Source of the DNA: Gammaproteobacteria bacterium
GTDB taxonomy: Bacteria; Pseudomonadota; Gammaproteobacteria; Pseudomonadales; Halieaceae
DNA length: 64,000 bases
Assembly: GCA_009937065.1 (NCBI GenBank)
Contig: JAACDF010000009.1
Coordinates: forward strand, 1 to 64,000
Direction of reading: 5' to 3'
Position numbers and translations under genes: made by a program. The notes under the pieces are model-generated. The model was given only the letters and a program-made list of their open reading frames with translations. It made no database searches and was not told the origin of the DNA. Positions 1 to 64,000 of the stretch are shown one piece after another (position 1 is the stretch's first letter; every line of letters begins with the position of its first letter).

Positions 1-1210
1 AATTAATCGAAAAGCTTTCTCCGTCGTCTTGGATTGGCTCTCGTCCCTGCTCGCTGCGATCTGCCATAATTTTTGCGTCAAGACTTAATCGCATTTGATT
101 TATTTCCGATAATGCAATGTTGAGATAGCGACGCTCCGTGTCCGCCATGTCCGGTGCGTCTTTAACCCGCTGAGCAAGCTGTACTAACTGGGTCAAGTTA
201 TCGGTGACAATGCTATGAATTGCTCCCGTCAAAGCATCCTTGTTTGAAAGCGAGCCACGATATGCAGTCACTTCCTGCTCGGCGCTGTTCAAACGTGCGC
301 GAATGATAAGCGCCACTAACAAAGAAAAAACCGTTACCGCCAACGTGAGCACCATCTCTAAAAAAGGGGTCGTGTCGTTTTCTAGCTCAAATCGCTGGAC
401 ATATTCAGGGGTCGGATTCACGACACTGCGCAATCCATTTTTTTCAGACACAAACTGCAAACCCTCGACAACCGATTCGTTCTCGCATGGCAGGTCACCA
501 GTACCGGTGCGATACAAAAGCAAGCATCGATCTGTCTCCGGATCATACTGCGCCACCTCTAGTTGCGGCAGGGGGCCTAAGCCACGCAACTCAGAATCAA
601 TATATTTTTCCACCTCAATAAGATTGACTTTCACAATACCTATTAGTGGAAGCGTTCCGCCCGGGTAAGGAAATAAGTGGCGCCTTACGAGCACAGGGCT
701 CGCTGACGTAAATGACAAGTCATTCTCGCGGGAAGCGAGGAAACTAATCTGATCAATTCGCCCAAAGGGACCTGTAAAGTCAAAGTCACGCAGCATGGGA
801 TGCCCAGAAATTTCCTGTCCAACCAATTCAGGTCGAGGGTAAGCGTGCGCAATAACAATCCGCTGCTCAGGTGTTACTGTAACCACGAAGAAATGGACAG
901 TCTTAGATGCCGCGTCGGAGCCATAGTTGCTCGAAAGAAGGCGTCCAGCACGCTCGATGGTCGCTCCAACTTCTCCTGCTGTCGTTGCCGACAGCGCCTG
1001 AATAAAGCCGCGTAAATGCGTTTGAAGACGCAGCGCCAACGCATCGCGAACCAGGAACCTCAGTGCCGCATCTGATTCAAATCTCTCTTGGAGCAGTTCA
1101 TATCTTTGTTTTTCAGATCGCCTTATATCCACGGCCGTAGCTATCAAACCCAAAATCAGTGCGATTACTGGAATCAAAAAAACAGCGTTGTGTGATTTCG
1201 CAATGCGCAT
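1..1210 (-). CDS. Membrane-anchored sensor protein with extracytoplasmic sensory region, probable N-terminal part of a histidine kinase (truncated by window edge)
   Basis: My own translation from ATG at 1210 (minus): MRIAKSHNAVFLIPVIALILGLIATAVDIRRSEKQRYELLQERFESDAALRFLVRDALALRLQ..., open to base 1. One N-terminal TM, a CHASE-like start, a second TM (LEMVLTLAVTVFSLLVALII), then a helical segment GAIHSIVTDNLTQLVQLAQ. Absent from the ORF track because it has no stop in the window. Confidence 0.6.
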   Translation of the reverse strand, partial: MRIAKSHNAVFLIPVIALILGLIATAVDIRRSEKQRYELLQERFESDAALRFLVRDALALRLQTHLRGFIQALSATTAGEVGATIERAGRLLSSNYGSDAASKTVHFFVVTVTPEQRIVIAHAYPRPELVGQEISGHPMLRDFDFTGPFGRIDQISFLASRENDLSFTSASPVLVRRHLFPYPGGTLPLIGIVKVNLIEVEKYIDSELRGLGPLPQLEVAQYDPETDRCLLLYRTGTGDLPCENESVVEGLQFVSEKNGLRSVVNPTPEYVQRFELENDTTPFLEMVLTLAVTVFSLLVALIIRARLNSAEQEVTAYRGSLSNKDALTGAIHSIVTDNLTQLVQLAQRVKDAPDMADTERRYLNIALSEINQMRLSLDAKIMADRSEQGREPIQDDGESFSIN

Positions 1211-1319
1211 TGGGAGTTATTAACTCTAAGTTACCCTTACAATAAGAACAGGGTGAATTTAACTGCTCTGTGCGAGCATCAAAAAGTGCACCGACGTACT
1301 AGGAAAAAAAGGATATCAC

Positions 1320-1784
1320 GTGGCGTTCAAGTGGATAGAAAAGCTAACACAACTTGGGGAGTCGGCAACCGAGAAAGGAAACGATCGTGACGAACTAGGC
1401 ATAGTCATAGCTGTACTCATGTTGGAGGTCGCGAAAAGCGACTTTAAAGAGAGTGAATCTGAGATAGAAACGATGACAGCCTGGTTGGAGAGTAAAGATC
1501 TAGCCTTGACCCGACCTGATGTTACTCGATTGCTGGACTCCGCCCGAGATGAACAAGCACGCTCGGCCGGCCTGTTTGACTATACACGGCGCGCCTGCGA
1601 ACAAATGTCGATGGAAGAGCGAGTGCAGCTGGTCGAGCAACTTTGGCGCATCGCTTACGCCGACGGTGTCATTGATAAATATGAAGAAGCTGCGACTAGA
1701 AAAGCCTCCGAGCTACTATACGTGGCGCACGCTGATTTTATTCGGGCGAAACTATCAGCGCATGCGGCTCACACCAAGGAATAA
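1320..1784 (+). CDS. TerB-family (tellurite-resistance TerB-like) helical protein
   Basis: 154 aa; TerB-like pattern with two acidic repeats (IAVLMLEVAKSDFKESESEIETM... and VEQLWRIAYADGVIDKYEEAATRKASELLYV). GTG start. Confidence 0.75.
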   Translation: MAFKWIEKLTQLGESATEKGNDRDELGIVIAVLMLEVAKSDFKESESEIETMTAWLESKDLALTRPDVTRLLDSARDEQARSAGLFDYTRRACEQMSMEERVQLVEQLWRIAYADGVIDKYEEAATRKASELLYVAHADFIRAKLSAHAAHTKE

Positions 1785-1852
1785 TCTTTGACTCAAGGCG
1801 AGCTTCTTGCGCAGCTCGACTGTGCATCGTTCTCTTGCAAGTGCCTGCCGAC

Positions 1853-3634
1853 CTAAAGAACCCCAGAAGACAATTGCGGCAGGGGTCTGGATTGCCAGGC
1901 TGTCTGGCAAAAACGTGTTGGCAACTGCAATTCGAACAACATCACACCGTCCTCATTGACTCCCCTGATAAGCGTTCGAGTTGGCTTTGGGGGCTCCGAA
2001 GTATCAAGCCGATCGACTGCCGCATAGTGCACCAAGTAATCGCCTGTATCAGATGACGGATCACGAAACACGCTAGAACAAATATCGCTGTAAATTGCGG
2101 GGTCATAATTCCACACAACCTCAGCTTCCATCACTTCTGGATCAATCCGATAGCGCGAAGCGGGACTAGAGGTAAGAAGTTCACCTTGCGGCTCGCCCTC
2201 AGGACTCTGGAAACTGAACTGACCGTTATTGAAGAGCATGAGATCCCCTTCAACAATCGATAGTGCATGCTGGCCTATTGGCTTCACATCAGGGGAGCTC
2301 AAAGAAAGGGCCTGCAGCGGAGGGTAGTTCACAAACCAGTGCTTGGTTTCGTCGCCGAGAAGCCACAGAACTTCACGTGTATCGTAGTCAATTTTTACAA
2401 CGAAATTTTCTCTGCTAGACGCAATGATGCTGTTGTCCGAGGAGTCATAAATGGCTGAGTTCATGTGGAACCAGTCCGCACCATCTCTGACAAAATTACT
2501 CGAGTCGTAACCCTCCGCCTCAATGAGGTTTCTAAAAATAACCCCATAATCCCACTCATTAATTGTCGTGCCGCTCTCATCAATCTCGAGCAGGATTGAT
2601 TCAATAATTCGTTCGGAACGCCCTTCCTTGTCCGCATCTATTTCAACGAGGTAGCCAAATTTGCCACGGTCGACATCATGGTGTGCCTGTATATTCGAAA
2701 GGCCTTGCTGGGTTAGCTCAGTAACATTGACCTCACCCGACAAGGCCAGCTCAAACATTTCGCTACCAACAAATACGATAAATTGTCCGTCATCATAGGT
2801 ACTTGAATTGCTGTCTAGTGGCGTGTTTGCCGCCCACCTCACAAAGCCGTCGATATCTAGAATGTGTAGGCCGAAGCGCGACTTTAAGTAGAAAAAGCTA
2901 AACGACGGTTTATCGCCTACCGTAGCGCTCACATTTACAATTGGCTGGATGGGATTGCCCTCGTAAGGGTCTACAGTTAGTTCCGTTGTCAAAAAACCAC
3001 TCGACCCGTCGACGTATAAAAACTCTAGATGAACCGTATTGATGAAGTCTTCATACAAGCCGAACACGGGCACAGTAATTTCTGAGTCTGAGCGAGCTAA
3101 TTCGTCGACCGAACGACTTACATAGATGGGATCAGCTACGGCCCCTGATCGTGGCTCGATGGTGAAAGAAATTTCATCAAGCACAGTAGGGTCGACATCA
3201 ATTCGCAGAGAGGAAATGAAGACGGAAGATTGGCTATCGTCTTCGAAGACATGAGCACTCATGACCGGGTTCGTGTCAGCAAGCGAGTTGAGAATAAGAA
3301 GCGTCAAGTCAGAAGACGATGCTATGCCCCCGTTGTCATCCTCAACGGTTAATCGAAAAACCACTTCCATATTGGCATCGACACTCGGTGCTTCAAACTC
3401 AAGAACACTGTTGGAAAACGTTTCAGCCACCACTGATGGACCCGAGACTTGAGCCCAGCGGTAGGCAACCACCTCGCCATCACTATCGGAAGCACTCGAA
3501 TTCAAGGTGACTACCTTACGCTCAACCACCTCACTAGGCCCAGACACGCTAACCGTGGGTACTAAATTCCCCTGACCCGAACCACAACCCGTAAGAAGCA
3601 GAAAGCCCAGTAAAAAACTAAATTGAAATCGCAT
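1853..3634 (-). CDS. Lipoprotein with N-terminal Ig/PKD-like domain and arylsulfotransferase (ASST)-like domain
   Basis: Signal peptide and lipobox LLTGCGSG; PKD/K319-like SVSGPSEVVERKVVTLNSSASDSDGEVVAYRWAQVSGP; ASST-like DWFHMNSAIYDSSDNSIIASSRENFVVKIDYDTREVLWLLGD. Confidence 0.75.
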   Translation of the reverse strand: MRFQFSFLLGFLLLTGCGSGQGNLVPTVSVSGPSEVVERKVVTLNSSASDSDGEVVAYRWAQVSGPSVVAETFSNSVLEFEAPSVDANMEVVFRLTVEDDNGGIASSSDLTLLILNSLADTNPVMSAHVFEDDSQSSVFISSLRIDVDPTVLDEISFTIEPRSGAVADPIYVSRSVDELARSDSEITVPVFGLYEDFINTVHLEFLYVDGSSGFLTTELTVDPYEGNPIQPIVNVSATVGDKPSFSFFYLKSRFGLHILDIDGFVRWAANTPLDSNSSTYDDGQFIVFVGSEMFELALSGEVNVTELTQQGLSNIQAHHDVDRGKFGYLVEIDADKEGRSERIIESILLEIDESGTTINEWDYGVIFRNLIEAEGYDSSNFVRDGADWFHMNSAIYDSSDNSIIASSRENFVVKIDYDTREVLWLLGDETKHWFVNYPPLQALSLSSPDVKPIGQHALSIVEGDLMLFNNGQFSFQSPEGEPQGELLTSSPASRYRIDPEVMEAEVVWNYDPAIYSDICSSVFRDPSSDTGDYLVHYAAVDRLDTSEPPKPTRTLIRGVNEDGVMLFELQLPTRFCQTAWQSRPLPQLSSGVL

Positions 3635-3858
3635 ATGGCTGTGTTTGATTAGCTATTGATGTATCTACATTGTAGCGTAACTCTGACCTCTCCCTGATGT
3701 CGCTCGACTCCTAAACTGACCTAAAAATATAGGGGCCAACCGATCAAAGGAGCTGGCAGAGAGACGCCCTGTTAATCGTGGCCCTATCAATCTTATTGTG
3801 GTGTTCTCTAAAAATTACATTAGCCTCTCGTATGATGCCTTCAAGCACTAAATAGCCA

Positions 3859-4362
3859 GTGTCGATGTCCACTTATCACAGATTAGGTAACGCCGCGTTC
3901 TCTGACTGCGGCCGATACCGATATCTGCTGAACCGGAAGTGGGCCGAAGGCCCAGCCTGCTTATTCGTCGGCTTGAATCCATCAACAGCCAATGCCAACG
4001 AAAATGATGCCACCGTACGAAAGTGCATTACGCTGGCAACCATATGGGGGTTTTCAGAGATGACAATCGCAAATCTATTTGCCATCCGTTGTCGATACCC
4101 TCACATACTATCGACCAATCGAGACCCGGTGGGACCGGAGAATGATCGAATTTTAACGACGGCCATTCGCAATGCTCAGACAGCCGTCGCAATGTGGGGC
4201 AACCATGGTTTGAATTCTTATGGGCTTTTGTCTAGACGTGATGAATTCGCGCTGGCGCTTCACAACAACTGGCAATGTATTGGCATTACAAAGCAGGGGG
4301 CGCCCAGACACCCGTTGTATGCCGCCAAGACGTCGACCCTAATGCCTTTTCGCAGACTCTGA
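3859..4362 (+). CDS. DUF1643 domain-containing protein
   Basis: Motif CGRYRYLLNRKW....CLFVGLNPSTANANENDATVRKCITLATIWGFSEMTIANLFAIR is typical of DUF1643. Confidence 0.8.
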   Translation: MSMSTYHRLGNAAFSDCGRYRYLLNRKWAEGPACLFVGLNPSTANANENDATVRKCITLATIWGFSEMTIANLFAIRCRYPHILSTNRDPVGPENDRILTTAIRNAQTAVAMWGNHGLNSYGLLSRRDEFALALHNNWQCIGITKQGAPRHPLYAAKTSTLMPFRRL

Positions 4363-4665
4363 GCACAACCAGGGCTGTACGGCTAGCCCTCACTTTCAAA
4401 GGCCCACCCCACACAAAACAATCACCTACGTAGGACACAAGAAATCGCGCTGGAAGTGCACTCAGCGGACGCATAAAGTAAGTTCAGATATGGCTACCAA
4501 ACCTGCAAACTGAAGTTACAGGCAATCATCCAACCTGCTGAGCCAGTTCATAGCCGAGTCGCAGTTTTGACCTACAAAATAAGGCGAGACCCGTGCTATT
4601 TAACTGACAGTCACACGTTACACTCGTTACGATACGACAGTGTTGCAAAAGGGCCACCAGTCCAT

Positions 4666-4803
4666 ATGATCAGACCACCCAAAACCTCGACTTCAGTCCT
4701 TCCGTGCCGGGGCTGCACGGACAAGTGCCCAAACCGCCAAGTATGCAAAGGAGCGCCTTGGAGAAAACCGACACAATCCGGCGAAGACGTACGCTCAAAA
4801 TAG
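4666..4803 (+). CDS. Possible small Cys-rich protein (about 45 aa)
   Basis: Internal ATG of ORF 4567..4803 gives MIRPPKTSTSVLPCRGCTDKCPNRQVCKGAPWRKPTQSGEDVRSK; C-x2-C-x3-C-x4-C pattern in an otherwise gene-free stretch; no clear RBS. Confidence 0.25.
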   Translation: MIRPPKTSTSVLPCRGCTDKCPNRQVCKGAPWRKPTQSGEDVRSK

Positions 4804-4895
4804 TATTTAAATGTGAAAAATGTCGCAATTGACGCATATATTGCTCTTTTGTTACGGTGAAACACGTCAACTGAATTAGCCGTAGGTGCCGATTC

Positions 4896-5285
4896 ATGTA
4901 CAGATTCTCCGTCACTATCTGCTTCATATTCGCTAGTCTGGTAATAGTTTTATTCACGCTCATCATCAGCGACAACTCCTTCAAGCCAGCCACTGATCAG
5001 GCCGCAGTATTAGTGCAGGATTTAACGGCGATTAGGATATGGATTGTGGTCGCAGCATTGGCCTTGTACTCATGGAAAAGCGCTACCAAACAGCCTAGGG
5101 GTCAATTCTTGGCGGTTGTGACTGCAGTCGCTTGGATTATGTTCCTCGAAGACTACATGGTTCTTGATGGCGTACTGATCGTTGCCAGCCAACCCTTGGC
5201 GCAACTGGTGATTCTCACCCGTCCTATTTTTCTTGTTGCGTTGACCTACGTCGCCTTCAAGCAATGGGAGGTGGACCTGATATGA
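4896..5285 (+). CDS. Uncharacterised multi-pass membrane protein
   Basis: 129 aa with several hydrophobic segments; stop overlaps the start of the next gene (ATGA). Confidence 0.55.
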   Translation: MYRFSVTICFIFASLVIVLFTLIISDNSFKPATDQAAVLVQDLTAIRIWIVVAALALYSWKSATKQPRGQFLAVVTAVAWIMFLEDYMVLDGVLIVASQPLAQLVILTRPIFLVALTYVAFKQWEVDLI

Positions 5286-5797
5286 GCAAGCACTCAAACA
5301 AAGACCCCACTCAACCCTCGCAAGAAGAGCTGGATGCACTCTTAGGCTCGACTTCATTGTTCTCTTTTCAGAGTGTCAGGGCATCGCTTGACCGAAGATC
5401 TCTGCTATTCAAGCGAACCTATATAGTACTTATGGCCGTGACCCTCCTCTACGTGATGGGATGGTTTACGGGGTTGGTCAAGCCATATATGGTTTTTGCG
5501 ATCACGGGATTGGAAGCAGACTATCAATTACACCAAATCCGCTTTCTGCTCGCCTTCATCATGATCACTATTGGGACCATCGCCCTGAACTTCGACTGGC
5601 ATGTTGAAGAAACGTTCTCAACAATGGCATGGATTCAGGTGTATTTTATAATCAGCGGGGTGGGGAGACAGTGGCGCACTATGTCCGAAGACAATTTAGC
5701 TGTGATTGTGATTTACGTCTGCAATCTTCTATTGATCCTATCCCTACTCGTTATCCTGATCATTGAGGAACGCAGACTCAAATCCACTGCGTCGTAG
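5282..5797 (+). CDS. Uncharacterised multi-pass membrane protein
   Basis: Start chosen at MSKHSNKDPTQPSQEELDALLGS (ATGA overlap with the upstream ORF); about 4 hydrophobic segments. Confidence 0.55.
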   Translation: MSKHSNKDPTQPSQEELDALLGSTSLFSFQSVRASLDRRSLLFKRTYIVLMAVTLLYVMGWFTGLVKPYMVFAITGLEADYQLHQIRFLLAFIMITIGTIALNFDWHVEETFSTMAWIQVYFIISGVGRQWRTMSEDNLAVIVIYVCNLLLILSLLVILIIEERRLKSTAS

Positions 5798-5800
5798 GTT

Positions 5801-6004
5801 TCAATAAACGCCGGCCATGCGCGCCAATATCTGACTCAGCAAACTGAAGCCGGTAACCACAGCTATCAACAAGACAACGAGCAGGATGGGTCTGAAAGGC
5901 TTCTTTTCCGTTGCATTGACTCCCGTCCGTATGAAGTGATCGACTCGCGCCTGATCTTCCTCAGATAAGACAGGGTGGTCATCCTCGGGTTTTTCGTTGC
6001 TCAT
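5801..6004 (-). CDS. DUF3094-like small membrane protein
   Basis: MSNEKPEDDHPVLSEEDQARVDHFIRTGVNATEKKPFRPILLVVLLIAVVTGFSLLSQIL resembles DUF3094 (LxxEDQxRVdxfl..gvN..erkPFRPwlLL). Confidence 0.65.
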   Translation of the reverse strand: MSNEKPEDDHPVLSEEDQARVDHFIRTGVNATEKKPFRPILLVVLLIAVVTGFSLLSQILARMAGVY

Positions 6005-6132
6005 AGCGTCTCTCAAAGTTACGTGTGAAGGAGTTCAGAAGGCCTACCCTGTGCTACATCTTAGCAGGGCTTTGCCGATTACAAACAAGCGATGATGACC
6101 GATGAGATTGGCGCCTTGAGTAAGATCGGATA

Positions 6133-6906
6133 ATGTCGTTCAGCTTATCAAGATGCTCTAGATTTGAGTCGATTAAAAAAGTCTCGAAGCGTGCGCTTGC
6201 AACTATCCTCGTCCCCCAATGCGCGTGTTGCCGGCAAGCACATCAATCACCCGAGCGACTGTGTGCTGCCTGCCTTTCATCCCTTAGAGCCAACGTGTGT
6301 CCAGGGTCAATGCGGCTATCCAATGACCCAGTAGTCAGCCGTTCGAACTTCGGACGCTATAGGATTGCAAACACTCAAAAGATTGCAGGGGTAACTCATC
6401 TGCAATCGGCCTTTTTCTATCGCGACGTTGTTCCAGATCTACTTATCCGTTGGAAGTACGACGGCATGGTCGAGCTGACGGACCTTCTCGCGTCCTGGGT
6501 GACCGACTACTGCCAGCTGTCACATTCGTATGACCTTGTGACCATAATCCCCTGCCATTGGCGGCGGCGTTTCAACCGCGGTTTCGATCATGTCTGGTTG
6601 CTTGCCAATACACTGGCGAAAACAGGATTGATCGAACCACCGATCCGAACCCTTAAACACTCCAAGCCATTACCCTTCCTGCATTTACAAGCCGCCTCTG
6701 ATCGTCACATCGATCCTAATCACTTTCGCACCGTCCACCCAGTTAAGGGTAAACGGGTGTTAGTTATCGATGATGTCGTCACCTCCGGCGCCACATTGAA
6801 AGCAGCCGCAGCGGCCTTACAGCAGGCAGGCGCCGAAGAGGTCAATGCACTTACTGTGGCGACAGCGAGGGAACCGTTATTGCCGGCGTCGAGAACGTGG
6901 ATATAG
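6133..6906 (+). CDS. ComF family protein (double zinc ribbon plus phosphoribosyltransferase domain)
   Basis: CACCRQAHQSPERLCAACLSSL zinc ribbon and PRPP-binding loop RVLVIDDVVTSGATLKAAAAAL. Confidence 0.9.
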   Translation: MSFSLSRCSRFESIKKVSKRALATILVPQCACCRQAHQSPERLCAACLSSLRANVCPGSMRLSNDPVVSRSNFGRYRIANTQKIAGVTHLQSAFFYRDVVPDLLIRWKYDGMVELTDLLASWVTDYCQLSHSYDLVTIIPCHWRRRFNRGFDHVWLLANTLAKTGLIEPPIRTLKHSKPLPFLHLQAASDRHIDPNHFRTVHPVKGKRVLVIDDVVTSGATLKAAAAALQQAGAEEVNALTVATAREPLLPASRTWI

Positions 6907-7611
6907 AGAAGTTATAACCCAGTGTAAAAACGAGTTATCTGCCAATAAGGTTTTATCGAGCGCGCCAAAATAGGCCTGCGTTTCAGCCGGGTCACGAAAC
7001 ATATCCTCTCGCGTATAACGAGGCTCAGTTTGATCGAGCTCTCTCACCACAACCGCCGGGTTGCCCGCTACGATCACATTGGCTGGAACATCTTTCGTAA
7101 CCACTGAACTTGCGGCAACAATACTGTTATCACCAATACTCACGCCCTTAAGAACGGTGGAACGGTCGCCCAACCACACATTGTCACCCAGACGAACAGG
7201 CTTGGGGGTGTCATCTCGATTGACACGATCGTAGAGCCCATGCCAGTCAGAGTCGGTAATGTAGCTGCCATGAGCCATCATGCAGCCATTCCCTAAAACC
7301 ACTTCATCGCTTGCGGAAATCCTTGCCCCGGGACTCATGAGGCAGGCATTACCGATCTCGATACGCCCTTCACCAAAATTTCGACCCCAAACACCAATCT
7401 GGACCGGATGATGCATCTCCCCAATCGCTGTAAAGGAGTGCCCTATACGAATATTTGGGCCTGATATGATGACGAACCAGGGCGACATAATGGTTGAAAA
7501 AGCCCCCAATGATTCACACCTTGGCGCCAGAAACCACCAGATCCAAAATGTGCGAAACTTAAGGTACAACCGCTTGACCCAATAAGGTCTTACATCACGT
7601 CGCATTGCCAA
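6877..7611 (-). CDS. Acyltransferase, left-handed beta-helix/hexapeptide repeat family
   Basis: Hexapeptide repeats: IEIGNACLMSPGARISASDEVVLGNGCMMAHGSYI...VRLGDNVWLGDRSTVLKGVSIGDNSIVAASSVVTKDVPANVIVAGNPA. Confidence 0.85.
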   Translation of the reverse strand: MAMRRDVRPYWVKRLYLKFRTFWIWWFLAPRCESLGAFSTIMSPWFVIISGPNIRIGHSFTAIGEMHHPVQIGVWGRNFGEGRIEIGNACLMSPGARISASDEVVLGNGCMMAHGSYITDSDWHGLYDRVNRDDTPKPVRLGDNVWLGDRSTVLKGVSIGDNSIVAASSVVTKDVPANVIVAGNPAVVVRELDQTEPRYTREDMFRDPAETQAYFGALDKTLLADNSFLHWVITSLYPRSRRRQ

Positions 7612-7663
7612 TTAGCCCAGTAAAATGAGTGTTCATCATCGCAACCAATAAGACTCGTATCAA

Positions 7664-8320
7664 ATGAATCATGAGGCCAACACCAGCGTGTTCTCCAACC
7701 AGTCCTCGGTTCACGACGACCTCAATACGCTTGTGGAAAAGCACACCCGATCAGTGTGGCAAGAACCAATACCGCCCCATACTCGCGACGCTGCAAAAAC
7801 CATCATCAAGCTGCTCGAGACTCACAAAGGCCCCCTTATTTTGGACTCTTTTTGCGGGACGGGAATGAGCACAGCAAAACTTGGATCTCTCTATCCAGAA
7901 GCGCTTGTTATTGGCATTGACAAGTCTGCAAATCGACTCGGGCGGCATGTGCAAACGATGACAAATAACTATCGACTGATTCGTGGCAACTGCGAGCATA
8001 TCTGGGCCCAGTTGGTTTCGGCAGGGATAAGGTGCACACACCACTATCTGTTCTACCCAAATCCTTGGCCCAAGAAAGCGCACATTAAGCGCAGAGTCCA
8101 CGGCCACCCTTCTTTCCCATTGCTCAAGCAATTAGGTGGCTCTATTGAGCTGAGAAGTAACTGGAAAATTTATGTCGACGAATTCGCTGCTGCATCGCAA
8201 TTAATAGGCCTAGACGCCAAGGTCGAAAGCCTCTCAGCCACAGACCCCATGACCTTATTCGAGCGTAAATACGCTGCGAATAGTGAAAATCTATGGGTGT
8301 GCCGGGCCGTTGCTTCGTAA
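7664..8320 (+). CDS. tRNA (guanine-N7-)-methyltransferase (TrmB)-like SAM-dependent methyltransferase
   Basis: SAM motif LILDSFCGTGMSTAKLGSLYPEALVIGIDKSANRL and TrmB-like FYPNPWPKKAHIKRRVHG; divergent N-terminus. Confidence 0.7.
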   Translation: MNHEANTSVFSNQSSVHDDLNTLVEKHTRSVWQEPIPPHTRDAAKTIIKLLETHKGPLILDSFCGTGMSTAKLGSLYPEALVIGIDKSANRLGRHVQTMTNNYRLIRGNCEHIWAQLVSAGIRCTHHYLFYPNPWPKKAHIKRRVHGHPSFPLLKQLGGSIELRSNWKIYVDEFAAASQLIGLDAKVESLSATDPMTLFERKYAANSENLWVCRAVAS

Positions 8321-8380
8321 CTCTCTGGAATCAAGCTAATCGTTTGCGCTAAGGTGTGCGGAGATAATAACGAGGTAACT

Positions 8381-9205
8381 ATGACAGTTCAGGCACTTCC
8401 TTCCACTGACGCTGAGCACGCCAGCGATCCACTTTGGAGCATGATTTGCTCAGAGGTTCATGAGCTGATTCGCACGGAGCCAATGCTAGAGGACTTCCTA
8501 CAAGCAACGGTTCTGGGACACTCGAGCTTAGAAAGCGCACTCAGTGCGCATCTTGGAAATCAGATCGATTGCGCGACTGTCCCAGCACGCGTGCTGTGCC
8601 ACGTGATTTCCGAGGCATTTTCTACGCGCGACGATATTCGTGAAGCAATGCGTGAAGATCTGCAGGCAGTGGTTGAAAGGGACTCAGCCTGTGAGTCGTT
8701 TCATCTGCCTCTGCTGTACTTTAAAGGCTTCCACGCGCTGCAATTGCACCGGGTGTCAAACTGGCTGTGGCTCCAGGGCAGACGGTCGCTGGCGCTCTTA
8801 ATGCAGAGTCGGGCGTCCATGAAGTTTGGTGTAGATATCCACCCGGCTGCCACGTTTGGACGAGGCATCATGCTCGACCACGCTACGGGTCTTGTGGTGG
8901 GTGAAACCGCCGTTGTAGGCAATCAGGTCTCGATACTGCAGAACGTGACGCTCGGCGGCACCGGCAAAGAGCACGGCGATAGACATCCTAAGATTGCTGA
9001 CGGCGTATTGATTAGCGCGGGCGCAAAAATATTGGGGAATATTAAGGTCGGCGAGGGTGCCAAGATTGGCGCGGGCAGCGTTGTTTTGAGAGATGTTCCG
9101 CCACACACAACCGTTGCCGGCGTTCCAGCCAAAGTAGTGGGAAGGCCCGACTCAGACCTTCCCGCACTCAACATGAATCATGAAATACCTGACTCCGAAT
9201 GGTAA
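8381..9205 (+). CDS. cysE: Serine O-acetyltransferase
   Basis: SAT N-terminal helical domain and hexapeptide domain ([57 protein letters not shown]). Start at ATG 8381, preceded by cgaggtaact; ORF track starts at 8354. Confidence 0.9.
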
Positions 9206-10257
9206 GCAGGCGATAGCTCTATCACTGCATCTACCATTGCCGCAACACACTCAGGATCTATTCCGGGCGTTATGCCGTGACCAAGATTGAAAATATGTCC
9301 GGTTCCTGACCCATAGCTTTCTAGGATCTTTGCCACCTCATCGCGAATTCGGTCGGGCTGTGCATTTAGCATGGCTGGATCCATATTGCCCTGTAATGCA
9401 ACCTTGTCACCCACCTGTGCGCGAGCCACACCAATATCGGTTGTCCAGTCGAGACCTACTGCATCAGCGCCGCAGTCTGCGATTTGCTGCAACCACTGCC
9501 CACCGCCTTTGGTGAAGACAATGACAGGGACACGTCGACCGTCAGCTTCTCGAGGTAGACGCTCTACCACCGCTTGCATATAGCGAAGTGAAAATTCTTG
9601 ATAATCACTGTGGCTTAGTGAGCCGCCCCAGGTGTCAAAAATTTGCAGCGCCTGCGCGCCCTGTTCAACTTGAGTTGTCAAATAAACCGCGACAGCATCC
9701 GCAAGCTTATCGAGCAGTTGATGCATCGCCGCAGGATTATTGAAAGCCAAGGACTTAGTTTTTGCGAAATCCTTGGAGGAACCGCCCTCGACCATATAAG
9801 TCGCCAAGGTCCAGGGGGAGCCGGAAAAACCAATCAGCGGAACTTTGCCGTTGAGCTCGCGCCTAATCAAGGACACTGCGTCCATCACATAGCGCAACTC
9901 ATCCCGTGCTCTGTTGGGCTCTAGAGCTGCGATCTCGGCCTCGGTAGACAAGGGTCGCTCAAACCGCGGACCTTCACCTTCCGTGAAATATAGCCCTAAA
10001 CCCATGGCATCCGGGATGGTCAAAATATCTGAAAATAAAATAGCGGCATCCATGTCGTAACGACGCAGCGGCTGCATTGTGACCTCACAAGCGAGTTCCG
10101 GCTGGGTACACAAACCCATGAAGCTTCCGGCTTGCGCACGCGTGGCCCGATATTCAGGTAGATATCGGCCTGCTTGGCGCATCATCCAAAGAGGAGTTCG
10201 GTCTACGGGCTCGCGTAACAACGCCCGCAAAAATCTATCATTCTGCAATGGTGCCAT
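9178..10257 (-). CDS. hemE: Uroporphyrinogen decarboxylase
   Basis: [54 protein letters not shown]. Confidence 0.97.
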
Positions 10258-10318
10258 ATCGGCAGGATCCCCCGAGTGGTTGCCTCTGTGTGCAAACTCA
10301 CTCTGATCTTTTTTATAT

Positions 10319-16238
<5,920 letters not shown>

Positions 16239-16379
16239 GTCTGAGCTTGCTCGCTTGATAACACTGAGGCCTGACGCCTTGGACGCGCGAAGCCAAAAAG
16301 GCCGCACAGTTTACACTTCTGGGCCTTTATCTACAATTTGCGTAAACGCACACTGAGACCGCCCTATCTAAAGGAAGTT

Positions 16380-17483
16380 TTACAAGTTGCGCGCTATTTC
16401 GGATTCGTTGAGTCCGGAAGAAACAAAGGCCTGACCCAGTGACTCAAGCAATACGTAGCGGATTTGCCCGGCCTGCACTTTTTTGTCGCCCTGCATTGCA
16501 GACATGAATGCTTCCATCCCCATGCCATCCGGTGCCTTGGTAGGAAGCGAGAAGGCATGCAAAAAGTTGGTTAAGGTCATCACTGTGTCGTCCGATATAG
16601 CACCGCGGCCCGCAGAAATACGCGCGGCGATGGACATGCCAGCGGCCACCGCCTCGCCATGTAACCAGACACCGAAGCCCTGCTCCTTTTCAATAGCATG
16701 ACCAAAGGTGTGTCCGAAATTAAGTATAGCTCTGACACCACCCTCGCGCTCATCCCGTTTAACCACGTCGGCTTTGATGGCACAGCATCTTGCAATGACT
16801 TCCGCTACCAGAGCCTCATCGCGCCCGAGAAGTGCTTCAGTATGTTGAATCAAGTAATCGAAGAAGTTGGCATCTGCTATTAGACCGTACTTAATCACCT
16901 CGGCCATACCTGCAGCGTATTCGCGGTCCGGCAAGGTCTCCAGCGTCACCGTATCAATGATGACCCCGATAGGCTGATGGAAGGCTCCGATCAGATTTTT
17001 ACCCATCGGATGGTTAACACCAGTCTTTCCGCCAACAGAGGAATCAACCTGCGACAGCAGCGTCGTCGGAACTTGAATGAAGTCGGCACCACGGAGAAAC
17101 GAGGCAGCGGCAAATCCAGTCATATCACCAATAACGCCGCCACCAAGCGCAATGAATACGGCACTGCGCTCATGCTGATCCTCAAGGGCCGCGGTTAGGA
17201 TGCGCTCGTAGGACGCGAGCGTTTTGTGCTCCTCCCCATCGGGCAATTCAACAACAGTCACTTTGCGACCAGTTGTACCCGTATCGTGCAGTGCATCCAA
17301 AATAGACGATTGGAATAATGGCGCAACCGTCACATTGGTAACGAGGCAGACGCTCCGATTGCCAACGAGAGACCGCAGTACATTGCCTTGGGATAGTAAG
17401 CCCCTGCCAATGTGGATTGGATAACTTCTGTCAGGCGATTCTGTGGCCAGTCGCACCGTTACTTCTGGCGTTGTGTGGCTCAT
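16380..17483 (-). CDS. aroB: 3-dehydroquinate synthase
   Basis: ALGGGVIGDMTGFAAASFLRGADFIQVPTTLLSQVDSSVGGKTGVNHPMGKNLIGAFHQP. Confidence 0.97.
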   Translation of the reverse strand: MSHTTPEVTVRLATESPDRSYPIHIGRGLLSQGNVLRSLVGNRSVCLVTNVTVAPLFQSSILDALHDTGTTGRKVTVVELPDGEEHKTLASYERILTAALEDQHERSAVFIALGGGVIGDMTGFAAASFLRGADFIQVPTTLLSQVDSSVGGKTGVNHPMGKNLIGAFHQPIGVIIDTVTLETLPDREYAAGMAEVIKYGLIADANFFDYLIQHTEALLGRDEALVAEVIARCCAIKADVVKRDEREGGVRAILNFGHTFGHAIEKEQGFGVWLHGEAVAAGMSIAARISAGRGAISDDTVMTLTNFLHAFSLPTKAPDGMGMEAFMSAMQGDKKVQAGQIRYVLLESLGQAFVSSGLNESEIARNL

Positions 17484-18001
17484 GGTTCAACCTTATTGAA
17501 TGACTCGAGTTTTTCAGCGATCAACTCAGCAAGCTTTTTAGCAGAGCCACCCGTTGACGCTACGGTTATGTCAGCAACCTCGCGATAGAGCGGTTCACGC
17601 ACAGTCATTATCTCCTGAAGCACCTGCCTGACGTCCTTACCCACCAAAAGTGGTCGCTTAGTCTTGCCCGCCGTGCGACTAACCAGCGTCGATAAAGAAG
17701 CGGACAAATAAACAACAGTACTCGCGCTCGACATAAGGGCGCGATTCTCCGGACTGAGAACAACACCGCCCCCGGTCGCAATCACCACATTATCTCTAGA
17801 TGCAAAATCATTGACGACAGCGGACTCACGATCGCGAAAACCCGCCTCACCCTCCACATCGAAGATCCATGGAATATCTGCGCCCGCCCGCTCCTGTATC
17901 ACTTCGTCAAGATCGAAGAATGTCGCCTGCAACTGAGCGGCGAGGTGCTTACCTACGGTAGATTTACCAGCCCCGGGGGGGCCGACCAAAAAGATGCGCA
18001 T
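17480..18001 (-). CDS. aroK: Shikimate kinase
   Basis: IFLVGPPGAGKSTVGKHLAAQLQATFFDLDEVIQERAGADIPWIFDVEGEAGFRDRE; overlaps aroB start. Confidence 0.95.
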   Translation of the reverse strand: MRIFLVGPPGAGKSTVGKHLAAQLQATFFDLDEVIQERAGADIPWIFDVEGEAGFRDRESAVVNDFASRDNVVIATGGGVVLSPENRALMSSASTVVYLSASLSTLVSRTAGKTKRPLLVGKDVRQVLQEIMTVREPLYREVADITVASTGGSAKKLAELIAEKLESFNKVEP

Positions 18002-18030
18002 GCTGACCCTCGATCAAAAGCCACTCTAGC

Positions 18031-20172
18031 TTAATCGAGCAACACCTCGGAGAGAATGCGTGGCGTGATAAAGATCAAGGTCTCTACCTTTTTATTTGTA
18101 ATAACAGTGCTTCTAAACATTGGGCCGACGCCCGGCAAATCCCCTAAAACGGGGACTTTTTGTACTTGTATAGTTTCCTCATTCTTGAATACCCCACCCA
18201 ACACTACAGTCTCGCCATTACCAACCAACACCTGTGTCGTCAGTTCAGTCGTATTGATCGAGGGTACAACCCCACCGTTAGCGCTCGGCACCAGCTCACC
18301 CACGGAATCTTGATTGACGACCAGATCCAGCAGGATGCGATCGTCTGGAGTAATGTTAGGGGTGACATCCAATTTCAAAACCGCCTCTTTAAATTGTGTC
18401 GTCGTAGCACCTGAGGCAGCACCTTCCTGGTAAGGAATTTCAGTACCTGACTTTATCGTAGCCTGCTGCTTATCCCCGGTAATAACCTTTGGCTGAGACA
18501 CCACCTCGCCCTCGCCCGCGGCCTCTAACGCTGCGAGTTCAGCCGACAAGAATAAGTCATTAGAAGTGAAGCCCAGGGCAAAGCCGGAAGTGGCCGATGC
18601 AATACCCAAGTCTACAAATGGTGCTGTGGGCGGCGCAATGGCGGTACCGCCTAAAACAGCCTGATTAATTGCCGTTGTTGTCTCGATGTTTCTCGCGACG
18701 GAAAGCACCGAGTCGGCATCACTTTCAAAGTAACCGCCACCCCATTTGATTCCCAGCTGTTCGTCAACATCGGACGACGCAATCACAATTCTTGCTTCAA
18801 TCATGACCTGTCGAATCGGAACATCGACATTTTCGATGAGCGCCCGGATCTCGTCGAGCTTGGCGGCAGTGTCCGTAACGATAATCGAATTAGTACGGTC
18901 ATCAACAACGACGGAGCCTCGGCCAGATACCAGGGACCCCCCTTGCTCGGAACCTGCGTCAAACAGCGTCACAACATTAGCGGCCTTGGCATAACGAATT
19001 TGAATGAACTCTGACTTGAGCGGAGCTAGTTCTGCCAGCTGTTTATTTGCCTCGATTTCCTGTCTTTCGCGCTCGGCTATCTCAGATGCGGGAGCTACCA
19101 TGAGGACATTACCCACCTGTCGGCTATCAAGTCCCTTTGTCTTGAGCACCAGCTCCATCGCCTGATCCCATGGAACATTTTGTAAGCGCAGTGTGATATT
19201 GCCCTCAACCGTGTCTGATGCGACCAGGTTTAGGTCAGTGAAATCTGCAATGAGCTGCAGCACAGCGCGAACCTCAATATTTTGAAAATTGAGCGAGATA
19301 CGGTCACCCACATAACTGAACTCACTCAATCGCTGGTCGCGCTCTGTCTCAGAGAGAGGCTTGACGCTGACCACGTATTCTCCCCCTTGCTGGTATGCCA
19401 AGTAATCAAAGTAGCCATTGGCTTGAATCACAACACGAGCACCGCGGTCAGAGGGAGTGACTTCAATTTCAGAGACAGGCGTTGCGAAATCCGTCACGTC
19501 GTATCGCCGACTGAGCGACTCAGCAACCTCGGTGTCCATGAGCTCTAGACTAATGCGACTCCCTTCGCTAAACACGTTGACGTCAACGCTGCTGTCACTG
19601 AGAGACAAAATGAGCTGGCCCTCGCCATCGCTGCCGCGTCTAAATTCCAAATCATTGATGGCTGATGCGCCTGAGGGTGATGCGATGGCCGTTTTAACAA
19701 GGGCCGACTCCGACATGGCTGGCACAGCATAAGAGCTACTCGCGTCAGCACCGACATCGAGCACGAAACGACGCCCGTCAAACGCAGCATCAAATTCGCC
19801 CAGGCGAGCGAGGTTAACGATCATACGACTTCGATTACCTGCGGCGAGGACCACTACACTTGAAGCGTTACCGCTTGGGAGGGCGTAACGGCGCTGCGGT
19901 AATTGATTTTCAGTTTCAGGAAAATCGATAACAATCCGTGCTGGATCCTCTATGGTGTAACTCGAAAACTCGGAAGATGGTGTCGAATCGAACTCTAGCG
20001 CAATAGACAGCTGTCCATTGGGTTGGGCGTTAAAGCTAATATCGGTAATCGCCTGCTCTGCCGAGACAGTCGCCGAGACCATGCTAATCACCAGGGAAGC
20101 GACTGCTATGCATCCGTGACGTAGAAACTTTGTTATCACTGTTCCATTCAAAACATCATTTCCTTGCATCAT
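18031..20172 (-). CDS. pilQ: Type IV pilus secretin
   Basis: AMIN domains, secretin_N and C-terminal secretin motif (VLVGNGETVVLGGVFKNEETIQVQKVPVLGDLPGVGPMFRS). Confidence 0.96.
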   Translation of the reverse strand: MMQGNDVLNGTVITKFLRHGCIAVASLVISMVSATVSAEQAITDISFNAQPNGQLSIALEFDSTPSSEFSSYTIEDPARIVIDFPETENQLPQRRYALPSGNASSVVVLAAGNRSRMIVNLARLGEFDAAFDGRRFVLDVGADASSSYAVPAMSESALVKTAIASPSGASAINDLEFRRGSDGEGQLILSLSDSSVDVNVFSEGSRISLELMDTEVAESLSRRYDVTDFATPVSEIEVTPSDRGARVVIQANGYFDYLAYQQGGEYVVSVKPLSETERDQRLSEFSYVGDRISLNFQNIEVRAVLQLIADFTDLNLVASDTVEGNITLRLQNVPWDQAMELVLKTKGLDSRQVGNVLMVAPASEIAERERQEIEANKQLAELAPLKSEFIQIRYAKAANVVTLFDAGSEQGGSLVSGRGSVVVDDRTNSIIVTDTAAKLDEIRALIENVDVPIRQVMIEARIVIASSDVDEQLGIKWGGGYFESDADSVLSVARNIETTTAINQAVLGGTAIAPPTAPFVDLGIASATSGFALGFTSNDLFLSAELAALEAAGEGEVVSQPKVITGDKQQATIKSGTEIPYQEGAASGATTTQFKEAVLKLDVTPNITPDDRILLDLVVNQDSVGELVPSANGGVVPSINTTELTTQVLVGNGETVVLGGVFKNEETIQVQKVPVLGDLPGVGPMFRSTVITNKKVETLIFITPRILSEVLLD

Positions 20173-20717
20173 TGCGTACCCAACTCCAAGGTTCTCGGAC
20201 GCTCAACCCAGCCGTTCGAAGTTCCGTCAGTAACAATTTCCATTATCGCGACATAGCCTGCGCCAACATCAACGACACGCCCATGATCCGGGCCTACATA
20301 ATTCCCCTCGCGCACTCGGTGAATACCACCACTGGGATCACGAAGTAAGGCCCACTCAATACCCTGGCGCTTAAGTCGTCCTACCAGCGATAAACTGCCG
20401 ACATCAAATTGCTCAAGGAACTCCCGAGCCCGCGTTCTATCAGGCGCAACCGAAGATCGAAGCCGCAGTGTCGTAAGCTCAACAACCTCTATAGGGCGAT
20501 CGAAGGGTGATCGCATCCCGGCCGCCGAGTAGGCAAACGCTTCGTAAGCGGTGAACGTTGGAATCGGCTCAATCAGTCCGCCTGGTCGCTCCGTTTTATC
20601 GTCAACGAATTGCTTCAGATCTGACATTTCTGAGACGCCACACGCGGAGAGAACACCTCCGAGTGCAAAGGCCGTGATTCGACTGATCAATGTCCTATCA
20701 CTCTTCATTCGACTCAT
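20169..20717 (-). CDS. pilP: Type IV pilus assembly lipoprotein
   Basis: Lipobox GGVLSACGVSEMSDLKQFVDD; PilP-like YAAGMRSPFDRP...FDVGSLSLVGRL; position pilMNOPQ. Start adjusted to 20717 (20708 also possible). Confidence 0.9.
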   Translation of the reverse strand: MSRMKSDRTLISRITAFALGGVLSACGVSEMSDLKQFVDDKTERPGGLIEPIPTFTAYEAFAYSAAGMRSPFDRPIEVVELTTLRLRSSVAPDRTRAREFLEQFDVGSLSLVGRLKRQGIEWALLRDPSGGIHRVREGNYVGPDHGRVVDVGAGYVAIMEIVTDGTSNGWVERPRTLELGTQ

Positions 20718-21318
20718 CCCGGTAACGATACGTTTTGGCCGTAATGTCCATACGCAAATTCGTACTGTCATCGCCTGACATCACAATTTCAAAGTCGTGC
20801 AGGGTCACAATCCTAGGGAGGCCGGCCATTCCAGACACAAATGCTCCCAGATCATGATAAGAACCATTAGCAGCAATGGCGATGGGCAGTTCGACGTAGA
20901 ACTCTTCCAACACCTCATCCAAAAGATCGATTGCCTCGATGCTAAGGCCGTTGAGCTCCCCTTTAGAAGAAATATCCTCAAGCAATCCCGGCACTTCCGT
21001 ATCTGAGGGGAGTTGGCTAACCAGAGCACCAAAGCTTTCTCGCATCTCCTCCAGCTGAGCTTTATAGGCCTCTAGGTTTTCGGCCTCAAATGACTTGCGC
21101 TCGAACTGCCGGCGCAAATCCAGCTCACGCGACTCTGCGGCCTGCAATCGATCAGATAGTGCCGATAAGTGGTAGTAGTATCCGCCTGCTAAAAGCGCCA
21201 CAAAAAGCGTAACAATGACCATGGCTTTTGCAGCCATCGGCCACGATCCAACGTTATCAAAATCGAGATCGGCGAGATCGAGATCACTCAGCTCTTTAAG
21301 GCCGTCCAACCAACTCAT
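20698..21318 (-). CDS. pilO: Type IV pilus inner membrane assembly protein
   Basis: N-terminal TM, coiled coil, ferredoxin-like region; position in pilMNOPQ. Confidence 0.93.
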   Translation of the reverse strand: MSWLDGLKELSDLDLADLDFDNVGSWPMAAKAMVIVTLFVALLAGGYYYHLSALSDRLQAAESRELDLRRQFERKSFEAENLEAYKAQLEEMRESFGALVSQLPSDTEVPGLLEDISSKGELNGLSIEAIDLLDEVLEEFYVELPIAIAANGSYHDLGAFVSGMAGLPRIVTLHDFEIVMSGDDSTNLRMDITAKTYRYRDESNEE

Positions 21319-21881
21319 GGCAGTACGTCCTCAGCACTTTTGGGCAATTGAATTTGCACAGATAGGCTGAAACGCATAGCAGATTCGCCTAAATCCTCTG
21401 CAGCGCTAACGCCATCTAGCGTGGGCTCCGCCAGCCAATCAGATGAATCCAGCCGGCGCATCAGACTCGAGACCCGGTTATTGGACTCCGCTACACCCTC
21501 GATAGATACCGTACTATTTGACGTGGTCAGGGTCTTATAATAAACACCATCTGGAACCGTTCTAACCAATTCATCAAGGACTCGCACGATGATGGGTCGA
21601 TTGCCTTGTAGCTCCTGAATTACGCGCATCCGCTCAAGTAACAACTGCCGCTGCGATCGCAGATCTCGTATCTCAGCGACGCGGGCATCGACCAAGGCAA
21701 TATTATCCGTAAGATAGCGATTTCGTGCGTTTTGCGTGTCAACTTGCATATCGATTACACGATCAGCAACAACGAGAATAAGAACAGCAAGCGCTGCGGA
21801 CAATCCTAGTGAAGAGTAGAAGGTGCGTTGCCTCTCGGCTCTGAGCTCCTCTCGCCATGGCAGTAGATTGATATTTGCCAT
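21315..21881 (-). CDS. pilN: Type IV pilus inner membrane assembly protein
   Basis: MANINLLPWREELRAERQRTF is the PilN N-terminal signature. Confidence 0.95.
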   Translation of the reverse strand: MANINLLPWREELRAERQRTFYSSLGLSAALAVLILVVADRVIDMQVDTQNARNRYLTDNIALVDARVAEIRDLRSQRQLLLERMRVIQELQGNRPIIVRVLDELVRTVPDGVYYKTLTTSNSTVSIEGVAESNNRVSSLMRRLDSSDWLAEPTLDGVSAAEDLGESAMRFSLSVQIQLPKSAEDVLP

Positions 21882-22981
21882 CAGTCCATTGCCCTCAACG
21901 CCAAGCCTGCCGCCACCATCATCGCAGGCGCATCACCACTCAAGGCCACCGCATTTACTCTCGGAGATATCGACATATTGGCAAACGGGTTGCCTATGGT
22001 AGTGGGCGTTGCAAGGCGATTTTCCACGAGCGAAACCAGCCCGTCGGTAGCCGCTACGCCGCCCGCAAGGAAAATATGATCAACCGAATTAAAACTGCTC
22101 GACGAATAGAAGAACTGAAGGGACCGTCCAACCTGTTGAACTACCGCTTCCTTGAAGGGTGTCAGCACTTCCTCCTCATAACCATCGGGAAGACCACCTT
22201 GCTTTTTAGCCAATCCAGCTTCGCGTAATGGCAGCCCGTAACGTCTCATGATCTCGTCGGTAAGCTGCTTTCCGCCAAAGGTCTGCTCGCGAGTGTAGGT
22301 ATTTGCCCCCTGATTCAGCACTGACAATGTGGTCATAGTCGCGCCAATATCCACTACCGCCACAGTCGCCGCAGGGTCGACACCGGCAATAGGGCGAATC
22401 AACTCGTAGGCTCGCTCCATGGAATAAGCTTCGACATCAATCACCTTAGGAGTGAGCCCAGCGAGCTCTAGGGCCTCGACACGTGAATCGATCGTTTCCC
22501 TGCGACATGCAGCCAGCAAGACATCCACCTGATCATCGCGACCCGGGGTTGGGCCCTGAATCTCAAAGTCGAGCGCGACTTCCTCGAGTGGATAGGGAAT
22601 ATACTGATCCGCCTCAAGCGCAATCTGCGTCTCCAATTCCTCATCCGTAAGGCCAGCCGGCATGGCTATGACTTTGTTAATAACCGAGGAGCCAGATACC
22701 GCTGCCACAACTTCTGTGGCGCGCGATCGGCTCTGGTGCATTACGCTTTGAATAGCTGTGGCGACCTCGCCCACATTATTAATGTTCTTTTCAAAGACAG
22801 CGCCCTGAGGCAGCGAAGCTACAGAATAAGCTTCAACACGATACCCCCCATTGGACTCAGACAATTCCAACAGCTTGACCGTCGTAGAGCTGATATCAAT
22901 TCCTACTCTAGACCCTTGTCGATTTTTTCTTGACGCACCAAACACAGACCTACACTTCTCCGTGTGCTCCCATAAGAGCAA
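21881..22981 (-). CDS. pilM: Type IV pilus actin-like ATPase
   Basis: VGIDISSTTVKLLELSESNGGYRVEAYSVASLP...VVDIGATMTTLSVL; actual start may be slightly downstream. Confidence 0.94.
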   Translation of the reverse strand: MLLWEHTEKCRSVFGASRKNRQGSRVGIDISSTTVKLLELSESNGGYRVEAYSVASLPQGAVFEKNINNVGEVATAIQSVMHQSRSRATEVVAAVSGSSVINKVIAMPAGLTDEELETQIALEADQYIPYPLEEVALDFEIQGPTPGRDDQVDVLLAACRRETIDSRVEALELAGLTPKVIDVEAYSMERAYELIRPIAGVDPAATVAVVDIGATMTTLSVLNQGANTYTREQTFGGKQLTDEIMRRYGLPLREAGLAKKQGGLPDGYEEEVLTPFKEAVVQQVGRSLQFFYSSSSFNSVDHIFLAGGVAATDGLVSLVENRLATPTTIGNPFANMSISPRVNAVALSGDAPAMMVAAGLALRAMD

Positions 22982-23125
22982 CCATCATTCGTCAATAAAA
23001 TGACGGCGACCATCTGATTGCAACACAGGTTGAGATAAAGTGCGAATTGGGAGTTAAGATGTACGGGGGAAAGTGTGACGATTGCGTCGCATTTCCAACC
23101 AAAATTAAGGTCGGAGACCTAAGGC

Positions 23126-25534
23126 TTGTCGGTAATCAAACAAAGCGCAAAAGCCCTTTTGCTAATCACAGCTGCCGCTTTGTGGTGGCTGGCTGGTTTG
23201 TATTTGTACCTCAGTCCGAAGTTGCCTGAGGCTGAAGCACTTACCGACATCAAGTTACAAACACCACTTCGTATCATGAGTTCGGACGCGCAACTCATTG
23301 GTCAGTTTGGTGAGCAAAAAAGAATACCAGCACGCTATGAGGACCTGCCTCAGAGCTTTATCGATGCTCTTTTAGCCGCCGAAGACGACGGCTTTTTTGA
23401 ACACTCTGGCATCGATTTTCTCGGACTGGCGCGCGCCGTTTCGGAGTTAGTGGCTACCGGAAGCAAACAAAGCGGCGGATCGACAATCACCATGCAAGTG
23501 GCGAGAAACTTTTTCTTAACACTTGATCAAACCTTCATCCGAAAGTTCACAGAAATCCTCCTTGCACTTGAAATAGAGCAGCGCCTGACCAAAGAAGACA
23601 TTCTGGAGCTTTACGTCAATCGAGTATTTTTAGGGCATCGGAGCTACGGTTTCGAAACGGCGGCGCAAACCTACTACGGGCGATCACTCAGCGAGCTATC
23701 CATCGCAGAACACGCGATGTTGGCGGGAGTGCCTCAGGCGCCATCGCGCAACAACCCCTTGAGCAATCCCAAGCGCAGTGAAATCAGGCGCAATTGGATC
23801 TTAGGGCGCATGTTATCGCTCGATATGATTGATCGAGCGACCTATGACGAGGCGGTCGCAAGCACCGATACTGCATCCTTTAACGGTCTAAAGGTTGAGG
23901 TAGATGCTGACTATGTTGCAGAAATGGCACGTCAATTCGCCGTCGATAGGTTAGGCAGTAATGCCTACACCGACGGCTACGTCGTCTACACAACCGTCAA
24001 TGGCGATTTGCAACAAGCTGCTCGCGACGCTGTCATAGACGGGCTCGTCACCTACGATAATCGCCACGGTTGGCGGGGACCCGAGCAGCAATACCCACCC
24101 CTCGAGGACGAAACGCCAGAAGCATTGGACCAGCGCTGGCGAAGTGCTCTTCGCGCCATGCCTGTCATAGCTGATTTACGACCAGCCATTGTTACCGAAG
24201 CGCTTGAAGACGGTGTCCGTGTGTTATTGAGAAACGGAGACGAGGGCTTCCTCTCCTGGCGCGACGATCTCCGCCGCATTCGGCGCTATGTGGATGAAGA
24301 CAGACGAACCGGTAGCGCTCAAACTCCTGGCGACCTCCTATCCGTGGGTGATCTGATTCGAGTCAGTGAACAAGGCGATGACTTGCGCCTAGCTCAAGTA
24401 CCCCGCGTGCAGGGTGCGCTTGTGTCGCTGGACCCCACCGATGGCTCAATTAAGGCCCTCGTGGGTGGCATGGGCTTTGTGCTATCTAAATTCAATCGGG
24501 CGACACAGGCAAAACGCCAGCCAGGCTCCAACTTCAAGGCATTTCTCTATGCCGCCGCTCTCGAGAATGGTATTCACCCGGCGACATTGATTAATGATGC
24601 GCCTGTTGTCGTTGGGAACCTAACCGACGAGGACTTGTGGCGTCCGGAAAATGACAGCGGCCGCTTTTACGGTCCAACGCGCGTTCGAGAGGCGCTTACG
24701 TTCTCAAGAAATCTAGTATCGATTCGGGTTCTTCAGCAACTCGGTGTCCGTAAGCTCATCGAAATGGCTGCTCGGGTCGGGTTCGATGTCAATGACATGC
24801 AGCCCAACCTTACACTCGCGCTTGGCACCCATGCCTACACGCCACTTGAAGTCGCAGGCGGATACACAGCGATTGCCAACGGCGGTTTTAAAGTAGAGCC
24901 CTGGCTGATCGACAGAATTGAAGACGTAGACGGAAATATCATTTACCAGGCGGATCCACTTGTCGCCTGCCCGATGTGCGAGAAACAAGCACCTGAAGAT
25001 GAGTTCCTTGAAGCATCTCGAATCGAAGATCTGTTGGAGGATGCCGAGCCCGAGTTTCGCGAAGCACCCCGAATTATTGACGAGCGTGTCACCTACGTCC
25101 TGACCTCAATGCTGGAAGATGTGATACAGCGCGGAACCGGGAGACGCGCACGCGTACTGGAGCGCAATGACCTCGCTGGTAAAACGGGAACTACAAACGG
25201 TCCAAGGGACGCCTGGTTTTCGGGTTATAACAAGGATTTAGTTACCACCACCTGGGTGGGATTTGACGATTACAGCCTGATGGGACGTCGAGAGTTTGGT
25301 GGCACCGCCGCACTGCCTATTTGGATCAACTTTATGCGGGTTGCCTTACCGCCAGAAAACGCTGCAGCGGAGATGCCGCCCGGGGTTGTCAGACTACGAA
25401 TAGATACAGAGTCAGGACAGCGAACAGATAGTCAGTCGTCATCGATATGGGAAGTGTTTCTTCAGGAGTTTACGCCTTCAAATCAACGTGGGCGGAATAA
25501 CTCTGATTCCGAAGACTTGGACGGACTGTTCTGA
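23126..25534 (+). CDS. mrcA: Penicillin-binding protein 1A (bifunctional transglycosylase/transpeptidase)
   Basis: GT51 motifs (LLAAEDDGFFEHSGIDFLGLARA, GGSTITMQVARNFFL) and transpeptidase motifs (KTGTTNGPRDAWFSGY); TTG start; divergent from pilM. Confidence 0.95.
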   Translation: MSVIKQSAKALLLITAAALWWLAGLYLYLSPKLPEAEALTDIKLQTPLRIMSSDAQLIGQFGEQKRIPARYEDLPQSFIDALLAAEDDGFFEHSGIDFLGLARAVSELVATGSKQSGGSTITMQVARNFFLTLDQTFIRKFTEILLALEIEQRLTKEDILELYVNRVFLGHRSYGFETAAQTYYGRSLSELSIAEHAMLAGVPQAPSRNNPLSNPKRSEIRRNWILGRMLSLDMIDRATYDEAVASTDTASFNGLKVEVDADYVAEMARQFAVDRLGSNAYTDGYVVYTTVNGDLQQAARDAVIDGLVTYDNRHGWRGPEQQYPPLEDETPEALDQRWRSALRAMPVIADLRPAIVTEALEDGVRVLLRNGDEGFLSWRDDLRRIRRYVDEDRRTGSAQTPGDLLSVGDLIRVSEQGDDLRLAQVPRVQGALVSLDPTDGSIKALVGGMGFVLSKFNRATQAKRQPGSNFKAFLYAAALENGIHPATLINDAPVVVGNLTDEDLWRPENDSGRFYGPTRVREALTFSRNLVSIRVLQQLGVRKLIEMAARVGFDVNDMQPNLTLALGTHAYTPLEVAGGYTAIANGGFKVEPWLIDRIEDVDGNIIYQADPLVACPMCEKQAPEDEFLEASRIEDLLEDAEPEFREAPRIIDERVTYVLTSMLEDVIQRGTGRRARVLERNDLAGKTGTTNGPRDAWFSGYNKDLVTTTWVGFDDYSLMGRREFGGTAALPIWINFMRVALPPENAAAEMPPGVVRLRIDTESGQRTDSQSSSIWEVFLQEFTPSNQRGRNNSDSEDLDGLF

Positions 25535-25551
25535 TGTGTCGCTATTTTCAG

Positions 25552-25582
25552 ACAAAAAAAACGCCAGCTTAAGCCGGCGTCT
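25552..25582 (-). terminator. Rho-independent terminator downstream of rpmE
   Basis: Minus strand reads ACGCCGGC-TTAA-GCTGGCGT followed by an uninterrupted T run (GU-tolerant 8-bp stem). Confidence 0.85.
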
Positions 25583-25600
25583 TCGAAACAAATCGAGTAG

Positions 25601-25816
25601 TTACTTCTTTAGGCCGCGACCAGCGAAGCGCTTATTGAAACGATCGACTCGACCACCAGAATCAACAATTTTCTGTTTGCCAGTGAAAAATGGATGACAC
25701 CGACTGCAGACGTCAATAGTGATATCCTGCCCAAGCGTTGAACGCGTCTTGATTTCGTTGCCACAGCTACAACGAGCAGTGATCTCTTCGTAACGCGGAT
25801 GAATATCTGCCTTCAT
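25601..25816 (-). CDS. rpmE: 50S ribosomal protein L31 (zinc-binding, Cys-containing form)
   Basis: [64 protein letters not shown]; four Cys. Confidence 0.97.
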
Positions 25817-25861
25817 GTTGCCCTCGAGCACCTTGCGGGTGTCTAGTAAAAAAGAGCGCGG

Positions 25862-28063
25862 ATGATACCAGAGCCCAAAACCAATTCAAGCCCTCTCGTA
25901 TGGGTAATCGCCGTGCCGTCACCGTTGCACCGAGTTTTTGAGTATTTACCGCCATCTGACAATAAAATTACGCCTTCAGCGGGCGCTCGAGCGAAGGTAC
26001 CGTTTGCCGGACGCGATGTGATCGGGATATTTCTAGAGGCCCGGGAAAGCGAACTTCCGACCTCAACAGTACTGAAGCGTGTGGAAACTTTACTCGATAG
26101 TAACTTGCCTCTGCTAAGGCCAGACCAACTGCAGTTACTTCAGTGGCTTTCCGACTACTACCTCATTCCCCAAGGTGAGGCATTGCAACTGGGTCTGGCA
26201 ACGTCAGAGCGTAAAGGTCGCCCCAGCTGGACTGAGGGGCAGGATCACATAGCTCTAACTCAGGGAGCAGATTCCATAGATACAATTCCTGCTCGTGCAA
26301 GCAAACAGAAAGCTGCCGCTCAGTTCATTGGTAACCGAACAGTTTCGATTGCCAGTCTTAAGCACCAGGGTTTCTCTACCGCCGTCATATCGGCCCTAGT
26401 AAAATCGGGTCTCGCGGAGAAAAAAACAGCGAAACAATCGAGCCCCTGCCCGCAATCAACGGTGACCTTGACCGAAGCACAACAACAGATTTGCTCAACG
26501 TTGAAAGCTCAAATGGCGGGCTTCAAACCACACCTGCTAGAAGGTGTAACCGGTAGCGGAAAAACTGAGGTCTATATCGAGTGCATCAAGGAGGTGATCA
26601 GTAAGGGCCGGCAGGCGCTGGTCATCATTCCTGAAATTGGACTTACACCTCAAACCAAAAAACGTTTCGAGGAGGCATTGGGTTGTGAAGTGCCGCTCAT
26701 ACATTCGGGTCTCACAGAGGCTGAACGAGGCCGAACATGGGCGATGGCTCGCTCTGGTCTAGCCCCCGTAGTGCTCGGCACTCGCTCTTCCGTGTTTTGT
26801 AGTTTCAAGGCGCTCGGTCTCATTGTGGTTGATGAGGAGCATGACCCTTCTTTCAGACAGCAGGATCATCCTCGCTACTCGGCAAGGGATGTTGCGGTTA
26901 AACGCGCTCAGATCTGTGACTGCCCCATCATCATGGGGAGCGCCACACCCAGCTTGGAAACGATTGCTAATTGCGATCAGGGCAAGTATCAACATCACAC
27001 TCTGATGCAGCGGCCACAAGGAAGTGAACTGCCCGAGATAGCACTTATTGACACACGAGGCCTTGCTCTGACTGGCGGACTGTCTGATGAGGCGATTGGT
27101 CAGATTCGCTGCACAGTCGAGCGAAACGAGCAGGCTCTACTGTTCATAAATCGAAGAGGCTTTGCCCACAGCCTGCAGTGCGAAGACTGCGGTTGGGTCG
27201 CGGACTGCGAACATTGTGACTCATCCATGGCCGTCCATCGGACACCACCGCATTTAAGCTGTCACTACTGTCATACCAAGATCAGCACCCCGAGCTATTG
27301 TCATCAATGCAATAGCGGCCGACTCACAAGCCGAGGTATTGGCACCGAGCAGCTTGAAGTCTTGATGCATCGTCACTTCGAGAATGCTCCGGTATTTCGG
27401 ATCGACAGTGACAGCATAAAGAATATGGAAACACTGACAAAGGCCCTTCAAAGCATCGCCAATGCTCAATCAGCCGTGCTGTTGGGTACGCAAATGCTGT
27501 CTAAAGGCCACGACTTCCCACGGGTGACCTGTGTTGTCGTTGTTGATGCAGACAGCCTCTTGTACAGCCCAGATTTCCGAGCAGAAGAGCGGCTGCTTCA
27601 GTTGCTCGTCCAGGTTGCTGGGCGCGCCGGCAGGTCAAACCTCAAGGGAAAGGTCCTGATACAAACCCGCAGTCCAGATCACCCGATGATGCAACAGCTT
27701 GTTGACCGATCTTACTCAGAACAGGCGCGCACGCTTTTGGCGCGCCGAGAAGCGCTTCGCCTGCCTCCAAGAGGAGCCATGGGTCTGATTCGCAGTGATA
27801 GCAGACGGGAACGAGACGCCATTGATTTCTTAAACAGTCTGCGAGAAAAGCTGCCCAAACCAGACGATCTGCGTTTAATCGGCCCCATGCCGACATTGAT
27901 GACCCGTCGCGCCGATATGTATCGCTATCAAATTATTGTGCAGGGCCAGACTCGCAAAGCAGTCCATTCCTTACTCCAGACAGCGAGAGATATTGGCTCG
28001 ACCCAAAAATTGGGACGAAAAGTTAGTTGGTTTGTTGAAATCGACCCGACGGAAACGCTGTAA
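25862..28063 (+). CDS. priA: Primosomal protein N' (replication restart helicase)
   Basis: [14 protein letters not shown] Walker [29 protein letters not shown]; zinc-binding [17 protein letters not shown]...[17 protein letters not shown]. Confidence 0.97.
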
Positions 28064-28124
28064 CGAGATACAATAGAGAACTTCAGATAAGGCGTCATAC
28101 GCCACAGCAGATCAAGCGACGTCA

Positions 28125-29810
28125 ATGAAAGATCAGGTAGTTGATTTAATCGGGCAATCTATTCGGGTAATCCAAGCGGAAGGCATGCTTCCAGAGGGCG
28201 AGCTTCCGACGCCTCAGGTAGACCACACTCGCGACCCCAGGCATGGAGACTTGGCTACGAATGCGGCGATGGTGCTAGCTAAGAGAGCTGGCATACCACC
28301 CCGCGACTTAGCTACAGCCATTATCGATCGGCTGCCCCAGAACTCGGTCATAACCCAATGTGACATCGCCGGCCCGGGATTTATCAATTTCCACATCTCT
28401 CAAGCCAGCAATATCGCTGTTGTAGAAACCATCCTTACCGCTGGCGACCAATACGGCCGTTCTACTGAGGGTCGGGGAAAGCGCGTTCAAGTTGAATTTG
28501 TTTCAGCCAATCCAACAGGTCCCCTGCATGTGGGGCACGGTCGAGGGGCTGCGATTGGCGATGCACTTTGCAGACTCTTAGACAATGCTGGCTGGTCGGT
28601 TTACCGAGAGTTTTATTACAACGATGCTGGACAGCAGATCAGCAATCTCGCGCTATCTGTCAAAGCTAGAATCGATGGTATTGAGCCGGATGATGCATCT
28701 TGGCCCACCGACGGCTATCGGGGCGACTATATAAAAGACGTCGCCACCGCCTATCAAAACAAGCAAACCGTGAATGCAGCAGATCGCACTGTGACCGCTT
28801 CCGGTGATCCTGCGGACCTGACGAACATACAGGCGTTCTCCGTGGCTTGGTTGCGCCGTGAGCAAGACGAAGACCTAAAGGCATTTGACGTAAACTTTGA
28901 CTGTTACTTTCTAGAGTCATCGCTTTACACATCTCACGCGGTTGAAAAAACAGTGGAAACGCTGATCAACAATCAATTTACCTACGAGCAGGACGGCGCT
29001 CTTTGGCTGCGCACGACCGATTTTGGTGATGACAAAGACCGCGTAATGCGAAAACGCGAGGGCGGCTATACCTACTTTGTCCCCGATGTGGCTTACCACC
29101 ACAATAAGTGGAATCGGGGTTTTGAGCGCGTTATCAATGAACAGGGAGCCGATCATCACAGCACCATCACCCGAGTGAAAGCGGGTCTACAGGGCCTGAA
29201 TACAGATATCCCCGAAGGTTGGCCGGAATACGTGCTACACCAAATGGTGACAGTCATGCGTGACGGTGAAGAGGTCAAACTCTCCAAACGAGCGGGTAGC
29301 TATGTAACCCTGCGCGATCTGATCGACTGGGTGGGCCGCGATGCAACGCGATACTTCCTCACCGCTCGTGCAGCCACCTCTCAGCTAACGTTCGACATTG
29401 ATCTCGCACTGTCGAAAAGCAATGAAAATCCGGTGTATTACATCCAGTACGCGCACGCTCGAATCTGCAGCGTTCAACGCAAAGCAAACGAGCAATTCGA
29501 ACAGTGGAAAGCCACCGATGGTATCCAGCACCTTGGGCTCTTGAACAGTGACGAAGAACAATCCCTCGCCTTGGTACTCAGCAAATACCCGGAGGTGCTA
29601 GCTGGGGCCACGAAGCGCTTAGAGCCGCACGCAGTGGCAAACTATCTTCGCGATGTGGCAGCCGAGTTCCACTCTTTCTATAACGCCCACAAGATCATGG
29701 AGCCTAATGAGGGAATCAGCCTGGCACGGCTGGCACTCGCCGCCGCAACACAGCAAGTAATTGCGAGTGGCCTCAAAATTTTAGGTGTATCTGCACCCGA
29801 GGCGATGTAG
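28125..29810 (+). CDS. argS: Arginyl-tRNA synthetase
   Basis: VEFVSANPTGPLHVGHGRGAAIGDAL (HIGH); QMVTVMRDGEEVKLSKRAG (KMSK-like); DALR C-terminus. Confidence 0.97.
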   Translation: MKDQVVDLIGQSIRVIQAEGMLPEGELPTPQVDHTRDPRHGDLATNAAMVLAKRAGIPPRDLATAIIDRLPQNSVITQCDIAGPGFINFHISQASNIAVVETILTAGDQYGRSTEGRGKRVQVEFVSANPTGPLHVGHGRGAAIGDALCRLLDNAGWSVYREFYYNDAGQQISNLALSVKARIDGIEPDDASWPTDGYRGDYIKDVATAYQNKQTVNAADRTVTASGDPADLTNIQAFSVAWLRREQDEDLKAFDVNFDCYFLESSLYTSHAVEKTVETLINNQFTYEQDGALWLRTTDFGDDKDRVMRKREGGYTYFVPDVAYHHNKWNRGFERVINEQGADHHSTITRVKAGLQGLNTDIPEGWPEYVLHQMVTVMRDGEEVKLSKRAGSYVTLRDLIDWVGRDATRYFLTARAATSQLTFDIDLALSKSNENPVYYIQYAHARICSVQRKANEQFEQWKATDGIQHLGLLNSDEEQSLALVLSKYPEVLAGATKRLEPHAVANYLRDVAAEFHSFYNAHKIMEPNEGISLARLALAAATQQVIASGLKILGVSAPEAM

Positions 29811-29812
29811 GC

Positions 29813-30382
29813 GTGGCGAATCCTTCAACAAATGCGAAGCGTAAACGAGGCACTGTCAGTGCAACACGGCGCTCACCCTCGCAAACGAAAAAGAAGTCCG
29901 CTGATACCCCCCTGTTTAATAGCTCTCATATCAATGGGTTTATCGTAGGTGTTATGACGGGCGCCATTGCCAGTTTAGGTATAGTCGCTGGGATCAATCC
30001 ATCTGCCCTACCCGCAGCGATCGCACCTTCTGCCGAAGGTACAGTGGAGTCGACAAGGCAACCCAGCTTCACCTTTTTCACTACCTTGGAAGATGAATCA
30101 TTCAGTGTTGATACAGGGCGCTCATTGGACTCCGGCCCATCCGAATACACGCAGTACGTGCTTCAGGCAGGTTCTTTTAGAGCCGTTGCCGATGCCGACA
30201 GACGTCGAGGGGAGCTTGCGCTCCTAGGGCTGGAGTCCTCAATTGAGCAGATGAACACCGATACGGGAAGTTGGCACCGGGTTTATATCGGGCCTTTTGA
30301 TAGTCGCTCAGCTATGGCTAAAGCGCGAGCACTAACAGCCCAATCCGATATCGACACGCTGCTCTTGAAGCGTGCTGAGTGA
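29813..30382 (+). CDS. SPOR domain-containing membrane protein
   Basis: Single TM near the N-terminus; SPOR repeat YVLQAGSFRAVADADRRRGELALLGLESSIEQ...WHRVYIGPFDSRSAMAKARAL. Confidence 0.88.
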   Translation: MANPSTNAKRKRGTVSATRRSPSQTKKKSADTPLFNSSHINGFIVGVMTGAIASLGIVAGINPSALPAAIAPSAEGTVESTRQPSFTFFTTLEDESFSVDTGRSLDSGPSEYTQYVLQAGSFRAVADADRRRGELALLGLESSIEQMNTDTGSWHRVYIGPFDSRSAMAKARALTAQSDIDTLLLKRAE

Positions 30383-30785
30383 ACGCACCTTGAGCTCAAT
30401 GACAGTTCAGGCGCCGGAGGCTATCAACTACAGTAACAGTAGGCGAATATTGACCCTTTCATTTCCCGGCGGTTCGTCCGTCGAGTTGTCCGCCGAGTTG
30501 CTCAGAGTGCTGTCACCGTCGGCCGAAGTACAAGGTCATGGGCCAGGCCAGGAGGTACTTCAGACTGGTAAACAAGGAGTTGGTATCACGGATATTCAAC
30601 CGGTAGGTCACTATGCGGTTCAGCTCAGTTTTGACGACGGGCATAGCTCCGGACTGTACACTTGGACGTACCTAGCGCAAATGGCTGGAAATAAAGATGC
30701 GCTTTGGGCCGATTATCTGACGAAGTTGGCGCAAGCGGGAGAGTCACGAGACCCCGACACAAACATTGTAAAGATCATAGGTTGA
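30372..30785 (+). CDS. DUF971 (GBBH-like N-terminal) domain protein
   Basis: INYSNSRRILTLSFPGGSSVELSAELLRVLSPSAEVQGHGPGQ...DGHSSGLYTWTYL; start may be ATG at 30399. Confidence 0.9.
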   Translation: MLSERTLSSMTVQAPEAINYSNSRRILTLSFPGGSSVELSAELLRVLSPSAEVQGHGPGQEVLQTGKQGVGITDIQPVGHYAVQLSFDDGHSSGLYTWTYLAQMAGNKDALWADYLTKLAQAGESRDPDTNIVKIIG

Positions 30786-30816
30786 GACAAAGCGTCCACC
30801 GAATTAGGAATAGGCC

Positions 30817-31581
30817 ATGAGCTCCCAAGATAATCTGACAGACGACACAACTGATTTCGGTTTTGAGCGAGTCAAAACGGCGGAAAAAGCTGGACGCGTT
30901 CGCGAGGTCTTCGATTCTGTAGCAGCACAATACGATCTAATGAACGACCTAATGTCTGGGGGTCTTCACAGGCTGTGGAAACGCTTCACGATTGAACTGA
31001 GCGCGGTTCGATCAGGGCAAACCGTTCTGGATATTGCCGGTGGCACTGGCGACCTAGCCGCAAAATTCTCAAAACTTGTGGGGGCTGATGGCAAGGTCAT
31101 CCTAGCTGACATTAACGCTGCCATGCTGTCTGTCGGCCGTGATCGTCTCATCGACAGAGGGGCGCTGAGTAATATTGATGTGGTACAGGCCGATGCACAG
31201 TTTCTTCCCTTTGATGACAACAGCATTGACTGCATCACGATTGCCTTTGGCCTCAGAAATGTAACTGATAAAGCCAAAGCACTTAGGTCGATGCACCGCG
31301 TTCTAAAGCCTGGTGGTCGCGTGCTGGTACTCGAGTTTTCCAAGCCGACATCGCCATTACTGTCAAAGGTCTACGATGCCTACTCATTCTCAGCGTTGCC
31401 GGCGATGGGAAAACTGATCACCGATGACGCTGACAGCTATCGCTACCTCGCCGAATCGATTCGAAAGCACCCCGATCAGGAATCCCTGCTCGAGATGGTC
31501 GAGGACGCCGGTTTCGTCGACTGCCGATACCATAATATGACCGGCGGCATAGTCGCTGTGCACAGAGGCATCAAGGGCTAG
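30817..31581 (+). CDS. ubiE: Demethylmenaquinone/2-methoxy-6-polyprenyl-1,4-benzoquinol methyltransferase
   Basis: [59 protein letters not shown]. Confidence 0.97.
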
Positions 31582-31585
31582 TCGC

Positions 31586-32233
31586 GTGGATCATGACCCC
31601 GCCGTTATTGCTGGTGTCAGTCTCGCAATCGAAGCTGTGATTGCGAAGGCCCTTGAGTTATCACCCGGGACTCAGGGTCGATTAAAACAACTTCACCCGC
31701 TCGATATTGAACTTCACTGCACACAACCATCCTTGAGAGTGTTCGCCAGTATCGAAGAAGACGGCGGCGTCCAAATCTCCAACTATCGAGAAACAAAGGC
31801 AACCGTATCAATCGAGGGGACCTGGCGTGATTTTTCGCGCTTGGCAAGCGCGTCAGATCCTGCGGCTGCCCTTATTAACGGTGATATAAAGATCAGCGGT
31901 GATACCGCGCCGCTTATGCAGTTGCAAGCCATTTTGGGGGAACTCGACATCGACTGGGAAGCGCCAATCGTCGACGCGATTGGACCTGTACTGGGGCATC
32001 AATTAGCTGAGGTTATCCGTGCAATACTTAGCGGTTCAACCACAGCACATCGCCGCATGAAGCGGCAACTCAGCGAATTTATTCTAGAAGAAGGTCGGCT
32101 GTCACCTCCAAAACAAGAGCTCGATTCGTTGTTTACAGCCATTGACGAACTAGTGCTCAGGACTGACCGCATCGAGTCCAGAATCAAACGAATAAAAAAG
32201 CGGGCATCCAATCTGATCGGAGTGGTTGAATGA
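31586..32233 (+). CDS. ubiJ: Ubiquinone biosynthesis accessory factor (SCP2 domain)
   Basis: SCP2-like domain, position between ubiE and ubi[38 protein letters not shown] tail. Confidence 0.9.
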
Positions 32234-33801
32234 GACGCGCCGTACAATTTCTAGTAACGGCGAGACGGCATCGCTTGGGGGCGCTAATTCCCGAAGGCTC
32301 TGCTAAAGCTGGGCTATTGAAGCATCTACTAGGAGCGACAGTCCGATCAGGTGATGCGCCGAGAGCGGAGCGATTACGCCTCGCCTTGGAATCTCTGGGG
32401 CCCGTCCCGATAAAATTTGGCCAGTTACTGTCCACACGAAGGGACCTCCTACCAGACGATATTGCCGATGAGTTAGCTCTCCTCCAAGACAAGGTCGCGC
32501 CCTTCCCCGGCGAATCCGCAGTTGAAATTATCGAGCAGGAGCTACAAACCGATATTGCTACCGCTTTTAAGACGTTTGATAGCGAGCCCCTCGCGGCAGC
32601 GTCGGTCGCGCAAGTCCATGCAGTCACGCTCAGAGATGGTGAAGAAGCGGTCGTGAAAGTACTAAGACCGGGCATAGAAAAGCAGATTGCAGCCGATATT
32701 CGTCTTCTAAAACGAATAGCTCGCTTGATTGACCGGCTGTCCGATGACCTAAAACGGCTGCGCCTCCCCGAAGTGGTGGAGGACTATGAGGTTACAATAA
32801 CAACCGAACTCGACTTACGCAGAGAAGCGGCCAATGCGTCGCTGCTCAAGAAAAACACTGCCGCTAGCAGACTCGTGTTCGTTCCCACCGTTTTCTGGGA
32901 CTACAGCACACCCAGACTCATGGTCTCAGAGCGAATCTCCGGCATACCCATTGGCGACATCGACGCTCTCAATGACGCCAACGTCAATATGAAAGTCCTA
33001 GCTGAGCGCGGTGTCGAAATCTTTTTTTCTCAGGTATTTGACGACTGTTTCTTTCATGCCGATATGCACCCCGGCAATATTTTTGTCGATACAACCACGC
33101 CAGACACTCCAACATATATCGCCATTGACTGCGCCATAGTCGGACAGCTTTCCCGCGGTGATCAGTACTACGTCGCTCGTAACTTACTGGCGATACTTCA
33201 GCGAAACTATCGGCTAGTGGCAGAGCTTCACATTGAGAGTGGCTGGGTGCCCGTCTCGACCCGCGTTCAGGATTTTGAAGCGACCATTCGCATGTTGTGC
33301 GAACCCATTTTTGATCGGCCGCTGCATCAAATTTCGCTCGGGCATATGCTGGTTAATCTATTCAGAGCGGCTTCCACTTTCGATATGAAAGTTCAGCCTC
33401 AGCTTGTGCTGCTTCAGAAGACGCTACTTAACATTGAGGGGCTGGGACGCCAGCTCTATCCAGAACTCAACTTATGGGAGACAGCGAAGCCCTTTCTCGA
33501 GGACTGGCTAAAGCGACAATACAGTCCAGTAAACGTCATTAAACAACTCCAGCGCGATGCGCCCGCTTTCGTACATCACGCGTCACAACTTCCCGAGGTG
33601 ATTCCACAATTTCTTGCTACCCAGCGAGAAGCACTCCAGGCGACGCGAACAGAGGAAAAACCGTCCGGAGAGAGTCCACTGTTGATTGGGTCTGGCATTG
33701 CGACGTTGATCGTCTCTTTGCTGGCGGGGCTGACTAGCCCTTGGTATGCGTCAGTCGGAACGCTGCTGGTTATCGCAGGCCTCCTTCGCGCCCGCAAGTG
33801 A
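32230..33801 (+). CDS. ubiB: Ubiquinone biosynthesis regulatory kinase-like protein
   Basis: [63 protein letters not shown]-terminal TMs. Confidence 0.97.
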
Positions 33802-33832
33802 TCAGGCCACAGCGACGTGGCATAATCAGAGC

Positions 33833-34216
33833 ATGAGCACTCTTCGATACAGCGATACGCCCATCACTATGCAACCAAAATGGAATGCGGACGGTTTGAT
33901 ACCGGCTATCGCGCAGGACATCGCTACGGGCGAAGTGTTGATGATGGCATGGATGAATGAGGAAGCGCTGCGATTGACGCTGGCAGAAAAACGAACCGTC
34001 TATTGGTCTCGCTCCCGCCAGAGTTTGTGGCGTAAAGGTGAAACCTCCGGAAACGTTCAGCACCTTGTTGCCGCGAGACTAGACTGCGACGGAGATACGG
34101 TATTGCTTCAAGTAAACCAAATCGGTGGCGGTGCCTGCCATACGGGTCGACGCTCATGTTTCTTTTACGAGCCGGACCGTCAAGACTGGGTTTTAGGAGA
34201 AAGCGAGCGTGAGTGA
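33833..34216 (+). CDS. hisI: Phosphoribosyl-AMP cyclohydrolase
   Basis: [51 protein letters not shown]. Start set at 33833 ([10 protein letters not shown]). Confidence 0.95.
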
Positions 34217-34544
34217 TGTTCTTGATACTATCGCCGCCACAGTCGCCGCTAGGAGAGACGCCAATCCGCAAACCTCTTATGTCGCGAGCCTAAATGAGAA
34301 AGGCATCGATAAGATTCTACAAAAGGTCGGCGAGGAGGCAGTCGAAGTAATTTTGGCAGCCAAAAATGCAGATTCTTCGGTAAGCGACTCTGCAGAGGTG
34401 ATCAACGAGGTCGCTGATCTCGTATTCCACATTCTAGTGATGCTCGATCGCCTTGGTATCAGTCATAATGACGTCATGGCAGCTTTGGCCGCGCGGCAAG
34501 GTATATCTGGTCTCGAGGAAAAGGCATCACGAAACGCTGATTAA
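34209..34544 (+). CDS. hisE: Phosphoribosyl-ATP pyrophosphatase
   Basis: [34 protein letters not shown] start overlapping hisI. Confidence 0.95.
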
Positions 34545-34585
34545 GGTATAAAAGCCCATCAGACTTTACAACACGGTGAATAACT

Positions 34586-34783
34586 ATGGGATTTAGCGGC
34601 ATTGGAATCTGGCAACTACTCATCATCCTGGCAATTGTCGTTCTGATTTTCGGTACCAAGCGTCTACCGGGTGCGGCAAAAGACCTGGGTAGCGCTATTA
34701 CCAACTTTCGAGAGGGTATGAAGCGCAATGACGGTGATACCACCAAAATCGACAAGCCCGAGGACAGGAAAGAAGATCCCTAA
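34586..34783 (+). CDS. tatA: Sec-independent protein translocase TatA
   Basis: MGFSGIGIWQLLIILAIVVLIFGTKRLPGAAKDLGSAITNFREGM. Confidence 0.96.
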   Translation: MGFSGIGIWQLLIILAIVVLIFGTKRLPGAAKDLGSAITNFREGMKRNDGDTTKIDKPEDRKEDP

Positions 34784-34798
34784 GAGGTCCGTTCCATC

Positions 34799-35233
34799 AT
34801 GCTCGATATTGGTTTTGCTGAACTCTTAGTCATCAGCGCAGTCGCTCTGTTTGTGGTTGGCCCTGAACGACTTCCTAGTGCGATACGGTCCATTTCACTA
34901 TGGCTGGGACGAGTGCGTCGTAGTTTTGAGGAAATTAAATCCGATGTCAGCCGAGAGCTGCATAATGAAGAGGTCATGCGGGCATTGAAAGAAAGCCGCG
35001 ATGAAGTCCAAGACTTAACCGACATCAGCAGTGCCATATCGTTAACCGACAGTAGCGAAAAAAACGTTATGTCGCCTCCGCAGAATGAGGCTGATGGTGG
35101 CCTTGCTGAGGTGAAATCCGACACACCTTCAGCATCGCAGGCTAATGCAAATGAAATGGCCACGGATAGCACCGCCACAAATAGCACCGCCACAGAGAGC
35201 CCTGTCGAGAGCCCTGCAGAGAGGGGAGCCTGA
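34799..35233 (+). CDS. tatB: Sec-independent protein translocase TatB
   Basis: MLDIGFAELLVISAVALFVVGPERLPSAIRSISLWLGRVRRSFEEIKSDVSRELHNEE. Confidence 0.95.
   Translation: MLDIGFAELLVISAVALFVVGPERLPSAIRSISLWLGRVRRSFEEIKSDVSRELHNEEVMRALKESRDEVQDLTDISSAISLTDSSEKNVMSPPQNEADGGLAEVKSDTPSASQANANEMATDSTATNSTATESPVESPAERGA
35166..35219 (+). repeat. Two short in-frame tandem duplications in the 3' end of tatB (2 x 15 bp, then 2 x 12 bp)
   Basis: ATAGCACCGCCACAA / ATAGCACCGCCACAG followed by AGAGCCCTGTCG / AGAGCCCTGCAG. Confidence 0.85.
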
Positions 35234-35238
35234 CTCAG

Positions 35239-35973
35239 GTGACTGCCGACGACCCCATGCCCCTTGTCGCGCATTTGCGCGAGCTAAGAGACCGTTTTCG
35301 GAATGCGATTATTGCAGTCTTTATCGCGTTTCTGGCTTTGTTTCCGTTTGCCAATGAACTCTATACCTACGTCTCCGAGCCGCTGAGATCACTCCTTCCC
35401 GAGGGGTCATCGATGATTGCAACTGAGGTGACGTCACCCTTTTTGACGCCGTTCAAGCTGTCGCTGGTACTTGCCGTATTTGTTGCCATGCCCGTCATAC
35501 TCGCCCAGCTTTGGGGGTTCATTGCGCCGGGCCTGTATAAATCAGAAAAGCGAATTGCTATTCCGCTTTTGACCTCCAGCGTCGTTCTCTTTTACGCCGG
35601 TGTCGCGTTTGCCTACTACGTCGTCTTCCCTCTTCTCTTCGGCTTCTTTACCACCGTCGGTCCCGGAGATATATCGGTTATGACCGACATCAATCGATAC
35701 CTCGACTTTGTTTTAAAGCTCTTCTTTGCATTCGGCCTCGCCTTTGAAGTTCCAGTGGCCGCCGTGATTCTCATCCTCACTGGCGTGGTTACAGCCGATC
35801 AGCTCGCAAACAATCGCTCCTATGTCATTGTTGGCTGTTTCGTCATGGGCATGTTGCTAACACCGCCAGACGTTATTTCACAGACCTTGCTAGCACTGCC
35901 TATGTGGCTACTGTTTGAGGTCGGCCTTGTCATGGGCCGCGTCTTGTCGAAGAGTCCCAACGAAGATGAGTGA
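35239..35973 (+). CDS. tatC: Sec-independent protein translocase TatC
   Basis: PLVAHLRELRDRFRNAIIAVFIAFLALFPFANELYTYVSEPL; six TMs; YVIVGCFVMGMLLTPPDVISQTLLALPMWLLFEVG. Confidence 0.97.
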   Translation: MTADDPMPLVAHLRELRDRFRNAIIAVFIAFLALFPFANELYTYVSEPLRSLLPEGSSMIATEVTSPFLTPFKLSLVLAVFVAMPVILAQLWGFIAPGLYKSEKRIAIPLLTSSVVLFYAGVAFAYYVVFPLLFGFFTTVGPGDISVMTDINRYLDFVLKLFFAFGLAFEVPVAAVILILTGVVTADQLANNRSYVIVGCFVMGMLLTPPDVISQTLLALPMWLLFEVGLVMGRVLSKSPNEDE

Positions 35974-37783
35974 AGCCGCCGCAGTACTACCCCGCGAAAG
36001 CGACGCTCGAAAATCGAAGTCCCTTCGGCCATTAAGAGAGCTTCTGGGCTTTCTTTGGCCCCATAAAAGTCGTTTGATTATTGCGAGTGCCGCCCTCGTA
36101 TTTACTGCCATGACCCAACTGTCTCTTGGTTACGGCATTCAAATTCTGATTGACCAGGGTTTTTCCAATCAAAGCGAAGAGGGTTTACGACGAGCTGTTC
36201 TCTTTATGGTCAGTGTAGGCTTTGCCATGGCCTGCGGATCATTCATTCGCTTTTACATGGTGTCGTGGCTTGGTGAGCGCGTCAGCGCTGATTTACGCCG
36301 CGAGGTGTTCAATAACCTTCTCACAGTTCATCCGGGCTTTTACGAGCAAAATCACTCGGGTGAAATCATGTCGCGAATAACGACCGATACCACACTCCTG
36401 CAGACGCTGATTGGCTCTTCGGTCAGCCTCGCCGCTCGCAATGCCCTAACCCTCGTCGGCGCACTCATATTAATGTCGCTGACCAACATAAAGTTGACGC
36501 TTATCATGTTGATTGGTGTGCCGCTCGCCTTGCTTCCCGTTCTGTATCTGGGTCGACGGGTAAGGAACCTCTCCAACAAAAGCCAAGCCAGCATTGCAAG
36601 CGTCGGAAATCGAGCAGGCGAGGTCCTTCAATCCATTAAGATCGTTCAAAGCTTCCAACGGGAAACAATGGAACGCGAGGTCTTCGAGCGGGAGGTCACT
36701 CGCGCATTCGACATTGCCAAAAAGCGGATCCAGCAACGTGCTTGGCTGATGGCCTGCGCCATCTTCCTATTCCTAGGTGGGATGGTTGGAATGATGTGGA
36801 CCGGGGGACAAGATGTCATCGCCGGCAGAATGAGCGGTGGAGACCTTGGTGCCTTCGTCTTTTATGCCGTTATGCTGGGTACGGCCTTTGCCACATTGTC
36901 TGAGGTCTGGGGTGACTTGCAGCGCGCAGCTGGCGCTGCGGAGAGGCTGGTCGAGCTGCTTCACCAGGAGAGCGATATTGTTGATGATGGCGCATCAGCC
37001 ATTTCCCATGGGCAAGCGCTTGTAGCCAAAGATCTAGGCTTTACCTATCCCGCACGACCCGAAAACCCTGCGCTTTCAGGCTTCAATTTAACGATTACAC
37101 CCGGGAAAACCTTGGCGCTGGTTGGTCCGTCGGGAGCCGGAAAATCGACTCTGTTCGAGCTATTACAGCGCTTCCATGATCCCAGCGAGGGTGCTCTAAC
37201 CTATGGCGATGTAGCCCTTGCCGACGTCCCATTACAGGACTGGAGAAGTAAAACCGCGTTAGTTCCTCAGGCACCCATTCTTTTCTCAGGCGACATTACC
37301 TACAACATTGCGTACGGCAACCCCGATGCCAGCCAGGCCGATATCGAAGCCGCAGCAAAGGCGGCCTATGCTCAAGAGTTTATCGAGCGATTACCGAAGG
37401 GTTATCAGAGCGAGATAGGTGCACAAGGGGTGCAGCTATCCGGTGGTCAACGGCAGCGCCTGGCACTCGCTCGTGCCATTCTAAAAAATCCGGAAATCCT
37501 CTTGCTTGATGAGGCTACCAGTGCCCTCGATACAGAAAGTGAGTACTACGTGCAACTTGCACTTGGCGAACTCACTAAAGGCCGGACAACCATTATTATC
37601 GCGCATCGGCTCTCTACCATTATTAACGCAGATGCCATTGCGGTGATCGACTCAGGCTCTGTCGTCGACGTGGGAACGCATTCGGAGCTACTGATGCGTT
37701 GCGATCTTTATCAGCGGCTTGCCAACATGCAATTTAAAGAGACGCCAACGGAAGAAGCACAAATTACATACCCTGCAGCCTAG
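35966..37783 (+). CDS. ABC exporter, fused transmembrane/ATP-binding protein (MsbA-like)
   Basis: Six-TM ABC domain, Walker A GPSGAGKST, signature LSGGQRQRLALARAI, Walker B ILLLDEATSALD. Start set at 35966 (MSEAAAVLPRE), overlapping tatC. Confidence 0.93.
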   Translation: MSEAAAVLPRESDARKSKSLRPLRELLGFLWPHKSRLIIASAALVFTAMTQLSLGYGIQILIDQGFSNQSEEGLRRAVLFMVSVGFAMACGSFIRFYMVSWLGERVSADLRREVFNNLLTVHPGFYEQNHSGEIMSRITTDTTLLQTLIGSSVSLAARNALTLVGALILMSLTNIKLTLIMLIGVPLALLPVLYLGRRVRNLSNKSQASIASVGNRAGEVLQSIKIVQSFQRETMEREVFEREVTRAFDIAKKRIQQRAWLMACAIFLFLGGMVGMMWTGGQDVIAGRMSGGDLGAFVFYAVMLGTAFATLSEVWGDLQRAAGAAERLVELLHQESDIVDDGASAISHGQALVAKDLGFTYPARPENPALSGFNLTITPGKTLALVGPSGAGKSTLFELLQRFHDPSEGALTYGDVALADVPLQDWRSKTALVPQAPILFSGDITYNIAYGNPDASQADIEAAAKAAYAQEFIERLPKGYQSEIGAQGVQLSGGQRQRLALARAILKNPEILLLDEATSALDTESEYYVQLALGELTKGRTTIIIAHRLSTIINADAIAVIDSGSVVDVGTHSELLMRCDLYQRLANMQFKETPTEEAQITYPAA

Positions 37784-37827
37784 GGCAAATTCAAGTCGCC
37801 AAACATCGACGATCGGATAATTTCAGC

Positions 37828-38030
37828 TCAAATCTCATAGCCCTCTGCACTAAGCTGCAGCTCGCAAGAAATATAGTTTTCGGGGTTGGGCTCACCGCCG
37901 CTCAACAAGGCATTACCCGTATCGATAAAGTGCGTGTTTGGCATTTGGGTAATAAACGCTTGAAATGCCACGTTGACGGCAAACGCGTTAATTGCAAAGA
38001 ATTGGGCCGGCCTCTGCTCACTCGATTTTG
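37828..38030 (-). pseudogene. Remnant of an SGNH/GDSL-type hydrolase (C-terminal fragment)
   Basis: Minus-frame peptide QRPAQFFAINAFAVNVAFQAFITQMPNTHFIDTGNALLSGGEPNPENYISCELQLSAEGYEI resembles the C-terminal block of GDSL hydrolases (N..l..fa...pnv.fiDt...ll...g.p....fv.DGLHLs..GY), with no 5' part and the catalytic D-x-x-H block replaced by CELQ. Confidence 0.45.
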
Positions 38031-38036
38031 TGGGGC

Positions 38037-38064
38037 AAAAAAAAGGCGCCGTTTTAAGGCGCCT
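38037..38064 (-). terminator. Rho-independent terminator downstream of pntB
   Basis: Minus strand AAAGGCGCC-TTAAAAC-GGCGCC followed by an 8-T run. Confidence 0.85.
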
Positions 38065-38092
38065 TTCAATTAAGTCACTACCCACTGGTAGG

Positions 38093-39451
38093 CTACGAAA
38101 ACTCTCTTACCAAACCACCGATGGACTCCTTCGCGTCGCCAAAGAGCATGCGCGCGTTGTCCTTGTAGAAAAGCGGATTCTCGATACCAGCAAAACCGGA
38201 AGCCATCGAGCGCTTCAATACAAATACCGTTCGTGCATCAGCCACATTAATCACGGGCATGCCGTAGATGGGGGACGACTCGACTTCTCGAGCAGCAGGG
38301 TTCACAACGTCATTGGCACCAATAACGATCGCCACATCGACACTCTCCATGCGCGGATTGATGTCGTCCATTTCCAGTAGCTGGTCGTAGGGCACGTCGG
38401 CCTCTGCTAGTAGCACGTTCATGTGACCGGGCATTCGGCCTGCCACTGGGTGAATACCGAAATTCACCTCACAACCATTGCCTTCCAGCAGCTCCATAAG
38501 CTCCTTCACAACGTGTTGAGCCTGAGCAACTGCCATTCCGTACCCTGGAATAATCGCTACGTTAGTTGCTGCCTCGAGTACGTAATAGGCGTCCTCTACG
38601 GAGATAGGCTTGATCTCGCCCTCTACCTCAGTGACCGTCGTGGATACGCTGGCGAAGCCCGAGAACAACACATTACTCAGTGATCGGTTCATCGCCTTAC
38701 ACATGATCTGGGTCAAAATAATGCCGGAGGCACCAACTAGCGAACCAGCGACAATCAGTACGTTGTTATCGACGGCAAAACCGGCGGCACAGGCTGCAAG
38801 GCCCGAGTATGAGTTCAGTAACGAAATCACAACCGGCATGTCCGCGCCGCCAATTGGAATAACGACCATGATGCCAAAGAGGAGTGACAGGCCAACCACC
38901 GCATAGAGCATGTTGGTGTCCGCGGGATTCATGACGAACATAACCGCACTGCCCAGAATACCCAGTACGATTAACCCATTAACAAACTTCTGCCCCGCGA
39001 ATGTCACAGCGCCGCTACCAATGGTCTCGGAGAGCTTGCCGTAGGCAATGAGTGAACCGGTGAAGGTCACACCACCAATTAAGATCGATAGAATAATTGT
39101 GATGTATGTGAAGCTACTACCGTCTAGTGAAAGCGCCGATAGGCCAACGAGGCCTGATGCCGCACCACCAACACCGTTAAACAATGCCACCATCTCGGGC
39201 ATTGACGTCATCGCAACGGTACGAGCTGCGACGGCGCCAATTGTACCGCCCACAACCATACCGCCGAGGATGTATTCGAACTGCACAATACCCTGATCGA
39301 GCAGTGCTGCAACAATTGCGACCAGCATGCCGATAGCAGATATGCCATTACCCTTGCGCGCTGTATCCGGGGATCCAAGCATTTTGAGGCCAAATATGAA
39401 AAGCCCGGCAGCGACCACATAACCCAGCTGAATGATCAATTCGAGTTCCAT
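38093..39451 (-). CDS. pntB: NAD(P) transhydrogenase subunit beta
   Basis: NADP-binding domain VIIPGYGMAVAQAQHVVKELMELLEGNGCEVNFGIHPVAGRMPGHMNVLLAEADVPYD; IGANDVVNPAA. Confidence 0.96.
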   Translation of the reverse strand: MELELIIQLGYVVAAGLFIFGLKMLGSPDTARKGNGISAIGMLVAIVAALLDQGIVQFEYILGGMVVGGTIGAVAARTVAMTSMPEMVALFNGVGGAASGLVGLSALSLDGSSFTYITIILSILIGGVTFTGSLIAYGKLSETIGSGAVTFAGQKFVNGLIVLGILGSAVMFVMNPADTNMLYAVVGLSLLFGIMVVIPIGGADMPVVISLLNSYSGLAACAAGFAVDNNVLIVAGSLVGASGIILTQIMCKAMNRSLSNVLFSGFASVSTTVTEVEGEIKPISVEDAYYVLEAATNVAIIPGYGMAVAQAQHVVKELMELLEGNGCEVNFGIHPVAGRMPGHMNVLLAEADVPYDQLLEMDDINPRMESVDVAIVIGANDVVNPAAREVESSPIYGMPVINVADARTVFVLKRSMASGFAGIENPLFYKDNARMLFGDAKESIGGLVREFS

Positions 39452-39454
39452 GCC

Positions 39455-39736
39455 TTAGCCCTCCTTCTTCTTGAAGAAACCAAGCATGCGGTCGGTCACC
39501 ATGTAACCACCGACAACGTTGACACTTGCCAGAGCCACTGCGCCCGCGCCCAGCCACTGCGCTACGTCAGCCCTTCCAGTGCCAGCTAATGCAATAGCAC
39601 CAACGACGGTGATTCCTGAAATTGCGTTAGCACCTGACATCAACGGTGTATGCAGCGTCGCAGGCACCTTATTGATGAGCTCAAAGCCCAGAAAAACCGC
39701 AAGCATCAAAATGAATAAAAGATATGAGACATCCAT
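39455..39736 (-). CDS. pntAb: NAD(P) transhydrogenase subunit alpha part 2 (membrane part)
   Basis: 93 aa, TM domain corresponding to the PntA C-terminus (GFELINKVPATLHTPLMSGANAISGITVVGAI). Confidence 0.93.
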   Translation of the reverse strand: MDVSYLLFILMLAVFLGFELINKVPATLHTPLMSGANAISGITVVGAIALAGTGRADVAQWLGAGAVALASVNVVGGYMVTDRMLGFFKKKEG

Positions 39737-39737
39737 C

Positions 39738-40880
39738 TTAGCCTTCCCCTTCCATTAGGTTTTTAATAGTGGGGTGAACCACCGCTCCACCGTGCGTGAT
39801 GACACAGCCCGGTAAAATATCGTTCTCCATATCGAGAACAAATGTCTTCGCTTCGGTATCCCAGGTGTCTTCAACCAAATTAAACAGGTTGTTGGCATAC
39901 ATTTGAGACGCATCCTTGGCGACCTCGTTCGCAAGATTCGCAGTGCCTACGATGGTCACGCCATTAACGACTACGGTCTCATCGGGCACTGAACCCTCAA
40001 CATTGCCGCCTGTCTCTGCGGCCATATCGACAACGACGGAGCCCGGAGCCATGCCCTCAACCATGTCCTTGGTGACCAGGACGGGCGGCTTCCGGCCAAA
40101 TACTTGAGCCGTGGTGATAACAACATCAGAGTCAGCAATTACATCTTTCTGAGCCTGGCGCTGAATCTCTACCTGCTCGGGCGTCAGCTCTTTCGCATAA
40201 CCATCTGCCGTCTGACCGGTATCACCAAGGTCAATCTCAAGGAACTTACCCCCAAGCGACTGAACCTGCTCTGCTACGACAGGACGAGTATCGAATGCCG
40301 TGACACGCGCACCTAACCGCTTGGCAGTCGCGATGGCTTGTAAACCCGCGACACCTGCGCCAATGATGAACACTTTGGCAGGTTTCAATGTTCCAGCTGG
40401 TGTCATCAACATCGGAAAGATGCTCGGAAGTTTTGCTGCAGCCAACATTACGGCAACGTAGCCCGCAAGGTTCGCCTGGGAGCTCAATGCATCCATCTTT
40501 TGACTTCGCGTAGATCGCGGAATCATTTCCATACTGATGGCGGTAATGGACTTCTCAGCGAGAGTTATAATTAGATCGCGCTCGTTGAAAGGATCCAAAT
40601 AAGACACGTGGATGCAACCGGCCTTCATCATGACAATGTCATCTGGCTCTGGCTTACGAAGCCTCAGAACCATATCGGCAGAACCCAAGAGAGCTGCGCG
40701 ATCGGCGACAATCTCAGCGCCAAGCTCGACGTAAATGCTGTCATCAAAGCCCACTGCTGCACCGGCGCCGGACTCGATCGCCACCTCGGCGCCGAGACGG
40801 ATCATTTTCTTTACGGTTTCAGGAGTCGCGGAAGTGCGTCGCTCGCCTGCAACCGACTCGCGAGGAATAACAATACGCAT
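39738..40880 (-). CDS. pntAa: NAD(P) transhydrogenase subunit alpha part 1 (NAD-binding)
   Basis: MRIVIPRESVAGERRTSATPETVKKMIRLGAEVAIESGAG; VFIIGAGVAGLQAIATAKRLGARVTAFDTRP. Confidence 0.95.
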   Translation of the reverse strand: MRIVIPRESVAGERRTSATPETVKKMIRLGAEVAIESGAGAAVGFDDSIYVELGAEIVADRAALLGSADMVLRLRKPEPDDIVMMKAGCIHVSYLDPFNERDLIITLAEKSITAISMEMIPRSTRSQKMDALSSQANLAGYVAVMLAAAKLPSIFPMLMTPAGTLKPAKVFIIGAGVAGLQAIATAKRLGARVTAFDTRPVVAEQVQSLGGKFLEIDLGDTGQTADGYAKELTPEQVEIQRQAQKDVIADSDVVITTAQVFGRKPPVLVTKDMVEGMAPGSVVVDMAAETGGNVEGSVPDETVVVNGVTIVGTANLANEVAKDASQMYANNLFNLVEDTWDTEAKTFVLDMENDILPGCVITHGGAVVHPTIKNLMEGEG

Positions 40881-41069
40881 GGAAGATGCTCGCTTTTTTA
40901 AGTTTGGGGGTTGTACGTATATTGGATCTAAGAGGATCTCATCGAGTCCACTTTATCGATACAAAAATGCGCAATATCGCGAATAGCCAAAGGAAATTTA
41001 TGAGCTTTATCGTATGACTAACAATGGCTCGCGCCTTCTACCGAAGCGAAAAAAACCGAGAAGGTAGGA

Positions 41070-41720
41070 TTAACCTGCTCTGAGCTGAAGCAGTGGACTC
41101 AACCAGCGGTGGTGCCAGCGAGTGAATCGAAGCGGCGCTTCGAGGACCGCCAGGCATATACAATCACTACCCGGAAGTGCCGTGGGCGCGTGGATATCGC
41201 CTGCCTCGCGGATGATAAAATCGCCGGCGTGATACGAACCGCTTTCATCACTAAAGCCGCCCTGTAGAACCAATGTCATTTCGGTCCCTGAGTGGTTATG
41301 TTGAGGAATACGACCGCCTTCCGCTATGTGGTAAAGCGAGAACTCCGCCGCACCCTCAATCTCACCCAAGTCGGCGATCCGCAGTGATCGGGTGACTTTT
41401 TTCCAATCAAGCTCATCAAGGTTTCCCTTGCGAATCTGCTTCACGGTCCATGACATCGTGGAGGCGTTGGCATCGTTTGCAGCGTGGACTTCTTGTACTT
41501 CGTCAAGGCGAGCAAGAACGTTATCAAATACAGAGGGATTGATATCGATCGGCTGGGCATCTTCAAACATCGTGGCACCCAGGCTTTCTAATTGTGCAAG
41601 CCTTTGACGACACTCGGAGCAAAACTGAAGGTGAGTAGAAACAACCACACTCTGTGCCGCTGGCAACGAGCTAGCTGCAAACTCTAAAAGAGTATTTGTA
41701 TCCGGATGATATTTAACCAT
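41070..41720 (-). CDS. chrR: ChrR-type anti-sigma factor (ZAS domain plus cupin domain)
   Basis: H-x3-C-x2-C zinc motif (STHLQFCSECRQRL) and cupin motif IPQHNHSGTEMTLVLQGGFSDESGSYHAGDFI. Confidence 0.9.
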   Translation of the reverse strand: MVKYHPDTNTLLEFAASSLPAAQSVVVSTHLQFCSECRQRLAQLESLGATMFEDAQPIDINPSVFDNVLARLDEVQEVHAANDANASTMSWTVKQIRKGNLDELDWKKVTRSLRIADLGEIEGAAEFSLYHIAEGGRIPQHNHSGTEMTLVLQGGFSDESGSYHAGDFIIREAGDIHAPTALPGSDCICLAVLEAPLRFTRWHHRWLSPLLQLRAG

Positions 41721-41862
41721 GACGTTCTTTTAACCCTGCCCTTACTATTAGTTTAACGCATAAAACTCGTCTGCGGTACGACCGACTGTATCCGCCGGTT
41801 CAGCCCGAGCAAACTTTTTTACGCCTTATGCAAACTAATACCCACTTTTCTGGCTTTGCGGA

Positions 41863-42492
41863 TCACTCCTCCGAACCCACATCCATAAATACCTGTAATT
41901 TCTGAATAGCCAAGCGCACACGAGATTTCACAGTACCAAGTGGCAGACCCAATTCGGCTGCCGTCTCGGAATGTGACTTACCTTCCATGTAGACCTTCGC
42001 AAGTATCTGCGCCTGATCCTGCGGCAAATCGCTCATGAGCTCTCGAACACGTACCGCACCGCGCGATGCATGAAGCGCCATTGTTGGCTCGGCACCCTCG
42101 AGCTCAAAACCAACATCCTCAGCCTCAAGCTGTGTGTCAAACTTCTGTAGACGCCGGAACATATCGGTCCGACAATTTCTCGCAATGGTGTATACCCAAG
42201 TGCTGGCCGCTGCCTTTTCCGGATTGAATCCCGCTGCCTTTTGCCACACCTTGAGCATCACCTCTTGCACGAGCTCGTCGGCATGCGCTGCTGATAGCGA
42301 AGAACCGGAAAGTGCAAACGCTTTAATCAGAGGAGCAAAGTGCGAAAAAAACTTGCCGAATGCGGCTCGATCCCGATGTTCGGCGATTCGCACAACGCAT
42401 TGGCTCCACTCATCCGTTCGACGCCCCTGGGGAACCGACCAAGCAGAGGTCGCGGGTTGTCCGCGTGCGCCTTCTCCCTGCTTGTCCACCAT
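41863..42492 (-). CDS. rpoE: ECF RNA polymerase sigma factor (RpoE/ECF11-like partner of ChrR)
   Basis: Sigma70 region 2 (ADELVQEVMLKVWQKAAGFNPEKAAASTWVYTIARNCRTDMFRR) and region 4 (ILAKVYMEGKSHSETAAELGLPLGTVKSRVRLAIQKL). Confidence 0.9.
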   Translation of the reverse strand: MVDKQGEGARGQPATSAWSVPQGRRTDEWSQCVVRIAEHRDRAAFGKFFSHFAPLIKAFALSGSSLSAAHADELVQEVMLKVWQKAAGFNPEKAAASTWVYTIARNCRTDMFRRLQKFDTQLEAEDVGFELEGAEPTMALHASRGAVRVRELMSDLPQDQAQILAKVYMEGKSHSETAAELGLPLGTVKSRVRLAIQKLQVFMDVGSEE

Positions 42493-42554
42493 CTAGCACT
42501 CTCCTTTGAGTGATTCTCTCCACACAATACACAAATCTAATAAACTTGACACTA

Positions 42555-42582
42555 CAATGTGTATATTAAATCTTACATATTG
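42555..42582. promoter_or_regulatory. Inverted repeat CAATGTGTA-N10-TACATATTG in the rpoE / FAD-oxidoreductase divergent region
   Basis: 9-bp arms with one mismatch, read directly from the sequence. Confidence 0.5.
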
Positions 42583-42604
42583 ATAATTATTACGGTAATT
42601 ATCA
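42581..42604. promoter_or_regulatory. Perfect inverted repeat TGATAATTA-ttacgg-TAATTATCA
   Basis: 9-bp perfect arms, 6-nt spacer, 36 bp before the ATG of the gene at 42640. Confidence 0.6.
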
Positions 42605-42639
42605 GGAGTGAGGTATTGACGTAGTTTTGAGGTAAAACA

Positions 42640-43902
42640 ATGACCACAGCCATTATTGGCACAGGAATTTCAGGTCTTGGGTGTGCGTACCGACTGGCGC
42701 GAGCAGGTGAGCCCGTTGTTGTCTTTGAGGCTGCAAAGAGCGTCGGCGGTCATACCGCGACAAAGCAGGTATCGGTTGCAAGTGGCGACTATGCCATCGA
42801 TACCGGATTCATCGTTTACAACGACTGGACATACCCCGAGTTTATTTCACTCATGGACGAACTCGGCGTCACCAATCAGCCAACCTCGATGGGATTTTCA
42901 GTGTCTGATGACGCCACGGGGCTCGAGTACGCTGGGAATAATCTGAACACCTTGTTTGCCCAGCGTCGCAATCTGCTTTCGCCAAAATTTGTTGGGATGG
43001 TGAGAGAAATCCTTCGATTCAACAAAGTTGCGGTGGAAGACTTGGAAGCGGGGAGGCTTAGCAGTGGTGAAACGCTTGAGGAATACCTCCAACGGCATGG
43101 CTTCAACGAGTTTTTCCGACGCAATTACCTCATCAGTATGGCATCCGCCATTTGGTCTGCAAACTTCGAGGAAAGTCTTAACTTCCCTGCGGAATTTTTT
43201 GTTCGATTTTTCAAAAATCACGGTCTTTTACAGGTCAAGAACCGACCGCAATGGCGTGTGCTACGCGGCGGTAGTCAAAGTTACTTAGCGCCTATCTCTG
43301 CGCCTTTTGAGGAAAGTATCCGCACCAACTGTGAAGTTGCTGCGGTTGTCCGTGAAGTAAATCAATCACCCAAGTTACGCACATGTCACGGAGAAGAGTT
43401 GGTGTTTGACGACATCGTAATTGCGACGCACGCCGACCAAGCAATGGCCATGCTGAGTGATATTGATGACACAGAGTCACGTGTGCTGAGCGAGCTTCCC
43501 TACTCTGAAAACGCGGTAGTGCTGCATACCGATACCCGTCTTCTTCCCAAGAAAAAGCTCGCCTGGTCGAGCTGGAACTATCGGCTTCGCGAGTCGACCA
43601 GCCAAGCGACTCTAACCTATAACATGAATATTCTTCAGGGTATTAACTCACCTGAAACCTTTTGCGTGACCCTAAATGATACCAACGCAATCGACCCTTC
43701 AACGATCCTAGGGGAATACCGATACGCACATCCTCAATTCACAATAAAAGGTATTGCATCTCAGCAACGCTGGATTGATATCAATGGCCCCAGAAATACT
43801 TGGTTCTGCGGCGCCTACTGGCGAAACGGGTTTCACGAGGACGGTCTGTTCAGCGGCAACCGTGTCGCCAACGCCATTATCAAAAAACGAGGCCTGCAGT
43901 GA
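42640..43902 (+). CDS. FAD/NAD(P)-binding oxidoreductase (amine-oxidase-like), ChrR/RpoE-associated
   Basis: Rossmann motif AIIGTGISGLGCAYRLARAGEPVVVFEAAKSVGGHTAT; next to DUF1365 and cfa. Confidence 0.9.
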   Translation: MTTAIIGTGISGLGCAYRLARAGEPVVVFEAAKSVGGHTATKQVSVASGDYAIDTGFIVYNDWTYPEFISLMDELGVTNQPTSMGFSVSDDATGLEYAGNNLNTLFAQRRNLLSPKFVGMVREILRFNKVAVEDLEAGRLSSGETLEEYLQRHGFNEFFRRNYLISMASAIWSANFEESLNFPAEFFVRFFKNHGLLQVKNRPQWRVLRGGSQSYLAPISAPFEESIRTNCEVAAVVREVNQSPKLRTCHGEELVFDDIVIATHADQAMAMLSDIDDTESRVLSELPYSENAVVLHTDTRLLPKKKLAWSSWNYRLRESTSQATLTYNMNILQGINSPETFCVTLNDTNAIDPSTILGEYRYAHPQFTIKGIASQQRWIDINGPRNTWFCGAYWRNGFHEDGLFSGNRVANAIIKKRGLQ

Positions 43903-44651
43903 ACTCCGCCTTTTATGTAGGTAGGCTGGCTCACGCGCGGATGACCCCCAAACAGCATCGATTCAGTTATCGTGTATTCATGCCCTTCGTTGATGTGGAT
44001 AGCATCAGCGATATTACGCGTCGAGCAACGGGTTGGGGTTCACGAGGTTTGGCTCCAGCGCGCTTTGTTCGCAGCGACTTCTTGGGTGACGAGCGTCTAT
44101 CTGTCGCAGAGGCCGTCAAACAGCGCATCTTTGAAGAGACAGAGCAGCACTTCGAGGGGCAGATTTTTCTATTGGCCAACTGGCGATATTTTGGACTCCA
44201 AAACAACCCTATCGCTTGTTATTTCTGTAAAGGAAAAACCAGTCAGAGGCTCGAATTCATCATCGCCGAAGTCACTAATACGCCCTGGGGAGAACGACAC
44301 AGCTACGTGCTCCCTGTGAATCACGAAGAGGCACTGTTCCAAACCGAGTTTAAAAAAGAACTCCACGTATCCCCATTTCACGGTATGCAACAACGGTACC
44401 GTTGGTCATCTACGGTTCCAGATGAATCGCTGGCCATCAAGCTAACGAATCTAGAGGGTGGGGAGCGCGTATTTCATGCATCGCTCACACTCACGAGACT
44501 CCCGGTCACTCGCTTAACCGGGCTCTCCCTGCTGGCGCGCTTTCCGTTTGAGACGGCGAAGGTCACAGCAGGCATTTACTGGCAGGCACTCGTTTTATTT
44601 CTGCGACGCGTGCCTCTCTTCGCTCACCCAAAGAATAACTCAGATAATTAG
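43899..44651 (+). CDS. DUF1365 domain-containing protein
   Basis: VGRLAHARMTPKQHRFSYRVFMPFVDVDS; NPIACYFCKGK; VNHEEALFQTEFKKELHVSPFHGMQQRYRW. GTG start at 43899 overlaps the upstream stop. Confidence 0.93.
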   Translation: MNSAFYVGRLAHARMTPKQHRFSYRVFMPFVDVDSISDITRRATGWGSRGLAPARFVRSDFLGDERLSVAEAVKQRIFEETEQHFEGQIFLLANWRYFGLQNNPIACYFCKGKTSQRLEFIIAEVTNTPWGERHSYVLPVNHEEALFQTEFKKELHVSPFHGMQQRYRWSSTVPDESLAIKLTNLEGGERVFHASLTLTRLPVTRLTGLSLLARFPFETAKVTAGIYWQALVLFLRRVPLFAHPKNNSDN

Positions 44652-44664
44652 GTAGGAATGTCTT

Positions 44665-45927
44665 ATGACGAGCCGTCAGGTAGATGTTAAGCGCATTGAA
44701 AAATTACCCTCCGTAAAATCATGGCGCAGTACTGAGCTCACCAAACGACTGGTGCTTAAGCTCTTTAGCGGTCTTCGTCACGGGGAGCTCGTCATCCATG
44801 ACAATGGAGAGACCCATCGTTTCGGAGACGCTGATCTGTCGGTAGCCCCGAGCGCCTCGGTCACCATTCATAAGCCCAGCGCTTATTCGCGTATTCTTAT
44901 GGGCGGAACGATGGGTGCGGCAGAAGCCTACATTGACGGAGATTGGAGTACTGACGAGCTCACGAATGTGACGCGGGTATTCAGCGCTAATATGCCCATT
45001 CTCGAGTCTATGAAAAATAATCAGAACTGGCTCATAAAAGGCGCGCTTAAGCTCGCACACGCAGCGCGAAGAAATTCTCTGACAGGATCTCGAGAAAATA
45101 TTGCGGCGCATTATGACTTAGGCAACGACTTTTTTTCCTTGTTCCTCGACCCTACTCTGATGTACTCATCGGCGGTTTTCCCCGCGAATTGCGACAACCT
45201 AGCCGAGGCCTCACAACACAAGCTTAAGCTCATTTGTGAAGACCTTGAGCTCAAGCCAACCGACCACCTTATCGAAATTGGCACGGGCTGGGGTGGAATG
45301 GCGATCTATGCGGCCGAAAATTATGGCTGTAGGGTCACCACCACAACTATCTCCAGCGAGCAGCTGGAACACGCACGGAGCGAGGTAGAAAAGCGGGGCC
45401 TGCAGGACAAAATCACCCTACTCTTCGAAGATTACCGAGACCTGTCAGGTCAGTTCGACAAGCTGGTATCCATCGAGATGATTGAAGCCGTAGGACACGA
45501 GTACTTCGACACTTATTTCAACTGCGTCAGCAAATTACTCAAGCCCGACGGCAAAGCGCTCATCCAGGCCATCACCATCAATAAGCAACGCTACGATGAA
45601 TACCGTAAGTCAGTAGATTTCATCAAGAGGTATATCTTTCCGGGGGGCTGCCTACCCTCGCTCAATGTCATTAGCGGTGCGCTCACTCGAACAACGGATA
45701 TGCAAATTATCGACCTTAGAGACATAGCCATCGATTACGCGCGCACACTCCAGCACTGGCATGAAGCCTTTATGGCAGAACTGGATGCTGTCAAAGCATT
45801 GGGGTTCGATGAGAAATTTATTCGGATGTGGCGCTTTTATTTAAGCTACTGTGAGGGTGGCTTTCGTGAACGTATTATTGGAACCTATCAAATCACAATG
45901 GCGAAGCCGTATTACCGGCCGACATAA
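44665..45927 (+). CDS. cfa: Cyclopropane-fatty-acyl-phospholipid synthase family methyltransferase
   Basis: NIAAHYDLGNDFFSLFLDPTLMYSSAVF; IEIGTGWGGMAIYAAENYGCRVTTTTIS; VSIEMIEAVGHEYFDTYF; FIKRYIFPGGCLPS. Confidence 0.95.
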   Translation: MTSRQVDVKRIEKLPSVKSWRSTELTKRLVLKLFSGLRHGELVIHDNGETHRFGDADLSVAPSASVTIHKPSAYSRILMGGTMGAAEAYIDGDWSTDELTNVTRVFSANMPILESMKNNQNWLIKGALKLAHAARRNSLTGSRENIAAHYDLGNDFFSLFLDPTLMYSSAVFPANCDNLAEASQHKLKLICEDLELKPTDHLIEIGTGWGGMAIYAAENYGCRVTTTTISSEQLEHARSEVEKRGLQDKITLLFEDYRDLSGQFDKLVSIEMIEAVGHEYFDTYFNCVSKLLKPDGKALIQAITINKQRYDEYRKSVDFIKRYIFPGGCLPSLNVISGALTRTTDMQIIDLRDIAIDYARTLQHWHEAFMAELDAVKALGFDEKFIRMWRFYLSYCEGGFRERIIGTYQITMAKPYYRPT

Positions 45928-45930
45928 CCT

Positions 45931-47349
45931 ATGCTGCTATCTTTTGCTCCTATTCTTCTCCTCGTATTACTTCTTTTTTCCGCGGTTCAACTTTTCGGGG
46001 CAGATGCTTCCTACGGACCCAATCAGGTGGCGCTCCTAATAGCATCTGCTGCCGCGGGACTTGTCGGCATGTACCGCGGTCTAAGTTGGGCAGATATTCA
46101 AGAGAGCATGGTGGCAGGCATCAAGGTCGGGCTGGGGCCTATTTTGATTCTGTTGGCGGTCGGAGGTTTGATTGGCAGCTGGATGATCGCTGGCACAGTA
46201 CCCGCAATGATCTATTACGGCGTATCGATACTAAATCCATCCATCTTTTTCGCTGCAGCGGCGATTATTTGTGCGCTGGCCTCAATAAGTATCGGTAGCT
46301 CTTGGACGGTGGCAGGCACTCTGGGCATCGGACTTATCGGCATTGCCGACAGTTACGGCCTATCACCGGCAGTCGCCGCAGGAGCGATCATCAGTGGCGC
46401 CTACTTTGGTGATAAATTATCCCCCCTATCCGACACCACGAACCTTGCGGCAGCCTGTACCAGTGTCGATTTGTTCGCACACATTCGTCATATGCTATGG
46501 ACGACGGTGCCCGCTTTTTGCATCGCGTTGTTGTTCTTCTCCTTCATTCCATCCGGCGCGGCCACTGCGCCAGAGCAAATTGCTGAGCTTAGAGCCGCCA
46601 TTGATCAAGAATTCAATGTGAGCGTTGGCGTCCTGATCCCACTCGCCGTCATGATCGGTCTTATCTGGCGACGTGTGCCGGCCTATCCCGCGATCATGCT
46701 CGCCACATTGGCCGGCATCCTGACGGCTCTTACCTTACAAACTGACGTAGTCCGGAAGTTTGCCTTGATGGCCAATCCGGAGGCCACGATGCCTGTGGTC
46801 GAGGGCTTATGGCGAACACTGTTCGCAGGCTTCGAGGGAACAACCACAAACGAGGAGTTGAATAGCCTCATCAGCAAAGGCGGGATCGCCAGCATGCTCA
46901 ACACGGTCTGGCTCATCGTCAGCGCGCTCGCTTTCGGCGGCGTTCTGGAGCGCACCGGCATCCTCAAGCAAATCCTCGATAGCGTTCTCAAGTTGGTGAA
47001 GTCGACGGGGGACCTTGTCGCCGCCACTGTCACCGGTGGCTTCATTACCAACATTCTTGCTGCAGATCAGTTTCTCGCGATTGCCTTACCCGGACGTCTC
47101 TTCAGCAGCACCTATGACGATCGAGGTCTCAGTAGAGAAAATCTGTCGCGAACCCTAGAGGATTCGGCAACGATGACCTCAGCATTGATTCCCTGGAATA
47201 CCTGCGGTGCCTACATGGCTGCGACCTTAGGTGTGGCAACCTTTGACTACGCGCCCTATGCAATCTTCAATCTCGCCTGCCCTCTCATCGCGGTGGCATT
47301 CGGGTACCTCGCGTTTAAACAGAAGCCCGCAGCCCCCCAACCTGCATGA
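45931..47349 (+). CDS. nhaC: Na+/H+ antiporter, NhaC family
   Basis: SIGSSWTVAGTLGIGLIG; AAGAIISGAYFGDKLSPLSDTTNLAAACT; DSATMTSALIPWNTCGAYMAATLGV. Confidence 0.93.
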   Translation: MLLSFAPILLLVLLLFSAVQLFGADASYGPNQVALLIASAAAGLVGMYRGLSWADIQESMVAGIKVGLGPILILLAVGGLIGSWMIAGTVPAMIYYGVSILNPSIFFAAAAIICALASISIGSSWTVAGTLGIGLIGIADSYGLSPAVAAGAIISGAYFGDKLSPLSDTTNLAAACTSVDLFAHIRHMLWTTVPAFCIALLFFSFIPSGAATAPEQIAELRAAIDQEFNVSVGVLIPLAVMIGLIWRRVPAYPAIMLATLAGILTALTLQTDVVRKFALMANPEATMPVVEGLWRTLFAGFEGTTTNEELNSLISKGGIASMLNTVWLIVSALAFGGVLERTGILKQILDSVLKLVKSTGDLVAATVTGGFITNILAADQFLAIALPGRLFSSTYDDRGLSRENLSRTLEDSATMTSALIPWNTCGAYMAATLGVATFDYAPYAIFNLACPLIAVAFGYLAFKQKPAAPQPA

Positions 47350-47777
47350 GTTGGGATCATGAATCACCCTTCGTTTTGCGGTTCAAGGTCGAAGCTGAGC
47401 ATATTGATGCACTCGAACACACCAACAACACGCAGTACGTCAACTGGTGCAATGAGACCGCCTGGGCACACACCACGGAACTTGGTCTAGGTGCCGAGAC
47501 CTATAGGTCGCTCGACAGAGCAATGGCACTCACGAAGGCCGAATACCACTACCTGCTCGCAACGCGACTCGGCGAGGAGCTCGAAGTAGGAACCTGGATT
47601 ACCACGTGGGATCGAAGAATACTGATGGAGCGTCAGATGCAAATACGCTTAGTAGCCACCGGCGAAACTGTCCTAAGGGCTAAGCTCCTCTTCGTCTGCA
47701 TTGAAATTTCGACAGGCAAACCAAAGCGACCACCGAAAGCCTTTATCGAAGGCTATGCACCTGCGCTGATCTTTTGA
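47346..47777 (+). CDS. Acyl-CoA thioesterase, 4HBT hotdog family
   Basis: HIDALEHTNNTQYVNWCNETAWAHTTELGL; YHYLLATRLGEELEVGTWI. Confidence 0.88.
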   Translation: MSWDHESPFVLRFKVEAEHIDALEHTNNTQYVNWCNETAWAHTTELGLGAETYRSLDRAMALTKAEYHYLLATRLGEELEVGTWITTWDRRILMERQMQIRLVATGETVLRAKLLFVCIEISTGKPKRPPKAFIEGYAPALIF

Positions 47778-47876
47778 TCTCGATACTAGGTGTTAACACG
47801 GTGATCAGGCACTACAAAGCCGCGAGAGAAACAGTACTTTGGCTAGCTAAAACACTGACTCTGTTTTTATCTAGAC

Positions 47877-48824
47877 TCAGGCCCGAGGCCAGGAAAAGGG
47901 GATAACCTGCGAGAGTTCAGACCGCCCCAGCGCCAACATCAACAATCGATCAAAACCAAGTGCTACGCCTGCGCAATCTGGCACCCCGGCGCTTGTAGCA
48001 CTGATCAACCGCTCATCAATCTTGTGGGTAGTCTGGCCCCGCGATTGTCTGACACGATTATCAGCCTCAAAGCGACGCACCAAAACCTCCGGATCCGATT
48101 CTTCCCAGTAACCGTTTGCCAGTTCGACGCCCCGCACGTAGGCCTCGAATCGAGCTGCAACGCGTCTGCCACCGCGCTCAATAATGCGCGATAAGGCCGC
48201 TTGCTCTTCAAGGAAGTCAACGACGAAGACAAGTCCCCAGTCTACGATGCCCGGCTCCACAACATGTGTCATGAGAAGGTCGAGGTAGTCGAGCTTGTCG
48301 AGATCACCGACAACATCTAAACCGGCATTCAAGGCCGCCACCTCTAGCTCTAGCTCGGTAGCCTCGTTCAGGTTGATCTGACAAAAATGTTCGAGCAGCG
48401 CTCCGAGCGACCAAATTTGCCACGTAGACAACTGCAAGGTCTGAGCCAATAACTCAGCAACTTCACGCATCAGTTGACAGTGCGTCCAGCCGACTCGGTA
48501 CCATTCCAGCATCATAAATTCGGGGTTATGCTTGCCGCCGTATTCGCCGGACCTAAATACCTTTCCAAGCTGAAAAATGTCGCCAGAGCCTGAAGCAAGG
48601 AGTCGCTTCATTGCATACTCGGGAGAACTCTGCAAAAACCGAGGACCCTCGGAGGTCGCCACCGGAAACAGCTCTATATTGGGGTCTGTGATTGCGAAGC
48701 GACCCAGCATGGGGGTGTCGACTTCCAGGACACTGCGCGATGAAAGAAAGCTCCTGACCTCTTCAAGCAAGGCGGCCCGAGCACGCAGATCACCCATGTC
48801 TGCACTCGGCTTCCAATCAGACAT
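47877..48824 (-). CDS. epmA: Elongation factor P--(R)-beta-lysine ligase
   Basis: Class II LysRS-like without anticodon domain: EVDTPMLGRFAITDPNIE, FQLGKVFRSGEYGGKHNPEFMMLEWYR, ALGFDRLLMLALG. Confidence 0.95.
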   Translation of the reverse strand: MSDWKPSADMGDLRARAALLEEVRSFLSSRSVLEVDTPMLGRFAITDPNIELFPVATSEGPRFLQSSPEYAMKRLLASGSGDIFQLGKVFRSGEYGGKHNPEFMMLEWYRVGWTHCQLMREVAELLAQTLQLSTWQIWSLGALLEHFCQINLNEATELELEVAALNAGLDVVGDLDKLDYLDLLMTHVVEPGIVDWGLVFVVDFLEEQAALSRIIERGGRRVAARFEAYVRGVELANGYWEESDPEVLVRRFEADNRVRQSRGQTTHKIDERLISATSAGVPDCAGVALGFDRLLMLALGRSELSQVIPFSWPRA

Positions 48825-48838
48825 CGCTATTGTTCGCG

Positions 48839-49411
48839 TCAGGCCTTACTGGCTCGGCTAACGTATTCACCGCTTCTGGTATCAACCCGAATAATCTCAC
48901 CTTCAGATAGAAAAAGCGGTACACGGACTACAGCACCCGTGGACAGGGTTGCGGGCTTACTGCCGCCTTGGGCTGTATCGCCTTTAAGGCCCGGATCGGT
49001 TTCAGTAATTTCGAGCTCAATGAAGTTTGGTGGAGTGACCGCCAAAGGCGCACCATTGAACAGGGTTACTTCGAACTTTTCCTGCTCTTTTAACCACTTT
49101 TCAGCATCGGCAATCGCCGCCTTATCTGCGGAATGCTGCTCAAATGTATTGGGATCCATGAAATACCAAAACTCGCCATCGGTATAGGAATACTCCAGAT
49201 CGATGTCCAGTACGTCAGCACCCTCGAGCGAATCGCCTGATTTAAAGGTCTTCTCCAAAACACGGCCGGAGCGAAGGTTGCGCAGCTTGACTCTATTAAA
49301 CGCCTGTCCTTTTCCAGGTTTAACGTACTCATTCTCCATAATGGAGCACGGTTCGTTATCCAGCATGACCTTGAGTCCCGGCTTAAATTCGTTGGTAGAA
49401 AAATTAGGCAT
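48839..49411 (-). CDS. efp: Elongation factor P
   Basis: [60 protein letters not shown]. Start set at 49411. Confidence 0.97.
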
Positions 49412-49488
49412 GAAATCCAAACCTCGCGGCATCAGTTAAGCGGCGATCATACATTAGCGACACATAAATCGGCGAGCGCAGCCAGATG

Positions 49489-50382
49489 CTAGCCCCGTCT
49501 TTTACCTAAGAAATACAAAGCACCGTCCAAACCCACGGTCGATAGCTGGTAGCGCGCCTGCGATCTCACTACCGGCTTGGCACGAAAGGCAACACCTATA
49601 CCAGCGGCATTAAGCATTTTAAGATCATTAGCGCCATCACCAACGGCCATGGTCTGTCGCATACTGATGCCCATCGAAGCGGCTATTTCTCGCAACTTCG
49701 CCTCTTTGTATTCGGCATTGACGATGGGCGGTACTACAGCACCCGTTAACAGACCAGCAGATACCTCTAGCGTGTTGGCAAAGAACTCATCCATGCCTAA
49801 CTCAGCAGCCACGTGTTCAGCGAACAGACGGAAACCACCTGAGATAATGACAGTTTTAACGTTCATCCCGCGCAGGGAGACCATCAGCTCCCTAACGCCG
49901 TCGCTGAAGGGCAAATCCTTGGCTATCTGACGTGCTACATCGGCTTCAAGACCCCTGAGTAAACTCAGTCGCTCAGCGAAACTTTGATTAAAATCCAACT
50001 CTCCTCGCATAGCTCGCTCGGTGATAGTGGAAACTTGATCACCCACTCCTGCACGAAGTGCTAACTCATCAATGACTTCACACTGAATCAGCGTCGAATC
50101 CATATCAAAGACAGCAAGCTTGATATCTGAGATTGCTTCTGACTGGTGCTGAAAGTTGATATCGACGTTGTCAGCAAGACCCAAATCTGACCACGCGATC
50201 GAATCAAGGTCTGCAGAATCAGATTTCAAGTGCCAGCGCTCCGCACACCGGACCTCGGCCAATGTTTTTGCAACAGGCAGCGCGTCGGTATCGACAATCT
50301 GAATATGCTGATCCTCTAGAAATGCTCTGACCGAATTCAAGTTCGGCATGACCGGCTGAGCCGCTAGAATCGTAATGTACAT
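49489..50382 (-). CDS. serB: Phosphoserine phosphatase
   Basis: LAVFDMDSTLIQCEVIDELALRAGVGDQVSTITERAMRGELDF; VIISGGF; AVGDGANDLKML. Confidence 0.96.
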   Translation of the reverse strand: MYITILAAQPVMPNLNSVRAFLEDQHIQIVDTDALPVAKTLAEVRCAERWHLKSDSADLDSIAWSDLGLADNVDINFQHQSEAISDIKLAVFDMDSTLIQCEVIDELALRAGVGDQVSTITERAMRGELDFNQSFAERLSLLRGLEADVARQIAKDLPFSDGVRELMVSLRGMNVKTVIISGGFRLFAEHVAAELGMDEFFANTLEVSAGLLTGAVVPPIVNAEYKEAKLREIAASMGISMRQTMAVGDGANDLKMLNAAGIGVAFRAKPVVRSQARYQLSTVGLDGALYFLGKRRG

Positions 50383-50485
50383 GGGCCTATTTTTGACGTC
50401 GCTTGCGAGGCTTCATGATACCCTGAGTCGGAGGTGACATTGCCAGTGTTGCCTCAAAACATCAGATTTTAGGGAGCAAGACGTC

Positions 50486-51730
50486 GTGGTCTTCTGGGAG
50501 CGTTTGGACATAGGCCAAAAGACTGGCTTGCTCGCCGCCGCTGGCGTTTTTGTGGCAGCGCAAATAACACTAAGCTTAACTCTCACCTCGAAAGCCTATC
50601 TAGACGAAGAGTCGCGTGCCCTTCACGCCGAAGCACTTCTAAACGCCGTGGCGTCGCGCACGGCTGGACTTGTGGCGTCGGATGACATGCTCACCGCCAC
50701 AAGTGAACTAAATAAACTGCTGGCCTCCAAAGTCGTCGGTGGTGCCGCTATTTCCAATGTGGACGGCGAGTTCCTGGTGGTGGTGGGGTCTTTGGCGAAT
50801 GATCCGCAGCTGTATCATGCGCCGCTCAGAATAGGTCCTGACATAGCGGGACGACTGACCGTGCAACTTGAGACTGTGACATCAAACTCATCGCTGCGAT
50901 TGACAGTCTCTGCACTCAGCCTCGTATTGGCGATGTTCAGTTACGCCGGTGCGGTTTCCATATCTAGGTCACAATCACGTCGACTCAGAGCTGTCCTCGG
51001 ACGCATCGCACACTCGGGTCAGGTTGATGACCGCCTCGATGTGCTGGCTCAGATAGAAACAGCCATCGATGACTTACCGCTTGATCTCATGACAACATCC
51101 GATGAAGAAGTGATTGATGAGACATCACTCGACTCGATGGCTGTCACGACAATCAGCCTGGACCATCTCGGGCGATACATTAATACCGTCGATGAGATCA
51201 CGCTTGCGAACTATGTCGGAACCTATGAAAAACTGGCAAATGCTGTGGCACAGCTGCTGGGTGGCGATTTTCAAGCGGCTAGACCTGAGAGCTTAACGCT
51301 CTTTTTTGAAGGAACTAAAAGGGGCATGACACCCGATGCGCGAGCGGTCATCGCGAGTAGATTACTGCAGCATCTACTGGCAGGGGCGGAGAGAAGCCAG
51401 CGTCGAAAATTCGCCTGCGGGATCGGCGTTGGGCGCAGTGACATGGGTCGTGGTGAACGGGGGTCGGTCTACGCCACTCTTTACAACCAAACCGTTATTG
51501 ATGAGACGCTGACCATAGCGCAGCGAGCTGGGTCATCGGTAAAGCTGGCCCCCTCGATTTTGAAAAGCGACCAAGTAGAGTCTCTGTTTGATGTCATAGA
51601 AACAGCGGATGGCGATACCCAGCTGGGTGCGCCAACCGCAGAACTACTCCCCGAGCTAGATAAACAGAGCAAACTACTTCAGAGGCGACTGTTCCCTGAT
51701 GTAGGTGAGCAGTCTGACCTCCCCTTCTAG
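50486..51730 (+). CDS. Membrane protein with periplasmic region and possible degenerate nucleotide-cyclase-like cytoplasmic domain (serB-linked, YtjB/AhpA-like position)
   Basis: Two TMs flanking a periplasmic region. C-terminal [44 protein letters not shown]... is faintly reminiscent of class III cyclase folds; divergent from serB. Confidence 0.5.
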
Positions 51731-53979
51731 CCCTCGGCGATGGCCAGTCCGCTGACCTTTTGGAAGCCCTTTGGCAAGCGATTGCCTCGGCGGCCACGCT
51801 CCCCACGGTAGTTCTCGAGATCGGATAACTTTAGCTTTAAGTACTGGCGGCCAGACTGGACTTGCACCACATCGCCATCTCCGAAAACCAATAGCCCTAC
51901 CAAGAGTTCCTCGCGAGCCTGCGCTCTAGAAGACGGAATACCTATAATTTTATTTCCCTTACCCTTCGCGAGCTCGGGCAAATCTGCGAGTGGGAATACC
52001 AGCAGTCGGCCTTCAGACGTCGCCGCCGCAACCAATAAATTTTGTCGCTCGGGTACGTTAACAGGAGGCATCACCTGCGACCCTTTAGGCAGGCTCAATA
52101 CCGCCTTCCCCGCCTTATTTTTGGCTACCAGATCGCTGAATTTCGCAACAAAGCCATAGCCAGCATCGGTGGCTAACAAGAACTTTTGATGCTGTGTTCC
52201 CGTCATCAAGCCCTCGAAGGTAGCTCCGGAAGGAGGCGCAATTCGCCCGGTCAGCGGCTCACCCTGACCTCGCGCTGATGGGAGTTGATGCGTCGGTAGA
52301 GAATAGGCTCTTCCCGTCGAATCAAATACCACAGTGGTTTGATTACTCCGCCCTAGTGCAGAAAATTTGTAGGCATCGCCTGACTTGTAATTCAATGTCT
52401 CTGGATCGATGTCATGGCCCTTGGCCGCTCGAATCCACCCTTTCTCAGAGAGGACAATGGTCATTGGATCTGCGCTGGTTAGCTCAAGTTCAGAGAACGC
52501 CTTGGCCTCGTCAACCTGAACCAAGCGCGACCGACGGTCATCACCGTACTCATCGGCAATAGCGACTAGCTCACCGCGAATGAGCTTAGTCATGAGGGCA
52601 TTACTACCGAGTGTTTTCTGAAGTGAGTCTCGCTCGTCACTCAACTCGGACTGCTCACCACGGATCTTCATCTCCTCGAGCTTTGCCAAATTCCGTAGCT
52701 TTAAGTCGAGGATAGCGTCGGCCTGTATATCGGATAAGGAGAATCTCGCCATCAGTTCCTGTTTCGGCTCTTCCTCCTCTCGGATAATGCGAATCACCTC
52801 GTCAATATTTAGATAGGCGACTAGGTAACCCTCTAGAATGTGAAGGCGTTTGAGCACCTTCTCAAGGCGATACTCGAGTCGTCTACGCACTGTCTGACGT
52901 CGGAACTGAACCCAGTCGCGCAGCAGCATGTCCAGAGAACGCACACCCGGGCGTCCATTCATGCCAATTACGTTGAGATTCACCCGATAGCTTCGTTCCA
53001 GATCAGTCGTGGCAAACAAGTGACTCATCATGGCATCGAGATCGACTCGATTGGAGCGAGGAACAATGACCAGGCGGGTGGGATGCTCGTGGTCAGATTC
53101 ATCACGCAGATCCGACACCATAGGAAGCTTTTTAGCCTGCATCTGGGCGGCGATTTGCTCGAGCACCTTTGAGCCTGACACCTGGTAAGGCAGGGCATGA
53201 AGAACGACTGCACCGTCTTCCCGCCTCCAGGCTGCACGCATACGAATACTGCCGCGCCCAGTTCTATAAATGTCACGCACCTCTTCCGGCGACGTAGTGA
53301 TCTGGGCGTCCGTTGGGAAGTCAGGCGCCTGAATATGACCACAAAGCGCGTCAATGGTGGCTTCAGGATGATCAAGAAGGTGGATCGTTGCGTTGACAAC
53401 CTCTCGCAGATTGTGGGGAGGGATATCGGTGGCCATACCGACTGCTATACCCGTGGTCCCATTTAGGAGGAGGTTGGGCACCTGAGCAGGAAGCACCATG
53501 GGCTCATCCATGCTCCCATCAAAGTTTGGCTGCCAATCGACCGTGCCCTGTCCGAGCTCCCCCAACAGCACGTCGGCATATTTGGTCAGCTTTGACTCTG
53601 TATACCGCATGGCCGCAAATGACTTTGGATCGTCTGCCGACCCCCAGTTTCCTTGACCATCAATAAGGGGGTATCGATACGAGAAATCCTGCGCCATCAA
53701 TACCATAGCTTCGTAGGCTGCGCTGTCACCGTGCGGGTGGAACTTACCGATCACATCGCCCACAGTTCGGGCCGACTTCTTGTATTTAGCAGAGGACTTC
53801 AATCCCAATTCGCTCATCGCGTAGACAATTCTTCGCTGAACAGGTTTCAAACCGTCACCCACGTGCGGCAGGGCACGATCGAGAATGACGTACATCGAAT
53901 AATCGAGATAAGCCTTCTCCGCATACTCCTTCAAGGAGAGGGTTTCGGTGGCTTGAGGGGCGTTAAAAAGGTCTGACAT
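51727..53979 (-). CDS. parC: DNA topoisomerase IV subunit A
   Basis: [78 protein letters not shown]. Confidence 0.97.
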
Positions 53980-54085
53980 AGAACCAAATCACCTTTGAGA
54001 ACAAATCGTTCGTTTTGTGGACGCTGAAGGGCCACGTCGTGATAGCCTTCACACGCTCAGATTATCTCACAGCAGTGACCCTAGC

Positions 54086-54538
54086 ATGGAACAAATTAAC
54101 TGGCGTTGGCGCCACTTCGACACAATGTCGGCAGCTGCGTGGCATGACATTCTCATGCTGCGAGCCGACGTGTTTGTCGTTGAGCAAGCCTGTGCATACA
54201 AAGATCCTGATCCTAAAGATATCGTCAGCTGGCACCTCACGGGTCACATGGGCGATGAACTAGTTGCAACCATGAGGGTCGTGCCGCCGGGAATAAGTTA
54301 TGACGAGTGCTCAATTGGCAGGGTGGTCGTACCTACATCACTCCGGGGACAACGCCGGGGTGTTGAGCTAATGAATGTGGGCATCGCCTTCTGCGAATCC
54401 CGCTGGAATTCAGGGATCAGAATCAGTGGCCAAGGCTACCTGAAAGGATTTTATGAGGCCCTAGGATTTGAAACGATCCACGGGCCCTATATGGAAGATG
54501 ATATTCCACATTACGAGATGCTAAAGCCTGGCACCTAA
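54086..54538 (+). CDS. GNAT family N-acetyltransferase (ElaA-like)
   Basis: LRADVFVVEQACAYKDPDPKDIVSWHLTGH; IGRVVVPTSLRGQRRGVELMNVGI; QGYLKGFYEALGFETIHGPYMEDDIPHYEM. Start set at 54086. Confidence 0.88.
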   Translation: MEQINWRWRHFDTMSAAAWHDILMLRADVFVVEQACAYKDPDPKDIVSWHLTGHMGDELVATMRVVPPGISYDECSIGRVVVPTSLRGQRRGVELMNVGIAFCESRWNSGIRISGQGYLKGFYEALGFETIHGPYMEDDIPHYEMLKPGT

Positions 54539-54539
54539 C

Positions 54540-56357
54540 TCAGGCGGCAGCCCGTGAAGCGCGCTTACGCTCGTGCTCGAGCAGCAGTTTTTTGCGCAGA
54601 CGAATACTGTTTGGCGTGACCTCGACGAGCTCATCGGAGTCGATAAACTCCAACGCCTGCTCAAGGGTGTGCAGAACCGGTGGCGTCAGAATCAATGCTT
54701 CATCCGTGCCCGAAGCCCTAACGTTTGTCAGCTGTTTAGCCTTGGTTGGATTCACAACCAGATCGTTACTGCGACTGTGCAGCCCTACGATCTGACCTTC
54801 GTAAACCTCGACGTTTGCCTCGATAAACAGACGACCTCGATCCTGCAAACTGTACAACGCATAAGCGAGCGTCTTTCCCTTGACCATGGACACAAGGACG
54901 CCATTGTTCCGCTGCGCCAGCTCAGCCTTGCTGACGGGTCCGTAGTGATCAAAAATATGCGTCATGATCCCACTGCCCGAAGTCAGGGTCATAAACATCG
55001 AGCGAAACCCAATCAACCCACGAGCTGGAACGATGAACTCCAATCGAACACGCCCGCTCGTATCTTGGACCATGTTCTTCATCTCTGCCCGGCGCTGGCC
55101 GAGCTCTTCCATCACGCCACCCTGATGTTGCGACTCACAATCGATAACCAGCTGCTCGTAAGGTTCGCAGAGCTGACCATCAATCTCTTTCTGAATAACC
55201 TCAGGTCTCGATACTCCGAGCTCAAAGCCCTCGCGCCGCATGCTCTCTATTAAGACAGACAGATGTAGCTCGCCGCGTCCAGAGACCACGAATTTATCGG
55301 GGCTATCGCCCTGCTCAACCCGCAGTGCCACATTGTGGATGAGCTCTCGATCCAGTCTCTCTTTGATGTTGCGCGAGGTGACGTACTTTCCCTCAAGCCC
55401 TGCGAAAGGCGAATCGTTGACCTGAAACGTCATGCTGACTGTCGGCTCGTCAACCGATAGCGGAGCGAGTGGCTCAGCAGCCAAAGGGTCACATAAGGTG
55501 TCAGAGATATTGAGCGCATCAATCCCGGTAACACAAACAATATCGCCCGCTTCTGCCATATCCACGTCGATACGCTCAAGTCCGTGATAGCCCATGACCT
55601 GCAGGATTTTGCCGCTTCGGGAGCCCGACTCGCGATCAACAACAGACACTTGTGTATTTGGCGATAGCTTGCCACGAGTAATTCTACCCACACCGATGAC
55701 GCCAACGTAGCTGTTGTAATCGAGTGCAGAAATCTGCATTTGAAACGGCCCCTGAGAGTTCACTTCGGGCGCCGATACATGGTCAATGATCATCTGAAAC
55801 AGTGGCTCCATGTCTTCGGACATATTGTCAGGATCATCGCCTGCAATTCCATTGAGCGCAGAAGCGTAAATAATGGGGAAATCTAATTGCTCTTCAGTCG
55901 CTCCGAGCGAATCGAAGAGATCAAAGACTTGATCGATTACCCAATCAGGACGTGCGCCGGGACGATCAATTTTGTTCACGACGAGGACAGGGTTCAAACC
56001 TCGCTCGAATGCCTTTGAGGTGACGAACCGTGTTTGCGGCATGGGCCCGTCAACGGCGTCCACGATCAGCAATACGCTATCGACCATCGACAACACACGC
56101 TCGACCTCGCCACCAAAATCCGCGTGTCCGGGCGTATCTACAATATTGATGCGGAAATCGTTCCACTTAATAGCGGTGTTTTTGGCGAGGATGGTAATCC
56201 CGCGCTCACGCTCTTGATCGTTAGAGTCCATTATTCGCTCTGCACCCTGACTCTTACGATCAAGCGTTCCAGACTGCTGTAACAGGCAGTCGACTAAGGT
56301 CGTTTTTCCATGATCAACGTGCGCGATAATCGCGATATTTCGAAGATTCTCAATCAC
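54540..56357 (-). CDS. typA: Ribosome-associated GTPase TypA/BipA
   Basis: [71 protein letters not shown]. Confidence 0.97.
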
Positions 56358-56491
56358 TTCTCAGTTCTCAGTTTGGTGGTTTCGTGAGGCGCGCGGACTT
56401 TACCACAGTCGAAGAGAGTGTAGGTCTGGTAATTCTGCCGTGATCCGACGCCTTCTAAGGGCAATCGTCCTGATTACGACAACCGTCAAAT

Positions 56492-56508
56492 TGCACTAAA
56501 AAAGTGCG
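56492..56508 (+). promoter_or_regulatory. NtrC-like binding site (GCAC-TAAAAAA-GTGC)
   Basis: Perfect half-sites with the canonical 7-nt spacing, upstream of the sigma54 promoter of glnA. Confidence 0.75.
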
Positions 56509-56521
56509 TAGTTTGTTTGTA

Positions 56522-56538
56522 TGCACTATTATTGGGCG
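56522..56538 (+). promoter_or_regulatory. Second NtrC-like binding site (GCAC-TATTATT-GGGC)
   Basis: One mismatch to GCAC-N7-GTGC; exactly 30 bp from the first site. Confidence 0.6.
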
Positions 56539-56622
56539 TGTAAATTTTCCTACTTATCTAATTTATTCAGAAATAAAGATTAAAATCAGTTATTTACGGG
56601 AATTTTTGAGCTACAGTCCTGC

Positions 56623-56638
56623 TGGCACGCTGCTTGCT
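56623..56638 (+). promoter_or_regulatory. Sigma54 (-24/-12) promoter of glnA
   Basis: TGGCACGctgcTTGCT matches the TGGCACG-N4-TTGCW consensus. Confidence 0.9.
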
Positions 56639-56723
56639 TCTATTAGTCAGTAAAGGTGCATTGCTAAAAATGTACGCACACAGAAACCGATTACATCGGG
56701 TTATTCAGTCCTTAGGAGGCAAC

Positions 56724-58130
56724 ATGTCAGAGCGCACGCTCAATTTGATTAAAGACAACGATATTCGTTGGGTAGACCTGCGATTTACCGATACCCGCGG
56801 TAAAGAGCAGCACGTAAGTATTCCTGCCAGCCAGGTCGACGAAGACTTTTTCGAAGACGGAAAGATGTTCGACGGCTCATCTATCGCAGGCTGGAAGGGC
56901 ATCAACGAATCAGACATGATCCTCATGCCCGATGACAGCACTTCAGTCATCGACCCTTTCACTGATGACGCCACCGTCATCCTGCGTTGTGACATTGTAG
57001 AGCCTTCAACCATGCAGGGTTACGAGCGCGATCCGCGCAGCGTAGCAAAGCGCGCAGAGGCGTACCTCACATCAACAGGTCTAGGTGACACAGCATTCTT
57101 CGGTCCTGAGCCGGAGTTCTTTGTCTTTGACGACGTGAAATTTAAAGTCGAGATGCAAGGCGCAAGCTATGCAATCAACTCCGAGGAAGCTGCGTGGGCT
57201 TCAAATGACGATTTCGAAGAAGGAAATACGGGACACCGCCCCGGCGTCAAAGGTGGCTACTTTCCCGTTCCACCCGTAGATTCGCTGCACGATATCCGAG
57301 CTGCAATGTGTTCAGCAATGGAGCAGATGGGCCTTGATGTGGAAGTACACCACCACGAAGTAGGAACAGCTGGTCAGTGTGAAATCGGCATCCGTTTTAA
57401 CACACTGGTTGCGAAGGCCGACGAGGTACAGATTCTCAAGTACTGCGTACACAACGTTGCACACGCCTATGGTAAGACGGCCACCTTCATGCCTAAGCCA
57501 CTGGTTGGCGATAACGGCTCTGGCATGCACGTACACCAAAGCGTTTCCAAGGACGGCGTGAATACGTTCGCAGGTGACGAGTACGCAGGCTTGTCAGAGA
57601 CCGCTCTTTATTACATCGGCGGAATCATCAAGCACGCGCGCGCCATCAATGCCTTCGCGAACGCATCAACAAACAGCTACAAGCGCTTGGTACCTGGCTT
57701 CGAGGCACCGGTTATGCTGGCCTACTCGGCTCGCAACCGTTCTGCATCGATCCGAATTCCTTACGAACCCTCGCCAAAGGGTAAGCGTATTGAAGTTCGC
57801 TTTGGTGACCCAACAGCCAACCCGTATCTCTGCTTTGCAGCGATGCTGATGGCCGGCCTTGATGGTATTCAGAACAAGATTCACCCGGGCGAGGCGGCTG
57901 ATAAGGACCTCTACGACCTACCTGCGGAAGAGGCTGCAACGATTCCAACAGTTGCATCAACGCTTGAGATGGCTCTCGATGCGCTAGATGCGGATCGTGA
58001 CTTCCTAACGGCCGGCGGTGTTTTCACCAACGACATGATCGATGGCTACATCGAACTGAAGCGTGGCGAAGTTGAACGTTTGAACATGACAACTCACCCA
58101 GTTGAGTTCGACATGTACTACTCAGTCTGA
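56724..58130 (+). CDS. glnA: Type I glutamine synthetase
   Basis: [40 protein letters not shown]; adenylylation-site region [11 protein letters not shown]. Start at 56724 after AGGAGGC; ORF track starts at 56634. Confidence 0.98.
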
Positions 58131-58142
58131 TGTCACAACAGG

Positions 58143-58174
58143 AAAAGCCCGCGACACACTGCGGGCTTTTTTTT
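58143..58174 (+). terminator. Rho-independent terminator after glnA
   Basis: AAAAGCCCGC-gacacact-GCGGGCTTTTTTTT. Confidence 0.92.
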
Positions 58175-58212
58175 GGCTTCAAATTTAATGACAAAAGACA
58201 TCCACCTCTCAT

Positions 58213-58231
58213 TTGCACTGAAACGGTGCAA
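58213..58231 (+). promoter_or_regulatory. NtrC-like palindrome TTGCACTGAAACGGTGCAA
   Basis: GCAC-N7-GTGC with flanking TT/AA symmetry, 14 bp before the ATG at 58246. Confidence 0.75.
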
Positions 58232-58245
58232 AAAAGCGTGACCGA

Positions 58246-58806
58246 ATGGTGAAACAGTTAACACACATCAGCAGATTCTGTGCATTGATCAGTGCGATCT
58301 TGGCTATGTCCACGCTGGCAGCCACAACGGATATCTACAAATCCGTCGATAAAAATGGTGTCGTGACGTTTAGCGATGTGCCGCCGGTAAAGAGTGCAGG
58401 AACCCAAAACATCACCATCAAGCCCAATGCAACAAACTCGATGCCCGGACTAAGGTCGATAGGATCGGATCCAGGGACAGTAACTAGCGACGCGCCAGCC
58501 CCCAACAGTGTCTCCATCGCTTCACCTGAAAACAACGCAACCATTCCTATGGGTGCTGGCATCTTCGACGTGACTGCCGAGCTTGGTACTCCTCTTGTGG
58601 ATGGTGAATTACTCGCCCTTTATCTCGATGACGAACTGGTGGATACCCCGCAAACAAGCAATGTTTGGACTCTCACTTACGTGATCCGTGGTCCACATAC
58701 ACTTCAAGTGCGACGACTCTCGAGCACAGGTGCGACGGTAAGTGAATCGGGAGTCATCACGATTTTTGTGCTGCGGCCTTCGGTATTACGAGGCGCGCCC
58801 CGATGA
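58246..58806 (+). CDS. DUF4124 domain-containing exported protein
   Basis: Signal peptide then DIYKSVDKNGVVTFSDVPPVKSAGTQNITI (DUF4124). Confidence 0.88.
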   Translation: MVKQLTHISRFCALISAILAMSTLAATTDIYKSVDKNGVVTFSDVPPVKSAGTQNITIKPNATNSMPGLRSIGSDPGTVTSDAPAPNSVSIASPENNATIPMGAGIFDVTAELGTPLVDGELLALYLDDELVDTPQTSNVWTLTYVIRGPHTLQVRRLSSTGATVSESGVITIFVLRPSVLRGAPR

Positions 58807-59870
58807 ACTTCACGCCGGGGTTCGACCTCGATTCGTTAACTACCAGCATTGTTCTTATCGATGAGCATGGCGTGGTTGACACCTTGAACCAGTCTGCGCA
58901 AGTGCTGTTGGAAACTTCATTGCAGAGAGCCTCAGGCAACCCGTTTGACGAGCTGGCACACGCTATCGGGCAAGGTGCCATCCAATGGCATGAAACGCTC
59001 TCGAACGCTGTGCGAACCCGATTACCGGCGGTTAGCCGTGATCTGAAGATTGCGCTTAAAACAGGGAAAGACATCACCGTTGACGTGGTAATTACTCCTC
59101 TAAATTACGAGCGAGACTCGCGTATTTTGCTTGAAATGTCGCCGTTGGATCGCGCACGCGCCATTAGCGAAACCGAAAATTTGCGGGAGGCACAACAGCG
59201 ACTTCATAACGTGGTCAAAGGCATGGCCCATGAAGTTAAAAATCCACTGGGCGGCATTCGCGGCGCGGCGCAGTTAATGGCTCGTAAATTCGACGATAGT
59301 GAGCTGGACGAATACGCCAACATCATTATTGCGGAGGTTGATCGCCTGCAAGCGTTGGTTGACCGTATGCTCGGCCCCCGAGAATCACTCGATAAACGAC
59401 CTATCAATATCCACGAAGTCACGGAGCGGGTTCGGCAGCTTATGGAAGCCGAAGCCGATAAAGAGCTCACTGTGATTAGAGATTATGACCCAAGCCTTCC
59501 AGAGTTTCTGGCCGATGCGGATCAACTGACCCAGGCCATTCTCAACATCGTTAGAAATGCATGGGAAGCATCAAAAACAGGCTGCCAAATCACGATCAAA
59601 ACTCGCAGTCGGCGTCAGTACACGTTGAACGGTTATAGACACAAACTCGTATGCGCCATCGACATCATCGACAACGGTCCCGGCATTCCAAATGACCTAA
59701 TGTCATCCATCTTCTTACCCATGGTCACGTCAAGACCCGAGGGTTCGGGGCTTGGCCTGTCCATCGCACAACTCACACTCACCCGCCACGGCGGGGTTAT
59801 ACAAGCCGTCAGTGAACCGGGTAATACCTGCTTCACACTGCTGGTACCTATGGAAGAAATGCATGACTGA
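58803..59870 (+). CDS. glnL: Nitrogen regulation sensor histidine kinase NtrB
   Basis: PAS domain; GMAHEVKNPLGGIRGAAQLMARKF H-box; IDIIDNGPGIPNDLMSSIFLPMVTSRPEGSGLGLSIAQ. Confidence 0.95.
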   Translation: MNFTPGFDLDSLTTSIVLIDEHGVVDTLNQSAQVLLETSLQRASGNPFDELAHAIGQGAIQWHETLSNAVRTRLPAVSRDLKIALKTGKDITVDVVITPLNYERDSRILLEMSPLDRARAISETENLREAQQRLHNVVKGMAHEVKNPLGGIRGAAQLMARKFDDSELDEYANIIIAEVDRLQALVDRMLGPRESLDKRPINIHEVTERVRQLMEAEADKELTVIRDYDPSLPEFLADADQLTQAILNIVRNAWEASKTGCQITIKTRSRRQYTLNGYRHKLVCAIDIIDNGPGIPNDLMSSIFLPMVTSRPEGSGLGLSIAQLTLTRHGGVIQAVSEPGNTCFTLLVPMEEMHD

Positions 59871-61257
59871 TTCAAATGAAATTTGGGTAGTTGATGACGA
59901 TAGCTCAATCCGCTGGGTCATCGAAAAAGCGCTGTCTGGAGAGAGCATCTCTTGCAACAGCTTTGAATGCGCTGATGATTTACTGGCGGCACTCAAAACA
60001 GGGACGCCCAAAGCGATCATCAGCGACATCCGAATGCCGGGCATGGATGGCTTGGCTCTGCTCAGAGAGCTGAAATCGACGGTCCCCGATGTTCCGGTGA
60101 TTATTACCACTGCGCACTCGGACCTAGATAGCGCGGTCACCTCCTATGAATCCGGCGCATTCGAATATCTCCCCAAGCCCTTTGATATCGACGAAATGCT
60201 GGAGGTCGCTACGCGCGCACTCGCACACACCAATAAATTACCCGCTAACGGGAAAGCACTGGATAGCGGTGACAAGGAAATCATTGGAAACGCAGCCGCA
60301 ATGCAAGAGGTATTCCGAGCAATTGGACGCCTATCGCAGAGCTCAATCACTGTACTTATTAGCGGACAATCTGGTTCGGGAAAAGAGCTCGTTGCCCGGG
60401 CCTTACATCGCCATAGCCCGAGAGGGAGTGCGCCGTTCATTGCCCTCAACATGGCGGCGGTTCCAAAAGACTTGATGGAATCCGAACTTTTTGGGCATGA
60501 GAAAGGTTCATTCACGGGCGCATCGGGAAAACGTGAAGGTCGCTTTGAACAGGCCAGCGGAGGCACCCTATTTCTAGACGAAATCGGCGACATGCCGCAC
60601 GACACACAGACCCGACTACTGAGAGTTCTTGCCGAGGGGGAGTTTTATCGGGTCGGTGGTGCCAGTGCCATCAAAACGGATGTCCGTGTGATTGCAGCAA
60701 CGCATCAAGATTTGCGTGAACTCGTTGCACGAGGCTTATTCAGAGAAGATCTCTATCACCGACTGAATGTGATCGGTATTAACGTGCCCAGGCTGTCAGA
60801 TCGAAGTGAGGACATTCCTCTGCTACTCAATCATTTCTTGAGCAAAGCAGCCGATGAGTTGGGGGTCCCAACGAAAGAGGTATCGACGCAGGTACGCAAC
60901 TATCTCAGCGCTCTTGACTGGCCCGGTAACGTCCGACAACTCGAGAATACCTGCCGTTGGCTAACGGTGATGGCAGCCGGCAATACAATCCTTATGAACG
61001 ATCTGCCACCAGAACTCACAGTGAATGCTGACACCGAGGGCAAGGGATCTGGCTCGTGGGAAAAGCAACTATCTGACTGGGTAAGAGCCAAACTACTGGC
61101 TGGTGAAACCAATGTGCTAAAGCAGGCTATGCCACAGATAGAGTCCATCATGATGAACGCTGCGCTGGAACACACTGCGGGTAGAAAAGCGGAGGCCGCT
61201 GAGCTTTTGGGATGGGGCCGAAACACCCTAACCCGCAAACTCAGCCAGCAACTCTAA
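59863..61257 (+). CDS. glnG: Nitrogen regulation response regulator NtrC
   Basis: Receiver WVVDDDSSIRWVIEKAL; AAA+ GQSGSGKELVARALHRHSPR, GAFTGA-type GSFTGA; HTH HTAGRKAEAAELLGWGRNTLTRKL. Start set at 59863. Confidence 0.97.
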   Translation: MTDSNEIWVVDDDSSIRWVIEKALSGESISCNSFECADDLLAALKTGTPKAIISDIRMPGMDGLALLRELKSTVPDVPVIITTAHSDLDSAVTSYESGAFEYLPKPFDIDEMLEVATRALAHTNKLPANGKALDSGDKEIIGNAAAMQEVFRAIGRLSQSSITVLISGQSGSGKELVARALHRHSPRGSAPFIALNMAAVPKDLMESELFGHEKGSFTGASGKREGRFEQASGGTLFLDEIGDMPHDTQTRLLRVLAEGEFYRVGGASAIKTDVRVIAATHQDLRELVARGLFREDLYHRLNVIGINVPRLSDRSEDIPLLLNHFLSKAADELGVPTKEVSTQVRNYLSALDWPGNVRQLENTCRWLTVMAAGNTILMNDLPPELTVNADTEGKGSGSWEKQLSDWVRAKLLAGETNVLKQAMPQIESIMMNAALEHTAGRKAEAAELLGWGRNTLTRKLSQQL

Positions 61258-61764
61258 TTAATGAGTAGAGCCATCCGCGGGCTGCTCACCATCTTGTATT
61301 GAACCGCTCTGTGCCATCGCTTGATGATAAAGCGCGTCGAAATTAACCGGCGCCAACATCAGCGGAGGGAACCCGCCCTTGATGACCAAAGCATCGATCG
61401 CCTCGCGAGCATAAGGGAATAGAATGTTTGGAGCGACTGTCGCAAGTAGCTGCTTCAAAGGCTCTTCGTCGATACCCGCCGCAAAGAAAATACCGGCTTG
61501 CTGCACTTCCACCAGAAAGGCGTTCTTGTCTTCCATCTTAGCCGTCACGGTAATAGTGAGTACGACCTCATGATTACCCGTGTCGTCAGCCTTAGAAGAC
61601 CGTGTGTTCAAGTCAACATTAACATTTGGCTGCCAATTCTGACGAAAAATATCGGGTGACGCCGGCGACTCAAATGAGACGTCTTTTGCATAGATACGCT
61701 GCATCGTGAATTGCTGCTGAACCTGCTCTTCTTGCGCTGCCCCAGCAGCTTGGTCTTCCGCCAT
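61258..61764 (-). CDS. secB: Protein-export chaperone SecB
   Basis: QQQFTMQRIYAKDVSFESPASPDIFRQNWQPNVNVDLNTRSSK. Confidence 0.96.
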   Translation of the reverse strand: MAEDQAAGAAQEEQVQQQFTMQRIYAKDVSFESPASPDIFRQNWQPNVNVDLNTRSSKADDTGNHEVVLTITVTAKMEDKNAFLVEVQQAGIFFAAGIDEEPLKQLLATVAPNILFPYAREAIDALVIKGGFPPLMLAPVNFDALYHQAMAQSGSIQDGEQPADGSTH

Positions 61765-61787
61765 GGCGGTTACTCCTTTCTTGGTAC

Positions 61788-62051
61788 TTACGGTGCTTCT
61801 GAACGAAGCATTGAATCTAATTGCTGGCGACGCTCCAGGCTATACAGTTCATCGCAGCCACCGACGTGCTGGTCGCCTATCCAGATCTGCGGCACACTCG
61901 TTGCCCCAGCCTTTGCGGCCATCTCGGCTCTCAGCCCTGGATTGCCATCAACAGGAATCTCTTCAAAGGCCACGCCCTTTCCGTTCAGCAGGCCTTTTGC
62001 TCTCAGGCAAAAGGGGCACCAACGGGTGGTGTAAATGGTAACGGCATTCAT
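61788..62051 (-). CDS. grxC: Glutaredoxin 3
   Basis: VTIYTTRWCPFCLRAKGLLNGKGVAFEEIPVDG; TSVPQIWIGDQHVGGCDEL. Confidence 0.95.
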   Translation of the reverse strand: MNAVTIYTTRWCPFCLRAKGLLNGKGVAFEEIPVDGNPGLRAEMAAKAGATSVPQIWIGDQHVGGCDELYSLERRQQLDSMLRSEAP

Positions 62052-62509
62052 TTGCTAGTCACCGGCAAACGCAGCTCATCCCAGCTCATCATGCCTCCGG
62101 CCATACGGTGAGCATTGCCAAACCCACTTGCCCGGAGCTGTTTTACTGCGGCCGACGCACTGCTACCCATTCGACACACCACAATCACAGGCTTGTTTTT
62201 GTACGCTTCTAGCTCACCGATTCTGCCAGGCAAATTAGCTGAGGGTATGTTGATCGCCTCACTAATATGGGCGCGCTTGAACTCTTTCGAATCCCGAACG
62301 TCGAGAAAAATACCACCGCTTTTATTGGTCAGGTTAATGGCCTGTTGAGGGCTGAGTGCAGGACCCGCCTTTCGAGACTCGGTGAATAGCAGCAGATTCA
62401 GCGACAATAAGAGCGCGAATACCAGGAGCCATTGCTCGGAGATAAAAATTAAAAACTGGCTAAAAGACACTGTTAGGCTCTCTGACTTAAATGCTTTCCC
62501 GGAGGGCAC
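62048..62509 (-). CDS. Membrane-anchored rhodanese-like domain protein
   Basis: TM then GIFLDVRDSKEFKRAHISEAINIPSANL...VIVVCRMGSSASAAVKQLRASGF. Confidence 0.93.
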   Translation of the reverse strand: MPSGKAFKSESLTVSFSQFLIFISEQWLLVFALLLSLNLLLFTESRKAGPALSPQQAINLTNKSGGIFLDVRDSKEFKRAHISEAINIPSANLPGRIGELEAYKNKPVIVVCRMGSSASAAVKQLRASGFGNAHRMAGGMMSWDELRLPVTSK

Positions 62510-62632
62510 GCGCGAAAAGCGCAGAGTATACGTGCTTCAACAAGGGCTCTCCAGTAGCAGAATCACCGTCTAACGGGATGATCTGTAACATTCATCAGGC
62601 TAACATTGTCATGGTGAGCTTGAGGAAAAACC

Positions 62633-64000
62633 ATGTCATTCAACACAAACGCGTTCTCACCCACCCTTCTCGTCATTCTGGACGGATTCGGTTATCGCCA
62701 AGCGCCGGAAAATAATGCCATTTTCCACGCCCAAACACCGACCTTTGACCGTCTCTGGAAGACAGGTGAATCAACTCTCGTTTCGGGGTCAGGACTTGAT
62801 GTGGGGTTACCCGCAGGTCAGATGGGCAACTCCGAAGTCGGTCACATGAGCCTTGGATCTGGACGCATTATTTATCAAAGCATCACCCGAATCGACAAAG
62901 CCATCGAAGACGGTACCTTTACAGCCAATCCAGCCTTTATCAACGCAATCGACGCAGCTGTAGCGAGTCAATCTGCCGTGCATGTATTCGGACTCCTATC
63001 ACCGGGTGGCGTACATAGTCATGAAGAACATATTTTTGCAGCCCTTCGCATGGCAAAAGCGCGAGGTGCAGAGCGGATATTCCTGCACGCTTTCCTAGAC
63101 GGAAGGGACATGCCGCCTCGAAGTGCGACGGCCTCGTTGGCCAATGCAGATGAGGTCTTTGATGAAATTGGTGTTGGTAAAGTCGCTACTGTGCAAGGTC
63201 GCTATTTCGCAATGGATCGTGATAAGCGTTGGTCAAGGATAGAACCCGCTTATGACTTAGTGACTCAGGGAATTACAGAGTACGAATATGCCTCCACAAG
63301 GGAGGCTCTTATCGCCGCTTATGCAAGAGGTGAAAACGATGAATTTGTGACCCCTAGCCGCATTGGCGATGCAGTTAGGATTAATGACGGCGACAGCATT
63401 CTTTTCATGAACTTCCGTGCAGATCGTGCTCGACAACTGACGCAGGCCCTGACAGAGCCAGAGTTTTCAGAATTTGAACGCAAACATGTGCCCAATGCCG
63501 GTTTTGTTGCAACCACCGAATACTTCGAAGGCATCAATGCAACTGTGGCGTTCGAGCCTGACTTGATCGAAGACACGCTCGGTGCGGTCGTCGCCTCTTG
63601 CGGCTTGAGACAAGTGCGAATTGCGGAAACCGAAAAGTATGCGCACGTCACCTTTTTCTTTAGCGGTGGCCGCGAGTCAACTTTCAAGGGTGAAGACAGA
63701 GTGCTTATTCCCTCGCCTGATGTCGCCACCTATGACCTGAAACCCGAAATGTCAGCAGTCGAGGTAACAGACGCCATTATTGAGAGCATCGAAAACCGGT
63801 CGCACGAACTCGTAGTCGTCAACTTCGCCAACGGGGATATGGTTGGTCACACCGGCAATTTTGAGGCTGCTGTAAAGGCTGTGGAAACCTTGGATGCCTG
63901 TATCGCGCGAGTAGAAAAAGCCGTGCTTGCCGCAGATGGTCAAGCCTTGGTGACAGCAGATCATGGCAACTGCGAGCAAATGCACGATCACCATAGTGAA
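62633..64000 (+). CDS. gpmI: 2,3-bisphosphoglycerate-independent phosphoglycerate mutase (truncated by window edge)
   Basis: My own translation from ATG 62633: MSFNTNAFSPTLLVILDGFGYRQAPENNAIFHAQTPTFDRLWK...QMGNSEVGHMSLGSGR...; open to the window end, so absent from the ORF track. Confidence 0.95.
   Translation, partial: MSFNTNAFSPTLLVILDGFGYRQAPENNAIFHAQTPTFDRLWKTGESTLVSGSGLDVGLPAGQMGNSEVGHMSLGSGRIIYQSITRIDKAIEDGTFTANPAFINAIDAAVASQSAVHVFGLLSPGGVHSHEEHIFAALRMAKARGAERIFLHAFLDGRDMPPRSATASLANADEVFDEIGVGKVATVQGRYFAMDRDKRWSRIEPAYDLVTQGITEYEYASTREALIAAYARGENDEFVTPSRIGDAVRINDGDSILFMNFRADRARQLTQALTEPEFSEFERKHVPNAGFVATTEYFEGINATVAFEPDLIEDTLGAVVASCGLRQVRIAETEKYAHVTFFFSGGRESTFKGEDRVLIPSPDVATYDLKPEMSAVEVTDAIIESIENRSHELVVVNFANGDMVGHTGNFEAAVKAVETLDACIARVEKAVLAADGQALVTADHGNCEQMHDHHSE

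Follow-up and report, generated by a model that had tools for sequence, protein, structure and literature searches.

A predicted PpsR operator between rpoE-chrR and a lipid operon in a clade of Luminiphilus, at a position that in relatives holds a promoter for the singlet-oxygen sigma factor

It is an open question how pigment synthesis is kept in balance with singlet oxygen in aerobic anoxygenic phototrophs, and the sigma-E/ChrR and PpsR systems are usually treated as separate circuits. The 64,000-nt stretch of DNA analysed here (the window) raises the question which regulator acts between rpoE-chrR and a divergent lipid operon, where a sequence-only reading had described two adjacent inverted repeats. 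The flanking genes are as follows.

41070..41720, minus strand: chrR, ChrR-family anti-sigma factor (TIGR02451, 177.5 bits, cut-off 124.5)
41863..42492, minus strand: rpoE, ECF11-type sigma factor
42640..43902, plus strand: FAD-dependent amine-oxidase-type protein in UfaD-like position
43899..44651, plus strand: DUF1365 protein (UfaO family), GTG start inferred
44665..45927, plus strand: CMAS/Cfa-type methyltransferase (UfaM/Cfa-like)

UfaO of the furan fatty-acid pathway contains DUF1365 (PMC7380195). By domain the lipid operon matches this pathway, and a furan fatty acid may be its product here. In known systems, rpoE-chrR and the furan fatty-acid genes are core sigma-E/ChrR targets (PMC6852236).

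Both repeats are present in the 147-bp intergenic region (42493-42639), at the positions where they had been placed. The first is imperfect, with 8/9 paired positions in its arms, and the second is perfect (9/9).

42555..42582: dyad A as first read, CAATGTGTA-N10-TACATATTG, arms 42555-42563 and 42574-42582
42581..42604: dyad B, TGATAATTA-N6-TAATTATCA, arms 42581-42589 and 42596-42604

For footprinting, the rpoE/FAD intergenic regions of the genus Luminiphilus (OM60/NOR5), to which named relatives (e.g. HTCC2080 and L. syltensis NOR5-1B) assign the window, and of other Halieaceae were compared, the genomes being mostly metagenome-derived drafts. One of these, G014, carries a second rpoE at a contig end (G014:C29:46361-46984, L193; 84% identical), which is either a duplicate or contamination (4%). 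The window and 15 relatives (n=16) form the clade that carries the predicted operator in dyad A; it is monophyletic with an SH-aLRT of 100, and one change suffices to explain the distribution. Within this clade three features are conserved: a block near rpoE (AGAATACACA in the relatives), TTGACA and TGT-N12-ACA. The latter two are retained in all 16 members, separated by 8 bp (7 bp in L011), with mean identities of 1.0 for TTGACA and 0.91 for TGT-N12-ACA, as compared to 0.58 for dyad B and 0.58-0.63 for the adjacent leader. The outer bases of dyad A (42555-42557 and 42580-42582) are not conserved among the 16 genomes, and the conserved unit around it is TTGACA-N8-TGT-N12-ACA at 42546-42577. 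Hence, the footprint in close relatives confirmed the core of dyad A together with TTGACA, but not dyad B. The elements of the region are listed below.

42524..42533, minus strand: conserved block within the promoter region of rpoE, reading TGTGTATTCT in relatives and TGTGTATTGT in the window
42534..42551: upper PpsR palindrome AATCTAATAAACTTGACA, degenerate through loss of its left half; register taken from bchC (TGT-N12-ACA-N8-TGT-N12-ACA)
42546..42551, plus strand: TTGACA, predicted -35 of the FAD/DUF1365/cfa operon promoter and right half of the upper, degenerate PpsR site; unchanged in 16/16
42560..42577: predicted PpsR/CrtJ operator TGTATATTAAATCTTACA (TGT-N12-ACA), an exact palindrome forming the "lower" site over the predicted -10; rank 1 with the bchC matrix in the 64-kb window; 16/16 in the clade
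42569..42574, plus strand: predicted -10, AATCTT, weak (3/6), 17 bp after TTGACA; placed by analogy with the bchC footprint of R. capsulatus

The block at 42524-42533 has a mean identity of 0.99 across the 16 genomes and probably represents the -10 region of rpoE; its sequence GTGTATNCT is also found in other Luminiphilus. Of note, GTGTATNCT directed towards rpoE hardly varies across Luminiphilus, although the sigma-E autopromoter that other Halieaceae have is no longer present.

PpsR is the repressor of the light-harvesting genes of purple bacteria. TGT-N12-ACA is the published binding site of PpsR/CrtJ (PMC5362033, PMC2654016, PMC4452267), and the genomic distribution of the motif points to the same protein. 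TGTRTA-N10-TACAYA has two matches in the window's own genome, dyad A and a site in the photosynthesis gene cluster, immediately upstream of bchC. Likewise, pattern searches with TGACA-N8-TGT-N12-ACA returned exactly two matches in 2.76 Mb, the intergenic region and bchC, a count that is a lower bound as the genome is a draft of 92% completeness. Across 57 Luminiphilus genomes, TTGACA-N8-TGT-N12-ACA matched 64 times. Assigned by hand from their listed coordinates, 43 of these matches are at bchC, 15 in the rpoE/FAD intergenic region (together 58/64) and 6 elsewhere, while reversed-pattern controls yielded 5 matches in total in the same 57 genomes. When a matrix was built from bchC operators only, the site at 42560 ranked first in the 64-kb window with 20.8 bits versus 14.5 for the next; the matrix also selects the bchC and bchF-ppsR intergenic regions. 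Two more single PpsR-like palindromes, with lower matrix scores, are present in the window at 3802-3819 and 60351-60368 (TGTTCTCTAAAAATTACA and TGTACTTATTAGCGGACA). The cognate gene is present: ppsR of the same genome (G000:C180) scores 409 bits against TIGR02040 (cut-off 275), and 49 of the 57 Luminiphilus genomes have a ppsR above cut-off.

The upstream regions of bchC carry the tandem TGT-N12-ACA-N8-TGT-N12-ACA in nearly all genomes of the genus that were read. At the locus studied here, TTGACA has the same layout relative to TGT-N12-ACA as at bchC; of the expected tandem of two palindromes 7-9 bp apart, it retains the spacing and, as inner half-site, TTGACA, and the left TGT of the upper palindrome is missing. 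In the R. capsulatus bchC footprint the lower palindrome covers -21 to -4 and the upper one -47 to -30 (PMC5362033). Transferring this register predicts the +1 of the lipid operon at 42581, which is the first base of dyad B. A consensus scan of the region detected no sigma-70 promoter despite the perfect -35, a scan for terminators found none, and there is no Rfam match within 41-46 kb.

The conservation could also reflect promoter elements only, i.e. the -35 TTGACA and an AT-rich -10, the dyad symmetry being incidental. The invariant TTGACA could indeed act alone as a -35, and the operator overlies the predicted -10. However, TGT and ACA stay 12 bp apart in 16/16 genomes despite variation in the N8 and in part of the N12, and in L012, L013 and L176 the right arm is a symmetric TACACATT, which speaks against incidental symmetry. 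Moreover, the -10 itself is poor and genome-wide the motif is common only to bchC. We consider this explanation quite improbable. From sequence, spacing and distribution, we put the probability of dyad A being an operator for PpsR (CrtJ) at roughly 85%. The proposal that at least one regulator besides RpoE acts here is borne out to the extent that dyad A has the sequence, the spacing and the genome-wide distribution of a PpsR operator.

Dyad B behaves differently. When the 147-bp region was shuffled 300 times with dinucleotides preserved, 0.7% of the shuffles contained a perfect dyad of 9 bp with a loop of up to 20 nt, so in this one sequence dyad B exceeds the expectation from composition. 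The 15 relatives keep 1-7 of its 9 pairs, and it is thus probably private to the window's own genome. Dyad B could be a functional second operator or a recent leader stem-loop, since, having perfect 9+9 arms, it would begin at the predicted +1 and occupy nt 1-24 of the mRNA leader. Consistent with the latter, the 40-nt leader (42581-42620) of the seven closest genomes tends to fold better than its shuffles (z -1.25 to -3.29), although the sequences differ. These data give faint indications of a possible 5' stem-loop in the leader of the FAD operon. However, the pairs of dyad B are not kept in any of the 15 relatives, the z-scores of the other nine genomes range from -1.5 to +0.8, and dyad B has no Rfam match. 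A function of dyad B in either role appears unlikely to us; rather than a second conserved operator, it would be at most a 5'-end mRNA hairpin of its own strain. As dyad B is not conserved, the idea of separate regulators for the two dyads found no support.

RpoE had been assumed to act on the divergent rpoE promoter region. For the sigma-E (ECF11) promoter we used the consensus TGATC-N16-18-CGTA, as reported for Vibrio and Shewanella (PMC5241685, PMC4336711). TGATC-N16-18-CGTAW is absent from both strands of the 16 intergenic regions of the clade, the best matches (6-8/10) being at the level of shuffled sequences, and the assumption did not hold: no sigma-E promoter is left in either direction. 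A by-eye search of the dyad B region for a decayed remnant gave nothing convincing. A sigma-E promoter directed towards the FAD oxidase/DUF1365/cfa operon is present in all 32 other Luminiphilus loci, where this is its sole direction; Halieaceae outside the genus (e.g. Chromatocurvus, Pseudohaliea, Haliea) carry sigma-E promoters in both directions in 29 of 36 tree loci.

The clade does possess a sigma-E promoter at ppsR. All 16 members in which the region upstream of ppsR was read have TGATC-N17-CGTA with 9-10/10 matches, adjoining the PpsR palindrome in the bchF-ppsR intergenic region.

G000:C180:1970-1996, minus strand: sigma-E promoter TGATC-N17-CGTAW upstream of ppsR (L093/L302; ppsR CDS 468-1844)

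In other Luminiphilus, the region upstream of ppsR mostly reaches 6-8/10 against the consensus. The exceptions are G005, with a match at a different place, G059, G064 and G069, with a 16-bp spacer and farther upstream, and G035, with 9/10 near the gene. A gene for a MerR-type protein retains its sigma-E promoter in most of the clade, so the specificity of RpoE seems unchanged.

This MerR-type protein (333 aa; G000:C122 in the window's genome) bears on the speculation that a LitR/CarH-like MerR regulator binds dyad A. It is found in 48 of 57 genus genomes at E<=1e-20, and the blue-light response of V. cholerae uses a MerR protein together with ChrR (PMC5241685). However, the class II LitR consensus TRTACA-N12-TGTAYA (PMC9758184) has no match in 42493-42639 when up to 2 mismatches are allowed, the merR promoter bears other conserved repeats (TGTCCA/TGAACA/TGGACA), merR also occurs in Luminiphilus clades without dyad A, and the motif of dyad A recurs at bchC, a classical PpsR target. 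In addition, Pfam identified only the MerR HTH and no B12 domain in the 333-aa protein. With the consensus absent, no B12 domain detectable in the LitR-like protein and different repeats in its own promoter, we regard a LitR/CarH-like regulator at dyad A as highly improbable. The MerR/LitR-like gene (L053:1557-2558, minus strand, with its upstream region; L143-L172) lies beside a sigma-70-family gene and a photolyase. Upstream of the MerR gene are the conserved sigma-E promoter and the TGTCCA/TGAACA/TGGACA boxes, which may be its own operator. A B12-dependent antirepressor (AerR/PpaA) was considered as light input to PpsR. PF02310, which a diverged AerR could escape, yielded no candidate in the window's genome: its matches are a 231-aa corrinoid protein, adjoining what by eye is probably a trimethylamine methyltransferase, and a frame of 725 aa that is probably methylmalonyl-CoA mutase.

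The resemblance of dyad A to the bchC operators, its exclusivity, its conservation and the clade-specific replacement of the sigma-E promoter were computed directly; we infer, in addition, PpsR binding, repression, an effect on rpoE and the function of the lipid operon. PpsR would bind TGT-N12-ACA at 42560-42577, aided by the degenerate half-site over the -35 (TTGACA, 42546-42551), and would block RNA polymerase at the FAD oxidase/DUF1365/cfa promoter as it does at bchC. The divergent rpoE-chrR promoter may be a second PpsR target, because it abuts the operator. The lipid operon would then be co-expressed with the bacteriochlorophyll genes and no longer be induced by singlet oxygen. Several points speak against a PpsR operator. 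The upper palindrome of the tandem is half lost, while cooperative binding to two sites is usual for PpsR/CrtJ; the -10 predicted here (AATCTT) is weak; and the target is without precedent, as the PpsR ChIP-seq targets of R. sphaeroides include neither rpoE-chrR nor the furan fatty-acid operon (PMC4344238). A literature search, which covered few subscription papers, turned up no previous account of rpoE-chrR having a PpsR site or ppsR a sigma-E promoter.

Since the PpsR-like site stands where relatives carry a promoter for the singlet-oxygen sigma factor, this lineage seems to have rewired the coupling of pigment synthesis to protection from light damage. On the explanation we favour, the lipid operon would have left the core sigma-E/ChrR regulon and been placed under PpsR, and ppsR in turn under sigma-E. 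As ppsR has a sigma-E promoter in the clade, activating sigma-E would be expected to increase PpsR and to reduce pigment synthesis. Our confidence is evenly divided on the broader proposal of a reciprocal exchange within one genus, in which the lipid-protection operon passed from the sigma-E to the PpsR regulon and ppsR gained a sigma-E promoter, such that singlet oxygen would shut off pigment synthesis via sigma-E and PpsR, with membrane protection built ahead together with the photosystem rather than as a reaction to damage. Should PpsR also repress rpoE, the sigma-E/PpsR pair would constitute a negative feedback loop. In marine Luminiphilus, a link between sigma-E/ChrR and PpsR can be read from one intergenic region and the ppsR promoter, and sister clades with the ancestral wiring provide natural controls.

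Among known systems, the class II LitR operators of Pseudomonas (PMC9758184) resemble dyad A in being dyads with TGTA/TACA elements at a light-related promoter, but their half-sites and spacing differ (TRTACA-N12-TGTAYA). With R. capsulatus bchC and its two CrtJ palindromes (PMC5362033) the arrangement shares TGT-N12-ACA over the -10 and a second site over the -35 at fixed spacing; it departs from bchC in the degeneracy of its upper palindrome and in controlling genes that do not belong to photosynthesis. Similar sites are known from Congregibacter litoralis KT71 of the same OM60/NOR5 group, where the PpsR consensus is TGTcaN8tgACA, mostly in tandem 7-8 nt apart and over putative sigma-70 promoters (PMC2654016); that study was confined to the photosynthesis gene cluster and reported no site at rpoE-chrR or lipid genes. 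By domain, the locus matches the sigma-E/ChrR core regulon (PMC6852236, PMC7380195), comprising an ECF11 sigma factor, ChrR, a DUF1365 protein of the UfaO family, a CMAS-type methyltransferase and an FAD protein. Unlike in that regulon, rpoE and the lipid operon of the clade lack TGATC-N16-18-CGTA and have a PpsR-type site instead.
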